Positions 1-49,587 of a stretch of DNA of 49,587 nt are shown one piece after another (the stretch's first letter is position 1; each line of letters opens with the position of its first letter). The position numbers and the translations under genes were made by a program. The stretch comes from Paralimibaculum aggregatum. GTDB taxonomy: Bacteria > Pseudomonadota > Alphaproteobacteria > Rhodobacterales > Rhodobacteraceae. A model generated the notes under the pieces. It had not been told where the DNA came from, ran no database searches, and saw only the letters and a program-made list of their open reading frames with translations. The DNA lies in contig NZ_BSYI01000042.1 of NCBI RefSeq assembly GCF_030270585.1, positions 1 to 49,587 on the forward strand, in the 5' to 3' direction.

Positions 1-97
1 GTGGCGGCGCGACCGGCCTGGCGGGGCGAAAGCGGCGGCCCGGCTTGCCTGCGGCGGGGCCGGGCGGTATCCCCGGGGAGTAGCCAGGGAGGAGCCC

Positions 98-388
98 ATG
101 CAGACCCGAGGCGGGATGTTCGACGATCTCAGCAAGCTGATGACCAATGCCGCCGGCGTGGCGCAGGGGATGCGGGCCGAGGCCGAGACCGCGATCCGTG
201 CCCAGCTCGAGCGCTGGATCGGCGAGGCCAACCTCGTCAGCCGCGACGAGTTCGACGCGGTGCGCGAGATGGCGGTGAAGGCGCGCGAGGAGAACGAGCG
301 CCTCGCGGCGCGCCTCGCCGAGCTGGAGGCGAAGCTGGCCGGTGCGGCGGCGAAGCCGGCGAAGGCGCCGCGGCAGGCGAAGGACTGA
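98..388 (+). CDS. ubiK: UbiK-type ubiquinone biosynthesis accessory factor (BMFP domain)
   Basis: A 96-residue protein of the BMFP/YqiC family, known in enterobacteria as an accessory factor of aerobic ubiquinone biosynthesis that binds UbiJ and lipid. The amphipathic N-terminal helix (MFDDLSKLMTNAAG, residues 7-20) is followed by a long coiled-coil forming region (about 50-80, RDEFDAVREMAVKAREENERL) and an Ala/Lys/Pro tail. The ATG at 98 follows a strong GGGAGGAG site; an alternative ATG at 116 would remove MQTRGG, but relatives begin MQTR, so 98 is preferred. The start of the methyltransferase gene lies 8 bases downstream, suggesting co-transcription. Family call is firm; the ubiquinone role is by homology. 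Confidence 0.85.
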   Translation: MQTRGGMFDDLSKLMTNAAGVAQGMRAEAETAIRAQLERWIGEANLVSRDEFDAVREMAVKAREENERLAARLAELEAKLAGAAAKPAKAPRQAKD

Positions 389-395
389 GCCGGCA

Positions 396-1193
396 GTGGC
401 CGGGACGGATGCCGCGGCCCGCGCGGCCGCCGAGGCCGAGGCGCTGCGCCCCGGGCCGGTGACGGTGCTGGTGGCGCCGCAGATGGGCGAGAACATCGGC
501 GCCGCGGCGCGGGCGATGTGGAATTTCGGGCTGTCGCGGCTGCGCCTGGTGGCGCCGCGCGACGGCTGGCCCAACCCGGCCGCGGTGGCGATGGCCTCGG
601 GCGCCGGGCGGGTGCTCGACGATGCCCGCGTGTTCGACGACACCGAGGCGGCGATCGCGGATCTGACCACCGTCTATGCCACCACGGTGCGCCCGCGCGA
701 GCTGACCAAGCGGGTGCTGACGCCGGAGGCGGCGATGCGCGAGGCCGCCGCCCGGATCGCCGGCGGCGAGCGGGTCGGCGTGCTCTATGGCCGCGAGCGG
801 ACCGGGCTCGAGAACGAGGACGTGGTGCGCGCCTCGGCGATCGTCACGGTGCCGGTGAACCCCGGTTTCGGCTCGCTCAACCTCGCGCAATGCGTGCTGC
901 TGATGGCCTATGAGTGGCGCCGCACCCATGACGCGACGCCGCCGGAGCTGCTCGCCACCGGGCGCTCGGAGGTGGCGGCGGCCGAGGATGTGGCGCGGAT
1001 GGTGGCGCATCTCACCGGCGAGCTCGACCGGGCCGGCTTCTTCTGGCCGGAGCACAAGCGGCCCTCGATGGTTGCCAATCTCGAGAACCTGTTCCGCCGG
1101 GCGCCGCTGACCGACCAGGACGTGCGCACGCTGCGCGGGGTGATCCGGGCGCTGGCCGAGGGGCCGCGGGAGCGCAGTCGTCCCGAGGGCTGA
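396..1193 (+). CDS. TrmJ-type SPOUT RNA methyltransferase (TrmH/SpoU family)
   Basis: Predicted S-adenosylmethionine-dependent 2'-O-ribose methyltransferase of tRNA or rRNA. The three SpoU motifs are visible: motif 1 VLVAPQMGENIGAAARAMWNFG with LRLVAP, motif 2 GVLYGRERTGLENEDV, and motif 3 VPVNPGFGSLNLAQCVLLMAYE, which form the trefoil-knot cofactor site. The length of 265 residues, with a helical C-terminal part, fits TrmJ-like proteins. The GTG at 396 is chosen because upstream in-frame codons read into arginine-rich low-complexity sequence that overlaps ubiK. TrmJ methylates position 32 of tRNA in E. coli; the exact target here is inferred. It is followed by 239 bases without a gene. Confidence 0.85.
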   Translation: MAGTDAAARAAAEAEALRPGPVTVLVAPQMGENIGAAARAMWNFGLSRLRLVAPRDGWPNPAAVAMASGAGRVLDDARVFDDTEAAIADLTTVYATTVRPRELTKRVLTPEAAMREAAARIAGGERVGVLYGRERTGLENEDVVRASAIVTVPVNPGFGSLNLAQCVLLMAYEWRRTHDATPPELLATGRSEVAAAEDVARMVAHLTGELDRAGFFWPEHKRPSMVANLENLFRRAPLTDQDVRTLRGVIRALAEGPRERSRPEG

Positions 1194-1432
1194 GCGGCAG
1201 GGCCGCCGCCTCCCCCACCCCTGCTACGGCGCGGCGGCTGCACGGGCAGCGCGGCCCACCCACGGGAGGCGGCGGGGCTGCGCCCCTTGCCGGCGGTGCG
1301 CCCGAGGCCCGGCCGTAGCCCGGCCAAGGCGAGCGCGATCCCTGGCAGCGCCCCGGCGCGGCGTCCCGCCGCCCTTGCCGCCGCGGCGTGCAGGGGCTAC
1401 CTCCGGCGCGAAACGGTGAGGAGCCAGCCCCG

Positions 1433-2566
1433 ATGAGCAAGCGCGCGATCTTCGAGGAGACCGCAGGCCAACCCGATGGCGAGTCCGCCCCGGCCGGCGG
1501 CCGCACGCCGCCCCGGCAGGCGCCGGAGGCGCGCGGGGCCATCGCGCTCTGGCTCTGGGCGCTGGCAGCGCTGGTGGCGGTGATGGTGCTGGTCGGCGGG
1601 CTGACGCGGCTGACCGACAGCGGCCTCTCGATCACCGAATGGGACCCGGTGATGGGGGCGGTGCCGCCGCTCTCCGCCGCGGACTGGGAGGCGGCCTTTG
1701 GCGCCTACCGGGAGACCGCCGAGTTCCAGCAGCAGAACCACTGGATGACGCTGGAGCAGTTCAGGCCGATCTACTGGTGGGAATGGGGGCATCGCCAGCT
1801 CGGCCGGGTGATCGGGCTGGTCTGGGCCGCCGGCTTCCTCTGGTTCCTGGCGCGGCGGGCGATCCCGAAGGGCTGGACCGGGCGGCTGCTGCTGCCGGGG
1901 GCGCTGGGCGGGCTGCAGGGCGCGGTCGGCTGGTGGATGGTGGCCTCGGGGCTCGACCGGCTGGATGTCGCCTCCTACCGGCTGGCGACGCATCTCGGCC
2001 TCGCCTTCGTGATCTTCATGCTGCTCATCTGGTATGCGCAGCGGGTCCGGCTGGCGCCGGTGGCGCTGCTGCAGGCGCGGCGGGCGCGGCCGGCGGGCCT
2101 CGGCGGCTGGACCGGCCTGCTGGCGGCGGCGCTGCTGCTGCAGATCCTCGTCGGCGCGCTGGTCGCCGGGATCGATGCCGGGCGCGGCTTCGTCGATTGG
2201 CCGCTGATGCAGGGGCGGTTCTTCCCCGAGGGCGCGCTGGCGCTGGAGCCCTGGTGGCGCAACCTCTTCGAGAGCCCGGGGCTGGTGCAGTTCGTGCACC
2301 GGATGCTGGGCTATGCGGTGCTGGCGCTGACGCTGGCGGTGGCCTGGCGGCTCGGCAGGGCCGGGCTGGTGGCGCTGAAGGCGCGGGCGCAGTGGCTCGC
2401 CGCGGCGATGGCGGCGCAGGTGGTGATCGGCATCGTCACGGTGATGCATGCCTCGCCGCTGGAGATCGCGATCTTCCACCAGGCCGGGGCGCTGGTCGCG
2501 GTGTTCCTGCTGATGCGGGCGCGCTTCGCGGCGCTCTACCCGGCGGCGCAGCGGCTCACCGCCTGA
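1433..2566 (+). CDS. ctaA: Heme A synthase (CtaA/Cox15)
   Basis: Inner-membrane heme A synthase, which oxidises the C8 methyl of heme O to a formyl group for aa3-type cytochrome c oxidase. The 377-residue protein has about eight membrane segments after a roughly 35-residue cytoplasmic leader. Family motifs are clear: GGLTRLTDSGLSITEW near the first helix, WEWGHRQLGRVIG with a heme-ligand His, THLGLAFVIF, FVHRMLGYAV and IFHQAGALVAVFLL with the other expected ligand histidines. This is the alphaproteobacterial/mitochondrial type. The ATG at 1433 follows GTGAGGAG and agrees with the relatives' start MSKR; an upstream in-frame start is unlikely. The transcript ends facing the enoyl-CoA hydratase gene. 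Confidence 0.95.
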   Translation: MSKRAIFEETAGQPDGESAPAGGRTPPRQAPEARGAIALWLWALAALVAVMVLVGGLTRLTDSGLSITEWDPVMGAVPPLSAADWEAAFGAYRETAEFQQQNHWMTLEQFRPIYWWEWGHRQLGRVIGLVWAAGFLWFLARRAIPKGWTGRLLLPGALGGLQGAVGWWMVASGLDRLDVASYRLATHLGLAFVIFMLLIWYAQRVRLAPVALLQARRARPAGLGGWTGLLAAALLLQILVGALVAGIDAGRGFVDWPLMQGRFFPEGALALEPWWRNLFESPGLVQFVHRMLGYAVLALTLAVAWRLGRAGLVALKARAQWLAAAMAAQVVIGIVTVMHASPLEIAIFHQAGALVAVFLLMRARFAALYPAAQRLTA

Positions 2567-2589
2567 GGGCGCCGCGCCCTGCGGCGGTT

Positions 2590-2740
2590 CCGGCGGCAGG
2601 TTCGGGCGGAGGTTCGATGGGGAGATCCGGTCGGCAGGTTCGGTCAGGAGATCCGGTCGGCAGGTCCGGCTGCCGGGTTCGTCGGGTAGGTTCGGTGGGC
2701 AGGTCCGGCCGGCAGGTTCCCGCGAACATCGGTTCGCACG
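2590..2740. repeat. Degenerate short tandem repeat between convergent genes
   Basis: The 234-base gap between ctaA and the convergent hydratase gene is filled with imperfect copies of a CGGCAGGTTCGGT-like core. One 19-base block, GGAGATCCGGTCGGCAGGT, occurs exactly at 2621-2639 and 2647-2665, a period of 26 bases; weaker copies extend to about 2735. No gene or U-tract terminator is seen. It may be a decayed minisatellite; any function is unknown. Confidence 0.6.
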
Positions 2741-2800
2741 GCGGCGGCGGTTGCGGCCGAACCGCCATGGCGGGCCCAAGGGGCGCGCTTCGCGGCGGGG

Positions 2801-3592
2801 TCAGGCCTGCCAGTCCGGCGCGCGCTTCTCGAGGAAGGCGCGGACCCCCTCCGCGGTCTCCGGCTCGAGCATGTTCTCGGCGATCGCCCGGCCGGTGAGC
2901 GCATAGGCCTCGTCGGTGGTCATCTCGATCTGCTCGTGGAAGGCGCGCTTGCCGATGCGCACCGCGACGGCGAGCTTCGCCGCCACCCGGCCGGCCAGCG
3001 CCATCGCCTCCTCGCCGAGCCGGTCGTCCGGCACCGCGCGGTTCGCCAGCCCCTGCTCGACGGCCTGCGCCGCGTCGAGGAAATCCCCGGTGACCAGCAG
3101 CTCGAAGGCCTTCTTGCGCCCGAGATTGCGGCTGAGCGCGACCATCGGCGTCGAGCAGAAGAGCCCGATGTTCACGCCGTTGACGCCGAAGCGGGCGGTC
3201 TCGGCCGCCACCGCCATGTCGCAGGTCGCGACCAGCTGGCAGCCGGCCGCGGCGGCGATGCCGTGGACCTCGGCGATCACCGGCTGCGGCAGCATGCGGA
3301 TCCGGCGCATCACCCCCGAGCAGGTCTCGAACAGCGCCAGATAGGCCGCCCGCCCGCCATCCGCGGCGGCGCGGGCCGCCTCCATCTCGCGCAGGTCGTG
3401 CCCGGCGCAGAAGGCGCGGCCGGCGCCGCGGATCACCACGGCGCGGATCTCCGGGCTGGCCGCCAGCCGGTCGAGCTCCGCCCCGAGCGCCGCCAGCATC
3501 GCGTCGGAGAGCGCGTTCAGCGCCTCCGGCCGGTTGAGGGTGAGCCGCGCGACGCGGCCGATATCCTCCCGCAGCACCAGTGTCCCGCCCAT
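2801..3592 (-). CDS. Enoyl-CoA hydratase/isomerase family protein, ECHDC3-like
   Basis: A 263-residue crotonase-fold protein. The oxyanion-hole segments are present: FCAGHDLREM near residues 60-70 and the AAAAGCQLVATCDMAVA block in the middle. However the region that in true hydratases carries the two catalytic glutamates reads FGVNGVNIGLFCSTPMVALSR, the pattern of the ECHDC3 subgroup, in which those acids are absent. Acyl-CoA binding is therefore likely, but hydratase activity is doubtful. The ATG at 3592 follows GAGAGGAGGCC; a longer frame upstream begins with arginine-rich non-conserved sequence and was rejected. The gene is transcribed divergently from the histidine phosphatase gene and converges on ctaA. 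Confidence 0.88.
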   Translation of the reverse strand: MGGTLVLREDIGRVARLTLNRPEALNALSDAMLAALGAELDRLAASPEIRAVVIRGAGRAFCAGHDLREMEAARAAADGGRAAYLALFETCSGVMRRIRMLPQPVIAEVHGIAAAAGCQLVATCDMAVAAETARFGVNGVNIGLFCSTPMVALSRNLGRKKAFELLVTGDFLDAAQAVEQGLANRAVPDDRLGEEAMALAGRVAAKLAVAVRIGKRAFHEQIEMTTDEAYALTGRAIAENMLEPETAEGVRAFLEKRAPDWQA

Positions 3593-3741
3593 GCCGGCCT
3601 CCTCTCGCCACGGCCCGGCCTCCGGGCCCCTGCGCTTGCAATCGGGCCGCCGCCGGTCCATCACCGACGGCGCGATCGCGCCTCCCTCTCCTGCGGCAAG
3701 ACGGCGGGCGTTGCAATTCCCTCGTCGCCGCCGGAGCCGCC

Positions 3742-4398
3742 ATGGATGCCAGCCGTCCCGAGATCCCCGAGGCTTGTCCCCCGGCGCTCCGGGCGGTGCG
3801 CTTTGCGCATCCGTTCTGGTTCCTGCGGCACGGCGAGACCGTCTACAACCGCGACCGGCGCCTGCAGGGCCAGCGCGACACCGCGCTGAGCCCGCTCGGC
3901 CGGCGCCAGGCCGAGGCGGCGGCCGAGACGCTCGCCGGCGCGCCGATCCGGCGCATCGTCGCGAGCCCGCTGCAACGCGCGCGAATCACCGCCGAGACGG
4001 TGGCGGCGCGGCACAGGCTCGGCGTGGAGACCGACGCTGCGCTGATGGAGTGCCATCTCGGCATCCACGAGGGCGAGGCCTATCCGCCCTGGATGCCGGA
4101 CTACTGGCAGGGCCGCTTCGCGCCCGAGGGCGGCGAGAGCTTCGCGGCCTTCCGCGACCGGGTCTGGCCGGCGATGGCGCGGGCCGCCGCCGCGCCCGGC
4201 ACGCTGATCGTGGTGCATGGCGGGCTCTGGTATGCGGCGCGCTCGCTGGTGCGCATGGTGCCGGACATCGCCAGCATGCCCAACTGCCTGCCGCTGCGGG
4301 TGCGGCCCGAGGGCGCGGCCTGGCAGGTCGAGCGGCTGGGCAGCGCGGCGGAGGCCACCACGCAGGATTTCGGCCCGGCGGCGGAGCGCGGCGCATGA
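3742..4398 (+). CDS. Histidine phosphatase family protein (phosphoglycerate mutase-like)
   Basis: A 218-residue member of the branch-1 histidine phosphatase superfamily. FLRHGETVYNRDRRLQGQRDTALSPLGRRQA (residues 28-58) contains the RHG motif with the phosphorylated His30; a second catalytic histidine lies in LIVVHGG near residue 157. Such enzymes act on small phosphorylated metabolites; the substrate cannot be told from sequence and it is not a clear GpmA. The ATG at 3742 was chosen because the frame upstream is low-complexity. The stop codon overlaps the next start by four bases (ATGA), so it is translationally coupled to the thioesterase. Confidence 0.88.
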   Translation: MDASRPEIPEACPPALRAVRFAHPFWFLRHGETVYNRDRRLQGQRDTALSPLGRRQAEAAAETLAGAPIRRIVASPLQRARITAETVAARHRLGVETDAALMECHLGIHEGEAYPPWMPDYWQGRFAPEGGESFAAFRDRVWPAMARAAAAPGTLIVVHGGLWYAARSLVRMVPDIASMPNCLPLRVRPEGAAWQVERLGSAAEATTQDFGPAAERGA

Positions 4399-4832
4399 GC
4401 CCGCGGCAGCCGGTGCTCGATGTCGCGGCGCTCACCGCCTTCCTCGCGGAGGTCTTCCCGCAGGTGCGCGGCGAGGCGGTGATCGAGGCGGTGGGCCCCT
4501 GCACCGCGCGGCTGCGCCTCGCGGTCGCCGACCGTCACCTGCGCCCGGGCGGCACCGTCTCCGGCCCGACGATGTTCATGCTGGCGGATCTCGCCTTCTA
4601 TGTCGCGGTGCTGGCGATGATCGGCCGCGAGCCGCTGACGGTGACCACCAATCTCTCGATCAACTTCCTGCGCAAGCCGCCGCTGGCCGACCTGATCGGC
4701 GAGGCCCGCATCCTCAAGCTCGGCCGCAGCCTCGCGGTCGGCGACGTGACGCTGACCTCGGTCGAGGACCCCCGCCCGGTGGCGCATGCGAGCTGCACCT
4801 ACGCGATCCCGCCGGGGCCGCGCACGGGCTGA
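4395..4832 (+). CDS. PaaI-family hotdog thioesterase
   Basis: A 145-residue hotdog-fold protein. The segment RPGGTVSGPTMFMLADLAFYVAVLA (about 51-75) is the long central helix with the catalytic Asp/Ser region typical of the PaaI/YdiI family, followed by the antiparallel strands TTNLSINFLRKP and LIGEARILKLGRSLAVGDVTL. It should hydrolyse acyl-CoA thioesters; the chain specificity is unknown. The ATG overlaps the phosphatase stop. Downstream of its stop lies the 2.7-kb gene-free region with repeats. Confidence 0.88.
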   Translation: MSPRQPVLDVAALTAFLAEVFPQVRGEAVIEAVGPCTARLRLAVADRHLRPGGTVSGPTMFMLADLAFYVAVLAMIGREPLTVTTNLSINFLRKPPLADLIGEARILKLGRSLAVGDVTLTSVEDPRPVAHASCTYAIPPGPRTG

Positions 4833-4911
4833 GCCGGCGGCCGGCCGCCCCCCGCAGCCCCCCGCGGGCCGTGCGGCGCGCCTCCCCCGGGTCGGGGCGC
4901 GGCCCTGTTGC

Positions 4912-6560
4912 CAGACCGCCGGCCGGCTGGCACACGCCCCGTCCCCGTCCCCGTCCCCGTCCCCGTCCCCGTCTCCGTCCCCGTCCCCGTCCCGGCGGCA
5001 GCCCCCGCTGGCGCCGCACCGCTGGCCGCAATGCCCCCGCAGCGCAAACGGCAACAAAGGCCCAAGGGGAAGCCATGCCGAACACGCGGCATGCCCCCAG
5101 CGCCGCGCCCGTGCAGACCTCTGCCGGCGCCACCGCTCCCCCACCGCTCCCGGCGCGCCCGAGGAGCTGAAGCCATGCGACCACCACCACCAGGCCCTTG
5201 CCACCCGGATCGGCGCAGGCTCGAGCAGGCCTCCAGCGGCGCGCCTTCCTCGTACGCTGGCCCGCAGGAGCCGTGGGGCGGGTAGCCAGGCCGCCGGCCG
5301 GGTGGCACCCGCCCCTGTCCCCGGCGCTGACGGCGGCGCCTGATCGCAGGGCGCCGTTGGCCGCGATGTCCCCGAGGTGCAGCCGGCTGCACAGGCCCAC
5401 GGGGAGACCGCGCCGATCAAGCGGCATGCCGGCGGCGCCGCGCCCGTGCTGACCCCTGCCGGCTTGCCCGCTCCCTCGCCGCTCCTGGCACGCCCTTAGG
5501 GCCGAAGGCGGTCGGCCTCCACCACCAAGCCCTTGCCGCCCAGAACGGCGGGGGCTCGAGCTGGCCTCCAGCGGCGCGCCTTCCCTGGACGCGGGCTCGT
5601 GGGTGCCGCGGGCGGACAACCAAGCCGCCGGCCGGGCAACACACACCCCTGTTCCCCGCGCTGGCGGCGGCGCCCGCTCGCGAGGGGTCACTGGCCGCGA
5701 TGCCCCTCGCGGCGCAAAGCGGCGGCAGGGGCCCAAGGGGAGGCCGCGCCGATCACGCGGCATGCCGGCAGCGCCGCGCCCGTGCTGACCCCTGCCGGCT
5801 TGCCCGCTCCCTCGCCGATCCCGGCACGTCCGAGGGGCCGAAGGCGGGCGGCCTCCGTCGCGGCGCCCTTGCGGCATTGCTCGAAGGCAGGCTCAAGATG
5901 GCCTCTAGCGGCATGCCTTCCCTGGACGCTGGCTCGCATGAGACGTGGACGGGTAGCTTGGCGGCCGGGTCCCCTGTCACCCGCGCCGCCGGCGGCGTCC
6001 GCTGGCACCACCCCGTGGGCCGCAATGCATCCCGCGGCGCTGGTAGCGGCACAGGCACACGGGGTGGCCGCGCCGATCTAGGGGCGTGCCGGCAGCGCCG
6101 CGCCCGTGCTGACCCCTGCGGGCTTGCCCGCTCGCTCGCCGTTCCCGGCAGGCCCGAGGGGACGAAGGCGGGCGGCCCCCACCACCACACCCATGAGGCG
6201 CAGATCAACACAGGCTCGGGCTGGCCTCCTGCGGCGCGCCTTCCCTGGACGCGGGTTGGTGGGTGCCGTGGGCGGATAACCAGGCCGCCGGCCGGGTCGC
6301 ACATGCCCCTGTCTCCCGCGCTGGCGCCGCCGCGCGCTGGCGGGGCGTCACTGGCCGTGATGCCCCCGCGACGAAAAGCGGCGGCACGGGCCCAAGGGGA
6401 GGCCGCATCGATCACGCGGCATGCTGGCGGCGCTGCGCCCGTGCTGACCCCTGCCGGCTCGACCGCTCCCTCGCCGCTCCCGGTACGCCCGAGGGGCCGA
6501 AACGGGGGGCTTCACCACCACGCCCTTGCGGCGCTGTTCGAATGCGGGCGCGAGCGGCGC
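4912..6560. repeat. Array of five diverged direct repeats, about 335 bp per unit
   Basis: Five head-to-tail copies begin at about 4912, 5287, 5621, 5957 and 6281; the last is cut off near 6560. A landmark CGCCCGTGC recurs at 5106, 5441, 5777, 6101 and 6436, giving spacings of 335, 336, 324 and 335. Other shared blocks are GCCGCCGGCCGGG at most unit starts, CTGACCCCTGCCGG just after the landmark, CACCACCA in the middle and CGCGCCTTCCCTGGACGCGGG near the end. Copies are related but clearly diverged by eye. Spacings are not all multiples of three and no reading frame persists through all units on either strand, so it is probably non-coding. Unit 1 is longer because of a hexanucleotide tract. No transposase, spacer-like pattern or terminal inverted repeat was seen. 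Confidence 0.85.
4937..4990. repeat. Hexanucleotide microsatellite (CCCCGT)9
   Basis: Nine consecutive six-base units, eight CCCCGT and one CTCCGT at 4973-4978, inside the first large repeat unit. The other four large units have only one such element at this place (CCCCTGT-like), so the tract looks like a local expansion. A six-base period keeps any reading frame, but no credible protein covers it. Confidence 0.9.
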
Positions 6561-7549
6561 CATGCGATCGACCGGCCGTGCGCCGGGATCGAATGCGCGG
6601 CGCTGGCCGTCGGGCCGGCGGGCGATCGCGGCATTGGCCTTCGGAACCGCCTTGCCGCTTGACGCGGCGGATGGTGTGCGCGTCGCTGCGGCCATCCCGG
6701 AGGATGCCCGGTTTGACCCGATGGACCGTTCCGCGATGCGCGCGGCCGGCACCTGCGGCCGGGTGCTTGGCTGTGCCGGTTGGCGCGCCTTGGTTCGTCC
6801 GGTCGGGGCGGCGAGGTGCAAGGCGGACGCCATCTCCGCTGGCGCGCTCGCCCGCCCGGGCGAAGCGGTCTGCGGCGGAGCTGCGGCGCTGGGCGCTGCC
6901 GCCGCGGCGGGGCGGCACGCCGACCCGTGGCCTCGCGTGCCGTGGGCAGCTGGTCCGGCGTGCCGACCGCGCCCGGCGTGGCGGCGCCCGGATCGAAGGG
7001 GCGCTTCGCGGGCGGGTGGCGGCGCGATGCTGGGCGGGTGGTCGCCAGTGCGGTCCCTCTCGATCCCGGCGGCCTCGCGGAGATCGAGAAGGGCCGGGCC
7101 ACGCGGCTTGAGACCAGCCGATTCGCGTGGTGGCCGGCCGGCGGCACGAGACCGTCCGGCGGGGGCCGCCGGCGCGCTCCGGATGCGGCGGCGCTTTGCC
7201 GGGCGCTTCGCGGGCCGCTGCTGGTGCGTCTCCTGGCCAATGCGTTCGCCTGCGGATCGGCGATCTGCGGGGGGGCGAAGGATGCCGGGAGCCTCGCCCC
7301 TCACCCGCTCGCGCTCGTTGGCGCCCGGCCGGGCGCGTGCATCGTCATTGCCCTCCGGCACGGCGCGGCGGTTGGCGGCCGTGCCGGGCGCTGCGCCGGG
7401 ACGCGACCGCCAGCCATGCGGTGACGCGCAGCGGCGGGCACGGCTTCCGGGCCTCCGCCCGGAGACCGGCCGCGCTGCCGCCGCGCCCGGCCGCCGCTTC
7501 CGCTTGACAGGCGGCGCCGCGCGGCGGCCACTGCCCTGGCGGAGGGGCC
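6561..7549. other. Gene-free stretch downstream of the repeat array
   Basis: Nearly 1 kb between the end of the repeat array and the DUF2459 gene. Frames are open on both strands because of the high G+C, but their products are arginine/alanine/proline-rich without motifs, hydrophobic core pattern or a start with a good ribosome site. No repeat copies, hairpin with U tract, tRNA or recognisable mobile-gene remnant were seen. A TTGACA hexamer at 7504-7509 precedes the next gene but lacks a good -10 element. It could be an eroded gene region; nothing identifies what it was. Confidence 0.5.
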
Positions 7550-8260
7550 ATGGCGGCAGCAGGGCGGAGATGGCTGAGGCGCGGCGCGGCGCTGCTCGTG
7601 CTTGTGGCGGCCGCGGCCTGGGGCTCGCTCGCCCCGCGCGACCCGGCGGGCTTCCCGGCCGCGGGCGGACCGGTGGCCGTGCGGGTGCTCGACCATGGCT
7701 GGCATGCCGGGCTGGTGATGGCGACGGCGGATCTGCGCGCCGCCGCCGTCCGCCTCGCCCGCGCCCGGCCGGACCTGGCGGACCGGCTGCGCCGTCTCGC
7801 CGGCGCCTGGCCCCGGGCGCAGGCGCTGGAGATCGGCTGGGGGGATGCCGCCTTCTACCGCGCGACACCGGCGCTCGGCGACCTGCAGCCCGGGCTCGCG
7901 CTCCGCGCCGCGCTCTGGCCCACGCCCTCGGTGCTGCAGGCGGTGCCGGTCCGGCTGCCGGCGGAGGCTGCCTTTCCGCGGACGCCGGGGATCACGCTCC
8001 GGCTCTCGGAAGCCGGCTTCGCGCGGCTCGCCGCCCGCCTCGCCGAAACGCTGGCGACGGGCCCCGATGGCGGCCTCCGCCCGCTCGGCCCGAGCCTCTA
8101 CGGCCAGGGCGCCTTCCTCGCGGCGGTGCCGTCCTATCACGGGCTGCGCACCTGCAATCACTGGGTCTCCGGCCTGCTGCGCGCCGGCGGGGTGCCGAGC
8201 TCATGGGCATTCAGCGCCACGAGCGCCGGGCTGATGGCGGAGCTGCGCTGGCGGCTGTAG
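7550..8260 (+). CDS. DUF2459 (TIGR02117) family protein, predicted exported
   Basis: A 236-residue protein matching the DUF2459 family, whose function is unknown. Residues 12-28 form a hydrophobic signal/anchor (AALLVLVAAAAWGSLA). Family features visible are VRVLDHGWHAGLVM (about 44-57), LEIGWGDAAFYRA (about 95-107), VPSYHGLRTCNHWVSGLLRAGGVP (near 195-218) with the conserved Cys and His. The His/Cys arrangement suggests a papain-like (NlpC/P60-type) fold, which is an inference. The ATG follows GGAGGGG. It stands alone between the gene-free region and rplM. Confidence 0.8.
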   Translation: MAAAGRRWLRRGAALLVLVAAAAWGSLAPRDPAGFPAAGGPVAVRVLDHGWHAGLVMATADLRAAAVRLARARPDLADRLRRLAGAWPRAQALEIGWGDAAFYRATPALGDLQPGLALRAALWPTPSVLQAVPVRLPAEAAFPRTPGITLRLSEAGFARLAARLAETLATGPDGGLRPLGPSLYGQGAFLAAVPSYHGLRTCNHWVSGLLRAGGVPSSWAFSATSAGLMAELRWRL

Positions 8261-8315
8261 CGCCCCGGGTGGTTGGGGTAACAGTTTACCACACGCACAA
8301 CTCCCCCTGAAAACA

Positions 8316-8329
8316 GGCGAAATTTCGCC
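8316..8329. promoter_or_regulatory. 14-bp perfect palindrome upstream of rplM
   Basis: GGCGAAATTTCGCC is a perfect dyad in an unusually A/T-containing stretch, ending 9 bases before the proposed -35 hexamer of rplM. A second, gapped inverted repeat, GGTAA-CAGT-TTACC, lies at 8277-8290. Such dyads can bind dimeric regulators, but no protein can be named. Confidence 0.35.
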
Positions 8330-8338
8330 GGCTGCGGC

Positions 8339-8367
8339 TTGACATGGCGCGGGCGCTCGGGCAAACA
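8339..8367 (+). promoter_or_regulatory. Putative sigma-70 promoter of rplM-rpsI
   Basis: A consensus -35 TTGACA (8339-8344) is followed after 17 bases by CAAACA (8362-8367), a weak -10. The position, about 70 bases before rplM and after the upstream gene's stop, fits a ribosomal protein operon promoter with a short leader. A strong -35 with a weak -10 is common in this lineage. Confidence 0.45.
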
Positions 8368-8435
8368 CCGCGCCAATCTGCGCGGCTGCCCTTGCGGCGT
8401 CGCCGAAGGATTCGCAAGCCAAACGGATGCACCGC

Positions 8436-8906
8436 ATGAAAACCTATTCCGCAAAACCGGCGGATATCGAGAAGAAATGGCTGGTCATCGACGCCGAAGG
8501 CGTCGTGCTCGGCCGGCTCGCCTCGATCGTCGCCAACCGCCTGCGCGGCAAGCACAAGGCCACCTTCACCCCGCATATGGACATGGGCGACAACGTCATC
8601 GTCATCAATGCGGACAAGGTGCGCCTCACCGGCAACAAGCACCGCGACAAGACCTATTACTGGCACACCGGCTATCCGGGCGGCATCAAGAGCCGCACCG
8701 CCGGCCAGCTGCTCGAGGGCCGCTTCCCCGAGCGCGTCGTCACCAAGGCGGTGCAGCGCATGATGCCGGGCGGCCCGCTGTCGCGCCGCCAGCTCACCAA
8801 TCTCCGGGTCTATGCCGGCGCCGAGCACCCGCATGGCGCGCAGAACCCCGAGACGCTCGACGTGGCGGGCATGAACGCCAAGAACGCTAGAGGAGCTGCC
8901 CGCTGA
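8436..8906 (+). CDS. rplM: 50S ribosomal protein L13
   Basis: A 156-residue protein matching bacterial L13 throughout: [18 protein letters not shown] (15-32), [62 protein letters not shown] and [33 protein letters not shown]13 is an early-assembly 23S rRNA binding protein. The ATG at 8436 ([15 protein letters not shown]) is chosen over the one at 8427 because relatives start MKT. No strong ribosome site precedes it. The stop overlaps the rpsI start (TGATG), the usual L13-S9 coupling. Confidence 0.97.
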
Positions 8907-9412
8907 TGGCCGAAGAGATCAGGTCCCTCGACCAGCTGAAGGATGCCGTCGCCGCCGCCCCCGCACCCGAGGGCGAGACGCCGGAGACCGAGACCGTGGT
9001 GCCGCGCGAGCCGATCCGCGACGCCCTCGGCCGCGCCTATGCCACCGGCAAGCGGAAGGACGCGGTCGCCCGCGTCTGGGTCAAGCCGGGCTCGGGCCGC
9101 GTCATCGTCAACGGCAAGGACATGGCGCAGTATTTCGCCCGCCCGGTGCTGCAGATGGTGATCGGGCAGGCCTTCCAGGTCGCCAACGTGTCCGGCCAGT
9201 TCGACGTGATGGCCACCGTCAAGGGCGGCGGCCTCTCGGGCCAGGCCGGCGCGGTCAAGCACGGCATCTCCAAGGCGCTGAGCAACTACGACCCGATGCT
9301 CCGCCCGGCGCTGAAGGCCGCCGGCTTCCTGACCCGCGACGCCCGCGTCGTCGAGCGGAAGAAATACGGCAAGCGCAAGGCTCGCCGCAGCTTCCAGTTC
9401 TCGAAGCGCTGA
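8906..9412 (+). CDS. rpsI: 30S ribosomal protein S9
   Basis: A 168-residue S9. The conserved core begins with [20 protein letters not shown] (about 46-65) and ends in the basic tail [18 protein letters not shown], whose last residues contact the tRNA anticodon stem in the P site. The roughly 40-residue acidic/Ala-Pro N-terminal extension ([12 protein letters not shown]) is typical of alphaproteobacterial S9. AGGAG at 8890-8894 serves as ribosome site and the start shares a base with the rplM stop. A GC-rich hairpin follows. Confidence 0.97.
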
Positions 9413-9421
9413 TACCGATCT

Positions 9422-9449
9422 GCCGGGGGAGGGGCTGCCCGCCCCCGGC
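9422..9449. terminator. Hairpin between rpsI and the convergent lectin gene
   Basis: GCCGGGGG (9422-9429) pairs with CCCCCGGC (9442-9449), and the intervening bases can add GGGC/GCCC pairs. It lies between converging genes and could stop transcription from both sides. There is only a short CGTTTC after it rather than a full U tract, so it may act as a mRNA 3'-end stabiliser instead. Confidence 0.45.
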
Positions 9450-9456
9450 GCCCGTT

Positions 9457-9921
9457 TCAGTCGGTGCTCCAGACCTGGTCTGCGGTGCCGGCGCAGGGCG
9501 CGGCGATCACGTTCACCCCGTCGCCGATGCGCTCGCCCCGGTCCGGTGTCAGGCACCAGGACCGGTCGTTCACATGGACCGAGATCTCGTCGTCGTCCCA
9601 GGACCAGGACTGGTTTGCCCCGCCATGGCAGTCCGGCCAGAGCATGACGTTGTAGCCGGCGCCGCTGCGCTCGGCGAAATCGACATCGAGGCAGGCCGTG
9701 ACCTCGGCGAAGCTCACCGAGATGACCGCGCCGTCATGGCTCCAGAGATCCGAGGCGTCGCAGCCGTTGCTGGTGACGACGTTGCGCCCCTCGCCGCCCT
9801 CGCCGGCGCCCTCGGCCATGTCGACGGCGAGACAGCCGGCGCCATCGGCGGAGAAGATGGTGAAGGCGGACGCGGGGCCCGCGGCGAGTACCAGGATGGC
9901 GGCGACAACGGCGACACGCAT
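9457..9921 (-). CDS. Secreted ricin-type beta-trefoil domain protein
   Basis: A 154-residue protein with a signal peptide (1-19, cleavage after ASA) and a single domain built of three related repeats: cysteine pairs C30/C54, C77/C98 and C123/C143, each repeat beginning with a Cys-Leu element (CLAVD, CLDVD, CLTPD) and ending with a tryptophan signature (DLW, NQSW, DQVW). This is the ricin B / CBM13 fold, normally sugar binding. There is no attached enzyme domain, so a free-standing periplasmic or secreted lectin-like protein is the best reading; ligand unknown. The gene converges on rpsI and is divergent from the acyltransferase gene. Confidence 0.82.
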   Translation of the reverse strand: MRVAVVAAILVLAAGPASAFTIFSADGAGCLAVDMAEGAGEGGEGRNVVTSNGCDASDLWSHDGAVISVSFAEVTACLDVDFAERSGAGYNVMLWPDCHGGANQSWSWDDDEISVHVNDRSWCLTPDRGERIGDGVNVIAAPCAGTADQVWSTD

Positions 9922-10153
9922 GGCGAACCTCTCTCATGCATTGCGAAACGAACGGATCGAACCGTCTGACAATGGCACGCATGAAGGGTCCGGTCGAGTG
10001 ATGGTGTCGCCGCGTCGGCGCTGCCCGGCGGCGCCGGCCGACTGCGGCATTCCGGCCGCGTGGCTGCGGCAATCCTGCATCGCGGGCGGCTTGGCGCGCG
10101 CCCGCTGCGACACCATATTGGCCGCGGACAGGCCGGCCGCCCCGACCCGCCGA

Positions 10154-10182
10154 TTGCGCCTGTCACCGAACGGTCGTATCAA
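10154..10182 (+). promoter_or_regulatory. Putative promoter of the acyltransferase-murI unit
   Basis: TTGCGC (10154-10159) and TATCAA (10177-10182) are 17 bases apart, placing a transcription start near 10189, about 24 bases before the acyltransferase ATG. Both hexamers are partial matches to the sigma-70 consensus. The rest of the 291-base divergent gap shows no gene. Confidence 0.4.
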
Positions 10183-10212
10183 GAGAGACGGGGCACCAAC
10201 AGGACGGGACGC

Positions 10213-11088
10213 ATGCAGCAGTCCATAGCCGCGAGCAAGGCGGGGCCGAAGGAAATCAGCTATTCCTTCTCGGCACGGTCCCGTGCGGGCCGCACCTTCA
10301 TCCGCTCGATCGAGAACGTGACCGGCCGGCCGCGCCTGCTGCGCATGGCCGATGGCTACGAACGCGAGGTCGAGGCGGGCCGCAACTTCTGGGAGGTGAT
10401 GCAGGAGCGCTACGGCATCAGCCTCGACTTCGTGAATGGCGGGCTGGAGAACATCCCCCGCGAGGGCCCGCTGGTGGTGGTGGCGAACCACCCCTACGGC
10501 ATCCTCGACGGGCTCGCCATCGGCCGGATCCTGCAGATCACCCGCGGCGACTTCAAGATAATCGCCAACACGGTGTTCAAGAAGTCGAAGGAGCTCGACA
10601 GGTCGATCCTGCCGATCGACTTCGCCGAGACCAAGGAGGCGCAGCGCCTGAACATCGCCACCCGCAAGGAGGCGCTGTCCTATCTCGCCGATGGCGGCGC
10701 GGTGGCGATCTTCCCCGGCGGCACGGTCTCCACCGCCGCGCGCCCCTTCGCCCGGGCGATGGACCCGCCCTGGAAGCCCTTCACCGCGCGGATGATCGCC
10801 AAGAGCCAGGCCACGGTGGTGCCGGTCTATTTCGAGGGCTCGAACAGCCGGCTGTTCCAGGTCGCCAGCCATCTGCACTACACGCTGCGCATGGCGCTGC
10901 TGATCAGCGAGTTCGAGATGCGCGTCGGCGGGCCGATCCGGGTGCGCATCGGCAAGCCGCTGCCGCGGGCCGAGATCAAGGCGCGGGCCAGCGATGCACG
11001 GGCGCTGATGGACTATCTGCGCGAGCGCACCTACCGGCTCAGCCCGAAACCGATCCGCGACGTGCCCTACGGGCTCTATCTCGGCTGA
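10213..11088 (+). CDS. Lysophospholipid acyltransferase family protein (PlsC-like domain)
   Basis: A 291-residue membrane-associated acyltransferase. NHPYGILDG (92-100) is a variant of the NHxxxxD catalytic motif of the PlsC/GPAT superfamily; FPGGTVS near 190 corresponds to the FPEGTRS phosphate-binding motif, and VVPVYFEGSNSRLFQ follows the usual motif IV. An N-terminal segment (FIRSIENVTGRPRLLRMADGYE) precedes the domain as in a group of proteobacterial proteins annotated as lysophospholipid or hemolysin-like acyltransferases. The exact acyl acceptor is unknown. ATG at 10213 is preceded by AGGACGGG. murI starts four bases after its stop. Confidence 0.82.
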   Translation: MQQSIAASKAGPKEISYSFSARSRAGRTFIRSIENVTGRPRLLRMADGYEREVEAGRNFWEVMQERYGISLDFVNGGLENIPREGPLVVVANHPYGILDGLAIGRILQITRGDFKIIANTVFKKSKELDRSILPIDFAETKEAQRLNIATRKEALSYLADGGAVAIFPGGTVSTAARPFARAMDPPWKPFTARMIAKSQATVVPVYFEGSNSRLFQVASHLHYTLRMALLISEFEMRVGGPIRVRIGKPLPRAEIKARASDARALMDYLRERTYRLSPKPIRDVPYGLYLG

Positions 11089-11092
11089 CGGC

Positions 11093-11914
11093 ATGGCCAT
11101 CGGGGTATTCGATTCGGGGCTCGGCGGGCTCACCGTGCTCCGGACCATCCGGGCGCGGCTGCCGTGGTACGACTACGTGTTCTACGGCGACAACCTGCGC
11201 GCGCCCTATGGCCCGCGCGAGCCCGAGGAGATCTATGCGCTGACCCGCGACGCGGTGGCGCGGCTCTTTGCCGAGGGCTGCGGGCTGGTGATCCTGGCCT
11301 GCAACACCGCCTCCGCCATCGCGCTGCGCCGGCTGCAGGACGAATGGCTGCCGCAGCACGCGCCGGAGCGGCGGGTGCTCGGCGTCTTCGTGCCGGTGAT
11401 CGAGGCGGTCACCGGGCGGCCCTGGGGCTATACCGGGCCGCCGCTGCCGGCGCTGCTGGGGCGGGTGGCGCTGTTCGCGACGCGGGCCACGGTGGCGTCC
11501 GGCGCCTTCCGCCGCGAGCTGGCCTTCCGCGCCACCGGGCTCGAGGTCGAGCAGGAGGCCTGCCCCGGCCTCGTGGACGCGCTGGAGCGGGCCGATCTCA
11601 AGGGCGCCGAGGCGATCGCGCGGGCCCATGCGGCGGCGCTGCTGCAGCGGATGCCGAACCCGCAGGCCGCGCTGCTCGGCTGCACGCATTACCCCATCGT
11701 CGAGCACGCCTTCCGGGCGATGCTGCCGGCCGGGACCGAGATCCTCTCGCAGCCGCGGATCGTGGCCGAGAGCCTCGCCGACTACCTGCGCCGCCATCCC
11801 CGCTTCGGCCCCGGCAGCGGCGAGATCCGGATGCTGACCTCGGGCGATCCCGGCGCGGTGGCGACCGGCGCGCTGCTGCCGCTCGGCCAGCCGGCGGAGT
11901 TCCGCACCGCCTGA
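11093..11914 (+). CDS. murI: Glutamate racemase
   Basis: A 273-residue cofactor-independent racemase making D-glutamate for peptidoglycan. Hallmarks are GVFDSGLGGLTVL (4-16) with Asp7, the catalytic Cys70 in ACNTAS, and the second catalytic Cys197 in LLGCTHYPIVE. YGDNLRAPYGPREPEEI is the family's substrate loop. The start lies four bases after the acyltransferase stop, so the two are probably co-transcribed. Its stop TGA is part of an 8-base palindrome (TGAGCTCA, 11912-11919) that also contains the stop of the convergent DUF3592 gene. Confidence 0.95.
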   Translation: MAIGVFDSGLGGLTVLRTIRARLPWYDYVFYGDNLRAPYGPREPEEIYALTRDAVARLFAEGCGLVILACNTASAIALRRLQDEWLPQHAPERRVLGVFVPVIEAVTGRPWGYTGPPLPALLGRVALFATRATVASGAFRRELAFRATGLEVEQEACPGLVDALERADLKGAEAIARAHAAALLQRMPNPQAALLGCTHYPIVEHAFRAMLPAGTEILSQPRIVAESLADYLRRHPRFGPGSGEIRMLTSGDPGAVATGALLPLGQPAEFRTA

Positions 11915-11916
11915 GC

Positions 11917-12720
11917 TCAGCCCGCCGGCGGCGGCCAGGGGCGGTTGTCGCGGATGCTCCCGGCCAGCCGGTCCCCCTCCCAGGCGCTGACCGCGGGATT
12001 GCCGGGATGGATGCGCAGCGCCACCGGCCCGCCGGGGGCATGGGCCGAGAGCCGGCCGAGCGGATGGCCGCGGCTGCTGCCCGCGCGCGGGGTGCCGTCC
12101 GGCCCCGTCCAGGCATAGTCGATGGCATAGAGCGACACCCCGTTGACCACGAGGCCGAGGCTGCGCAGGCCGCGCACCTGGCCGGTCACCGGCTGCCCCT
12201 CGGCCAGCAGCCGGCGCAGCCGCAGCAGCCGCGCCCGGGTGCGCCAGAGCAGCCAGAGCCCGGCGCCGCCGAGCGCGAGCGCCGCGGCCAGCAGCCAGCC
12301 GGCGCCCTCCGGCTCAACCGCGCGCCAGGCCCGGTGGGTGTCGGGGTCGGCGCGCAGATACTCCACCGCCACCGGGCCGCCGATGGAGAGCTCGGCGAAG
12401 AGCGCCTCCGGGATCTCGGAGCGGCCCTCGCGCGGCACGCCGTCGGCGGCGTGGAACTGGTAGACGACCCAGGCCTCCCCGGCCGCCTCGCCGCGGCGTT
12501 CCAGCCCCAGCACCTCGCCGGAGACCGCGCTGCCCCCGGCCTCGAACCGCGCGCTCTCGCCCGAGCCGAGCGCGCCGAGCCCGATCGCCGTAACCGCGCC
12601 GAAGGCGCCGAACAGCGCCAGCACCAGCCCGAGAATGCCGAAGCCGCTGGACAGCACGGCCCGGGTCACCCCCGGCATCGCCGCGCTTTCCGGCCCCGAT
12701 CCGCCGAACGATCCCGCCAT
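11917..12720 (-). CDS. DUF3592 domain membrane protein
   Basis: A 267-residue protein with two hydrophobic segments (about 17-40, GFGILGLVLALFGAFGAVTAIG; and about 150-168, WLLAAALALGGAGLWLL) each followed by a beta-rich part. The first soluble part contains VSGEVLGLERRGE and AVEYLRADPDTHRAW, the DUF3592 pattern; the second repeats a similar layout (VTGQVRGLRSLGLVVNGVSLYAIDYAW, ALRIHPGNPAVSAW). Function is unknown. The ATG at 12720 follows GGAGGGC; the frame continues upstream without support. It converges on murI with a two-base gap and is divergent from argC. Confidence 0.75.
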   Translation of the reverse strand: MAGSFGGSGPESAAMPGVTRAVLSSGFGILGLVLALFGAFGAVTAIGLGALGSGESARFEAGGSAVSGEVLGLERRGEAAGEAWVVYQFHAADGVPREGRSEIPEALFAELSIGGPVAVEYLRADPDTHRAWRAVEPEGAGWLLAAALALGGAGLWLLWRTRARLLRLRRLLAEGQPVTGQVRGLRSLGLVVNGVSLYAIDYAWTGPDGTPRAGSSRGHPLGRLSAHAPGGPVALRIHPGNPAVSAWEGDRLAGSIRDNRPWPPPAG

Positions 12721-12838
12721 CGCCGCGCCCTCCGTTGCACCCCGCGCAACATAGCATGGACCGCCGCCGGCCCGCGCGGCGATTGCGGCAGGCCCCGCCG
12801 GCGCGCTATGGGAGGCGGGCAACCCCCAGCGGAAAGGC

Positions 12839-13867
12839 ATGCCGATGCACAAGGTCGCCATCTTCGGGGCGAGCGGCTACACGGGCGCCGAGCTCGTGCG
12901 GCTGATCGCCACCCATCCCGAGCTCGAGATCGCGGCGCTCGCGGCCGACCGACGTGCCGGCTCCGAGATGGCCGAGGTGTTCCCGCATCTGCGCCATCTC
13001 GCGCTGCCCCGGCTCGCCCGGATCGAGGAGATCGACCTCGGCGAGATCGACCTGGTGTTCTGCGCCCTGCCCCATGCGACCACGCAGGAGGTGGTGGCGG
13101 CGCTGCCGGCCGGGATGCGGGTCTGCGACCTCTCGGCGGATTTCCGGCTCGAGGATCCCGAGGTCTATGCGCACTGGTACGGCCGCCCGCACCAGGCGCC
13201 GGCGCTGCAGGCCGAGGCGGTCTACGGCCTGCCCGAGTTCTACCGCGAGCGCATCCGCACCGCGCGCATCGTCGCCTCGACCGGGTGCAACGCGGCGACC
13301 GGGATCTTCGCCATGCGCCCGCTGATCGAGGCCGGCGTGGTCGATCCGGACGAGATCGTCATCGACCTCAAGACCGGGGTCTCCGGCGCCGGGCGCAGCG
13401 CCAAGGAGGCGATGCTGCATGCCGAGGTCTCCGAGGGCTTCCACGCCTACAACATCGGGCGGCACCGGCATCTGGCGGAGTTCGACCAGGAGTTCGCCAA
13501 GGCCGCCGGCCGGCCGGTCTCGGTGCGCTTCACCGCGCATCTGCTGCCGCAGAACCGGGGCATCCTGGCGACCTGCTACGTCAAGGGCGATCCGCAGGCG
13601 ATCCATGCCGCGCTGGCCGAGCGCTATGCCGCGGAGCCCTTCCTGCAGGTGCTGCCGTTCGGCCAGACGCCGCATACCCGGCACGTCCGCGGCTCGAACT
13701 TCGTGCATCTCGGGGTGTCGGACGAGCGCCAGCCGGGGCGGGCGACGGTGGTCGCGGTGCTCGACAACCTCGTGAAGGGCGCTTCCGGCATGGGGGTGCA
13801 GAACGCCAACCTCATGCTCGGGCTCGATGAGACGGCGGGGCTGATGCTGGCGCCGGTCTTCCCTTGA
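12839..13867 (+). CDS. argC: N-acetyl-gamma-glutamyl-phosphate reductase
   Basis: A 342-residue ArgC, third step of arginine biosynthesis (NADPH-dependent reduction of N-acetylglutamyl phosphate). [14 protein letters not shown] (10-23) is the dinucleotide-binding loop; the catalytic Cys150 sits in [24 protein letters not shown] and GSNFVHLG are conserved late in the protein. The CNAAT in place of the more common CYPTA is typical of the alphaproteobacterial type. A start at 12839 has GGAAAGG upstream; MHK at 12845 is an alternative. Its TGA overlaps a TTG start of the next gene. No other arg gene is in the window. Confidence 0.95.
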
Positions 13868-14787
13868 TCGGGGGCTGGGCGAGGGGCCGGTTCTGGCCCT
13901 TCGTCAAGGCCGTGTTCTGGCGCTATAACGACGACCAGGGCTCGGTGCTGGCGGGCTACATCGCCTATGCCGCGATGCTCTCGCTGCTGCCCTTCCTGGT
14001 CTTCGCCACGGCGCTGGCCGGCTTCGTGGTGGGGCCGGAGAACAGCTCGCAGGCGCTTGACATGATCTTCGTCGGCGCCCCGGAGCACGTGAAGCAGACG
14101 CTGGAGCCGGTGGTGCTCGACGTGCTGAGCCACCGCCGCAGCGGGGTGCTGACGGCCTCGGCGCTGGGCTCGGTCTGGATGGCCTCGAACGGCATCGAGG
14201 CGCTGCGCGTCGGGCTCGACCATGCCTATGACGTCAGCCGCGCCCGGCACATCGCGATCAACCGGCTCTATGCCATCGTGCTGGTGATCCTCGGCTATGT
14301 CGTCTTCGTGGTGCTCGGCCTGCTGCTGGTGCTGGCGCCGCTGATCTTCCGCATCTTCGAGGCCTTCGTCGGCATCGACATCCCGGCCTCGGCCGACCTG
14401 GTCCGCTTCGGCATCGGGCTGGCGATCCTCTGGCTGACGCTCTGGGTGCTGCACCGCACCCTGCCCTCGCGGCCGATGCAGGACATCGTGCTCTGGCCGG
14501 GGATCCTGACCAGCGTGGTGCTGATGGTGCTGATGGCGACCGGGCTCTCGGTCTATCTCGCCTTCGCGCCCTCCTACACGCTCACCTACGGCACGCTGGC
14601 CGGGGTGATCCTCACGCTGTTGTTCTTCTATCTTGCCGGGGCTGCGACTATCCTCGGCGCCCAGGTCAACGCGGTGGTGAATGCCGGGCGGCTCGGCAGC
14701 CGCGCTGCGACAACCGCACCCGGTGTCCGGGCGCCGAAATTGTCCCACATCCGTGGGAAGAGCGACCGCAGGGATCGCGAGGGCTGA
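13864..14787 (+). CDS. YihY/virulence factor BrkB family membrane protein
   Basis: A 307-residue polytopic membrane protein of the YihY/BrkB family, with about six helices. It starts with [38 protein letters not shown], the conserved N-terminus of the family, and ends with [28 protein letters not shown]. The earlier RNase BN label for the family is not supported; the cellular role is unknown. The TTG at 13864 overlaps the argC stop (TTGA) and gives the family's N-terminus; no ATG is available in a suitable place, so a rare start with translational coupling is proposed. Confidence 0.85.
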
Positions 14788-14799
14788 GAGGAGCGCATC

Positions 14800-15258
14800 A
14801 TGGCCAGCCGGAAGAAGATACAGCGGATCCGCATGCTGGCCTTCGGCTTCGTCGCGCTGGTCGGCGCGGTGGTGCTGGTGGCGCTGACCTTCGACGACAC
14901 CATCGCCTTCTTCAAGTCGCCCTCCGAGATCGTCGCCGCGCCGCCGCCGCCGGAGCAGCTCCTGCGCATCGGCGGGCTGGTGGCCGAGGGCTCGCTGGTG
15001 CGCGGCGAGGGCGAGACGGTGTCCTTCGACGTGACCGACGGCGCCGCCACCGTGCGGGTGAGCTTCACCGGCGTGCTGCCGGATCTCTTCCGCGAGGGCC
15101 AGGGCGTGATCGCCGAGGGCCGGATGCAGGGCGGCACCTTCGCGGCGCAGGAGGTGCTCGCCAAGCACGACGAGAACTACATCCCCCGCGAGGTCGCCGA
15201 TGCGCTGAAGGAGCAGGGCCACTGGCAGGAAGACGCGGGCACCGGGGGCGGCTCGTGA
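14800..15258 (+). CDS. ccmE: Cytochrome c maturation heme chaperone CcmE
   Basis: A 152-residue periplasmic heme chaperone with one N-terminal membrane anchor (about 11-30). The OB-fold domain carries the covalent heme-binding His123 in LAKHDENYIP, with Tyr127 as the accessory ligand, followed by PREVADALKE. CcmE receives heme from CcmABCD and hands it to CcmF/CcmH. ATG at 14800 follows GAGAGGAGCG. Its stop overlaps the GTG start of the PhzF gene. ccmA, B, C, D and G are not in the window. Confidence 0.96.
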   Translation: MASRKKIQRIRMLAFGFVALVGAVVLVALTFDDTIAFFKSPSEIVAAPPPPEQLLRIGGLVAEGSLVRGEGETVSFDVTDGAATVRVSFTGVLPDLFREGQGVIAEGRMQGGTFAAQEVLAKHDENYIPREVADALKEQGHWQEDAGTGGGS

Positions 15259-16142
15259 GCGCGCACCGCTTCGCCTGGGCCGATGCCTTCGCCGACCGGG
15301 CGATGGCCGGCAATCCCTGCGCTGTGGTGTTCGACGCCGATGCGGTGAGCAGGGAGACCCGGATCGCCCTGGTGCGGGAGACCGGGCTCTCCGAATGCGC
15401 CTATCTGCAGGCCAGCGCGGTGGCGGATTTCGGCGTGCGCTACTACACCGCCAAGGACGAGATACGGTTTGCCGGGCATCCGACCATTGCCACCTGCACG
15501 GTGCTCGAGGATGCCGGGCTGCTGGCGGGGCGGGCGCGCTTCACCCTCGAGGTCGGCTCCGGCGTGATCCCGATCGAGATCGACCGCGCCGGCGCCCGCC
15601 CGGTCTTCACCATGACCCAGGCGGCGCCGGTATTCGGCGAGAGCTTCGCGCCGGGCGCGGTGGCGGCGATCTACGGGCTCGAGGCGGCGGATATCGTCGG
15701 CCGGCCGCAGATCGTCTCGACCGGCACCGCCTTCGTGGTGACGCTGCTCACCGGGCATGACGCGCTCCGCCGCGCGGCGCTCGACCCGGCGCGGCTGGCG
15801 GGGTTCATGGCCGGGGTCGATCACCCGGAAGCCTGGAAGATGGAGCCCTTCCTCGTCACCCGCACGGGCGCGACATCGGCGGGAGACACCTTCGCGCGCC
15901 TGCTGCTGCCGCCGCCGATGCCGCCGGAGGACCCCTTCACCGGCTCGGCCACCGGCTGCATGGCGGCCTGGCTCTGGCACCACGGGCTGATCGAGGCGCC
16001 GCGCTTCACCGCCGAGCAGGGCCACTGGATGGGCCGGCCCGGGCAGGCGGCGGTCGAGGTGCTGGGCCCGCCCGAGGCGATCGGCGGCGTCCGGCTCGGC
16101 GGCACCGGCGTGGTGCTGATGCGCGGCGAGGTGGCGCTGTGA
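15255..16142 (+). CDS. PhzF family isomerase-like protein
   Basis: A 295-residue protein of the PhzF/diaminopimelate epimerase-like fold. It shows the family start FAWADAFADRAMAGNPCAVVF, the catalytic glutamate in LSECAYL (about residue 50), FAGHPTIAT (near 73-81) and the late DPFTGSATGCMAAWLWHHG, the counterpart of the second pseudo-symmetric half. Most family members are isomerases or epimerases of unknown substrate; no phenazine genes are nearby, so that role is not implied. The GTG overlaps the ccmE stop (GTGA), indicating co-transcription with ccmE. Confidence 0.88.
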   Translation: MSAHRFAWADAFADRAMAGNPCAVVFDADAVSRETRIALVRETGLSECAYLQASAVADFGVRYYTAKDEIRFAGHPTIATCTVLEDAGLLAGRARFTLEVGSGVIPIEIDRAGARPVFTMTQAAPVFGESFAPGAVAAIYGLEAADIVGRPQIVSTGTAFVVTLLTGHDALRRAALDPARLAGFMAGVDHPEAWKMEPFLVTRTGATSAGDTFARLLLPPPMPPEDPFTGSATGCMAAWLWHHGLIEAPRFTAEQGHWMGRPGQAAVEVLGPPEAIGGVRLGGTGVVLMRGEVAL

Positions 16143-16168
16143 GCGCGGGCCGGCGGGCGATCCGGGCG

Positions 16169-16639
16169 TCAGCCGGCCGGGCGGGTCGTGCGGCCCGGCG
16201 GCAGCGGGTCGGCCGGCATGAAGGCGGCACGCGACAGCAGATCGACCAGGCGCCGGTCCGGCAGGCCGAGGGCGGCGAGCGCGCGGTGCTCCTCGCGCTC
16301 CACCACCACCTCGATGCCCGGCACCGTGCTGGCCAGGGCCCGGTACCTGCACGACATGGCATAGGCGAGATCCCCCGGTGCCCAGAGCACCGTCGGCGTG
16401 CCGGCCCCGGCGCCGGGGAACTGCCGGTTGACCTCGTCGAGAAGGTTGCGCAGGTCGTCGAGGCTGGTGTCGATCGCGGTCATGGTGGACTGGTCGATCA
16501 GCTCGGCCCGGCCCGGGCGGTAGTTGCGGTCGGCGCGGTAGTGCCGGAAGGTCGCGAGATAGTCCTGCAATGCCAGCCTGCCGCTGTGCCGTGCATAGAC
16601 GAGATCGAGTTCCGTCGAGATCCAATAGGCGATCGGCAT
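16169..16639 (-). CDS. Hypothetical protein, STAS/SpoIIAA-like
   Basis: A 156-residue cytoplasmic protein with no membrane segment. The opening IAYWISTELDLVYARHSGRLALQDYLATFRHYRADRNYRPGRAELIDQSTMTAIDTSLDDLRNLL has the strand-helix-strand order of a STAS/SpoIIAA-like domain: short beta hairpin, helix, then a strand ending in D and a helix. Motif support is only moderate. It is antisense to the surrounding ccm genes, lying between phzF and ccmF, with its own ATG near 16639. Codon use is like the neighbours, which favours a real gene. Function unknown. Confidence 0.65.
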   Translation of the reverse strand: MPIAYWISTELDLVYARHSGRLALQDYLATFRHYRADRNYRPGRAELIDQSTMTAIDTSLDDLRNLLDEVNRQFPGAGAGTPTVLWAPGDLAYAMSCRYRALASTVPGIEVVVEREEHRALAALGLPDRRLVDLLSRAAFMPADPLPPGRTTRPAG

Positions 16640-16812
16640 GAAATGAGATGTCCCGGACCAATGGCACCCTGCAGCGCGCGCGAGATGATTAGCATGACCC
16701 GCGCCGCCCTGTGGCGGGGAATCTGCGCGGGCGATGCCGCCGGGCCGGCCGGCGCCCGGTGCCGGCCCCGGGCCATGCCGGGCGCCCCGAAACTGCTGAC
16801 GCGGAGGGCCGC

Positions 16813-18861
16813 ATGATCGTCGAGCTCGGGCATTTCGCCCTCACCCTCGCGCTCGCCGTGGCGCTGTTCCAGGCGGCGGTCCCGCTCTATGGCGCGGGCC
16901 GCGGCTGGGTCGACTGGATGCGCGCCGCGGCGCCGGCGGCGCTGGTGCAGTTCCTGCTGGTCGGCATCGCCTTCGCGGCGCTGACCCATGCCTTCGTCAC
17001 CTCGGACTTCTCGCTGCGCATCGTCTACGAGAACTCCCATTCGCTGAAGCCGGCGCTCTACAAGTTCACCGGGACCTGGGGCAACCACGAGGGCTCGATG
17101 CTGCTCTGGGTGCTGATCCTGGCGCTGTTCGGCGGGCTGGTGGCGGCCTTCGGGCGGCGCCTGCCGCTGGGGCTCAAGGCGCGGACGCTGAGCGTGCAGG
17201 CGATGATCGCGGTGGCCTTCCTGGCCTTCACGATCTTCACCTCCAACCCCTTCGAGCGGCTGCCGCAGATCCCGCTGAACGGGCGCGACCTCAACCCGCT
17301 CCTGCAGGATATCGGCCTCGCGATCCATCCGCCGTTCCTCTATCTCGGCTATGTCGGGCTCTCGATGGCCTTCTCCTTCGCCGTGGCGGCGCTGATCGAG
17401 GGGCGGGTGGACGCGACCTGGGCGCGCTGGGTGCGGCCCTGGACGCTGGCCGCCTGGGTGGCGCTGACCTTCGGCATCGCGCTCGGCAGCTACTGGGCCT
17501 ATTACGAGCTCGGCTGGGGCGGCTGGTGGTTCTGGGACCCGGTGGAGAACGCCTCCTTCATGCCCTGGCTGCTGGCCACCGCGCTGCTGCATTCGGCGAT
17601 CGTGGTGGAGAAGCGGTCCTCGCTCAAGGTCTGGACCATCCTGCTCGCGATCCTCGCCTTCTCGCTCTCGCTGATCGGCACCTTCCTGGTGCGCTCCGGC
17701 GTCATCACCTCGGTGCATGCCTTCGCCAACGACCCGGACCGGGGCGTCTTCATCCTCGGCATCCTCGGGGTGGCGATCATCGGTTCGCTGACGCTGTTCG
17801 CGATCCGCGCGCCGGCGATGCGCTCGGAGGGGGTGTTCCAGCCGGTCTCGCGCGAGGCCGCGCTGGTGTTCAACAACCTCGTGCTCGCGGTCGCCTGCGC
17901 GGTGGTCTTCGTCGGCACTCTGGGGCCGCTGTTCCGCGAGTTCATCGACGGCGAGAAGATCTCCGTCGGCGCGCCGTTCTACGAGCTGGCCTTCACGCCC
18001 TTCATGGTGATCCTGCTGCTGGCGCTGCCGGTGGGGGCGATGCTGGCCTGGAAGCGGGCCTCGCTCGGCGCGGTGCTGGCGCGGCTCTGGTGGGCCGGCG
18101 CGGCGGCGCTGGCCATCGGCGGCGCGGTCTGGGCGCTGCAGGAGGGCGGCGCGCTGCTCGCGCCGGTGGGCATCGCGCTGGCGGCCTGGCTGATCCTCGG
18201 CGCGCTGACCGAGCTCTGGGAGCGCGGCGGTTTCGCCCGCACCGGGTTCGGCGGCGGGCTGCGGCGCCTCGCCGGGCTGCCGCGGGCCGACTGGGGCAAG
18301 TGGATCGCCCATGCCGGGCTCGCGCTCTCGGCCATGGGCATCGCCGCGCTCACCGCCTGGGAGACCGAGGACATCCGCCTCGCCAAGCCGGGCGACCGCA
18401 TCCCCATCGGCCCCTACGTGCTGGAATTCGCGGGCGTGGAGAGCCTGCCGCTCGGCGCGCCCTTCGCCATCGGGCAGTGCGGCAACGAGGGTGAGCGGGC
18501 CTTCAAGGGCACGGAGGCGCGCAATTTCCGCACCGAGATGGGCCGCTTCCGGCTGATGGACGGCGACACCCAGGTGGCGCTGATGTGCCCGGAGAAGCGC
18601 GACTATCCGGTGCAGCGCATGCCCACCACCGAGGCGGCGATCGATTCGACCCTGGCGCGCGACGTCTATGTCGTGCTGGGCGACCGGCAGACCGATGGCG
18701 AGAGCTGGGCGGTGCGCTCCTATCACAAGCCGCTGGCGGCCTGGATCTGGCTCGGCTGCCTGGTGATGGGCGCCGGCGGGCTGATGAGCCTCTCCGACCG
18801 GCGCTTTCGCGTGGGCACCGTCGCCGGGCGGCCGCGCGGCAAGGCGGTGGCGGCGGAATGA
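16813..18861 (+). CDS. ccmF: Cytochrome c maturation heme lyase subunit CcmF
   Basis: A 682-residue inner-membrane protein with about 15 helices. The family signatures are WGNHEGSMLLWVLI (near residue 95) and the tryptophan-rich WWFWDPVENASFMPWL (about 237-252), with histidines such as IHPPFLYLGYVG and FLVRSGVITSVHAF that ligate heme. A large periplasmic loop lies before the last helix. CcmF with CcmH attaches heme to apocytochrome c. ATG at 16813 follows GCGGAGGG; the frame upstream lacks conservation. Its last bases overlap the ccmH start. Confidence 0.96.
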   Translation: MIVELGHFALTLALAVALFQAAVPLYGAGRGWVDWMRAAAPAALVQFLLVGIAFAALTHAFVTSDFSLRIVYENSHSLKPALYKFTGTWGNHEGSMLLWVLILALFGGLVAAFGRRLPLGLKARTLSVQAMIAVAFLAFTIFTSNPFERLPQIPLNGRDLNPLLQDIGLAIHPPFLYLGYVGLSMAFSFAVAALIEGRVDATWARWVRPWTLAAWVALTFGIALGSYWAYYELGWGGWWFWDPVENASFMPWLLATALLHSAIVVEKRSSLKVWTILLAILAFSLSLIGTFLVRSGVITSVHAFANDPDRGVFILGILGVAIIGSLTLFAIRAPAMRSEGVFQPVSREAALVFNNLVLAVACAVVFVGTLGPLFREFIDGEKISVGAPFYELAFTPFMVILLLALPVGAMLAWKRASLGAVLARLWWAGAAALAIGGAVWALQEGGALLAPVGIALAAWLILGALTELWERGGFARTGFGGGLRRLAGLPRADWGKWIAHAGLALSAMGIAALTAWETEDIRLAKPGDRIPIGPYVLEFAGVESLPLGAPFAIGQCGNEGERAFKGTEARNFRTEMGRFRLMDGDTQVALMCPEKRDYPVQRMPTTEAAIDSTLARDVYVVLGDRQTDGESWAVRSYHKPLAAWIWLGCLVMGAGGLMSLSDRRFRVGTVAGRPRGKAVAAE

Positions 18862-19325
18862 TGCGCGTCGCCCTGCTTCTCCTGCTCGCCCTGGCCGGCC
18901 CCGCCGCCGCGGTGCAGCCCGACGAGATCCTCGCCGATCCGGCGCTCGAGGCGCGGGCGCGGGAGCTCTCGAAGGAGATCCGCTGCCTCGTCTGCCGCAA
19001 CGAATCGATCGACGACAGCAATGCCGACCTGGCGCGCGACCTGCGCATCCTCGTGCGCGAGCGCGTCGCCGCCGGCGACAGCGATGCCGAGGTGCTGCAG
19101 TTCCTCGTCGACCGCTATGGCGAGTTCGTGCTGCTGAAGCCGCGGCTCTCGGCCGGCAACGCGGTGCTCTGGCTGGCCGGGCCGGCGCTGTTCCTCGGCG
19201 GCGGGCTGGCGGCGGTGCTGTTCCTGCGCCGCCGGCGCCGCGCCGCCGCGCCGGCCGAGGCGCCGCTCTCGGCCGAGGAGGAGGCGGCGCTTCGCGAGAT
19301 CCTCGGCGAGGACCGGCAGGGCTGA
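18858..19325 (+). CDS. ccmH: Cytochrome c maturation thiol oxidoreductase CcmH
   Basis: A 155-residue CcmH (CycL type, without the TPR domain). A signal peptide (1-18, ending AAA) is followed by the redox motif RCLVCRNES with Cys43 and Cys46, the three-helix domain NADLARDLRILVRERVAAGDSDAEVLQFLVDRYGEFVLLKP, then one membrane helix (about 98-118). It reduces apocytochrome CXXCH cysteines. The start is ATG at 18858 or the adjacent ATG at 18861, both overlapping the ccmF stop. The TPR partner, CcmI, is encoded separately at 24802-26043. A 14-base palindrome follows directly (19326-19339). Confidence 0.95.
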   Translation: MMRVALLLLLALAGPAAAVQPDEILADPALEARARELSKEIRCLVCRNESIDDSNADLARDLRILVRERVAAGDSDAEVLQFLVDRYGEFVLLKPRLSAGNAVLWLAGPALFLGGGLAAVLFLRRRRRAAAPAEAPLSAEEEAALREILGEDRQG

Positions 19326-19424
19326 GCCGGCGCGCCGGCGCAGGCTGCGCGAGGGGGCTGCGGGCGGCCGGCGCCCGTGCTAAGCTCGCGCCGACAGATT
19401 CCGGCCCAAGCCACGGAGATGCCG

Positions 19425-20270
19425 ATGTTCCTGCGCCCCGTGCGTTCCCCCCGCCCGCGTTTGCCCGTCCGCCTTCCTGTCCGCCTTCCCGTGCTCGCGA
19501 GCGTCCTTGTCGCGGCGGTCTGCTTGGTCGTCGCGCTGCCCGCGATGGCCGGGCCCGGCAGCAGCGGCACCCGCGAGGACCATCTGCGCATCTGCCAGGA
19601 GGCGCTGGCCGAGCAGTATGGCGCCGTCGAGTTCGGCGAGGCGCTCGACCGGCGCCGCCGCGGCAACAACTGGGTGCGCCAGCACGCCACCACGGCGGAT
19701 GGCCGCAAGGTCTATTTCCGCTGCCAGATCCGCTATGGCTCGCTGCGCGGGGTCAAGAGCTATGACGGCGGTGACTGGGTGCCCGCCGCCGAGGTGCCGA
19801 AGCCCGAGCCGGAGACGCCGCCCGAGGCGGCCGAGACCGGCGGCGCGCAGCAGGCCGAGATCGATCCCGCCGCCGGGGAGGACCCGCCGGAGAGCGCCGA
19901 GGCGCTGCCCGAGCCCGAGCCCGATCCGCAGGGCGCGCCGCTGCCGGAGGTCAACCGCCCGCCGGAGGAGGGTTCGGCCGAGGCCGAGGGCGCGACCACA
20001 GAGGAGAGCACAGAGGATAGCGCCGGGGAGAGCGCCGAGGGCGCCGCCGACGGGGCCGGCCCGGCGCCGCAGGCCGGCGCGGAGGGCGAGACCGACGGGG
20101 CCGGCGAGGGCGATGGCGGCCTCGGGCTGGCCCAGCCCAAGCGCTACCGCGTCGGCATCGGCGAGGGCTATGCCGCGGCCGAGGGCGTCACCTGCCACCG
20201 CAAGGTGCAGGAATGCTACGACACCCATGGCCGGATCGACCCGGAAGTCACGGCGAAGGAATTCCCCTGA
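19425..20270 (+). CDS. Secreted acidic low-complexity protein, function unknown
   Basis: A 281-residue protein with an arginine/proline-rich N-terminus and a long signal sequence ending near residue 43 (VVALPAMAG). The middle (about 130-225) is a Pro/Glu/Ala-rich linker (PEPEPDPQGAP, EEGSAEAEGATTEEST). Two small folded-looking parts flank it: an N-terminal one with HLRICQEALAEQYGA and KVYFRCQIRYGSLRGVKSYDGGDW, and a C-terminal one with VTCHRKVQECYDTHGRIDPE; each contains two cysteines that may pair. No family was recognised. The ATG at 19425 is six bases after GGAG. An equally long open frame on the other strand is a shadow. Confidence 0.65.
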   Translation: MFLRPVRSPRPRLPVRLPVRLPVLASVLVAAVCLVVALPAMAGPGSSGTREDHLRICQEALAEQYGAVEFGEALDRRRRGNNWVRQHATTADGRKVYFRCQIRYGSLRGVKSYDGGDWVPAAEVPKPEPETPPEAAETGGAQQAEIDPAAGEDPPESAEALPEPEPDPQGAPLPEVNRPPEEGSAEAEGATTEESTEDSAGESAEGAADGAGPAPQAGAEGETDGAGEGDGGLGLAQPKRYRVGIGEGYAAAEGVTCHRKVQECYDTHGRIDPEVTAKEFP

Positions 20271-20316
20271 CACCGGGTGCCCGCGGGGGGTGGACGGGGG
20301 CGTCCGGGCTTTCTAG

Positions 20317-21390
20317 ATGACGCCCATGTCCGCACCCGCACCCATTCCCGCCGGCCGGCCCGTGCCGCTGGCCCGCGCGCGCCGTCTCTCCGTCGCCCCG
20401 ATGATGGAGTGGACCGACCGGCACTGCCGCATGTTCCACCGGCAGTTCTCGGCCCATGCGCTGCTCTATACCGAGATGGTCACCGCCTCGGGCCTCGTGC
20501 TCGGCGGCGCCGACTGGCTGCTGGCGCATGATCCGCGGGAGCATCCGCTGGCGCTGCAGCTCGGCGGCTCGGAGCCGGAGATGCTCGCCCGCGCGGTGGA
20601 GATGGCGCTGCCCTTCGGCTTTGCCGAGATCAACCTCAATGTCGGCTGCCCGTCCGACCGGGTGCAGTCCGGCGCCTTCGGGGCCTGCCTGATGCGCGAG
20701 CCGGCGCTGGTGGCGGACTGCGCGCGCGCGATGATCGCCGCGGCCGGCGCGGCCGGCCCCGAGATCACCGTGAAATGCCGCATCGGGGTGGACGAGCAGG
20801 ACCCCGCGCAGGTGCTGCCGGATTTCGTCGACACCGTGGCGGCGGCCGGGGTGCGGGTCTTTGCCGTGCATGCCCGCAAGGCCTGGCTGAAGGGGCTGAG
20901 CCCGAAGGAGAACCGCAGCGTGCCGCCGCTCGACTACGCGCTGGTGGCGCGGCTGAAGGCGTCGCGGCCGGAGCTCACCGTGCTGCTCAACGGCGGCATC
21001 GCCAGCCTTGCCGAGGCAGAGGCGCATTGCGCGCGGTTCGACGGGGCGATGGTCGGCCGCGCCGCCTATCACGACCCGGCGGGCATCCTCGCCGGGGCGG
21101 ATGCGCTGATCACGGGCCGCACGATCGCCCCGGTCGCGCCGGAGGACGCGGTGCGCGGCATGCTGCCCCATATCGAGGCGGAGCTGGCCCGCGGCGCCCG
21201 GCTCAACCAGATCGCCCGGCACATGCTCGGCGCCTTTGCCGGGCGGCCGGGGGCGCGGGCCTGGCGGCGGCACCTCTCCGAGCAGGCGACGCGCCCCGGT
21301 GCCGGGCCGGAGGTGGTGGAGGCGGCGCTCGCCCATCTCGCCCCGGTGCAGGCTCCCGTGCAGGCTGCGACGCAGGCGGCGGCGGAGTAG
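20317..21390 (+). CDS. dusA: tRNA-dihydrouridine(20/20a) synthase
   Basis: A 357-residue flavin-dependent tRNA dihydrouridine synthase. SVAPMMEWTDRHCR (25-38) is the FMN-binding start, the catalytic Cys111 lies in NLNVGCPSDRVQSGAFGACLM, and HARKAWLKGLSPKENR (about 187-202) with LNGGI are subfamily features of DusA, which modifies U20/U20a of the D-loop. GAMVGRAAYHDP is the phosphate-binding end. ATG at 20317 or 20326 are both possible and neither has a clear ribosome site. The C-terminus converges on the oxygenase gene, with only five bases between stops. Confidence 0.94.
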   Translation: MTPMSAPAPIPAGRPVPLARARRLSVAPMMEWTDRHCRMFHRQFSAHALLYTEMVTASGLVLGGADWLLAHDPREHPLALQLGGSEPEMLARAVEMALPFGFAEINLNVGCPSDRVQSGAFGACLMREPALVADCARAMIAAAGAAGPEITVKCRIGVDEQDPAQVLPDFVDTVAAAGVRVFAVHARKAWLKGLSPKENRSVPPLDYALVARLKASRPELTVLLNGGIASLAEAEAHCARFDGAMVGRAAYHDPAGILAGADALITGRTIAPVAPEDAVRGMLPHIEAELARGARLNQIARHMLGAFAGRPGARAWRRHLSEQATRPGAGPEVVEAALAHLAPVQAPVQAATQAAAE

Positions 21391-21395
21391 CCCGC

Positions 21396-22100
21396 TCAGG
21401 CGGCATCGTGGAAGATGATGCCGAGCGTTGTCCGCTGCCCTGCCGTCACCTCGCTGACCCCGTGGCGGAGCGTGCTTGCGCTCCAGCCCCGCGCGGTACG
21501 CCGCGGCTTGCGGGCGGTGGCGAAGACCACGGCATGGCCCCGGGCCGGCTGGCGCACCGTGACGCGGGACTGCAGCCGCGGCCGGTTCTCCACCACCGCG
21601 AAGGCGCCGCCCGCGAAATCCTCCGGCCGCGACAGCATCACCACCGCCTGCAGCGGGAAGGCGACGGCGCCATAGAGGTCGCGGTGCAGGCAGTTGTAGT
21701 CCCCCGGGCCATAGCGCAGCAGCAGCGGCGTCGGCCGGTCCTGCCCGGCGGCGCGGCAGGCGCGGGTCAGCGCCTCGAGGCTCGGCGGCGGCGGCGCATC
21801 GCCGAGGCGGGCGGCCCAGTCGGCGGCGATGCGCGCGAGCGGCGGGTAGAGCGCCTGGCGCAGGGCCGCGACCGGCTCCGGCAGCGGCTCGGCGAAATAC
21901 TTGTAGACCCCGCGGCCGAAGCCGTGGCGGGCCATGTCGATGCGGGCGCGGAAATGGCGCTCGTCGTCGAACACAGCGGCGAGGGCGGCGCAGTTCTCCG
22001 GCGCGAGCACCGGGCCGATCTCCGCGGCGCCGGTCTCGTCGAGATCGCTGCGGGCGCGATCCCAGTCGATCGCGGCGAGCGGGGCGGTCTGGTCGTCCAT
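21396..22100 (-). CDS. 2-oxoglutarate/Fe(II)-dependent oxygenase
   Basis: A 234-residue soluble double-stranded beta-helix protein. Metal ligands are apparent: His139 and Asp141 in CLHRDLYGAV, His213 in TLRHGVSEV, with Arg223 in QRTTLGIIFHDA as the 2-oxoglutarate carboxylate anchor. It belongs to the prolyl-4-hydroxylase-like 2OG-FeII_Oxy group with no recognised substrate; similar bacterial proteins are annotated only by fold. ATG at 22100 is six bases after GAGGAGG; a GTG directly upstream is less likely. The gene is divergent from another predicted oxygenase gene 114 bases away. Confidence 0.85.
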   Translation of the reverse strand: MDDQTAPLAAIDWDRARSDLDETGAAEIGPVLAPENCAALAAVFDDERHFRARIDMARHGFGRGVYKYFAEPLPEPVAALRQALYPPLARIAADWAARLGDAPPPPSLEALTRACRAAGQDRPTPLLLRYGPGDYNCLHRDLYGAVAFPLQAVVMLSRPEDFAGGAFAVVENRPRLQSRVTVRQPARGHAVVFATARKPRRTARGWSASTLRHGVSEVTAGQRTTLGIIFHDAA

Positions 22101-22214
22101 CACGGGCCTCCTCGGATGCTCTCCCGAGGGTTAGCGCCGGGCGCCCGGCGCGGCGACCCGGATCCTGCGGCGGCGGCCTTGCCGCGCCGGGGGCGGCGCC
22201 TCATAGTCCCGCCC

Positions 22215-23051
22215 ATGAGCCAGGCCGACACGCTCCCCTCCGCGCCCTTCGGGGCCCATGCCCGCGCGTTCTTCACCCGCGGCTGGACCGTGTTCGAGCC
22301 GGACCCGGAGATCGCCGCCTGGGTCGCCGCCGCGGCAGGGCCCGCCGCCCGCATCGCCGCCGACCCGGCGGCCCGCGCCGCCTGGCTGCGCTGCGGCGGC
22401 ACCTGGTTCGCCGGGGTCAACATCTTCCCCAACGGGCCGGATGGCGCGGTGCCGGGCGAGGGCGTGCCGCCGCTCTCCGGCGCGCCGCTGCGCTTCGTCG
22501 CCGAGGTGCTGGGGCTTGCCGGCTTCGCCTGGGACAGGGCGCAGATCTCGGTCTGCCATCCGGGCTATCCGCAGCCCTGGGAGGGCGAGAGCGAGGCCGC
22601 CTTCGGCTATCGCTTGCGGCGCGATGCCGCCCATGTCGACGGGCTGCTGCGCGACGCGGCGCGGCGCCGCACCCTCGGCGAGACCCATGGCTTCATCCTC
22701 GGCCTGCCGCTCGGCGAGAGCCATCCGCAGGCCGCGCCCTTCACCGTCTGGGAGGGCTCGCACGCGCTGATGCGCCAGGCGTTCCGCGCGCGGTTCGCCG
22801 GCATCGCGCCCGGGCGCTGGGCGGCGGAGGACATAACGGATGCCTATGTCGCGGCCAGGCGCGCGGTGTTCGAGCGCTGCCGGCGGGTGGAGATCCATGC
22901 CCGCCCCGGCCAGGCGGTGCTGACCCACCGGCTGGCGCTGCACGGCGTCGCGCCCTGGACGGCGCCGGAGGGCCCGCCCCGCGCCATCGCCTATTTCCGG
23001 CCCGACCCGTTCCCGGGCGCCGGGCCTCACTGGTGGCTGGAGAAGCCCTGA
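22215..23051 (+). CDS. Phytanoyl-CoA dioxygenase-like protein
   Basis: A 278-residue protein with features of the PhyH-type Fe(II)/2-oxoglutarate fold: His140-x-Asp142 in DAAHVDGLLRD and a distal histidine in LTHRLALHGVAPW (about 235-247), followed by RAIAYFRPD with the expected arginine. The middle part (THGFILGLPLGESHPQAAPFTVWEGSHALMRQAF) resembles the family's core strands and the WEGSH turn. Substrate unknown. The call rests on motif order; confidence is moderate. Its last 25 bases overlap the convergent aspartic protease gene. Confidence 0.72.
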   Translation: MSQADTLPSAPFGAHARAFFTRGWTVFEPDPEIAAWVAAAAGPAARIAADPAARAAWLRCGGTWFAGVNIFPNGPDGAVPGEGVPPLSGAPLRFVAEVLGLAGFAWDRAQISVCHPGYPQPWEGESEAAFGYRLRRDAAHVDGLLRDAARRRTLGETHGFILGLPLGESHPQAAPFTVWEGSHALMRQAFRARFAGIAPGRWAAEDITDAYVAARRAVFERCRRVEIHARPGQAVLTHRLALHGVAPWTAPEGPPRAIAYFRPDPFPGAGPHWWLEKP

Positions 23052-23809
23052 GGCGCCATCCGCGCGCGCGGCGTGACCGGGTCCTCGCCGGTCAGCACCC
23101 AGGCGCGCTCCTCGACCACGCCGTGGCGCAGGATCAGCCGGTCGCCGCGGAAGGTGGTCTCGGTCAGCCCCTCGATGAAGCTCATGCCGAGCAGCGGCGT
23201 CTCCAGCCGGCCGCGCCGGGTGACCGCCGCCTCGATGTCGCGCAGCACGATCGGCCCGACCTGCACCGTGGTCAGCCGCACCGGCGCGACGCGGGACTCG
23301 CCGTTGGCGGTGGAGACCCGCATCGAGAAGCTCAGCAGTTCGGGGTCGATGCCGAGGCTGGCGGCGCGCTCGAAGGGGATCAGCACCATCGAGGCGCCGG
23401 TATCGACCATCATGTTGAGCGGGCGGCCGTTGATCCGGGCATCGGCGCGGAAATGGCCGTCCCAGTTGCGGCGCAGCTCGACCTCGCCGGGGGCATGGGC
23501 GATCGCCAGGCTCGGCAGGAACTCGCCGCGCAGCCGGTTCCAGAGCTGGTCGGCCTCGCCGCGATAGGCCCAGGCGCCGGCGCCCGCCGCCAGGATGCCG
23601 GTGCAGGCCAGCCCGTTGACCAGCAGCCGCCGCCCGCCGCGCATCAGCACGCGCCCGATCAGGGTGCCGAGCAGCAGCCCCAGCAGGGCGAGCATGATGG
23701 CGATGCGCAGGAGGTCGTCCTCGGTGCGCAGGACCAGGACGTCGGGATTGCTCGCGACCAGCAAGCTCAGCACGACGGTGCCGATGATGACGAAGGGCCA
23801 GAAGAGCAT
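23027..23809 (-). CDS. TIGR02281 clan AA retropepsin-like aspartic protease
   Basis: A 260-residue protein with two to three N-terminal membrane helices (about 3-20, 34-52 and 63-80) and a periplasmic pepsin-like single-lobe domain. The catalytic motif is VDTGAS with Asp136, preceded by GHFRADARINGRPLNMM and followed by LGMSFIEGLTETTFRGDRLIL, the usual TIGR02281 end. It should work as a dimer, as retropepsins do; substrates in Rhodobacterales are unknown. It overlaps the upstream convergent gene by 25 bases at the 3' ends. The 184-base region upstream is A/T-richer than average and likely holds its promoter. Confidence 0.88.
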   Translation of the reverse strand: MLFWPFVIIGTVVLSLLVASNPDVLVLRTEDDLLRIAIMLALLGLLLGTLIGRVLMRGGRRLLVNGLACTGILAAGAGAWAYRGEADQLWNRLRGEFLPSLAIAHAPGEVELRRNWDGHFRADARINGRPLNMMVDTGASMVLIPFERAASLGIDPELLSFSMRVSTANGESRVAPVRLTTVQVGPIVLRDIEAAVTRRGRLETPLLGMSFIEGLTETTFRGDRLILRHGVVEERAWVLTGEDPVTPRARMAPQGFSSHQ

Positions 23810-23993
23810 CCGCCGTTTCCCGTTGCGTCAGTTAGCTGCCTGTGGACTGAGATTACCCGATGCGGAAGAGCGCAAGCCAGTCGAACCCGATGACAAAAAT
23901 TGCACGCGACATGAACAGTCTAGCACGGCTCACCCAGCAGGGATAGCTCCGGCTTTGCCTGACGTAGCGTCGTCCGGGCGCCGGGCGGGCGGC

Positions 23994-24314
23994 TCAGGCC
24001 GGGCGCGTCCGCTCGCCGCGGCGGCGCGCGGCCCCGCCCCGGCGGCCCCCCGGCGCCGGCTCGCGGCCGGGCAGCTCGGCGGTGATGCGGGCGCGCGCCT
24101 CGGCCCCCATCGAGGACCAGCGGGCGATCTCCTCGCCGCTGCGGGCGCAGCCGATGCAGAGCCGGGTCTCCGGGTGCAGCACGCAGACCTTCACGCAGGG
24201 CGAGTCGATCTCCTGGCGCCGCCAGACGGTGTCGCCCGCGGCGTTGCTGCCAGTGTCGCTGCCAGCGTTGCTGCCGGTGTTACTGCCAGTGTCGCGGCCG
24301 GTGTCGTCGGTCAA
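23994..24314 (-). CDS. DUF1289 zinc-ribbon-like protein
   Basis: A 106-residue protein. The DUF1289 core holds four cysteines, Cys40, Cys44, Cys53 and Cys56, in [33 protein letters not shown], likely a zinc or Fe-S site. The N-terminus is a simple repeat of the TGSN/AGSD type (residues 9-24, DNA 24240-24290), and the tail is arginine-rich. The start is a TTG that overlaps the ruvX stop (TTGA), placing it as the third gene of the ccmI-ruvX unit. Function unknown; the arrangement is common in this group of bacteria. Confidence 0.85.
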
Positions 24315-24805
24315 AGGCGCGGTCCTCCGAGGCAGGCGAGCCGGTCGAGGGCTCCCTGGAGAATGTACGCTGCCGCCAGCTTGTCGACGACCTCGGAGCG
24401 ACGCTTTCGCGACGAATCCGCCTCGATCAGCATGCGCTCGACCGCGACCGTGGAGAGCCGCTCGTCCCAGAACGCGATGGGCAGGCGCTGATGCGCCGCG
24501 AGATTGCGCGCGAAGGCGCGGGTGGCCTGCACCCGCGGGCCGTCGCTGCCGTCCATGTTGCGCGGCAGGCCGAGCACGTAGCCGGCGGCGCCGCGGGCGG
24601 CCGCCAGCTCGCCGAGCCGGGCGATGTCGGCCATCAGCTTGCCGCGCCTGATCGTCTCGAGCGGGCTCGCCGTCATGCGCAGCCCGTCCGAGGCGGCGAC
24701 GCCGATGGTCTTGGTGCCGAGATCGAGCCCGATCAGCGGGCCGCGGCCCTCGGCCAGCGCGGTCACGTCGTCATGGATCGGGGCGTTGCCGGGAGACTGG
24801 CTCAT
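24311..24805 (-). CDS. ruvX: Putative pre-16S rRNA nuclease / Holliday junction resolvase-like RuvX (YqgF)
   Basis: A 164-residue RNase H-fold protein. [16 protein letters not shown] (25-40) carries the first catalytic Asp; [18 protein letters not shown] and [15 protein letters not shown] supply the remaining conserved residues, and [19 protein letters not shown] the family C-terminus. E. coli YqgF matures the 16S rRNA 5' end. ATG at 24805 overlaps the ccmI stop (ATGA), and its own stop overlaps DUF1289, so the three are translationally coupled. Confidence 0.94.
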
Positions 24806-26043
24806 TCCGCGATCACCCCGAGCAGCAGCGCCTGCTCGCGCACGAAGCCGGCCTCGCCGCCCTCGAGCGCGGCCTGGGCGAGGCGGTAGATGCGGGCGGC
24901 ATCCTCGCCGCGGCCCGACACCTGGAAGGCGCGCATCAGCATCACCCAGTCCTCCGGCGGGCCGCCCTCGCCGGTGAGCCGCGCCTCGAGCGCGCCGAGC
25001 CGGTCGGCCATGAAGGCGGCGCGCTCCTCGGGCGACATCGCCGCCACCGCGGCGGCCATCTCCGGATCGACCCCGGCCGGGCCGGCGGGCGCCGCGCGGC
25101 GGGCCGGCGGCACGCCGATGCGGGCCAGCATGCCCTCGACCATCGGCAGCCAGGGCGCGTCGGGCGCGGCCTCGTCGCGCAGCGCGCGCCAGATGCCGGC
25201 GGCCCGTTCGAGCTCGCCGCGCTGGGCGTGCACGAGCCCGGCGAAATAGCGCGCGACCGGGTCGCTGCCGTCGATCTCGAGGGCCTCCGCCACCATCGCC
25301 TCGGCCTCCTTCGAGACATGCCCGCCGGCGGCCAGCACCAGCGCCTCGGCCCGGGCCAGCAGCGGCTCGATGCGGGGGCGCGGGCCGTCGATGCGCTGGA
25401 TCTCGGCAAACAGCGCGGCCGCCTCCTCGAAGCGCCCGAGGCGGAGATTGACCCCGGCGAGGATGCGCCGGCCCTCGATCTCCTGCGGGTTGGCGGCGAG
25501 ATGCGCCTTCAGCTCCTCGAGCTGGCCGGCGATCTCGGCGGGCGGCTCGGCGGGGGGCTGGCGCAGGCCGCGCTCGAAGGCGAGGCCGACCGCCTCGTCC
25601 TGGCTCAGCCCCTGGCCCGGGATCATCGCCACCGCGGCGCGCTGTTCGAGGGCGCTGCGCCCGGCGAAGGGCGCGTCCTCGAGCCCCGGGCGGCCGGCCA
25701 GGAGATAGATCAGCAGCGCCAGCGCCGGCACCCCGAACAGCGCCGCCCCGGCGGCAATCGAGGAGAAGCGCCGCGGCGCCGGGGCGAACTGCCCGGCGCT
25801 CTCGGCGGCCCGGGTCGCGGCGATCAGCCGGCGGGAGATCTCGGCACGGGTGCCGACGGCCTCGGCCTCGCCGATCAGCCCGCGGGCGATGTCGCGCTCG
25901 AGCTCGGCGAGCTGGTCGCGATAGACCGCCGCATCGCGCGCCGCCCGGCTGGTCTCGGCCCCGCGCGCACGCAGCAGCGGCAGCGCCAGGGCGAGCACCG
26001 CCATCGCGCCGAGCAGGATCGCGCCGATCAGGAATTCGCTCAT
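24802..26043 (-). CDS. ccmI: c-type cytochrome biogenesis protein CcmI
   Basis: A 413-residue inner-membrane apocytochrome c chaperone. Two N-terminal helices (about 4-22, [20 protein letters not shown]; and about 95-113, [19 protein letters not shown]) enclose the cytoplasmic coiled-coil region [24 protein letters not shown], typical of CcmI-1. The rest is a periplasmic TPR part (for example [28 protein letters not shown] and [28 protein letters not shown]). It pairs with CcmF and CcmH encoded 6 kb away. ATG at 26043 gives MSEFLIGA; the longer frame upstream lacks support. It is divergent from the sarcosine oxidase gene. Confidence 0.93.
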
Positions 26044-26240
26044 GGCCCCGGACCTCCTCGGCCAGAGGTAGTCTGCCGCGGCGGCCACGGCAACGGGCGC
26101 CGCCGGTCCGGGCTGTCGCAGGCGCCGCCGATGTCGCAGGCGGCGGGCGGAGCGGCGCATTTCCGCCCGCGCCTTGCCCTGCCACGGGCTATTGCGCAAG
26201 CTGACCGAGACGCCGCCACTCCGAGCGAGGGACCCGCCCG

Positions 26241-27485
26241 ATGAGACAGTACTCCGCCTTTGCCGTCGCCCGCGAGGCGCTGCGCTATCACCGGGGCTGG
26301 GAGCGCGCCTGGGGCAACCCGGTGCCGCGGACGCATTACGACACGCTGATCATCGGCGGCGGCGGCCACGGCCTCGCCACCGCCTACTACCTCGCGAAGA
26401 ACCACGGCATCACCGATGTCGGCGTGCTGGAGAAGGGCTGGCTCGGCGGCGGCAACACCGGGCGCAACACCACGATCATCCGCTCGAACTACCTGCAGCC
26501 GCCCTCCGCCGCGATCTACGAGCTCTCGCGCGGGCTCTACGAGGAGCTCAGCCAGCAGCTCAACTTCAACATCATGTTCAGCCCGCGCGGCGTGCTGATG
26601 CTGGCGCAGACCGAGCACGAGCACCGCGCCTGGATGCGCACCGCCCATGCCAACCGGCTGGCCGGCATCGAGTCGGAGCTGGTCGGGCCGGAGCGGATCC
26701 GCGAGCTCTGCCCGATCATCAACATCGAGGGGCCGCGCTATCCGGTGCTCGGCGGCCTCTGGCAGGCCCGCGGCGGCAGCGCCCGGCACGACGCGGTGGC
26801 CTGGGGCTATGCCCGCGCCGCGGCGGATCTCGGCGTCGACATCGTGCAGAAATGCGAGGTCACCGCGATCGACCGCAGGGAGGGCCGCGTCGCCGGCGTG
26901 CGCACCACCCGCGGCACCATCACCTGCAACCGGCTCTGCATCGTGGTGGCCGGGCATTCCGGCGTGCTGGCGGAGATGGCGGGGTTCCGGCTGCCGATCG
27001 AATCGGTGGCGCTGCAGGCGCTGGTCTCCGAGCCGATCAAGCCCTGCCTCGACATCGTCGTGATGGCCAACACCGTGCATGGCTACATGAGCCAGTCCGA
27101 CAAGGGCGAGATGGTGATCGGCGGCGGCGCCGACGGCTTCAACAACTACACCCAGCGCGGCAGCTTCCAGCATGTCGAGGAGACGGTGCGGGCGCTGGTC
27201 GAGACCTTCCCGATCATCTCGCGGCTGAAGATGCTGCGGCAATGGGGCGGCATCGTCGACATGACCGGCGACCGCTCGCCGATCATCTCGCGCACCCCGG
27301 TGGAGAACCTCTTCGTCAACTGCGGCTGGGGCACCGGCGGGTTCAAGGCGATCCCCGGCTCGGGCTGGGCGACGGCCTCGCTGATCGCCAACGGCGCCGA
27401 CGACGTGGCCGGCCCCTTCAGCCTCGACCGCTTCGCCGTGGGCCGGATGATCGACGAAAGCGTGGCCGCGGCGGTGGCGCACTGA
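26241..27485 (+). CDS. soxB: Sarcosine oxidase beta subunit family protein
   Basis: A 414-residue FAD-dependent oxidoreductase closely matching the beta subunit of heterotetrameric sarcosine oxidase. DTLIIGGGGHGLATAYYLAK (34-53) is the FAD-binding start; NTGRNTTIIRSNY and the RHDAVAWG segment with His183, the residue position that carries covalent FMN in this family, are present; the C-terminus has LFVNCGWGTGGFKAIPGSG. Demethylation of sarcosine to glycine is expected. However soxD, soxA and soxG do not follow: the next gene is an unrelated one after 337 bases. It may act with subunits encoded elsewhere, or on another N-methyl substrate. The start at 26241 follows GCGAGGGA. Confidence 0.88.
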   Translation: MRQYSAFAVAREALRYHRGWERAWGNPVPRTHYDTLIIGGGGHGLATAYYLAKNHGITDVGVLEKGWLGGGNTGRNTTIIRSNYLQPPSAAIYELSRGLYEELSQQLNFNIMFSPRGVLMLAQTEHEHRAWMRTAHANRLAGIESELVGPERIRELCPIINIEGPRYPVLGGLWQARGGSARHDAVAWGYARAAADLGVDIVQKCEVTAIDRREGRVAGVRTTRGTITCNRLCIVVAGHSGVLAEMAGFRLPIESVALQALVSEPIKPCLDIVVMANTVHGYMSQSDKGEMVIGGGADGFNNYTQRGSFQHVEETVRALVETFPIISRLKMLRQWGGIVDMTGDRSPIISRTPVENLFVNCGWGTGGFKAIPGSGWATASLIANGADDVAGPFSLDRFAVGRMIDESVAAAVAH

Positions 27486-27822
27486 GGCAGGCGCGCCGCG
27501 CCCTGCCGCCTGCCAAGGCGATGCGCCGGGACTGCTGATCCCCGCAGGCCAGCAGCGCGCCGCGCGTGTCCGGACGGTGCGCGCTGCGCGGTTCACCGAA
27601 AATTCAGGCTTTCGGCCTAGCTTCGTGGCCGGTCTGCGCTGCCCGAGCCTCGGGGGCGCCGGCCGCATCCCGGGAGCGTCGCGCGGCTCCCGGCCCCGTG
27701 GCGCTCCCCAACAATGGCCCGCGCGGCGATCCGCGCCGCAAGGGCGAGAACCTCACCGGCCGGTGCGGCCGGACGCGGCCGTGTCCGCGCAGCGTCGGTC
27801 GGCTGCTGCAAGGGGAACGGTC
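27486..27822. other. Gene-free interval downstream of soxB
   Basis: No supported gene. Two structures are visible. Just after the stop, GGCAGG (27486-27491) can pair with CCTGCC (27502-27507) to form a possible 3'-end hairpin, without a U tract. At 27596-27615 an A/T-rich inverted repeat, CCGAAA-attcaggc-TTTCGG, stands out from the GC-rich background and may belong to the control region of the next gene. Confidence 0.45.
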
Positions 27823-28428
27823 ATGACGATCGACTGTCAGGGAAAGGGGATCGGGGCCACGCTGCAGGCCCTGAAGAAGCTGCGGGAGCACTGGGTGCTG
27901 ATCGCGGCGCTGGTGAGCGCGCTGTTCTGGGCGCGGGATCTGGTGGTGCTCCATGCCCGCCTGCCGGAGGAAGTCTCCCGGCAGGGCGCGGCGGTGGCGG
28001 CGCTCGGCACGCGGGTGACCGGGATCGAGCTCGCGCTCGGTCTCGCCGCGCCGGGCGGGCTGCCGCCGATGGGCGGGGGCGGGCTTTCGGGCCCGGGGGC
28101 CGGGCAGGCCGGGCGCTGGACGGCGCTGGCCTGGCGCTCGGCGCTCGCCGCCGATCCGCACTGCGCGCCCGAACGGCTGTCGGGCGAGCTCGTCGATGCG
28201 GCGGGCCGCCGGCATGCGCTCCCGGCGCGGATCCGCCCGGATCTGCCGGAGACCGGCGGCGGGGCCCTCGGCCTCGGGGTGAAACCCCATGCGCGCATGG
28301 GGGTGGGGCAGGCCAGGTTCCGCCTGCAGGTCTCGCATCGCTGCCGCGGCCGGATCAGGGCCGAGCTGACGCCCTGGTTCCCTTTCCTGCTGCAGCCCGG
28401 GGTTGCCCCGGCTGCGGCGATGCCCTGA
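27823..28428 (+). CDS. Hypothetical single-helix membrane protein
   Basis: A 201-residue protein without a recognised family. A cytoplasmic start (MTIDCQGKGIGATLQALKKL) leads into one membrane helix (about 23-40, HWVLIAALVSALFWARDLVVL), then a likely helical stretch (RLPEEVSRQGAAVAALGTRVTGIE) and a beta-rich part with two cysteines, DPHCAPERLSGELVDAAGRRH and LQVSHRCRGRIRAELTPWFPFLL. The glycine-rich loop PMGGGGLSGPGAGQAG separates them. The ATG at 27823 follows AAGGGGA. A strong intrinsic terminator immediately follows, so this is a separate transcription unit from the ABC transporter. Confidence 0.6.
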   Translation: MTIDCQGKGIGATLQALKKLREHWVLIAALVSALFWARDLVVLHARLPEEVSRQGAAVAALGTRVTGIELALGLAAPGGLPPMGGGGLSGPGAGQAGRWTALAWRSALAADPHCAPERLSGELVDAAGRRHALPARIRPDLPETGGGALGLGVKPHARMGVGQARFRLQVSHRCRGRIRAELTPWFPFLLQPGVAPAAAMP

Positions 28429-28435
28429 TGCCTTT

Positions 28436-28470
28436 CGGCGGACCGGTTTGCCCCGGTCCGCCGCTTTTCT
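28436..28470 (+). terminator. Strong intrinsic terminator
   Basis: CGGCGGACCGG (28436-28446) and CCGGTCCGCCG (28453-28463) form a perfect 11-bp stem around a TTTGCC loop, followed by CTTTTCT. It begins 8 bases after the stop of the 27823-28428 gene. This is the clearest factor-independent terminator in the window. Confidence 0.9.
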
Positions 28471-28565
28471 CCTCACTCGCCCAACGGTTGTGCAGTGCAG
28501 CGTGCCCGGCGGCGCGACTGCCCGCAATTTGTTCATTCTGCGGGCGGTCACCGGCGCAGGCGGGC

Positions 28566-28594
28566 TTGTGGCCCCTGATCGGCTGTGTTTAGCT
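28566..28594 (+). promoter_or_regulatory. Weak candidate promoter of the ABC transporter operon
   Basis: TTGTGG (28566-28571) and TTAGCT (28589-28594) are 17 bases apart, between the terminator and the transporter ATPase gene, which begins 43 bases later. Both elements are only partial matches. The position is sensible because the upstream unit is terminated. Confidence 0.3.
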
Positions 28595-28636
28595 CGGGCG
28601 AACTCTGCGGCGGAAGACCGTGGGAAAGGGGTGATC

Positions 28637-29731
28637 ATGACCGAGACGCAAAGCGACGGCGCCTTCGTCGCCTTCGAGCGTGTGCAGAAATCCTATGACG
28701 GCGAGACCCTCGTCGTGAAGGATCTCAACCTCGCAATGCCCAAGGGCGAGTTCCTGACGATGCTCGGCCCCTCGGGCTCGGGCAAGACCACCTGCCTGAT
28801 GATGCTCGCCGGTTTCGAGACCGCGACGCATGGCGAGATCCGCCTCGGCGGCAAGGGCATCAACAACATCCCGCCGCACAAGCGCGGCATCGGCATGGTG
28901 TTCCAGAACTATGCGCTGTTCCCGCACATGACGGTGGCGGAGAACCTCTCCTTCCCGCTCGAGGTGCGCAAGATGCCGAAGGCGGAGCGCAAGGCCAAGG
29001 TCGAGCGCGCGCTCGACATGGTGCAGATGTCGGCCTTCGGCGGGCGCCGCCCGGCGCAGCTCTCCGGCGGCCAGCAGCAGCGCATCGCGCTGGCCCGGGC
29101 GCTGGTCTTCGAGCCCGAGCTGGTGCTGATGGACGAGCCGCTCGGCGCGCTCGACAAGCAGCTGCGCGAGCACATGCAGTACGAGATCAAGCACCTGCAC
29201 GACCGGCTCGGCGTGACCGTGGTCTATGTCACGCACGACCAGTCCGAGGCGCTGACCATGTCGGACCGCATCGCGGTGTTCAACGACGGCGTGGTGCAGC
29301 AGCTGGCACCGCCCGAGGTGCTCTACGAGAAGCCGGACAACGCCTTCGTGGCCGGCTTCATCGGCGAGAACAACCGCCTCGAGGGCCGCGTCACCGCCAT
29401 CGAGGGCGAGGAGGCGGTGGTCGAGATCGACGGCCAGGCCTCGGTGCGCGCCTCGGCGATCGCCTGCGGCGGGGCCGGGGAGCGGACGCTGCTCTCGATC
29501 CGGCCCGAGCGGGTGATCCTCGGCGATACCGGCGCGCCCAACGCGCTCTCCGGCAAGGTCGTCGAGCTGATCTATCTGGGCGACCACATCCGCTGCCGGA
29601 TGGAGGTCGCGGGCCATGACGACTTCATCGTGAAGATCCCCAACAGCCATGCCCATGCGGCGCTCACGGTCGGCGAGACCACGCCGATCGGCTGGCAGAC
29701 CGACGACTGCCGCGCGCTCGACGCGGCGTGA
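28637..29731 (+). CDS. ABC transporter ATP-binding protein, polyamine type (PotA-like)
   Basis: A 364-residue cytoplasmic ATPase. Walker A GPSGSGKTT (44-52), Q-loop FQNYALFPHMTVAENL (89-104), signature LSGGQQQ (142-148), Walker B LVLMDEP (162-168) and switch His200 are all intact, followed by a TOBE domain (about 285-360, ending with IGWQTDDC). The FPHMTVAENLSFPLEVR pattern and TOBE domain fit the PotA/FbpC group (spermidine, putrescine, opine, iron). It heads a gene set for a complete importer. ATG at 28637 follows GAAAGGGG. Substrate cannot be fixed from sequence. Confidence 0.9.
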   Translation: MTETQSDGAFVAFERVQKSYDGETLVVKDLNLAMPKGEFLTMLGPSGSGKTTCLMMLAGFETATHGEIRLGGKGINNIPPHKRGIGMVFQNYALFPHMTVAENLSFPLEVRKMPKAERKAKVERALDMVQMSAFGGRRPAQLSGGQQQRIALARALVFEPELVLMDEPLGALDKQLREHMQYEIKHLHDRLGVTVVYVTHDQSEALTMSDRIAVFNDGVVQQLAPPEVLYEKPDNAFVAGFIGENNRLEGRVTAIEGEEAVVEIDGQASVRASAIACGGAGERTLLSIRPERVILGDTGAPNALSGKVVELIYLGDHIRCRMEVAGHDDFIVKIPNSHAHAALTVGETTPIGWQTDDCRALDAA

Positions 29732-29743
29732 GGCGGCATACCG

Positions 29744-29766
29744 GGCCGGCCCGCCCGAGGCCGGCC
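29744..29766 (+). other. Intercistronic hairpin between ATPase and binding-protein genes
   Basis: Two copies of the self-complementary GGCCGGCC (29744-29751 and 29759-29766) flank a seven-base loop and can form an 8-bp stem in the 77-base gap. There is no U tract. Such hairpins commonly adjust transcript stability so that binding protein is made in excess. Confidence 0.4.
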
Positions 29767-29808
29767 TGGGCACATCACCACTCGGGTACAGACATCAGGG
29801 AGTTGGAT

Positions 29809-30933
29809 ATGAAGATCACCCATCTGCTCGGCGCAACGGCCATAGCGCTCGTGCCGCTGGCCACGCTCGCGGAAGACCTGCCGCCTTGCGACAATTGCGC
29901 CGACACCATGACCATCGTGTCGTGGGGCGGTGCCTATTCGAGCTCGCAGCTCAAGGCCTATCACGAGCCCTATTCGAAGCTGACCGGGGTCAGCATCGTC
30001 AACGACGAGAGCTCGAACGAGGCGGTCGCCAAGCTGCGCGCCATGGCCGAGGCCGGCAATGTCTCCTGGGACGTGGTCGACGTGGTCGCCTCCGACGCGA
30101 TCCGCCTCTGCGACGAGGGCCTGGCCCGCGAGATGGATTTCAACGAGGAGCTGGCAGCGGCGCCCGACGGCACCAGCGCCGAGGAGGATTTCGGCGATCT
30201 GCTGGTCTCCGACTGCTTCATCCCGCAGATCGTCTACTCGACGACCTTCGGCTACCGCACCGACGTGGCGGAGTGGAACGGCCGCGAGCCCGACGACATC
30301 TGCGACGTGTTCGACCTCGAGAACTTCCCCGGCAAGCGCAGCCTCGAGAAGCGCCCGATCAACAACATGGAATGGGCGCTGCTCTGTGACGGCGTGGCCA
30401 AGGAGGACGTCTACGACGTGCTCGAGACCGAGGAGGGCCAGGACCGCGCCTTTGCCAAGCTCGACACCATCAAGGACAGCGTGATCTGGTGGTCCGCCGG
30501 CGCCGAGACGCCGCAGCGGCTGGCCGATGGCGAGGCGGTGATGGGCTCGACCTACAACGGCCGCCTGTTCTCGCTGATCGAGGAGCAGGGCCAGCCGGTC
30601 AAGATGCTCTGGGACGCGCAGGTCTTCGACCTCGACGGCTGGATCATTCCCGCCGGCCTGCCGGAGGACCGGCTGAACCGCGCGCTGCACTACATCATGT
30701 TCGCCACCGACACGCAGCGCCTCGCCGACCAGGCGAAGTTCATCTCCTATGGCCCGGCGCGCGCCTCCTCGGCCCCGCTGGTCGGCAAGCATGCCGATCT
30801 CGGCATCGACATGGCGCCGCACATGCCGACCGATCCGGCCAACGCCAAGAACACCTTCCTCTACAACTACGAGTGGTGGGCGGACTATCGCGACGATCTG
30901 GACGCCAAGTTCCAGGCCTGGATCGCGAAGTGA
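29809..30933 (+). CDS. ABC transporter periplasmic substrate-binding protein (PotD/PotF-like)
   Basis: A 374-residue periplasmic binding protein with a signal peptide (1-22, ALVPLATLAE). MTIVSWGGAYSSSQLKAYHEPYSKLTG (about 32-58) and WDVVDVV are the first-lobe elements, while WSAGAETPQRLADGEAVMGSTYNGR (about 229-253) and GWIIPAGLPEDRLNRALHYIMFA are typical of the type 2 polyamine group (PotD). Two cysteines right after the signal (PPCDNC) look like a disulfide. It follows the ATPase gene and precedes two permeases. GGGAG precedes the ATG. The ligand may be a polyamine or another cationic or opine compound. Confidence 0.9.
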   Translation: MKITHLLGATAIALVPLATLAEDLPPCDNCADTMTIVSWGGAYSSSQLKAYHEPYSKLTGVSIVNDESSNEAVAKLRAMAEAGNVSWDVVDVVASDAIRLCDEGLAREMDFNEELAAAPDGTSAEEDFGDLLVSDCFIPQIVYSTTFGYRTDVAEWNGREPDDICDVFDLENFPGKRSLEKRPINNMEWALLCDGVAKEDVYDVLETEEGQDRAFAKLDTIKDSVIWWSAGAETPQRLADGEAVMGSTYNGRLFSLIEEQGQPVKMLWDAQVFDLDGWIIPAGLPEDRLNRALHYIMFATDTQRLADQAKFISYGPARASSAPLVGKHADLGIDMAPHMPTDPANAKNTFLYNYEWWADYRDDLDAKFQAWIAK

Positions 30934-30955
30934 TCGCGCGCTGACGCAAGACCGG

Positions 30956-30975
30956 GCGGGGCCGTTCGGCCCCGC
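30956..30975 (+). other. Stable hairpin between binding-protein and permease genes
   Basis: GCGGGGCC (30956-30963) and GGCCCCGC (30968-30975) form an 8-bp stem with a GTTC loop, 23 bases after the binding-protein stop. No U tract follows. It probably protects the upstream mRNA 3' end or partly ends transcription, lowering permease expression. Confidence 0.5.
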
Positions 30976-30998
30976 TCCCCATCCAGCCGGAGGCGCCG

Positions 30999-32624
30999 AT
31001 GTCCACCACCGCCGAAACCCTCAGCTCGGACGCGCCGAGCCCCGAGGCCCAGGAGGCCGCATCGGAGACCGATGCGCGCGGACGGCTGCTGGCGGCCGAC
31101 GGCACGCCGCTCAAGCTCAGCCTCGCCCGGGCGCTGCGGCGCCAGAAGCTGCGGGCGCTGGCGCTGGTCGCGCCGCTGCTGTTCTTCGTGCTGGTGAGCT
31201 TCATCTTCCCGATCGGCGGCATGCTGCTGCGCTCGGTGCAGAACGACATCGTGCCGGACACCCTGCCCCGCACCATCGCCGCGCTGGAGGACTGGGACCC
31301 GGCCAGCGACGTGCTGCCCGGCGAGCCGGCCTTCGCCGCGCTCTATACCGATCTCGTGGTGGCGACCGAGCGCAAGACCCATACCCGCCTCGGCTCGCGG
31401 CTCAACTATGCCGCCGGCGGCTATTCCTCGATGCTGCGCAAGTCGGGCCGGCTGGTGGCGGATTTCCACCTCGACTGGTTCGAGAAGAAGGTCAGCCGCG
31501 ACTGGGACGAGCCCGAGGTCTTCACCGCGCTGTTCGGCGAGGGCGAGGGGCCGGCGGCGCAGGCGCTGCCGAAGACCGCCGCGGCCTATGCGGCCTGGGC
31601 CGAGGAGATGCGCGAGCAGGGCGAGGACCCGGCGAAGGAGGAGCCCTGGGATCTCGTCTATGCCGCCCTCGTGGAGGATCTGCGCGCCGGCGGCCCGGCG
31701 CTGACCGGCTACAGCGGCCCGCAGGCCGAGCTGATCGCCGAGACGCTGGCGAAGATCGGCGAGTATGACCCGCCGAGCTATACCGACGCCTTCATCAAGA
31801 GCGACAAGGACTGGGGCGACCCGGACAACTGGGCGATCATCCACCAGCTTTCGGGGCGCTACACCTCGAGCTACTTCCTCGCCGCCGCCGATCTCGAGCG
31901 CAACACCGACGGCGAGATCGTCGACAAGCCGGAAGAGGAATCGATCTACATCTTCCTGTTCGAGCGCACGCTGTTCCTCTCGCTGACCATCACCTTCTCC
32001 TGCCTGCTGCTCGGCTATCCGATCGCCTGGCTGCTCTCCAACCTGCCGCTGCGGATCTCCAACCTGCTGCTGATCCTGGTGCTGCTGCCGTTCTGGACCT
32101 CGCTGCTGGTGCGCACCTCGGCCTGGATCGTGCTGCTGCAGCAGGAGGGCGTGATCAACGACCTCCTCGTCTCGGTCGGCATCCTCTCCGATTCCGGGCG
32201 GCTGCAGATGATGTTCAACCAGACCGGCACGATCATCGCGATGACGCATATCCTGCTGCCGTTCATGATCCTGCCGCTCTACTCGGTGATGAAGACCATC
32301 AAGCCGAACTACCTGCGCGCGGCGAAATCGCTGGGCGCCACCGACTGGACCGCGTTCTGGCGGGTCTACTTCCCGAACACCGTGCCGGGGATCGGCGCCG
32401 GGGCGATCCTCGTCTTCATCCTCTCGATCGGCTACTACATCACGCCGGAGCTGGTCGGCGGCACCGAGGGTGTCTTCATCTCGAACCGGATCGCCTACCA
32501 CATCTCCTCGAGCCTCAACTGGGGCCTCGCGGCGGCGCTCGCCTCGCTGCTGCTGATCGTGGTCCTGGCGCTCTACTGGGTCTACGACCGCATCGTCGGC
32601 ATCGACAACGTGAAGCTGGGATAA
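30999..32624 (+). CDS. ABC transporter permease with large periplasmic insert (PotB-like)
   Basis: A 541-residue permease, about 230 residues longer than the usual 280-310. One helix near 51-78 (ALALVAPLLFFVLVSFIFPIGG) is followed by a long soluble, Glu/Asp-rich region (about 80-318), then five helices and the cytoplasmic EAA loop, AAKSLGATDWTAFWRVYFP (about 440-458). The insert, between helix 1 and helix 2, should face the periplasm; it has no recognised domain. An N-terminal cytoplasmic tail of about 48 residues is also unusual. The start follows CCGGAGGCG. It lies 65 bases after the binding-protein gene and four before the second permease. Confidence 0.9.
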   Translation: MSTTAETLSSDAPSPEAQEAASETDARGRLLAADGTPLKLSLARALRRQKLRALALVAPLLFFVLVSFIFPIGGMLLRSVQNDIVPDTLPRTIAALEDWDPASDVLPGEPAFAALYTDLVVATERKTHTRLGSRLNYAAGGYSSMLRKSGRLVADFHLDWFEKKVSRDWDEPEVFTALFGEGEGPAAQALPKTAAAYAAWAEEMREQGEDPAKEEPWDLVYAALVEDLRAGGPALTGYSGPQAELIAETLAKIGEYDPPSYTDAFIKSDKDWGDPDNWAIIHQLSGRYTSSYFLAAADLERNTDGEIVDKPEEESIYIFLFERTLFLSLTITFSCLLLGYPIAWLLSNLPLRISNLLLILVLLPFWTSLLVRTSAWIVLLQQEGVINDLLVSVGILSDSGRLQMMFNQTGTIIAMTHILLPFMILPLYSVMKTIKPNYLRAAKSLGATDWTAFWRVYFPNTVPGIGAGAILVFILSIGYYITPELVGGTEGVFISNRIAYHISSSLNWGLAAALASLLLIVVLALYWVYDRIVGIDNVKLG

Positions 32625-32628
32625 GACC

Positions 32629-33498
32629 ATGGCCCTGCCCGTCTACGCCACCACCGGCCAGAAGATCTGGTATTACGCCTTCCGCGTGATCTGCGCCGCG
32701 ATCTTCTTCTTCCTGATCTTCCCGATCATCACCATCATCCCGCTGAGCTTCAACGCGGAGGACTTCTTCACGTTCACGCCGGGGATGCTGGCGTTCGAGA
32801 GCGATGCCTACAGCTTCAAGCACTATGACGACTTCTTCAACAACGAGGACTGGCAGCTGGCGCTGTCCAACTCGCTGAAGATCGCGCCGATGGCGACCTT
32901 CCTCTCGGTCTCGCTCGGCACGCTGGCGGCGATCGGGCTCAGCCAGTCGCATGTGCCGTTCCGCGGCGCCATCATGGCGATCCTGATCTCGCCGATGATC
33001 GTGCCGCTGATCATCTCGGCGACCGGCATGTTCTTCTTCTACAGCCAGCCCTTCGGCTTCTCGGATCTCTCGATCCAGGGCACCTACTGGGCCATCGTGC
33101 TGGCCCATGCCGTGCTCGGCACGCCCTTCGTGATCATCACCGTCACCGCGACGCTGGTCGGCTTCGACAAGTCGCTGACCCGGGCCGCGGCGAACATGGG
33201 CGCCGATCCGGTCACCACCTTCTTCCGGGTGCAGATGCCGCTGATCGTGCCCGGCGTGATCTCCGGCGGGCTATTCGCCTTCATCACCAGCTTCGACGAG
33301 GTGGTGGTGGTGCTGTTCCTCGGCTCGGCGCAGCAGAAGACCCTGCCCTGGCAGATGTTCACCGGGCTGCGCGAGCAGATCTCGCCGACCATCCTCGCGG
33401 TGGCGACGATCCTGGTCACCGTCTCGGTCCTGCTGCTGCTCACCGTCGAGCTGCTGCGGCGCCGGTCCGAGCGGCTGCGCGGGATGTCGCCGGGATGA
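32629..33498 (+). CDS. ABC transporter permease (PotC-like)
   Basis: A 289-residue inner-membrane permease with six helices and a normal length. It has the BPD_transp_1 EAA loop RAAANMGADPVTTFFRVQMP (about 184-203) and the family's FAFITSFDEVVVVLFLGSAQQKTLPWQMF. It would pair with the larger permease to form the heterodimeric channel. The start is four bases after the upstream stop and its own stop overlaps the next gene (ATGA), so the operon continues into the glycosidase-like gene. Confidence 0.92.
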   Translation: MALPVYATTGQKIWYYAFRVICAAIFFFLIFPIITIIPLSFNAEDFFTFTPGMLAFESDAYSFKHYDDFFNNEDWQLALSNSLKIAPMATFLSVSLGTLAAIGLSQSHVPFRGAIMAILISPMIVPLIISATGMFFFYSQPFGFSDLSIQGTYWAIVLAHAVLGTPFVIITVTATLVGFDKSLTRAAANMGADPVTTFFRVQMPLIVPGVISGGLFAFITSFDEVVVVLFLGSAQQKTLPWQMFTGLREQISPTILAVATILVTVSVLLLLTVELLRRRSERLRGMSPG

Positions 33499-34262
33499 GG
33501 CACCGGCTGGCGGCGGCGCTCGCCCTTGCCGGCACCCTGCTCGCGCTGCCGGCCGCGGCCTGCCCCGATGCCGGGCCGCAGCTCCTGCTCCGCTCCTGCA
33601 GCGGCGGCGATGCGCTGGCGGCGCGGCTGCTGCTGCTGCCGGACGAGGCGCCCCCCGCCGAGCCGGCCACCGAGACCTGGGTGATGACCGGCGCCTATAC
33701 CGGCGAGGACCGGCGGGCCGATGGCGGGCCGATGCCGGTCGGGCTCTTCGTCCATGGCGGGCGCATCATCAACCCCAATCTCGGGCGGATGGACGGCATC
33801 CTGCTGATCGGCCCCGATGGCCGGCTCGGCCTGCATCACCGCCGCCGGGTGGCGTTCGCCGGGGCGCGGATCGACCTGACCGATCTCGGCGCCCGGCTGC
33901 GCTTCGCCCGCGCGGCGGCGCAGGCCGGCCTCAGCGTGGCGCAGAGCCACCTGCTGATCGTCGACGGCGCGGTCGACGTGAAGCCGCGGCAGGACGCGCC
34001 CCGCTTCGTGCGCCGCATCCTCTTCACCAGCGGCGGCGGCTTCGGCGTCTGGCAGAGCCCGCTGCCGATGACGCTGGCCGAGGCCACCGAGGCGCTGGCC
34101 GCGGCCCATGCGCCGGAGATGGCGCTCAATCTCGACATGGGGTCCTACGACTACTGCTGGCGCCTCGACGGCGGGGCGGCCACGCGCTGCGGCCTCGTCG
34201 ACCGCGCCGACACCGCCCGCTTCTCCAACTTCCTGGTGGTGGCGCGGCGCCCCGGCGGCTAG
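33495..34262 (+). CDS. Exported phosphodiester glycosidase-like (DUF2233) protein
   Basis: A 255-residue protein with a signal peptide (1-22, ALPAAA). The layout VMTGAYTGEDRRADGG, PVGLFVHGGRIINPNLGRMDGILLIGPDGRLGL and the late ALNLDMGSYDYC resemble the NAGPA/DUF2233 fold, in which the late motif is NLDGG; the identification is tentative. It may cleave or bind a phosphodiester-linked sugar. Its ATG overlaps the stop of the second permease, so it is probably co-translated with the transporter. That link could mean periplasmic processing of the imported compound. Confidence 0.62.
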   Translation: MRHRLAAALALAGTLLALPAAACPDAGPQLLLRSCSGGDALAARLLLLPDEAPPAEPATETWVMTGAYTGEDRRADGGPMPVGLFVHGGRIINPNLGRMDGILLIGPDGRLGLHHRRRVAFAGARIDLTDLGARLRFARAAAQAGLSVAQSHLLIVDGAVDVKPRQDAPRFVRRILFTSGGGFGVWQSPLPMTLAEATEALAAAHAPEMALNLDMGSYDYCWRLDGGAATRCGLVDRADTARFSNFLVVARRPGG

Positions 34263-34322
34263 CGCCGCCCCACCCCGCCGCTATATCCTCGGGGAAACCC
34301 GAAGGCAGAACGAGGACCGCCG

Positions 34323-34592
34323 ATGTTTCCGCTGCTCTTCCGGGCCGTGCTCGTCGTCGGCCTGCTGACCGCGATCTATATCGCCCTCGCCGCCTACATG
34401 CGGTGGGACAAGCGGCGCAGCCTCGAGGAGGCGCATGATTCCGGCGCCGCCCCCGGGCTCAGCCGCGAGGATTTCGTCTCCAAGGGCCTCGCCGCCTATG
34501 AGCGCTCCTGGGAAAAACGCGCGCTCTACGGCGTCTTCCTGCTCCCTCTGGTGGTGGGTATGATCGTCGGCACCATCGCCTGGTTCGCCTGA
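34323..34592 (+). CDS. Small two-helix membrane protein, unknown function
   Basis: An 89-residue protein with two membrane helices (about 4-24, LLFRAVLVVGLLTAIYIALAA; and about 68-88, GVFLLPLVVGMIVGTIAWF) joined by a charged loop WDKRRSLEEAHDSGAAPGLSREDFVSKGLAAYERSWEKR. Proteins of this shape occur next to DUF1523 genes in related bacteria. ATG preceded by AACGAGGACC. No motif suggests a mechanism. DUF1523 starts 50 bases later. Confidence 0.72.
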   Translation: MFPLLFRAVLVVGLLTAIYIALAAYMRWDKRRSLEEAHDSGAAPGLSREDFVSKGLAAYERSWEKRALYGVFLLPLVVGMIVGTIAWFA

Positions 34593-34642
34593 GCCGGCCC
34601 CGCCCGAGCCATCCGACCGACCCGCACGCGGAGACCGCCCCC

Positions 34643-35254
34643 ATGTCGAAAGTGAAGTGGATCCTCTACGCCATCCTGCTCGCCGCGGTGGCGGGGCTGC
34701 TGCATTACAGCCTGCCGAAGCGCGACATCGTCCGCATCACCGGCCAGGAGGTGAAGCGCCAGGACAGCAGCACCGAGACCGGTGCCGCCGCCACCCGCGA
34801 CGTCAACTTCATCTTCGTCGTCGACACCGAGGGCGAGGAGGCGGAATACCGCAACGAGGACACCGATTTCGGCTGGCCGCCCTATTTCAAGTTCGACACC
34901 CAGAACGTCGCCTCGAAGGCCGCCAACAACATCTCCACCGCCGACAACCCGAAATGGGTGGTCATCACCTATTACGGCTGGCGCTTCCAGATGAGCTCGA
35001 GCTTCCCCAACATCGTCTCGATCCGCCCGGCCGAGGGGCCGGACGAGCCGCTCTATCCCTGGTTCAACGGCATCGTCGTCGCGGTGCTGGTGATCGGCTT
35101 CCTGATCGTCCGGCGCTTCGTGATCGTGCTCTACGGGCGCCATGTCGATCCGCTGGTCGACGCCATCGACAAGCAGTGGGACGACACCACCGAGACCGTC
35201 TCCACCCGCTATCAGGGGGTCAGCGGCTGGTTCCGCAAGCTGCTCGGGCGCTGA
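34643..35254 (+). CDS. DUF1523 family membrane protein
   Basis: A 203-residue protein matching DUF1523, a Rhodobacterales-centred family of unknown function. Helices near 5-22 (WILYAILLAAVAGLLHY) and about 138-158 (WFNGIVVAVLVIGFLIVRRFV) enclose a periplasmic domain with SLPKRDIVRITGQEVKRQD, VNFIFVVDTEGEEAEYRNEDTDFGWPPYFKFDT and VITYYGWRFQMSSSFPN, all characteristic. The start follows ACGCGGAGACC. It probably shares a transcript with the preceding small membrane protein. Confidence 0.85.
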   Translation: MSKVKWILYAILLAAVAGLLHYSLPKRDIVRITGQEVKRQDSSTETGAAATRDVNFIFVVDTEGEEAEYRNEDTDFGWPPYFKFDTQNVASKAANNISTADNPKWVVITYYGWRFQMSSSFPNIVSIRPAEGPDEPLYPWFNGIVVAVLVIGFLIVRRFVIVLYGRHVDPLVDAIDKQWDDTTETVSTRYQGVSGWFRKLLGR

Positions 35255-35258
35255 GGCC

Positions 35259-35299
35259 GGGCCGCTGAAGCAATTGAAACGGCCCGCAACGTCGGGCCG
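35259..35299 (+). other. Three-element alternative hairpin in the LCCL gene leader
   Basis: GGGCCG (35259-35264), CGGCCC (35280-35285) and GGGCCG (35294-35299) can form two mutually exclusive stems, since the middle element pairs with either neighbour. A TTGAAA at 35274-35279 within the loop could also act as a -35. It lies directly after the DUF1523 stop and 73 bases before the LCCL lipoprotein gene. In GC-rich DNA such pairs can occur by chance. Confidence 0.3.
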
Positions 35300-35371
35300 A
35301 TACAGCGCGGGTCTATCTGGGGGGAAGGCCGATGGGCGGCCCCCGTTCACCCAGATGAGAGACCAGACCCC

Positions 35372-35944
35372 ATGACCCGTTTCCCCTCGCTCCGCCGGCG
35401 CGGCCGGCTCCTCCTCTTGCCCCTCCTCGTGGCCGGGCTCGGCGCCTGCATGCAGGGCGGCGGCAGCGCCGGCGATCTCGGCGCGGCGCTCGGCCAGGCC
35501 GGCCAGGCGATGGCGCAGCTCCAGGGCCTCGCCGGCGCCGGCGCCCGCCCGGTCTCCGGCACCCTGGCCGATGCGGCGCTGCCCGGGCCGGCGCGCTCCG
35601 GCACGGTCCGGCAGCCGCACCCGGACGCGCACCACATCGACTGGGACACCAAGTTCACCCGCACCGGCCTCGCCGACCGCAAGCTGGTCGGCCACGAGTT
35701 CCGCTTCTACTGCCCGCCGGCGCCGTCGCGGCTGACCCCGCGGCGGGTCTACGGCACCGATGTCTACCGCTTCGATGTCTGGATCTGCCGCGCCGCGGTG
35801 CATGCCGGGAAGATCGACCTCGGCGGCGGCAACGTCACGCTGAAGATGCTCGACGGCAACGTCAAGCTGCAGGGCTCGACGCGCAACGGCATCACCTCGA
35901 AGGACGGCTTCTCGGGGGTGCGCTCGACGGTCTTCGTCAACTGA
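35372..35944 (+). CDS. LCCL-domain lipoprotein
   Basis: A 190-residue predicted lipoprotein: lipobox LGAC with Cys26 after a hydrophobic stretch. A glycine/alanine/glutamine linker (about 30-75) leads to an LCCL-like domain (about 105-188): FYCPPAPSR with Cys114, VYGTDVYRFDVWICRAAVHAG (126-146) with Cys139, GGGNVTLKM, and GSTRNGITSKDGFSG (168-182). These are the signature strings of LCCL domains, better known from eukaryotic cochlin and Limulus factor C. It is located in the cell envelope and its partner is unknown. The convergent neighbour is a lytic transglycosylase lipoprotein. Confidence 0.82.
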   Translation: MTRFPSLRRRGRLLLLPLLVAGLGACMQGGGSAGDLGAALGQAGQAMAQLQGLAGAGARPVSGTLADAALPGPARSGTVRQPHPDAHHIDWDTKFTRTGLADRKLVGHEFRFYCPPAPSRLTPRRVYGTDVYRFDVWICRAAVHAGKIDLGGGNVTLKMLDGNVKLQGSTRNGITSKDGFSGVRSTVFVN

Positions 35945-35969
35945 GCCGGCCGGCCTCGGCGCCGGCTCA
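35942..35969. terminator. Hairpin containing the stop codons of two convergent genes
   Basis: TGAGCCGGC (35942-35950) and GCCGGCTCA (35961-35969) form a perfect 9-bp stem with a ten-base loop. The 5' arm begins with the LCCL gene's TGA, and the 3' arm ends with the complement of the transglycosylase gene's TGA. It would fold identically in both transcripts and may act as a two-way 3' end; no U tract is present. Confidence 0.5.
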
Positions 35970-36563
35970 GGTCAGCTCCGGGCAGGCGGTGATCTGCCCG
36001 CGATACCGCGCCGCCTGCGCCGCCACCGCGCGGGCGGCATCCTGCAGCCAGGCCTTGTCGCGCCAGGTGCCCTTGCGGAAGCCGGTATGCCCCTCGTGAT
36101 AGGCGAGGTAGTGGTTGTAGGCGTCGAACGGGCCGATCTCGTTCACCTTCATGGTGCGGCTCGCATACCAGCCGACGAAATCCGCGGCATCGGCAAAATC
36201 GGTCCGGTCGGCATCGCGGTTGCCGGTCTCGCGGACATACCATTCCCAGGTGCCGTCGATCGCCTGGGCATAGCCGAAGGCGGTGGAGGGCCGGCCGGTG
36301 GGAATCACCCCCATCGCATAGGTGTTGGGCGGGCGCACCGCGGCGCGGAAGCTCGATTCGCGCCAGATGATCGCGAGCTGCAGCTCGACCGGCACGCCCC
36401 AGCGCAGCGCCGCCGCCCGGGTCGCCTCCTGCCAGCCGGGGCGCTCGGCGAAGATCGCGCAGGCATCGTCCTGCGCGCGCGGTGCGCCGCCGGGATCGCT
36501 GCTGCTGCCGCAGGAGCCGACCGCCGCTGCCAGCAGCAGGGCCGCAAGCCGTGTCAGATACAT
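35967..36563 (-). CDS. Lytic transglycosylase-like (SLT domain) lipoprotein
   Basis: A 198-residue predicted lipoprotein (VGSC lipobox, Cys18) with a lysozyme-like SLT domain. RWGVPVELQLAIIWRESSFRA (54-73) contains the catalytic Glu69; FGYAQAIDGTWEWY, ADFVGWYA and AYNHYLAYHEGHTGF follow in the order of family lytic transglycosylases. It should cleave peptidoglycan between MurNAc and GlcNAc at the membrane. The ATG at 36563 was chosen since upstream in-frame residues (35 or more) are unlike a coding sequence. An inverted repeat lies just upstream at 36578-36602. Confidence 0.87.
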   Translation of the reverse strand: MYLTRLAALLLAAAVGSCGSSSDPGGAPRAQDDACAIFAERPGWQEATRAAALRWGVPVELQLAIIWRESSFRAAVRPPNTYAMGVIPTGRPSTAFGYAQAIDGTWEWYVRETGNRDADRTDFADAADFVGWYASRTMKVNEIGPFDAYNHYLAYHEGHTGFRKGTWRDKAWLQDAARAVAAQAARYRGQITACPELT

Positions 36564-36769
36564 CAGTCCGGAGCCTGCTCGATCTTTTTTGCTTGGATCG
36601 AGATTACCACGTAAAGTGAAAAACACTATATCTTTGTAAGCCGTGGCACCCCCTGCGGGCCGGCCGGCCCGGGTGCGGCGCAGCAAGGCCCCGGTGGGGC
36701 CGGTGGACACGTGCCGGCAGGCTGCGCTAGAGGGGTCGGGTCAGGGCTGAGAGTCAAGGAGCCGAAGTC
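36564..36769. other. A/T-rich divergent control region between transglycosylase and hspQ
   Basis: This 206-base interval contains the most A/T-rich stretch of the window (36581-36640). CTCGATC (36578-36584) and GATCGAG (36596-36602) are perfect inverted arms around an A/T centre, 15 bases before the transglycosylase start, an operator-like arrangement. The part from 36650 to 36769 is GC-rich with no further element apart from the hspQ ribosome site (AAGGAG near 36757). Confidence 0.5.
36604..36632 (+). promoter_or_regulatory. Candidate promoter of hspQ
   Basis: TTACCA (36604-36609) and TATATC (36627-36632) are 17 bases apart, each matching four of six consensus bases, in the A/T-rich island. 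A start near 36639 would leave a leader of about 130 bases before hspQ. A heat-shock sigma promoter was looked for and not convincingly seen. Confidence 0.35.
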
Positions 36770-37099
36770 ATGTTGCGGCGCGACGCACGTTACAAGATCG
36801 GGCAGGTCGTCAAGCACAAGATCCATCCGTTCCGCGGCGTGATCTTCGATGTCGACCCGGAGTTCGCCAACACCGAGGAATGGTGGCTGTCGATCCCCGA
36901 GGAGGTGCGCCCGCGGAAGGACCAGCCCTTCTATCACCTCTTTGCCGAGAACGAGACCAGCTACTACATCGCCTATGTCTCGGAGCAGAACCTGCTGCCG
37001 GATTTCTCCGGCGAGCCGGTCGAGCATCCGGAGGTCTTCGACTATTTCGAGGAGCTCGAGGACGGGCAGTACCGGATCAGCACCGAACAGTGCCACTGA
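36770..37099 (+). CDS. hspQ: Heat shock protein HspQ (YccV-like)
   Basis: A 109-residue protein of the HspQ/YccV hemimethylated-DNA-binding-like family. YKIGQVVKHKIHPFRGVIFDVDPEFANTEEWW (9-40), RPRKDQPFYHLFAENETSYYIAYVSEQNLLPD (48-79) and HPEVFDYFEEL are the conserved blocks. In E. coli HspQ helps turn over proteins such as mutant DnaA through Lon. ATG follows CAAGGAGCC. It is divergent from the transglycosylase gene and convergent with the gamma-glutamyltransferase gene. Confidence 0.93.
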   Translation: MLRRDARYKIGQVVKHKIHPFRGVIFDVDPEFANTEEWWLSIPEEVRPRKDQPFYHLFAENETSYYIAYVSEQNLLPDFSGEPVEHPEVFDYFEELEDGQYRISTEQCH

Positions 37100-37150
37100 C
37101 GGGCCGGCCGGGGCGCGCCCCGCCAGCCCGCCCCGCCAGCCATCCCAGCA

Positions 37151-38731
37151 TCAGCAGCCGAGCGCGATGCCGTCCTTGCGCGGGTCGGAGGCGCCGATCA
37201 GCACCCCGCGGGCATGGTCGATGCGGATCGCCTGGGCGCCGCCGATGCCCGCCTGCGGCCGGATGATGCCGTGCCCCTTGGCCTCGAGCGCCGCCGCGAC
37301 ATCCGCGCCGTAACCCGCCTCGAGCTTCAGCGCGTCGCCCTCGAAGAACACCCGCGGCGCGTCGATCGCGGCCTGCAGGTCCATGCCGTAATCGACCAGG
37401 TTGGAGACGAAGCGCACATGCCCCGCCGCCTGGTAGGGCCCGCCCATCACGCCGAAGGGCACGGTGACGCGCCCGCCCTCGCGGATCATGCCGGGGATGA
37501 TGGTGTGCAGCGGCCGCTTGCCGCCGCCGGCCTCGTTCGGGTGCCCCTCGGCCAGCGCGAAGCCGGCGGCGCGGTTGTTGAAGAGAATACCGAACCGCTC
37601 CGAGGCGATGCCCGAGCCGAAATTCGCGAAGATCGAGTAGATCAGCGAGACCGCCATGCCGTCGCGGTCCACCACGGTGATGTAGATGGTGTCGCGATGC
37701 GGGCTGCCGAGCGGGTCGACCGGCATCGGCCCGGCGCGCTCGCGCGAGATCCGCCCGGCGAGATCCGCCGCGGTGGCCTCGGCGATGAACTCCTCGACCG
37801 ACATCGTCATGGTCGCCGGGTCGGAGATCATCTGGTTGCGCGCGGCATAGCCGAGCTTGGCGATCTCCATCTCGAGATGCGCGCGCTCGGCGCCGAAGGG
37901 ATGCGTCTCGACGCCGAAGCGCTCGAGCATCCGCAGCATCAGCAGCGCCGTCGCGCCGTGGCTGTTGGGCGGCAGCTCCACCACCTCGGCGCCGCGATAG
38001 GGGGCCGAGACCGGGGTCACCTCGTCGGCCCGGCAGGCGGCGAAATCCGCCGCCGTGTGGCTGCCGCCGGCGGCGCGCAGCGCGGCGATCATGTCCTCGG
38101 CCACCTCGCCCTCGTAGAAGCCGCGCGGGCCCTCGGCGGCGATCCGGCGCAGCACCTCGGCCTGCCCCGGCGCGCGGAACACCGCGCCCACCGGCAGCGC
38201 CCGCTCGCCGGCCAGGAAATGCCGCCGCCCGGCGCCCTGCAGCCGCTCTGCCGCCTCGGCCCAGTCGAGCGCCACCCGCGGCGCCACCGGCACGCCCTGC
38301 TCGGCATAGCGGATCGCCGGGGCGAGCACCGCGTCGAGCCCCTTGCGCCCGTGCCGCTCGGCGAGATGGGCGATGCCCGCCACCGCCCCCGGCACCACCA
38401 CCGAGTCGCCGGTGGCGTCCGGCATCGCGCTCAGCCCGCGGGCCCGCAGCGCCGCCGCATCGAGCCCGGCCGGGGCCCGCCCGGAGGCGTTGAGCCCGAC
38501 GAGATCCTCGCTGCCGGCCGGCTTGACGATGGCGAAGAGATCGCCGCCGAGCCCGGTCATCTGCGGCTCGCAGATCCCCAGCAGCACCGCGCCCGCGAGC
38601 GCGGCATCGACGGCGTTGCCGCCCGCCTCCAGCATCTCGACGGCGACCCGGGCGCCGAGCGGATGCGAGGTGGCGGCCATGCCGTTCTGTGCGTAGACGG
38701 CGGACCGGCCCGGGCTCTGGAACTGCGACAT
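37151..38731 (-). CDS. Gamma-glutamyltransferase family protein
   Basis: A 526-residue Ntn-hydrolase. The substrate-binding N-terminal half has MAATSHPLGARVAVEMLEAGGNAVDAALA and GLGGDLFAIV; the mature small subunit should begin at the Thr of SPHRDTIYITVVDRDG (about residue 346), where autocleavage occurs, followed by AVSLIYSIFANFGSGIA. In classic GGTs the following residue is also Thr, here Ile. No signal peptide is visible, so it is probably cytoplasmic, as in YwrD-like members that may act on glutathione or on gamma-glutamyl or cephalosporin-type amides. The ATG at 38731 begins MSQFQSPGRS; the gene is divergent from DUF2794. Confidence 0.9.
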   Translation of the reverse strand: MSQFQSPGRSAVYAQNGMAATSHPLGARVAVEMLEAGGNAVDAALAGAVLLGICEPQMTGLGGDLFAIVKPAGSEDLVGLNASGRAPAGLDAAALRARGLSAMPDATGDSVVVPGAVAGIAHLAERHGRKGLDAVLAPAIRYAEQGVPVAPRVALDWAEAAERLQGAGRRHFLAGERALPVGAVFRAPGQAEVLRRIAAEGPRGFYEGEVAEDMIAALRAAGGSHTAADFAACRADEVTPVSAPYRGAEVVELPPNSHGATALLMLRMLERFGVETHPFGAERAHLEMEIAKLGYAARNQMISDPATMTMSVEEFIAEATAADLAGRISRERAGPMPVDPLGSPHRDTIYITVVDRDGMAVSLIYSIFANFGSGIASERFGILFNNRAAGFALAEGHPNEAGGGKRPLHTIIPGMIREGGRVTVPFGVMGGPYQAAGHVRFVSNLVDYGMDLQAAIDAPRVFFEGDALKLEAGYGADVAAALEAKGHGIIRPQAGIGGAQAIRIDHARGVLIGASDPRKDGIALGC

Positions 38732-38814
38732 GTCAAACCCTCTTTCTGTCGGATGATCTACCTAACGCCCCGCGCCGGCCCCGGCCAAGCCCCCGCGCGG
38801 CGATTGTTACAGGC

Positions 38815-38844
38815 TTGCAAAGCCGACGGCGCTTTGCTCATAGT
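38815..38844 (+). promoter_or_regulatory. Candidate promoter placing DUF2794 on a leaderless mRNA
   Basis: TTGCAA (38815-38820) and CATAGT (38839-38844) are 18 bases apart. The -10 ends only five bases before the ATG, so transcription would start at or next to the start codon. No ribosome-binding sequence precedes the ATG. Confidence 0.35.
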
Positions 38845-38849
38845 TGGCC

Positions 38850-39194
38850 ATGACCGTCCAGATCCCGTTCACAGGGCGCAGCCGCCCGCCCGAGGCCTGC
38901 AGTTTCCACCGCACCGAGCTCAGCCAGATCCTCAATGTCTACGGACGGATGGTGGCGCTTGGCGAGTGGCGGGACTACGCCATCGACCATCTCGCGGACC
39001 GGGCGGTGTTCTCGATCTTCCGGCATGCTTCGGAGCGCCCGGTCTACCGCATCGAGAAGACCCCGAGGGACGCCCGCCGCCAGGGCGTCTGGGCGGTGGT
39101 CGGCATGGACGGCCGCATCCTCAAGCGCGGCCACGAGCTGCGCCAGGTGCTGCGGGTGCTGGAAAAGAAGCTCATTCGCCTGGTGGACGACTAG
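38850..39194 (+). CDS. DUF2794 domain protein
   Basis: A 114-residue protein matching DUF2794, an alphaproteobacterial family of unknown function. The conserved core is ELSQILNVYGRMVALGEWRDYAIDHLADRAVFSIFRHASERPVYRIEK (about 24-71) with LEKKLIRLVDD at the end. It is cytoplasmic with no membrane segment. ATG at 38850 is chosen; a TTG six bases earlier is possible. No ribosome site is seen. The gene stands alone, divergent from the gamma-glutamyltransferase gene. Confidence 0.88.
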   Translation: MTVQIPFTGRSRPPEACSFHRTELSQILNVYGRMVALGEWRDYAIDHLADRAVFSIFRHASERPVYRIEKTPRDARRQGVWAVVGMDGRILKRGHELRQVLRVLEKKLIRLVDD

Positions 39195-39389
39195 GCGCTC
39201 CGGCTTCCGGGTGTCGGGCGCGGCCTCCGGGCAATGCGGCCCGAAACGCCCGGCATTGGTCATAAATTTGCCACCAATCTGTCAGATGAGCGGCGCGGGG
39301 TTCTGCGCCGGCCCGCATCGCCCGCGGGCGCGCAGGGCGTCGGCCTGCCCGCAGCGGGCGACGGCGTGACATCGGACCGGGGACGGGAA

Positions 39390-40220
39390 ATGCGCTACGG
39401 ACTGCACTGCTGGATCATCGCGCTCGCGATCGCGGCCATGGCCGATGCCGCATCGGCGTCCAGCTTCGTTCTGGATTTCGGCAACACCCAGGTGCCGACG
39501 CTCGACGACGGCCCGGGCAGCAAGGCGGATTACGGCATCGTCGCGAATGACGGCGTCAACGACATCTATGCCCGGCTCACCGCGCTGAACGACTTCACCA
39601 GCAGCAACGGCAACAGCAACGGCTCGGTCAGCGGCGACCTGCGGGTCAACCTGGTCCGCGGCTCGACCGCCCAGCTTCGGCTCGACCTCTTCCTCGATGC
39701 CGGCTACAGCGTCCCCTATTCCAATGCGAACAGCTTCACCTGGACGCTGGTGTTCTTCGACGTAGATGGCATCTCGAATACGCTCGGAGGGTATGGCCCG
39801 GACGCCAACGAGTTCAACTATTACGACGAGGTGCTGCTGTACACGCCGGGAACCGCCGTGTTCTCGGGCGACACCGCGCTGCAGCAGACCGCGACCCCCG
39901 AGGGCCTGCTGGTCAATGCCGAGGGCCAGGCCAGCGTCGCCGGCCAGGACGGCATCACCACGCTCTCCGCCGAGCAGCAGCGCTATGCCTTCGCCTATGT
40001 GCTGACCGACATCGCCTCGGTGCGGTTCGACTACACGGTCCAGGATGTCGATTTCAGCGGAACCGCGCGGCAGCGGAACCTGCTCGTCGATGGCGGATCG
40101 CTGGAGATCACCGAGGACCCGGAGGAGGTCGATGTCCACGCGGTTCCTCTGCCGGCCGGCGCGCCGCTGCTCGCCGCCGGGCTGGCGCTGCTCGGGCTGA
40201 TCCGCCGCCGCCGCGGGTGA
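39390..40220 (+). CDS. Surface protein with VPLPA-CTERM sorting signal
   Basis: A 276-residue exported protein: signal peptide (1-24, ADAASA), a beta-rich acidic domain (about 26-245, with GSTAQLRLDLFLDAGYS, TLVFFDVDGI and FDYTVQDVDFSG) and a C-terminal tripartite sorting tail VPLPAGAPLLAAGLALLGLIRRRRG, which is the VPLPA-CTERM variant of the PEP-CTERM signal: VPLPA motif, hydrophobic helix, arginine cluster. It is expected to be processed by an exosortase and archaeosortase-like machinery in the envelope, often linked to exopolysaccharide. No exosortase gene is in the window. ATG at 39390 follows GGACGGG. Confidence 0.87.
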   Translation: MRYGLHCWIIALAIAAMADAASASSFVLDFGNTQVPTLDDGPGSKADYGIVANDGVNDIYARLTALNDFTSSNGNSNGSVSGDLRVNLVRGSTAQLRLDLFLDAGYSVPYSNANSFTWTLVFFDVDGISNTLGGYGPDANEFNYYDEVLLYTPGTAVFSGDTALQQTATPEGLLVNAEGQASVAGQDGITTLSAEQQRYAFAYVLTDIASVRFDYTVQDVDFSGTARQRNLLVDGGSLEITEDPEEVDVHAVPLPAGAPLLAAGLALLGLIRRRRG

Positions 40221-40285
40221 CGCGGCGGCCGTCGCGGAGCCGGCGCGGCATCGGCCCGCAGGAGGCCCGCGGGCGCGGCGCCCGG

Positions 40286-40301
40286 GGCGGGCCGGCCCGC
40301 C
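40286..40301. terminator. GC dyad between convergent VPLPA and RNase R genes
   Basis: The 16-base palindrome GGCGGGCCGGCCCGCC can fold as a 6-bp stem with a CCGG loop in the 88-base gap between two gene 3' ends. No U tract is present, so it is a weak terminator candidate. Confidence 0.3.
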
Positions 40302-40308
40302 GCGCGCC

Positions 40309-42555
40309 TCAGCGCCGCTTGCGGCGGGCGTTTCTGGCGCGGGCGATGCGGCCGCGCTCGACCTTGCGGGCCTTGCCGGAGGGCGAGGGGTGCTTGCGCC
40401 GGGGCGCGACGCCGGTGGCCTCGAGCAGCTCGAACAGCAGCCCGCCGGTGACCGGCACCGCCTCCACCAGCCGCACGCGGGCATGCATCCCCATCGCCAG
40501 CACCCGGCCCGAGCGCTCGCCGGTCAGCGTGCCGGCCTCCGGGTCGTGGCGGAAATATTCCTGGCCGATGGTGGAGATCGGCACCAGCCCGTCGGCGCCG
40601 GTCTCGGCGAGCTTCACGAACACCCCGAAGCGGCCGACGCCGGAGATCCTGCCCTCGAACTCGGCGCCCTCGCGCTCGGCCATGTAGGCGGCGACGTAGC
40701 GGTCCACGGTGTCGCGCTCGGCCTCCATCGAGCGGCGCTCGGTGCGGGAGATCGCCTCGGCGGTCTCGCGCAGGGCGGCGGCCTCCTCGGCGGTCTGTCC
40801 GTCGGCCCCGAGCCCGAGCGCGGCGATCAGCGCCCGGTGCACCACGAGATCGGCATAGCGCCGGATCGGCGAGGTGAAATGCGCGTAGCGCGGCAGCGCG
40901 AGCCCGAAATGGCCGAGCGCGTCCGGGCTGTAATAGGCCTGCTGCTGCGCCCGCAGCACCTGCATGTGCACCATCTCCTGCGATTCGGTCCCGGCGGCGC
41001 TCTCCAGCACCCGGTTGAGATCGCGGGTGCGCAGCACCTGGCCCCTGGCGAGCGGGATGCCGACCGCCTCCAGCGTCTCGCGCAGCATCTCGAGGCGCTC
41101 CGGGTCCGGCTCCTCGTGCACCCGGTAGAGCAGCGGCCGGCGATGCGCCTCGAGGGTCTCCGCCGCGGCGACATTGGCGAGGATCATGAACTCCTCGATC
41201 AGCCGGTGCGCGTCGAAGCGCTCGCGGATCGGGATGCCGGTGACCTCGCCGGCGGCGTTCAGCGTGATGCGCCGCTCCGGCAGGTCGAGATCGAGCGGCT
41301 GGCGGCGGCTGCGGGCGGCCCAGGCGGCGCGCCAGGCGGCCCAGAGCGCGCCGAGGTGGCCGGCCAGCGGCGCCGCCTCGGGGCCGGGGTTGCCGTCGGC
41401 GGCGGCCTGGGCCGCCTCGTAGGACAGCGCCGCATGGCTGCGCATCACGCCCCGGCAGAACCGGTGGCCGCGCTTGTTGCCCTCGGCGTCGAGCACCATG
41501 CGCAGCGCCATGCAGGGCCGGTCCTGCCCCGGCATCAGCGAGCAGAGATCGGCGGAGAGCCGCTCCGGCAGCATCGGCGCCACCCGGTCGGGGAAATAGG
41601 TCGAGTTGCCGCGCCGCCGCGCCTCGGCATCGAGCGCCGAGCCCGGCGGCACCAGCGCCGCGACATCGGCGATCGCCACCCAGACGACATGGCCGCCGGG
41701 ATTCGCCGGGTCGTCGTCCGGCAGCGCCGCCACCGCGTCGTCATGGTCGCGCGCATCGGCCGGGTCGATGGTGACCAGCGGCAGCGCGCGCAGATCCTCG
41801 CGGCCCGCCGCGCCGGGCAGCGCGGCGGCCTCGGCCTCGGCCAGCACCGCATCGGGGAAATCGAGCGGGATGTCGTGCTGGTGGATGGCGATCAGCGAGA
41901 CCTGCTTCGGCGCGCCGGGATCGCCGATCCGCTCCACCACGCGGCCGCGCGGCAGGCCCATGCGCCGGGTCTCGGTGGCCTCGGCCTCGACCAGCTCGCC
42001 GTCCTGCGCGCCGGCCTCGGCGCCGGGCGGGATGATCCATTCGCGGTCCGCCCGCTTGTCGACCGAGACCAGCCGCCCGCCCTCGCGGTTGCCCTTTCCG
42101 GGGGCGCGGTAGATCCCGAGCATGCGCCGCGGCCCCGAGCCGATCTTCTTAATCAGCCGCGCCTCGTAGCGCAGCGCGTTCGGCTCCTCCACCGGGCGCA
42201 GCTTGGCGAGGAACCGGTCGCCCGGCGCCAGCGCCACGTCGCCCTTGCGCGGCACGTAGTGGATCTCCGGCGGCGCCTCGGCGCTGTCCCAGTCCTTCGG
42301 CCGCGCGGTGAGGTCGCCGCCGGCGTCGATCTCGCCGGCGACCAGCACGGTGACCGGGGGCAAGTGGCCGGCATTGCCGAGGCGGCGGCGGCGGCGCTGC
42401 ACCGCGCCCTCCTGCTCGAGCTCGCGCAGCACCTGCTTGAGCACCACCCGGTCGGCGCCCTTCAGGTTGAAGGCGCGGGCGATCTCGCGCTTGCCCACGG
42501 AATGCGGGTTCTCGTTGATCCAGGCGAGGATCTCCGCCTTGCTGGGAAAGCTCAT
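40309..42555 (-). CDS. rnr: Ribonuclease R
   Basis: A 748-residue 3'-5' exoribonuclease of the RNB family. An N-terminal helix-turn-helix (about 8-58) is followed by cold-shock domains (near 65-230), the RNB catalytic domain starting with VTIDPADARDHDDAVAALP (261-279), whose aspartates bind Mg, and an S1 domain (FEGRISGVGRFGVFVKLAETGADGLVPI, about 640-670). It ends in a basic tail (KHPSPSGKARKVERG, RNARRKRR) used for RNA or ribosome binding. GAGGA precedes the ATG. The start overlaps the stop of a small repetitive frame that links it to topA. Confidence 0.96.
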   Translation of the reverse strand: MSFPSKAEILAWINENPHSVGKREIARAFNLKGADRVVLKQVLRELEQEGAVQRRRRRLGNAGHLPPVTVLVAGEIDAGGDLTARPKDWDSAEAPPEIHYVPRKGDVALAPGDRFLAKLRPVEEPNALRYEARLIKKIGSGPRRMLGIYRAPGKGNREGGRLVSVDKRADREWIIPPGAEAGAQDGELVEAEATETRRMGLPRGRVVERIGDPGAPKQVSLIAIHQHDIPLDFPDAVLAEAEAAALPGAAGREDLRALPLVTIDPADARDHDDAVAALPDDDPANPGGHVVWVAIADVAALVPPGSALDAEARRRGNSTYFPDRVAPMLPERLSADLCSLMPGQDRPCMALRMVLDAEGNKRGHRFCRGVMRSHAALSYEAAQAAADGNPGPEAAPLAGHLGALWAAWRAAWAARSRRQPLDLDLPERRITLNAAGEVTGIPIRERFDAHRLIEEFMILANVAAAETLEAHRRPLLYRVHEEPDPERLEMLRETLEAVGIPLARGQVLRTRDLNRVLESAAGTESQEMVHMQVLRAQQQAYYSPDALGHFGLALPRYAHFTSPIRRYADLVVHRALIAALGLGADGQTAEEAAALRETAEAISRTERRSMEAERDTVDRYVAAYMAEREGAEFEGRISGVGRFGVFVKLAETGADGLVPISTIGQEYFRHDPEAGTLTGERSGRVLAMGMHARVRLVEAVPVTGGLLFELLEATGVAPRRKHPSPSGKARKVERGRIARARNARRKRR

Positions 42556-42902
42556 GGGGTGTCCTCGTGGCCGGGGGTCGGGGCAGGATAGAGCAGCCGG
42601 CCGCCGCTGTCGCGGGCGGCGATGCGGGCCGGGCAGGCATCGCGCGCGCCGGGGCGCCGCGCGGCGCGGGCGGCCCGGCTTCGCCCGGCCGGCACGGGCG
42701 GTTCCGCGGCGGCGGCGGCGCGGAGGGCGGCGGACCGGACGAAGGCCGAGCGGACGGGTGCTGAGCGGACGGGTGCTGAGCGGACGGGTGCCGAGCGGAC
42801 GGGTGCCGAGCGGACGGGTGCCGAGCGGATGGGGGCCGAGCGGATGGGGGCCGAGCGGATGGGGGCCGAGCGGATGGCGGCGCTGCCGGCCGCCTCAGCC
42901 AC
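42552..42902 (-). CDS. Repetitive small open frame (RSAPV/I repeats) between topA and rnr
   Basis: A 116-residue frame from a GTG at 42902, eight bases inside the end of topA, to a TGA that overlaps the rnr ATG (ATGA). Residues about 9-53 are nine pentapeptides, RSAPI then RSAPV, followed by a basic Ala/Arg stretch (AAEPPVPAGRSRAARAARRPGARDACPAR) and GRLLYPAPTPGHEDTP. No ribosome site lies before the GTG, and no other in-frame ATG exists. The double overlap suggests translational coupling, but an open frame in GC-rich repeats can arise by chance. If real, it is a disordered basic peptide. Low confidence. Confidence 0.35.
   Translation of the reverse strand: MAEAAGSAAIRSAPIRSAPIRSAPIRSAPVRSAPVRSAPVRSAPVRSAPVRSAFVRSAALRAAAAAEPPVPAGRSRAARAARRPGARDACPARIAARDSGGRLLYPAPTPGHEDTP
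42745..42879. repeat. 15-bp minisatellite, nine units
   Basis: Nine contiguous 15-base units of the form GCCGAGCGGACGGGT, drifting to GCCGAGCGGATGGGG in the last four. Two units carry GCTGAG. The unit length keeps reading frames open on both strands. It sits between topA and rnr and is likely variable in copy number. Confidence 0.92.
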
Positions 42903-45627
42903 CGGCGGCGCGCCGCCCGGAGGGCTCCGGCCCCTCCACCAGCGCGTCCCCCTCGCCCTCGCCGCCCTCGCCGGCTGCAGCCTCGGCAGCAGCCTTGGCC
43001 TTGCCCCTGGCGGGGGCCTTCGCCTTCGCCGGCGCCTTCGCCGCCTTGGCGGCGGGCTTCCTGGTCTTCGCCGCCGTCTTGGCGGTCTTGGCGGGCTTCG
43101 CCTTGGCGGTCTTGGCCTTGGCCTTGCCCTTGGCGGGCGTCTTGGCGATCTTCTCGGCGAGGATCTCCACCGCGCGTTCCAGCGTCAGCGCCGCCGGGTC
43201 CTCGGCCTTGGGGAGGGTCGCGTTGACCTTCTCCCATTTCACATAGGGCCCGTAGCGCCCGTCCATCAGCGCCACCTCGCCGCCCTCGGGATGCGCGCCG
43301 AGCTCGCGCAGCGGCTTCTGCGCCGCGCCGCGCCCGCGGCCCGGATTGGCCTTCCTGGCGGCGAGCACCTCCATCGCGCGGTTCATGCCGATGGTGACCG
43401 CCTCGGTCCAGTCCTCGAGCTGGGCATAGGTCTTGCCGTGGCGCACCGCCGGGCCATAGCGGTAGAGCCCGGCCTCCACCACCTCGCCGTCCTCCGGGTG
43501 CCTGCCGATCTCCCGCGGCAGCGCCAGCAGCTTGAGCGCGGTCTCGAAATCGAGGGTCTCCGGGGTCACCGATTTCGGCAGGCTGGTGCGCCGCGGCTTC
43601 TCCTCGCCATTGCCCTCGCCGAGCTGCACATAGGGGCCGAATCGCCCGTTGCGCAGCGTCACCGCGAGGCCGCTGGCCGGGTCCACCCCCAGCTCCTTGC
43701 CGTCGAGCTTGGCCGCCTCGTCGTCGCCCGAGACCCCGAGCGGCCGGGTGTAGCGGCATTCGGGATAGTTCGAGCAGCCGATGAAGGCGCCGCCCGAGCG
43801 CGCCGTGCGCATCGAGAGCCGCCCCGCCGCGCAGGCCGGGCAGAGCCGCGGATCGCTGCCGTCGCCCCGGTCGGGGAAGAGATGCGGCGCGAGGAAGTCG
43901 TTGAGCTTGTCGAGCACCTCGGTGATGCGCAGCTCCTGGGTGTCGTCCACCGCCGCCTTGAACGCCTTCCAGAACCGCTCGAGCAGCAGCTTCCAGTCCA
44001 TCCGCCCGCCGGAGACGTCGTCGAGCTGCTCCTCCAGCGCCGCGGTGAAGTCGTATTCCACGTAGCGCGCGAAGAAGTTCATCAGGAAGGCGGTGACCAG
44101 CCGGCCCTTGTCCTCCGGGATCAGGCGGTTCTTGTCCTTGCGGACATATTCCCGGTCCTGGATCGTGCCGATGATCGAGGCATAGGTGGAGGGCCGGCCG
44201 ATGCCGAGCTCCTCCATGCGCTTGACCAGCGTCGCCTCGGTGTAGCGCGGCGGCGGCTGGGTGAAATGCTGCTCCGGCAGCACCTCGCGGGTGCCGAGCG
44301 CGGCGCCCTCGGGGATGTCCGGCAGCCGGGCGCCGTCGTCCTCGTCGTCCTCGCGGCGGTCGTCGCGGCCCTCGTCATAGGCCTTCATGAAGCCGTCGAA
44401 GGTGACGACCTGGCCGGTGGCGCGCAGGCCGACGCTGCCCGGCGCGTCGCCGATCTCGACCGTGGTGCGGCGGAACCGGGCCGATTCCATCTGGCTGGCC
44501 ACCGCGCGCTGCCAGATCAGCTCGTAGAGCCGGGCCTCGGCGCGCTCGAGCCGCAGCTCGCCGGGGGCCGCGTCGAATCGGGTCGGCCGGATGCACTCAT
44601 GCGCCTCCTGCGCGTTCTTCGCCTTGGTCTTGTAGACCCGCGGCTTGCCCGGCACATAGGCCTTGCCGTAGCGCGCCTCGATGGTGCCGCGGGCGGCGCC
44701 GATCGCCTCCGGCGCCATGTCGACGCCATCGGTCCGCATATAGGTGATGTGGCCGGCCTCGTAGAGCCGCTGCGCGGTGCGCATGGTGTCCTGCGCGCCC
44801 ATGCCGAGCTTGCGGCTGGCCTCCTGCTGCAGCGTCGAGGTCATGAACGGCGGATAGGGGTTGCGGGTCGCCGGCCTGGCCTCGACCGAGAGCGCCGAGA
44901 GCGCCGCCGCGGCGATCTTCGCCGCCGCCGCCTTCGCCGCGGCCTCGTCGCCGAGGTCGAACTTGTCGAGCTTGCGGCCGTCCAGCGCCACCAGCCGCGC
45001 CCGGAAGGCGGCGCCGTCCGGCGTCGTCAGCTCGGCGGTCACGGTCCAGTACTCGCGGGCGTCGAAGGCCTCGATCTCCATCTCGCGCTCGACGATCAGG
45101 CGCAGCGCCACCGACTGCACGCGGCCGGCCGATTTCGCCCCCGGCAGCTTGCGCCAGAGCACCGGCGAGAGCGTGAAGCCGACGAGATAGTCGAGCGCGC
45201 GGCGGGCCAGATAGGCCTCCACCAGCTGCATGTCGACCTCGCGCGGATGCTCCATCGCCTTGGTGACCGCGGTCTTGGTGATGGCGTTGAACACCACCCG
45301 CTGCACCGGCGTGTCGCGCTTGATCGCGCGGCGCTTGCGCAGCGCCTCGAGCAGGTGCCAGGAGATCGCCTCGCCCTCGCGATCGGGGTCGGTGGCGAGG
45401 ATCAGCCCGTCATCCTCCTTCATCGCGTCGGCGATGGCGCGGATGTGCTTCTGCGCCTTGGCGTCGGCCTCCCAGAGCATCTCGAAGCCGTTGTCCGGGT
45501 CGACCGAGCCGTCCTTCGAGGGCAGGTCCCGCACATGGCCATAGGAGGCCAGCACGGTGTGCTTGTTGCCGAGATAGCCGCTGATGGTCTTGGCCTTGGC
45601 GGGAGATTCGACGACGACGACAGCCAT
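42895..45627 (-). CDS. topA: DNA topoisomerase I
   Basis: A 910-residue type IA topoisomerase. MAVVVVESPAKAKTISGYLG starts the Toprim domain, ILATDPDREGEAISWHLLEALR carries its acidic residues, and the active-site Tyr296 is in ITYMRTDGVDM. A zinc-finger region (CPACAAGRLSMRTARSG and CSNYPECRYTRPLG, about 595-640) and further C-terminal repeats (GRFGPYVQLGEG, GRYGPYVKWEKV) follow. The tail (about 835-900) is a lysine/alanine-rich basic stretch (KAKAKTAKAKPAKTAKTA), typical of the alphaproteobacterial enzyme and used for DNA contact. CAGGAGCGG precedes the ATG. Confidence 0.97.
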   Translation of the reverse strand: MAVVVVESPAKAKTISGYLGNKHTVLASYGHVRDLPSKDGSVDPDNGFEMLWEADAKAQKHIRAIADAMKEDDGLILATDPDREGEAISWHLLEALRKRRAIKRDTPVQRVVFNAITKTAVTKAMEHPREVDMQLVEAYLARRALDYLVGFTLSPVLWRKLPGAKSAGRVQSVALRLIVEREMEIEAFDAREYWTVTAELTTPDGAAFRARLVALDGRKLDKFDLGDEAAAKAAAAKIAAAALSALSVEARPATRNPYPPFMTSTLQQEASRKLGMGAQDTMRTAQRLYEAGHITYMRTDGVDMAPEAIGAARGTIEARYGKAYVPGKPRVYKTKAKNAQEAHECIRPTRFDAAPGELRLERAEARLYELIWQRAVASQMESARFRRTTVEIGDAPGSVGLRATGQVVTFDGFMKAYDEGRDDRREDDEDDGARLPDIPEGAALGTREVLPEQHFTQPPPRYTEATLVKRMEELGIGRPSTYASIIGTIQDREYVRKDKNRLIPEDKGRLVTAFLMNFFARYVEYDFTAALEEQLDDVSGGRMDWKLLLERFWKAFKAAVDDTQELRITEVLDKLNDFLAPHLFPDRGDGSDPRLCPACAAGRLSMRTARSGGAFIGCSNYPECRYTRPLGVSGDDEAAKLDGKELGVDPASGLAVTLRNGRFGPYVQLGEGNGEEKPRRTSLPKSVTPETLDFETALKLLALPREIGRHPEDGEVVEAGLYRYGPAVRHGKTYAQLEDWTEAVTIGMNRAMEVLAARKANPGRGRGAAQKPLRELGAHPEGGEVALMDGRYGPYVKWEKVNATLPKAEDPAALTLERAVEILAEKIAKTPAKGKAKAKTAKAKPAKTAKTAAKTRKPAAKAAKAPAKAKAPARGKAKAAAEAAAGEGGEGEGDALVEGPEPSGRRAAGG

Positions 45628-45714
45628 ATCCGCTCCTGTACCGCGCCGCCGGATCGGCCCGGGGCGCGCGGTGCGAGAACATGGGTCAGTGCCCCGGGGC
45701 TGTCAACGCCGGGC

Positions 45715-46923
45715 TCACTCCGCGTCGTCCGGCAGCGCGATCCGCCCGCCCGCCGAGATCGCGATGCGGCCGGCCAGCTCGAGCTCCAGCAGCACCAGCG
45801 AGAGCTCCGCCGGGCGGCTGCCGCAGATCCGGGCGATCTCGTCCACCTCCACCGGGGTATGGGTCAGCAGGCGCACCACCTGCTCGGCCAGCGCGGCATC
45901 CTCGGCGCGGCCCTCGAGATCGAAATCCGCCAGCGCCGCGAGGTCGTCGTCGCCCTCCTCGCCGAAGCGCCCGGCATCGAACAGGAACTCGGTCTCCGGC
46001 TCGGCGAGGCCGGGCTGGCGCGGCATCGCCAGCGCATCGAGCACGTCGCGGGCATCGCGCACCAGCGCCGCGCCGTCGCGGATCAGCCCGTTGCCGCCGG
46101 CCGAGCGCGGATCCTCCGGCGAGCCCGGGCAGGCCATCACCTCGCGGCCCTCCTCCAGCGCATAGCGCGCGGTGATCAGCGAGCCCGAGCGGCTCGCCGC
46201 CTCGATCAGCAGCACGCCGGCGGCGAGCCCGGCGATCAGCCGGTTGCGCCGCGGGAAATGCCGCGCCGTCGCCTCGGTGCCGATCGGGCATTCCGAGATC
46301 AGCGCGCCGGTCTCGCGGATGCGCTCGGCGAGGCTGGCATTCTCCGGCGGGTAGATCTTGTCGAGCCCGCCGGGCAGCACCGCGACGGTGCCGGTCTCGA
46401 GGCTGCCGTCATGGGCGGCGGCGTCGATCCCGCGGGCCAGGCCCGAGACCACCACGCGCCCGGCGGCGCCGAGATCGCGGGCGATCTGCCGCGCCGTGCG
46501 CAGGCCGAGGGCGGAGGCGTTGCGGGCGCCGACGATGGCTGCCGAGGGCGCCGCGAAGACCCGGCCCTGCCCGAGTGTCCAGACCACCGGCGGCGGCGTG
46601 CCGATCAGCGCCAGCTGGCGCGGATAGGCCGCCTCGCCGAGCACGCAGAGCCGGGCGCCGAGGCCGCTGCCGGCCTCCCACTCCGCGGCGATCTGCCCCT
46701 CCGGACAGGCGGTATAGGCGCGGTTGCCGCCGCGGGCGGCGAGCTCGGGCAGCGCCTCGAGCGCGGCGCGGGCGCTCTCGAACCGGCGGATCAGATGGGC
46801 ATAGGTGCGCGGCCCGACATTGCGGCTGCGCGCCAGACGCAGGCGGGCGAGCCGTTCCTCGAGGTCGAAGGCATCCTCCTGCCACGGCTCGAGGCGGGGC
46901 GCGGACATCTCGGTGGCAGACAT
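45715..46923 (-). CDS. dprA: DNA-processing protein DprA
   Basis: A 402-residue DprA/Smf. An N-terminal SAM-like segment (about 20-60) precedes the Rossmann fold with AIVGARNASALGL, VVVSGLARGIDAAAHDGSLE (about 160-180), VLPGGLDKIYPPEN and NRLIAGLAAGVLLIEAASRSGSLITARYALEEGREVMACPGSPEDP. The C-terminal winged-helix part (about 340-395) is preceded by an acidic linker (EEGDDDLAALADFDLE). DprA loads RecA on incoming single-stranded DNA in natural transformation. GGAGGG precedes ATG at 46923. It lies in the plsY-dprA-topA leftward run. Confidence 0.94.
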   Translation of the reverse strand: MSATEMSAPRLEPWQEDAFDLEERLARLRLARSRNVGPRTYAHLIRRFESARAALEALPELAARGGNRAYTACPEGQIAAEWEAGSGLGARLCVLGEAAYPRQLALIGTPPPVVWTLGQGRVFAAPSAAIVGARNASALGLRTARQIARDLGAAGRVVVSGLARGIDAAAHDGSLETGTVAVLPGGLDKIYPPENASLAERIRETGALISECPIGTEATARHFPRRNRLIAGLAAGVLLIEAASRSGSLITARYALEEGREVMACPGSPEDPRSAGGNGLIRDGAALVRDARDVLDALAMPRQPGLAEPETEFLFDAGRFGEEGDDDLAALADFDLEGRAEDAALAEQVVRLLTHTPVEVDEIARICGSRPAELSLVLLELELAGRIAISAGGRIALPDDAE

Positions 46924-46962
46924 GAGCCCTCCTAGCTGCTGGTCACAGGAGAGCGCGGGACT

Positions 46963-46980
46963 GGTTAACCCCCGGTTAAC
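46963..46980. promoter_or_regulatory. Paired GGTTAAC elements upstream of dprA
   Basis: GGTTAAC occurs at 46963-46969 and 46974-46980, exactly 11 bases apart, so both face the same side of the helix. Each contains the palindrome GTTAAC. The second copy includes the plsY stop codon. A short A/T-rich pair in a GC-rich gap of 52 bases before dprA may be a regulator site or part of a promoter; the binding factor is unknown. Confidence 0.35.
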
Positions 46981-47596
46981 GCCGGCCGCCGCCGATGCGC
47001 GGCTCGGTGCCGGCGAGCAGCCGCCGGATGTTGCCGGCGTGCCGGAGCCAGACCAGCGCCGCGGCGCAGAGCCCGGCCAGCACCGCCTCCCAGCGCCCGA
47101 AGCCCCAGAGCCAGAGCGGCAGCCCGGCCGCCGCCGCCAGCCCGCCGACCGAGGAGATCCGGCTCAGCCCGGCCGCCGCCAGCCAGGTCAGCACCACCGC
47201 GAGGCCGACCGGCCAGTGCAGCCCGAAGCCGATGCCGATCAGCGTCGCCACCCCCTTGCCGCCGCGAAACCGCAGCCAGGGCGAGAAGCAGTGCCCGAGC
47301 AGCGCCCCGAGCCCGGCCGCCTGCGCCGCCAGGTCGCCCCAGCCGAGGAACAGCCAGACCGGCAGGAAGCCCTTGAGCGCGTCGAGCAGCAGGGTCGCCG
47401 CCGCGGCGCCGCGATGGCCGGTGCGCAGCATGTTGGTGGCGCCGATATTGCCCGAGCCGATGGCGCGCGGGTCGGGCAGCCCGAACAGGCGGGCCAGCAG
47501 CACCCCCATCGGCACCGAGCCGATGGCGAGGCCGCAGGCCGCCGCCAGCGCCAGCCAGGGCAGGGCCCGCTCGATTCCCATGATGTCGTGCAGCAT
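46976..47596 (-). CDS. plsY: Glycerol-3-phosphate acyltransferase PlsY
   Basis: A 206-residue polytopic membrane enzyme that acylates glycerol 3-phosphate from acyl-phosphate, first step of phospholipid synthesis. Motifs are GSVPMGVLLARLFGLPDPRAIGSGNIGATNMLR (26-58), GHCFSPWLRFRGGKGVATLIG (about 101-121) and HAGNIRRLLAGTEPRIG at the end. ATG at 47596 follows GGGAGG; the internal ATG at 47581 is less likely. It is twelve bases downstream of the dihydroorotase-like gene, in the order pyrC-like, plsY, dprA. Confidence 0.94.
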   Translation of the reverse strand: MLHDIMGIERALPWLALAAACGLAIGSVPMGVLLARLFGLPDPRAIGSGNIGATNMLRTGHRGAAAATLLLDALKGFLPVWLFLGWGDLAAQAAGLGALLGHCFSPWLRFRGGKGVATLIGIGFGLHWPVGLAVVLTWLAAAGLSRISSVGGLAAAAGLPLWLWGFGRWEAVLAGLCAAALVWLRHAGNIRRLLAGTEPRIGGGRR

Positions 47597-47608
47597 CGCC
47601 GCCTCCCC

Positions 47609-48895
47609 TCAGGCGGTGTGGACGCGCCGCCCGCCGACCCAGGTGCCGAGCACCCGGCCCTCGAGCCGCTGCCGGTCGAACGGGGTGTTCTTGGATTTCG
47701 CCCGGAGCGTGCTGCGGTCGAGCACGAAGGGGGCGTCGATGTCGACCAGCACGAGATCCGCCGGGGCGCCGGCGGCGAGCCGCCCGCCGGGCAGGCCGAA
47801 GCGCCGCGCCGGGGCCAGCGAGAGCCGCTCGAACAGCGCCGCCAGCGATATGTGCCCGCCATGCACCAGCCGCAGCGCCGCCGGCAGCAGGGTCTCGAGC
47901 CCGACGGCGCCGGTGGCGGCCTCCTCGAAGGGCAGCCGCTTGGCCTCCTCGTCCCAGGGCAGGTGCGAGGAGACGACAAGATCGATCAGCCCCTCGGCCA
48001 GCGCCTCGACCATCGCGGCGCGGTCGTCCTCGGCGCGCAGCGGCGGCTCCATGCGGAAGAAGCTGCGATAGTCGGCGATGTCGTATTCGTTGAGGGTGAG
48101 GTGGTGGATCGAGACCCCGGCGGTGACGTCCCTGCCCGCCTCCTTGGCGCGGCGCAGCGGCCCGAGCGCGGCGGCGGTGGAGAGCTGGTCGGCATGGTAG
48201 CGCGCGCCGCTGGCCTCGACCAGCGCGAGGTCGCGCGCCAGCATCATCCGCTCGGCCAGCGCCGGCACCGCGGGCAGCCCGAGGCGCGAGGCGAACTCGC
48301 CGCTGGTGGCGCAGGTGCCGCGCGCCAGGCTCGGCTCCTGCGGGTGATGCACCACCAGCGCGCCGGTGGAGGTGGCATAGCGCAGGCAGGCGAGGAACAC
48401 CCGGGCATCGGCCACCGCGTGATCGGCATCGGTCAGCGCCACCGCCCCGGCATCGAGCAGGAACTGCTGCTCGGTGAGCTCGGTGCCGGCGAGGCCGCGG
48501 GTCAGCGCCGCCATCACGTGCACGTTGACGAGGCTCGCCTCGCGCGCCCGCGCCAGGGTGAACTGCACCAGCGCCGGGTCGTCGAGCACCGGTTCGGTGT
48601 CGGGCTGCTGGATCAGCGTGGTGACGCCGCCGGCCGCCGCCGCCTCGCCGGCCGAGCGGTGGCTCTCGCGGTGCCGCGCGCCGGGCTCGCCGACGAAGAC
48701 CCGCGCATCGACGAGGCCGGGGGCGAGCACATGGCCGCCGCAGTCCACCACGGTGCCCTCGCCGGGCGCGGGCGCGGCGCCGCGATGCACGTCCTCGATG
48801 ACGCCGGCGCGCAGGCGCAGCGCGCCGGGGCCGTCCTCGCCGGTGGCGGGGTCGACGAGGCGGGCATTGACGAGATGGAGGGGCGGCTGGGTCAT
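47609..48895 (-). CDS. Dihydroorotase-like protein lacking metal ligands (PyrC homologue)
   Basis: A 428-residue amidohydrolase-fold protein close to type I dihydroorotase. Diagnostic differences: the HxH metal motif (usually DxHVHLREPG) reads VDARVFVGEPG, and the catalytic TDHAPH reads SSHLPW. Yet GVSIHHLTLNEYDI, MEPPLRAEDDRAAMVEAL, GAVGLETLLPAALRL and KNTPFDRQRLEGRV remain. It therefore probably lacks dihydroorotase activity and may be structural, like the inactive PyrC' that assembles with aspartate transcarbamoylase (PyrB) in some bacteria. pyrB would be expected upstream, outside the window. ATG overlaps the stop of the PH-domain gene. Confidence 0.85.
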   Translation of the reverse strand: MTQPPLHLVNARLVDPATGEDGPGALRLRAGVIEDVHRGAAPAPGEGTVVDCGGHVLAPGLVDARVFVGEPGARHRESHRSAGEAAAAGGVTTLIQQPDTEPVLDDPALVQFTLARAREASLVNVHVMAALTRGLAGTELTEQQFLLDAGAVALTDADHAVADARVFLACLRYATSTGALVVHHPQEPSLARGTCATSGEFASRLGLPAVPALAERMMLARDLALVEASGARYHADQLSTAAALGPLRRAKEAGRDVTAGVSIHHLTLNEYDIADYRSFFRMEPPLRAEDDRAAMVEALAEGLIDLVVSSHLPWDEEAKRLPFEEAATGAVGLETLLPAALRLVHGGHISLAALFERLSLAPARRFGLPGGRLAAGAPADLVLVDIDAPFVLDRSTLRAKSKNTPFDRQRLEGRVLGTWVGGRRVHTA

Positions 48896-49485
48896 CCGGT
48901 GCGGGCCTGTATCCTGCGGATCAGCCGGGCCACATGCGGCCCGTCGGCGATATGCTCGAAGCCGATCTCGTTGACATTGGGGCGCTGGTGGCCCTTGCCC
49001 CGGCCGCCGATGCGCTGGCCGAGATCGGTCTCGCGGGCGAAGATCAGCGTGCTCTCGTCGCCGAGGCGGAAGTCGATCTGCAGCGCCGGGGTGATCGGGA
49101 AGCTGCGCAGGCGGCGGCCGAGATGGCGGGTGGCGATGATCGCGCGCCGGTCGGTCAGGGCATAGGCGGTGCGGGCGCGGCGCCAGGCCGCCCAGAGCCG
49201 CCGACCTATCAGAAGGTAGAGCCCGATCGCCAGCGGCACCAGCCCCATGACCGGCAGGAAGGCCGGGCCCGGGCTGCCGGCGGCGGTGACCGTCCAGCCG
49301 ACCGCGAAGACGGTGAAGACGAGGCCGACGAAGCTCGGGCCGAGATCGGACAGGGCGAAGCGCAGGCCGCCGGGCGGCGCGCCGGTCCAGAGCAGTCGCT
49401 CGCCGGGCTCGAGATAGGGCGCCCAGCCCGCGGCCGGGATCGCGGGGAGCGGCTCGGCCGCGTCGCCTCTGGCGCTCTCGGTCAT
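48892..49485 (-). CDS. Bacterial PH domain membrane protein
   Basis: A 197-residue protein. A short hydrophilic N-terminus with WAPYLEPGERLLWTGAPPGG (about 20-40), a known lead-in of bacterial PH-domain proteins, is followed by two helices (about 52-70 and 78-95) and a PH-like domain: YALTDRRAIIATRHLGRRLRSFPI, LQIDFRLGDESTLIFA, IGFEHIADGPHVARLIRRI. Function unknown. ATG at 49485 is five bases after GAGGAGG; a GTG just upstream is less likely. Its stop overlaps the dihydroorotase-like start, so the two are coupled. Confidence 0.82.
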   Translation of the reverse strand: MTESARGDAAEPLPAIPAAGWAPYLEPGERLLWTGAPPGGLRFALSDLGPSFVGLVFTVFAVGWTVTAAGSPGPAFLPVMGLVPLAIGLYLLIGRRLWAAWRRARTAYALTDRRAIIATRHLGRRLRSFPITPALQIDFRLGDESTLIFARETDLGQRIGGRGKGHQRPNVNEIGFEHIADGPHVARLIRRIQARTG

Positions 49486-49587
49486 CACGCCCTCCTCTGC
49501 CGGGGTCTCGAGCCATGGCCGCGCAAGGATATGCGCGAGGCGGCGCGGAACGGCAAGGGCGGCGATGGCGGCCGCGGCCGGCGGGCC

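What the first reader, a model, noticed from the sequence alone, without database searches (positions are those of the whole stretch)
4912..6560. Five diverged 335-bp direct repeats in a gene-free interval
Seen: units begin near 4912, 5287, 5621, 5957 and 6281, with the marker CGCCCGTGC spaced 335, 336, 324 and 335. Blocks such as CTGACCCCTGCCGG and CGCGCCTTCCCTGGACG recur. The spacings do not keep one reading frame and no domain is encoded, so protein repeats are unlikely. The units are diverged, so they are old rather than a recent duplication or assembly artefact. Inference: this may be a family of repeated non-coding RNAs, a binding array (partition, nucleoid or origin-like) or a decayed element. 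It is the best candidate for an undescribed system here.
Basis: partly seen in the sequence, partly recalled or inferred. Interest (0 to 1): 0.72.

Follow-up and report, generated by a model that had tools for sequence, protein, structure and literature searches.

The report
Non-coding intergenic satellite of 335-bp units
A stretch of non-coding DNA between two genes was copied end to end several times long ago, and it looks like one of many unrelated 'satellite' arrays in this bacterium's gene-free DNA rather than a dedicated RNA or DNA-binding system.

Summary
The array is real: five copies of a 156-nt core at spacings 335, 336, 324 and 335, TRF period 335 x 4.5, plus a more diverged sixth partial copy (4860-5048, 66-70%). 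It is non-coding: flat GC by codon phase, no codon-phase bias in substitutions, no Pfam or Rfam hit. RNA structure is not conserved (SCI z -1.5 to 0). u2 and u4 are sisters, suggesting a later two-unit duplication (660-nt period). Full units occur in 1 of 394 sampled family genomes, its own, and not in plasmids, phages or viral contigs. In four same-genus genomes the PaaI-rplM gap is about 150-215 bp.
What changed the reading: 800 kb of the same genome holds 12 further long-unit (>=100 nt) arrays with flat codon phase (one probably coding), without shared sequence, against 2 in 1.2 Mb of six relatives. So this is a large example of a genome-wide tendency to grow satellites, most likely by repeated replication or recombination error and drift. 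The ncRNA idea is not supported; a binding array is unlikely but not excluded.

The parts
4833..7549 (.). gene-free interval between the PaaI-type thioesterase gene and the DUF2459 gene; GC 77-85% by segment, GC flat across codon phases
4860..5048 (+). u0: left-most, most diverged partial unit (aligns with the right part of the unit, 66-70% to the four full units)
   Evidence: repeat families D4 and D6
4937..4993 (+). hexamer CCCCGT x 9.5 inside u0
5049..5383 (+). unit u1, 335 nt
5384..5719 (+). unit u2, 336 nt (reference copy)
5720..6043 (+). unit u3, 324 nt (12-nt internal gap against the others)
6044..6378 (+). unit u4, 335 nt; closest to u2 (83% identity)
6379..6532 (+). unit u5, partial (first about 154 nt); closest to u3 (85%)
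6561..7549 (.). further non-coding stretch; only short GC-rich matches in 41 genomes
7550..8260 (+). right flanking gene: DUF2459 protein
   Evidence: PF09601, E 3.6e-30
8427..8906 (+). rplM (ribosomal protein L13), next conserved gene

Best explanation
An old, lineage-specific non-coding satellite. A segment of about 335 bp of intergenic DNA was duplicated in tandem. The copies drifted apart by point mutation, with few indels. A later event probably duplicated a two-unit block (u2-u3 into u4-u5), giving the 660-nt period. The process is not specific to this sequence: the same genome has many unrelated long-unit arrays in other non-coding stretches, so the common cause is probably a tendency of this lineage to make, and fail to purge, tandem duplications (replication misalignment or unequal exchange). 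Shown: the array, its non-coding character, the sister relation of u2 and u4, occurrence at one locus in one of the genomes searched, and the excess of other arrays in sampled sequence. Inferred: the block duplication as one event, the duplication mechanism, neutrality, and that one cause underlies all arrays.
For: Periods 335 and 660. In the right part of the unit 11 sites group u2 with u4 (against u1 with u3), 2 group u1 with u2, none the third way; in the left part, where u5 is present, 3 sites group u2+u4 and u3+u5 against 1. GC by codon phase 0.776/0.754/0.768 in the array against 0.95/0.72/0.52 in the neighbouring gene. No codon-phase excess of differences in any of 10 unit pairs, p 0.2-0.94. 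No structure conservation. Full-length hits only in the own genome: 61 genomes (6 of 61 have some match, those outside the own genome 30-62 nt) and 394 sampled family genomes at E <= 1e-8. Four same-genus genomes have about 150-215 bp between the matched ends of the flanking genes. Own sample: 14 arrays of period >=100 in 800 kb, 12 phase-flat, against 2 (both flat) in 1.2 Mb of six relatives, p = 0.00061 per array; by stretch 8 of 40 against 2 of 60, p = 0.009. Best match between different arrays by score 30 nt, E 3e-5; longest of the 15 listed 75 nt at 72%. Sequence model R1 finds no further copy in the own sample (best 11.7 bits, E 0.25). TRF covers 10.1% of phase-flat DNA in the own sample against 0.1-2.7% in relatives.
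Against: One 40-nt part of the unit is a little more conserved than the rest (p = 0.035; block tests p 0.036-0.12), which could mean weak constraint. Indels between units are few (1-4 internal gap runs against 56-89 substitutions in full-length pairs). Terminator-like sites exceed shuffles in 4700-8500 (4 against 0.8 +- 0.8, two of them inside the array on the minus strand). No close relative is held, so neutrality and copy-number change cannot be observed. No repair defect was found: mutS and recJ are intact. Tandem repeats are also commoner here in DNA that is not phase-flat (1.98% against 0.29-1.10%), so the excess is not confined to intergenic DNA. The own sample is GC-richer (0.719) than the relatives' samples (0.652-0.706), a possible confounder. 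The excess rests on 15% of the genome, arrays cluster in 8 of 40 stretches, and it weakens when a probably coding array and six hand-picked stretches are dropped (6 of 34 against 2 of 60, p = 0.024).
Confidence: 0.74

Rival explanations
1. The units are a binding array for a nucleoid, partition or segregation protein; the slower-evolving stretch near the CGCCCGTGC marker is the site.
For: Blocks 57-84 and 85-112 of the unit are the least variable (7 and 9 of 28 columns), and the nearly constant unit length would suit phased binding.
Against: Full units at one locus in one of the genomes searched; heterogeneity marginal (p 0.035-0.12); other arrays of the genome share no sequence with it beyond short GC-rich matches; the immediate neighbours (thioesterase, DUF2459, rplM) are not partition genes.
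Confidence: 0.08
2. A tandem family of small non-coding RNAs.
For: Tandem 52-nt repeats of Bacillus coagulans are transcribed according to PMC8161180 (discussion read). Two terminator-like sites lie inside the array on the minus strand; 4 in the region against 0.8 +- 0.8 in shuffles.
Against: No consensus structure beyond column shuffles on either strand (14 window tests, z of SCI from -1.5 to 0.0); no Rfam match; no sigma-70-type promoter match in 4700-8500, though such promoters are a poor guide in this group.
Confidence: 0.06
3. A decayed gene for a protein with 112-residue repeats, broken by single-base deletions.
For: Two spacings are multiples of three (336, 324) and the other two are one base short (335); few indels overall.
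Against: No codon-phase signal in GC or substitutions; consensus unit GC by phase 0.83/0.79/0.78 and at least one stop in each of six frames of four tandem consensus units; no Pfam hit. A coding repeat in the same genome (L089 12661-13529) keeps a phase contrast of 0.38, although its mismatches also show no phase bias at periods 156 and 312 (p 0.64, 0.23), so the substitution test alone is weak.
Confidence: 0.07
4. Remnant of a mobile element with internal repeats.
For: About 3.6 kb lies between the thioesterase and rplM here against about 150-215 bp in same-genus genomes.
Against: No mobile gene found by Pfam in the interval, no long matches elsewhere in the genome, no plasmid, phage or viral match. 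The inverted pairs seen (25 longest of 51 listed) are 70-89% complementary GC-rich matches; one roughly brackets the array (4916-4941 with 6596-6621, 73%) but is no better than the rest. The neighbouring DUF2459 gene is shared at the same place with G008.
Confidence: 0.05

Closest known systems
Unique long-repeat satellites of prokaryotes, above all Methanobrevibacter ruminantium (Subirana and Messeguer 2019, PMC6749651; parts 1-3 of 5 of the text read)
   Same: Sequence-unrelated tandem arrays scattered through one genome; the authors judge at least half of the 36 in M. [quoted passage not shown] They also call the long-repeat satellites of Clostridium difficile unique and unrelated.
   Different: The 335-nt unit exceeds the paper's stated 10-200 nt range; this array shows a two-unit period; the host here is a GC-rich alphaproteobacterium. 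Densities cannot be compared directly: the paper uses a stricter definition (group medians 0-3 per Mb), while about 15 phase-flat long-unit arrays per Mb were counted here by TRF.
Constant-size tandem repeats of Bacillus, 52 and 20-21 nt (PMC8161180; abstract and discussion read)
   Same: Tandem arrays of unrelated sequence in one genome.
   Different: No constant unit size here: phase-flat arrays have base periods of 112, 127, 129, 135, 138, 139, 141, 152, 159, 173, 276 and 335 nt (a 126-nt array is probably coding).
Leptospira interrogans satellite families (PMC6749651)
   Same: Non-coding tandem repeats in a bacterium.
   Different: There related satellites lie at several places; here no array was found to recur elsewhere.
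Higher-order repeats of eukaryotic satellite DNA (recalled)
   Same: Nested periods: 660 over 335; elsewhere in the genome 469 over 159 and 266 over 135.
   Different: Very short arrays; no centromere role.

Membership tests
Non-coding tandem repeat array (broad kind) | Head-to-tail copies above chance | tested here: met
   TRF score 1601; shuffled control has none at period >=100
Non-coding tandem repeat array (broad kind) | Does not encode protein | tested here: met
   Flat GC phase, no Pfam, stops in each frame of the tandem consensus
Prokaryotic satellite sensu Subirana and Messeguer 2019 | At least four repeats | tested here: met
   4.5-4.6 copies
Prokaryotic satellite sensu Subirana and Messeguer 2019 | Repeat length 10-200 nt | tested here: not met
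   335 nt; limit stated in the paper, although it also lists repeats of 246-264 nt
Prokaryotic satellite sensu Subirana and Messeguer 2019 | Internal regularity score | not tested
   The methods part of the paper was not read
Constant-size Bacillus repeats | One fixed unit length with variable sequence | tested here: not met
   Unit lengths range from 112 to 335 nt in this genome's sampled arrays
Tandem non-coding RNA family | Conserved secondary structure | tested here: not met
   SCI not above column-shuffled null; low power with 4-5 sequences
Tandem non-coding RNA family | Transcription into discrete RNAs | not testable with these tools
   No expression data
Nucleoid or partition binding array | Conserved binding motif recurring across loci or species | tested here: not met
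   One locus in one of the genomes searched
Nucleoid or partition binding array | Protein binding | not testable with these tools
   Needs ChIP or pull-down

The most novel reading that the evidence does not exclude
This bacterium is a satellite-forming lineage. Extrapolating the sampled rate, it would carry some 75-80 mutually unrelated long-unit non-coding arrays, some with nested periods like eukaryotic satellites; gaps of 2-4 kb between genes consist about half of them; and two sampled same-genus relatives have none. That would imply a change in replication, recombination or nucleoid biology that lets DNA, above all intergenic DNA, grow by serial tandem duplication.
Probability: 0.4. Interest if true: 0.55.

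Novelty: new member of a known kind. Interest (0 to 1): 0.33.

Why it matters
Taken alone the array looks inert and ordinary. Its value is as a pointer: bacteria are expected to keep intergenic DNA short, yet this genome seems to hold non-coding satellites several times more often than its sampled relatives. A closely related pair with different array content could show how satellites are born, expand in blocks and decay in a prokaryote, and which repair or replication change allows it.

Tried and rejected
Coding repeats: rejected, with the caveat that the substitution-phase test also failed to flag a coding repeat (L089, p 0.64 and 0.23 at periods 156 and 312), so the GC-phase test carries the weight. 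Conserved RNA: rejected. Mobile or viral origin: no match. Other copies of the unit in the genome: only 25-53 nt matches at E 4e-5 to 5e-4; such matches also occur in other genomes, so they are taken as GC-rich noise. A remnant of the gene that G008 has at this place (a universal stress protein by my reading, recalled, not searched): none found. G-quadruplex-like motifs as the driver: not enriched, 3 in 7284 bp (0.41 per kb) of 11 arrays (10 of the own sample plus the window's; L142 left out as probably coding, L099 19323-19588 left out because its contrast rounds to 0.20) against 0.54 per kb in other phase-flat DNA. Loss of mismatch repair or RecJ: both genes intact; SbcD is over the cut-off in 1 of 13 genomes and weak or absent in the rest, so it does not set this genome apart. 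A synteny test for a second array (L134) was not possible: its neighbour (a mechanosensitive-channel-like protein by my reading, recalled) has no clear one-to-one counterpart in relatives. Literature searches: none of the titles listed is about such arrays in Rhodobacteraceae; only the best rows were listed (one search listed 20 of 327, 20 of 170), and subscription papers are mostly not held.

Full report
The observation. The five-fold repeat is in the sequence as described. The marker CGCCCGTGC stands at 5106, 5441, 5777, 6101 and 6436, and a 156-nt core occurs five times at spacings 335, 336, 324 and 335, the other four copies 76-87% identical to the reference copy. Tandem Repeats Finder reports period 335, 4.5 copies, score 1601, and period 660, 2.3 copies, 79% matches. 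On 854 kb of Markov-shuffled sequence it reports no array of period 100 or more. A sixth, older-looking partial copy lies at 4860-5048 (66-70% to the four full units) and holds a run of CCCCGT hexamers.

Anatomy and history. Full units are 73-83% identical to each other. u2 is closest to u4, and u5 closest to u3 (85% against 82% to u2). In the right part of the unit 11 sites group u2 with u4, 2 group u1 with u2 and none the third way; in the left part, which u5 shares, only 4 sites are informative, 3 of them for u2+u4 and u3+u5. This fits a later duplication of the block u2-u3 into u4-u5, with the u2-u4 half well supported and the u3-u5 half weakly. Indels are few: one 12-nt gap in u3 and otherwise 1-2 nt gaps.

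Not coding. GC content by codon phase is 0.776/0.754/0.768 in the array and 0.80/0.76/0.80 in the 989 nt that follow, against 0.95/0.72/0.52 in the thioesterase gene next to it. Differences between units show no phase bias in any of 10 pairs (p 0.2 to 0.94). None of nine long frames across the interval has a Pfam match at E <= 1; the tenth protein given, the DUF2459 gene, does. The substitution test is not powerful: it also misses a coding-like 52-residue repeat at L089 12661-13529, whose GC phase contrast is 0.38.

Not a structured RNA, no known element. Over 14 window tests on both strands the consensus fold is never better conserved than in column-shuffled alignments (SCI z from -1.5 to 0.0). 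There is no Rfam match in the window, no sigma-70-type promoter match in 4700-8500, and no match in plasmids or phages at the distant setting or for a 21-base exact pattern in viral contigs. Against this, terminator-like sites are in excess in 4700-8500 (4 against 0.8 +- 0.8), two of them in the array on the minus strand. Four to five sequences give limited power for covariation.

Where else it occurs. Full units are found only in the window's own genome: of 61 genomes 6 have some match at E <= 0.001, but outside the own genome these are 30-62 nt; of 394 sampled genomes of the family only the own has a match at E <= 1e-8. In the four same-genus genomes the matched ends of the thioesterase and rplM are about 150-215 bp apart (the gaps of G002 and G003, and of G012 from another genus, were viewed). 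In G008, of another genus, another gene (universal-stress-protein-like by my reading, recalled) and a DUF2459 relative (53% identity) lie there.

The wider pattern. I sampled 800 kb (40 stretches) of the same genome and 1.2 Mb (60 stretches) of six relatives (two of the same genus, four of other genera of the family). The own sample has 14 arrays of period 100 or more, 12 of them with flat codon phase; the relatives have 2, both flat. Per array this gives p = 0.00061, and 0.0013 without the probably coding L142. Arrays cluster, so the count by stretch is fairer: 8 of 40 against 2 of 60, p = 0.009; without L142, 7 of 40, p = 0.020; without also the six stretches chosen for weak matches, 6 of 34, p = 0.024. 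The two same-genus relatives together have 0 in 480 kb. The share of phase-flat DNA is similar (15.5% in the own sample, 12.8-17.7% in relatives), but tandem repeats cover 10.1% of it here against 0.1-2.7% in relatives; in the remaining DNA they cover 1.98% against 0.29-1.10%, so the excess is strongest in, but not confined to, non-coding DNA. The own sample is also GC-richer (0.719 against 0.652-0.706). The phase-flat arrays have different unit lengths (112 to 335 nt) and no shared sequence beyond short GC-rich matches (best by score 30 nt at E 3e-5, longest of the 15 listed 75 nt at 72%; model R1 finds no further copy in the own sample). Two further arrays have nested periods: 469 over 159 in L134 and 266 over 135 in L130. 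In L134 two arrays lie in a gap of about 4 kb between two convergent reading frames.

Interpretation. Since unrelated sequences behave alike in this genome, the cause is more likely a process than a sequence-specific function: tandem duplication by replication misalignment or unequal exchange, followed by drift. This step is inferred. mutS and recJ are intact, SbcD is weak or absent across most of the group, and G-quadruplex-like motifs are not enriched, so no cause was identified. A weak excess of conservation at unit positions about 40-80 (p = 0.035) keeps a small probability for a binding site.

Against the literature. Subirana and Messeguer (PMC6749651, parts 1-3 of 5 read) describe unique, mutually unrelated long-repeat satellites scattered in Methanobrevibacter ruminantium, at least half of them judged non-coding, and say most prokaryotes have few satellites. 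The present array is of that general kind, but its 335-nt unit exceeds their stated 200-nt limit, so it is not a member by their strict definition; it is filed under the broad kind 'non-coding tandem repeat array'. It lacks the constant unit size of the Bacillus repeats (PMC8161180, abstract and discussion read).

Verdict. Real, old, non-coding, and most likely without sequence-specific function: one of many satellites in a genome that seems prone to form them. The single array is ordinary; the genome-wide pattern is the part worth following.

Noticed in passing
L134 4765-8763 (own genome, contig C5): A gap of about 4 kb between two convergent reading frames, largely with flat codon phase, holding at least two unrelated arrays (139 x 2.0; 159 x 8.3 with a 469-nt nested period).
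   Followed up: partly
L143 15516-16602; L130 34-1448; L141 8748-9196; L099 11279-11813 (own genome): Further long-unit arrays with flat codon phase (276 x 3.8; 152 x 2.5 and 135 x 4.3; 112 x 4.0; 173 x 3.0), without shared sequence beyond short GC-rich matches.
   Followed up: partly
L089 12661-13529 (own genome): A tandem repeat of 156 nt (52 residues) with strong codon phase, also with a 312-nt dimer period; used as a coding control.
   Followed up: partly
window 2582-2719: A 13/39-nt tandem repeat (10.8 and 3.4 copies) in the gap between the reading frames 1388-2566 (+) and 2801-3664 (-).
   Followed up: no
window 42720-42874: A 15-nt repeat, about 9-10 copies, 90-96% matches; its unit length would suit an amino-acid repeat in a gene.
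   Followed up: no
G001:C33 148880-151487 (a same-genus relative): mutS matches as two overlapping-end pieces in different frames, which may be a frameshift in the gene or in the assembly.
   Followed up: no
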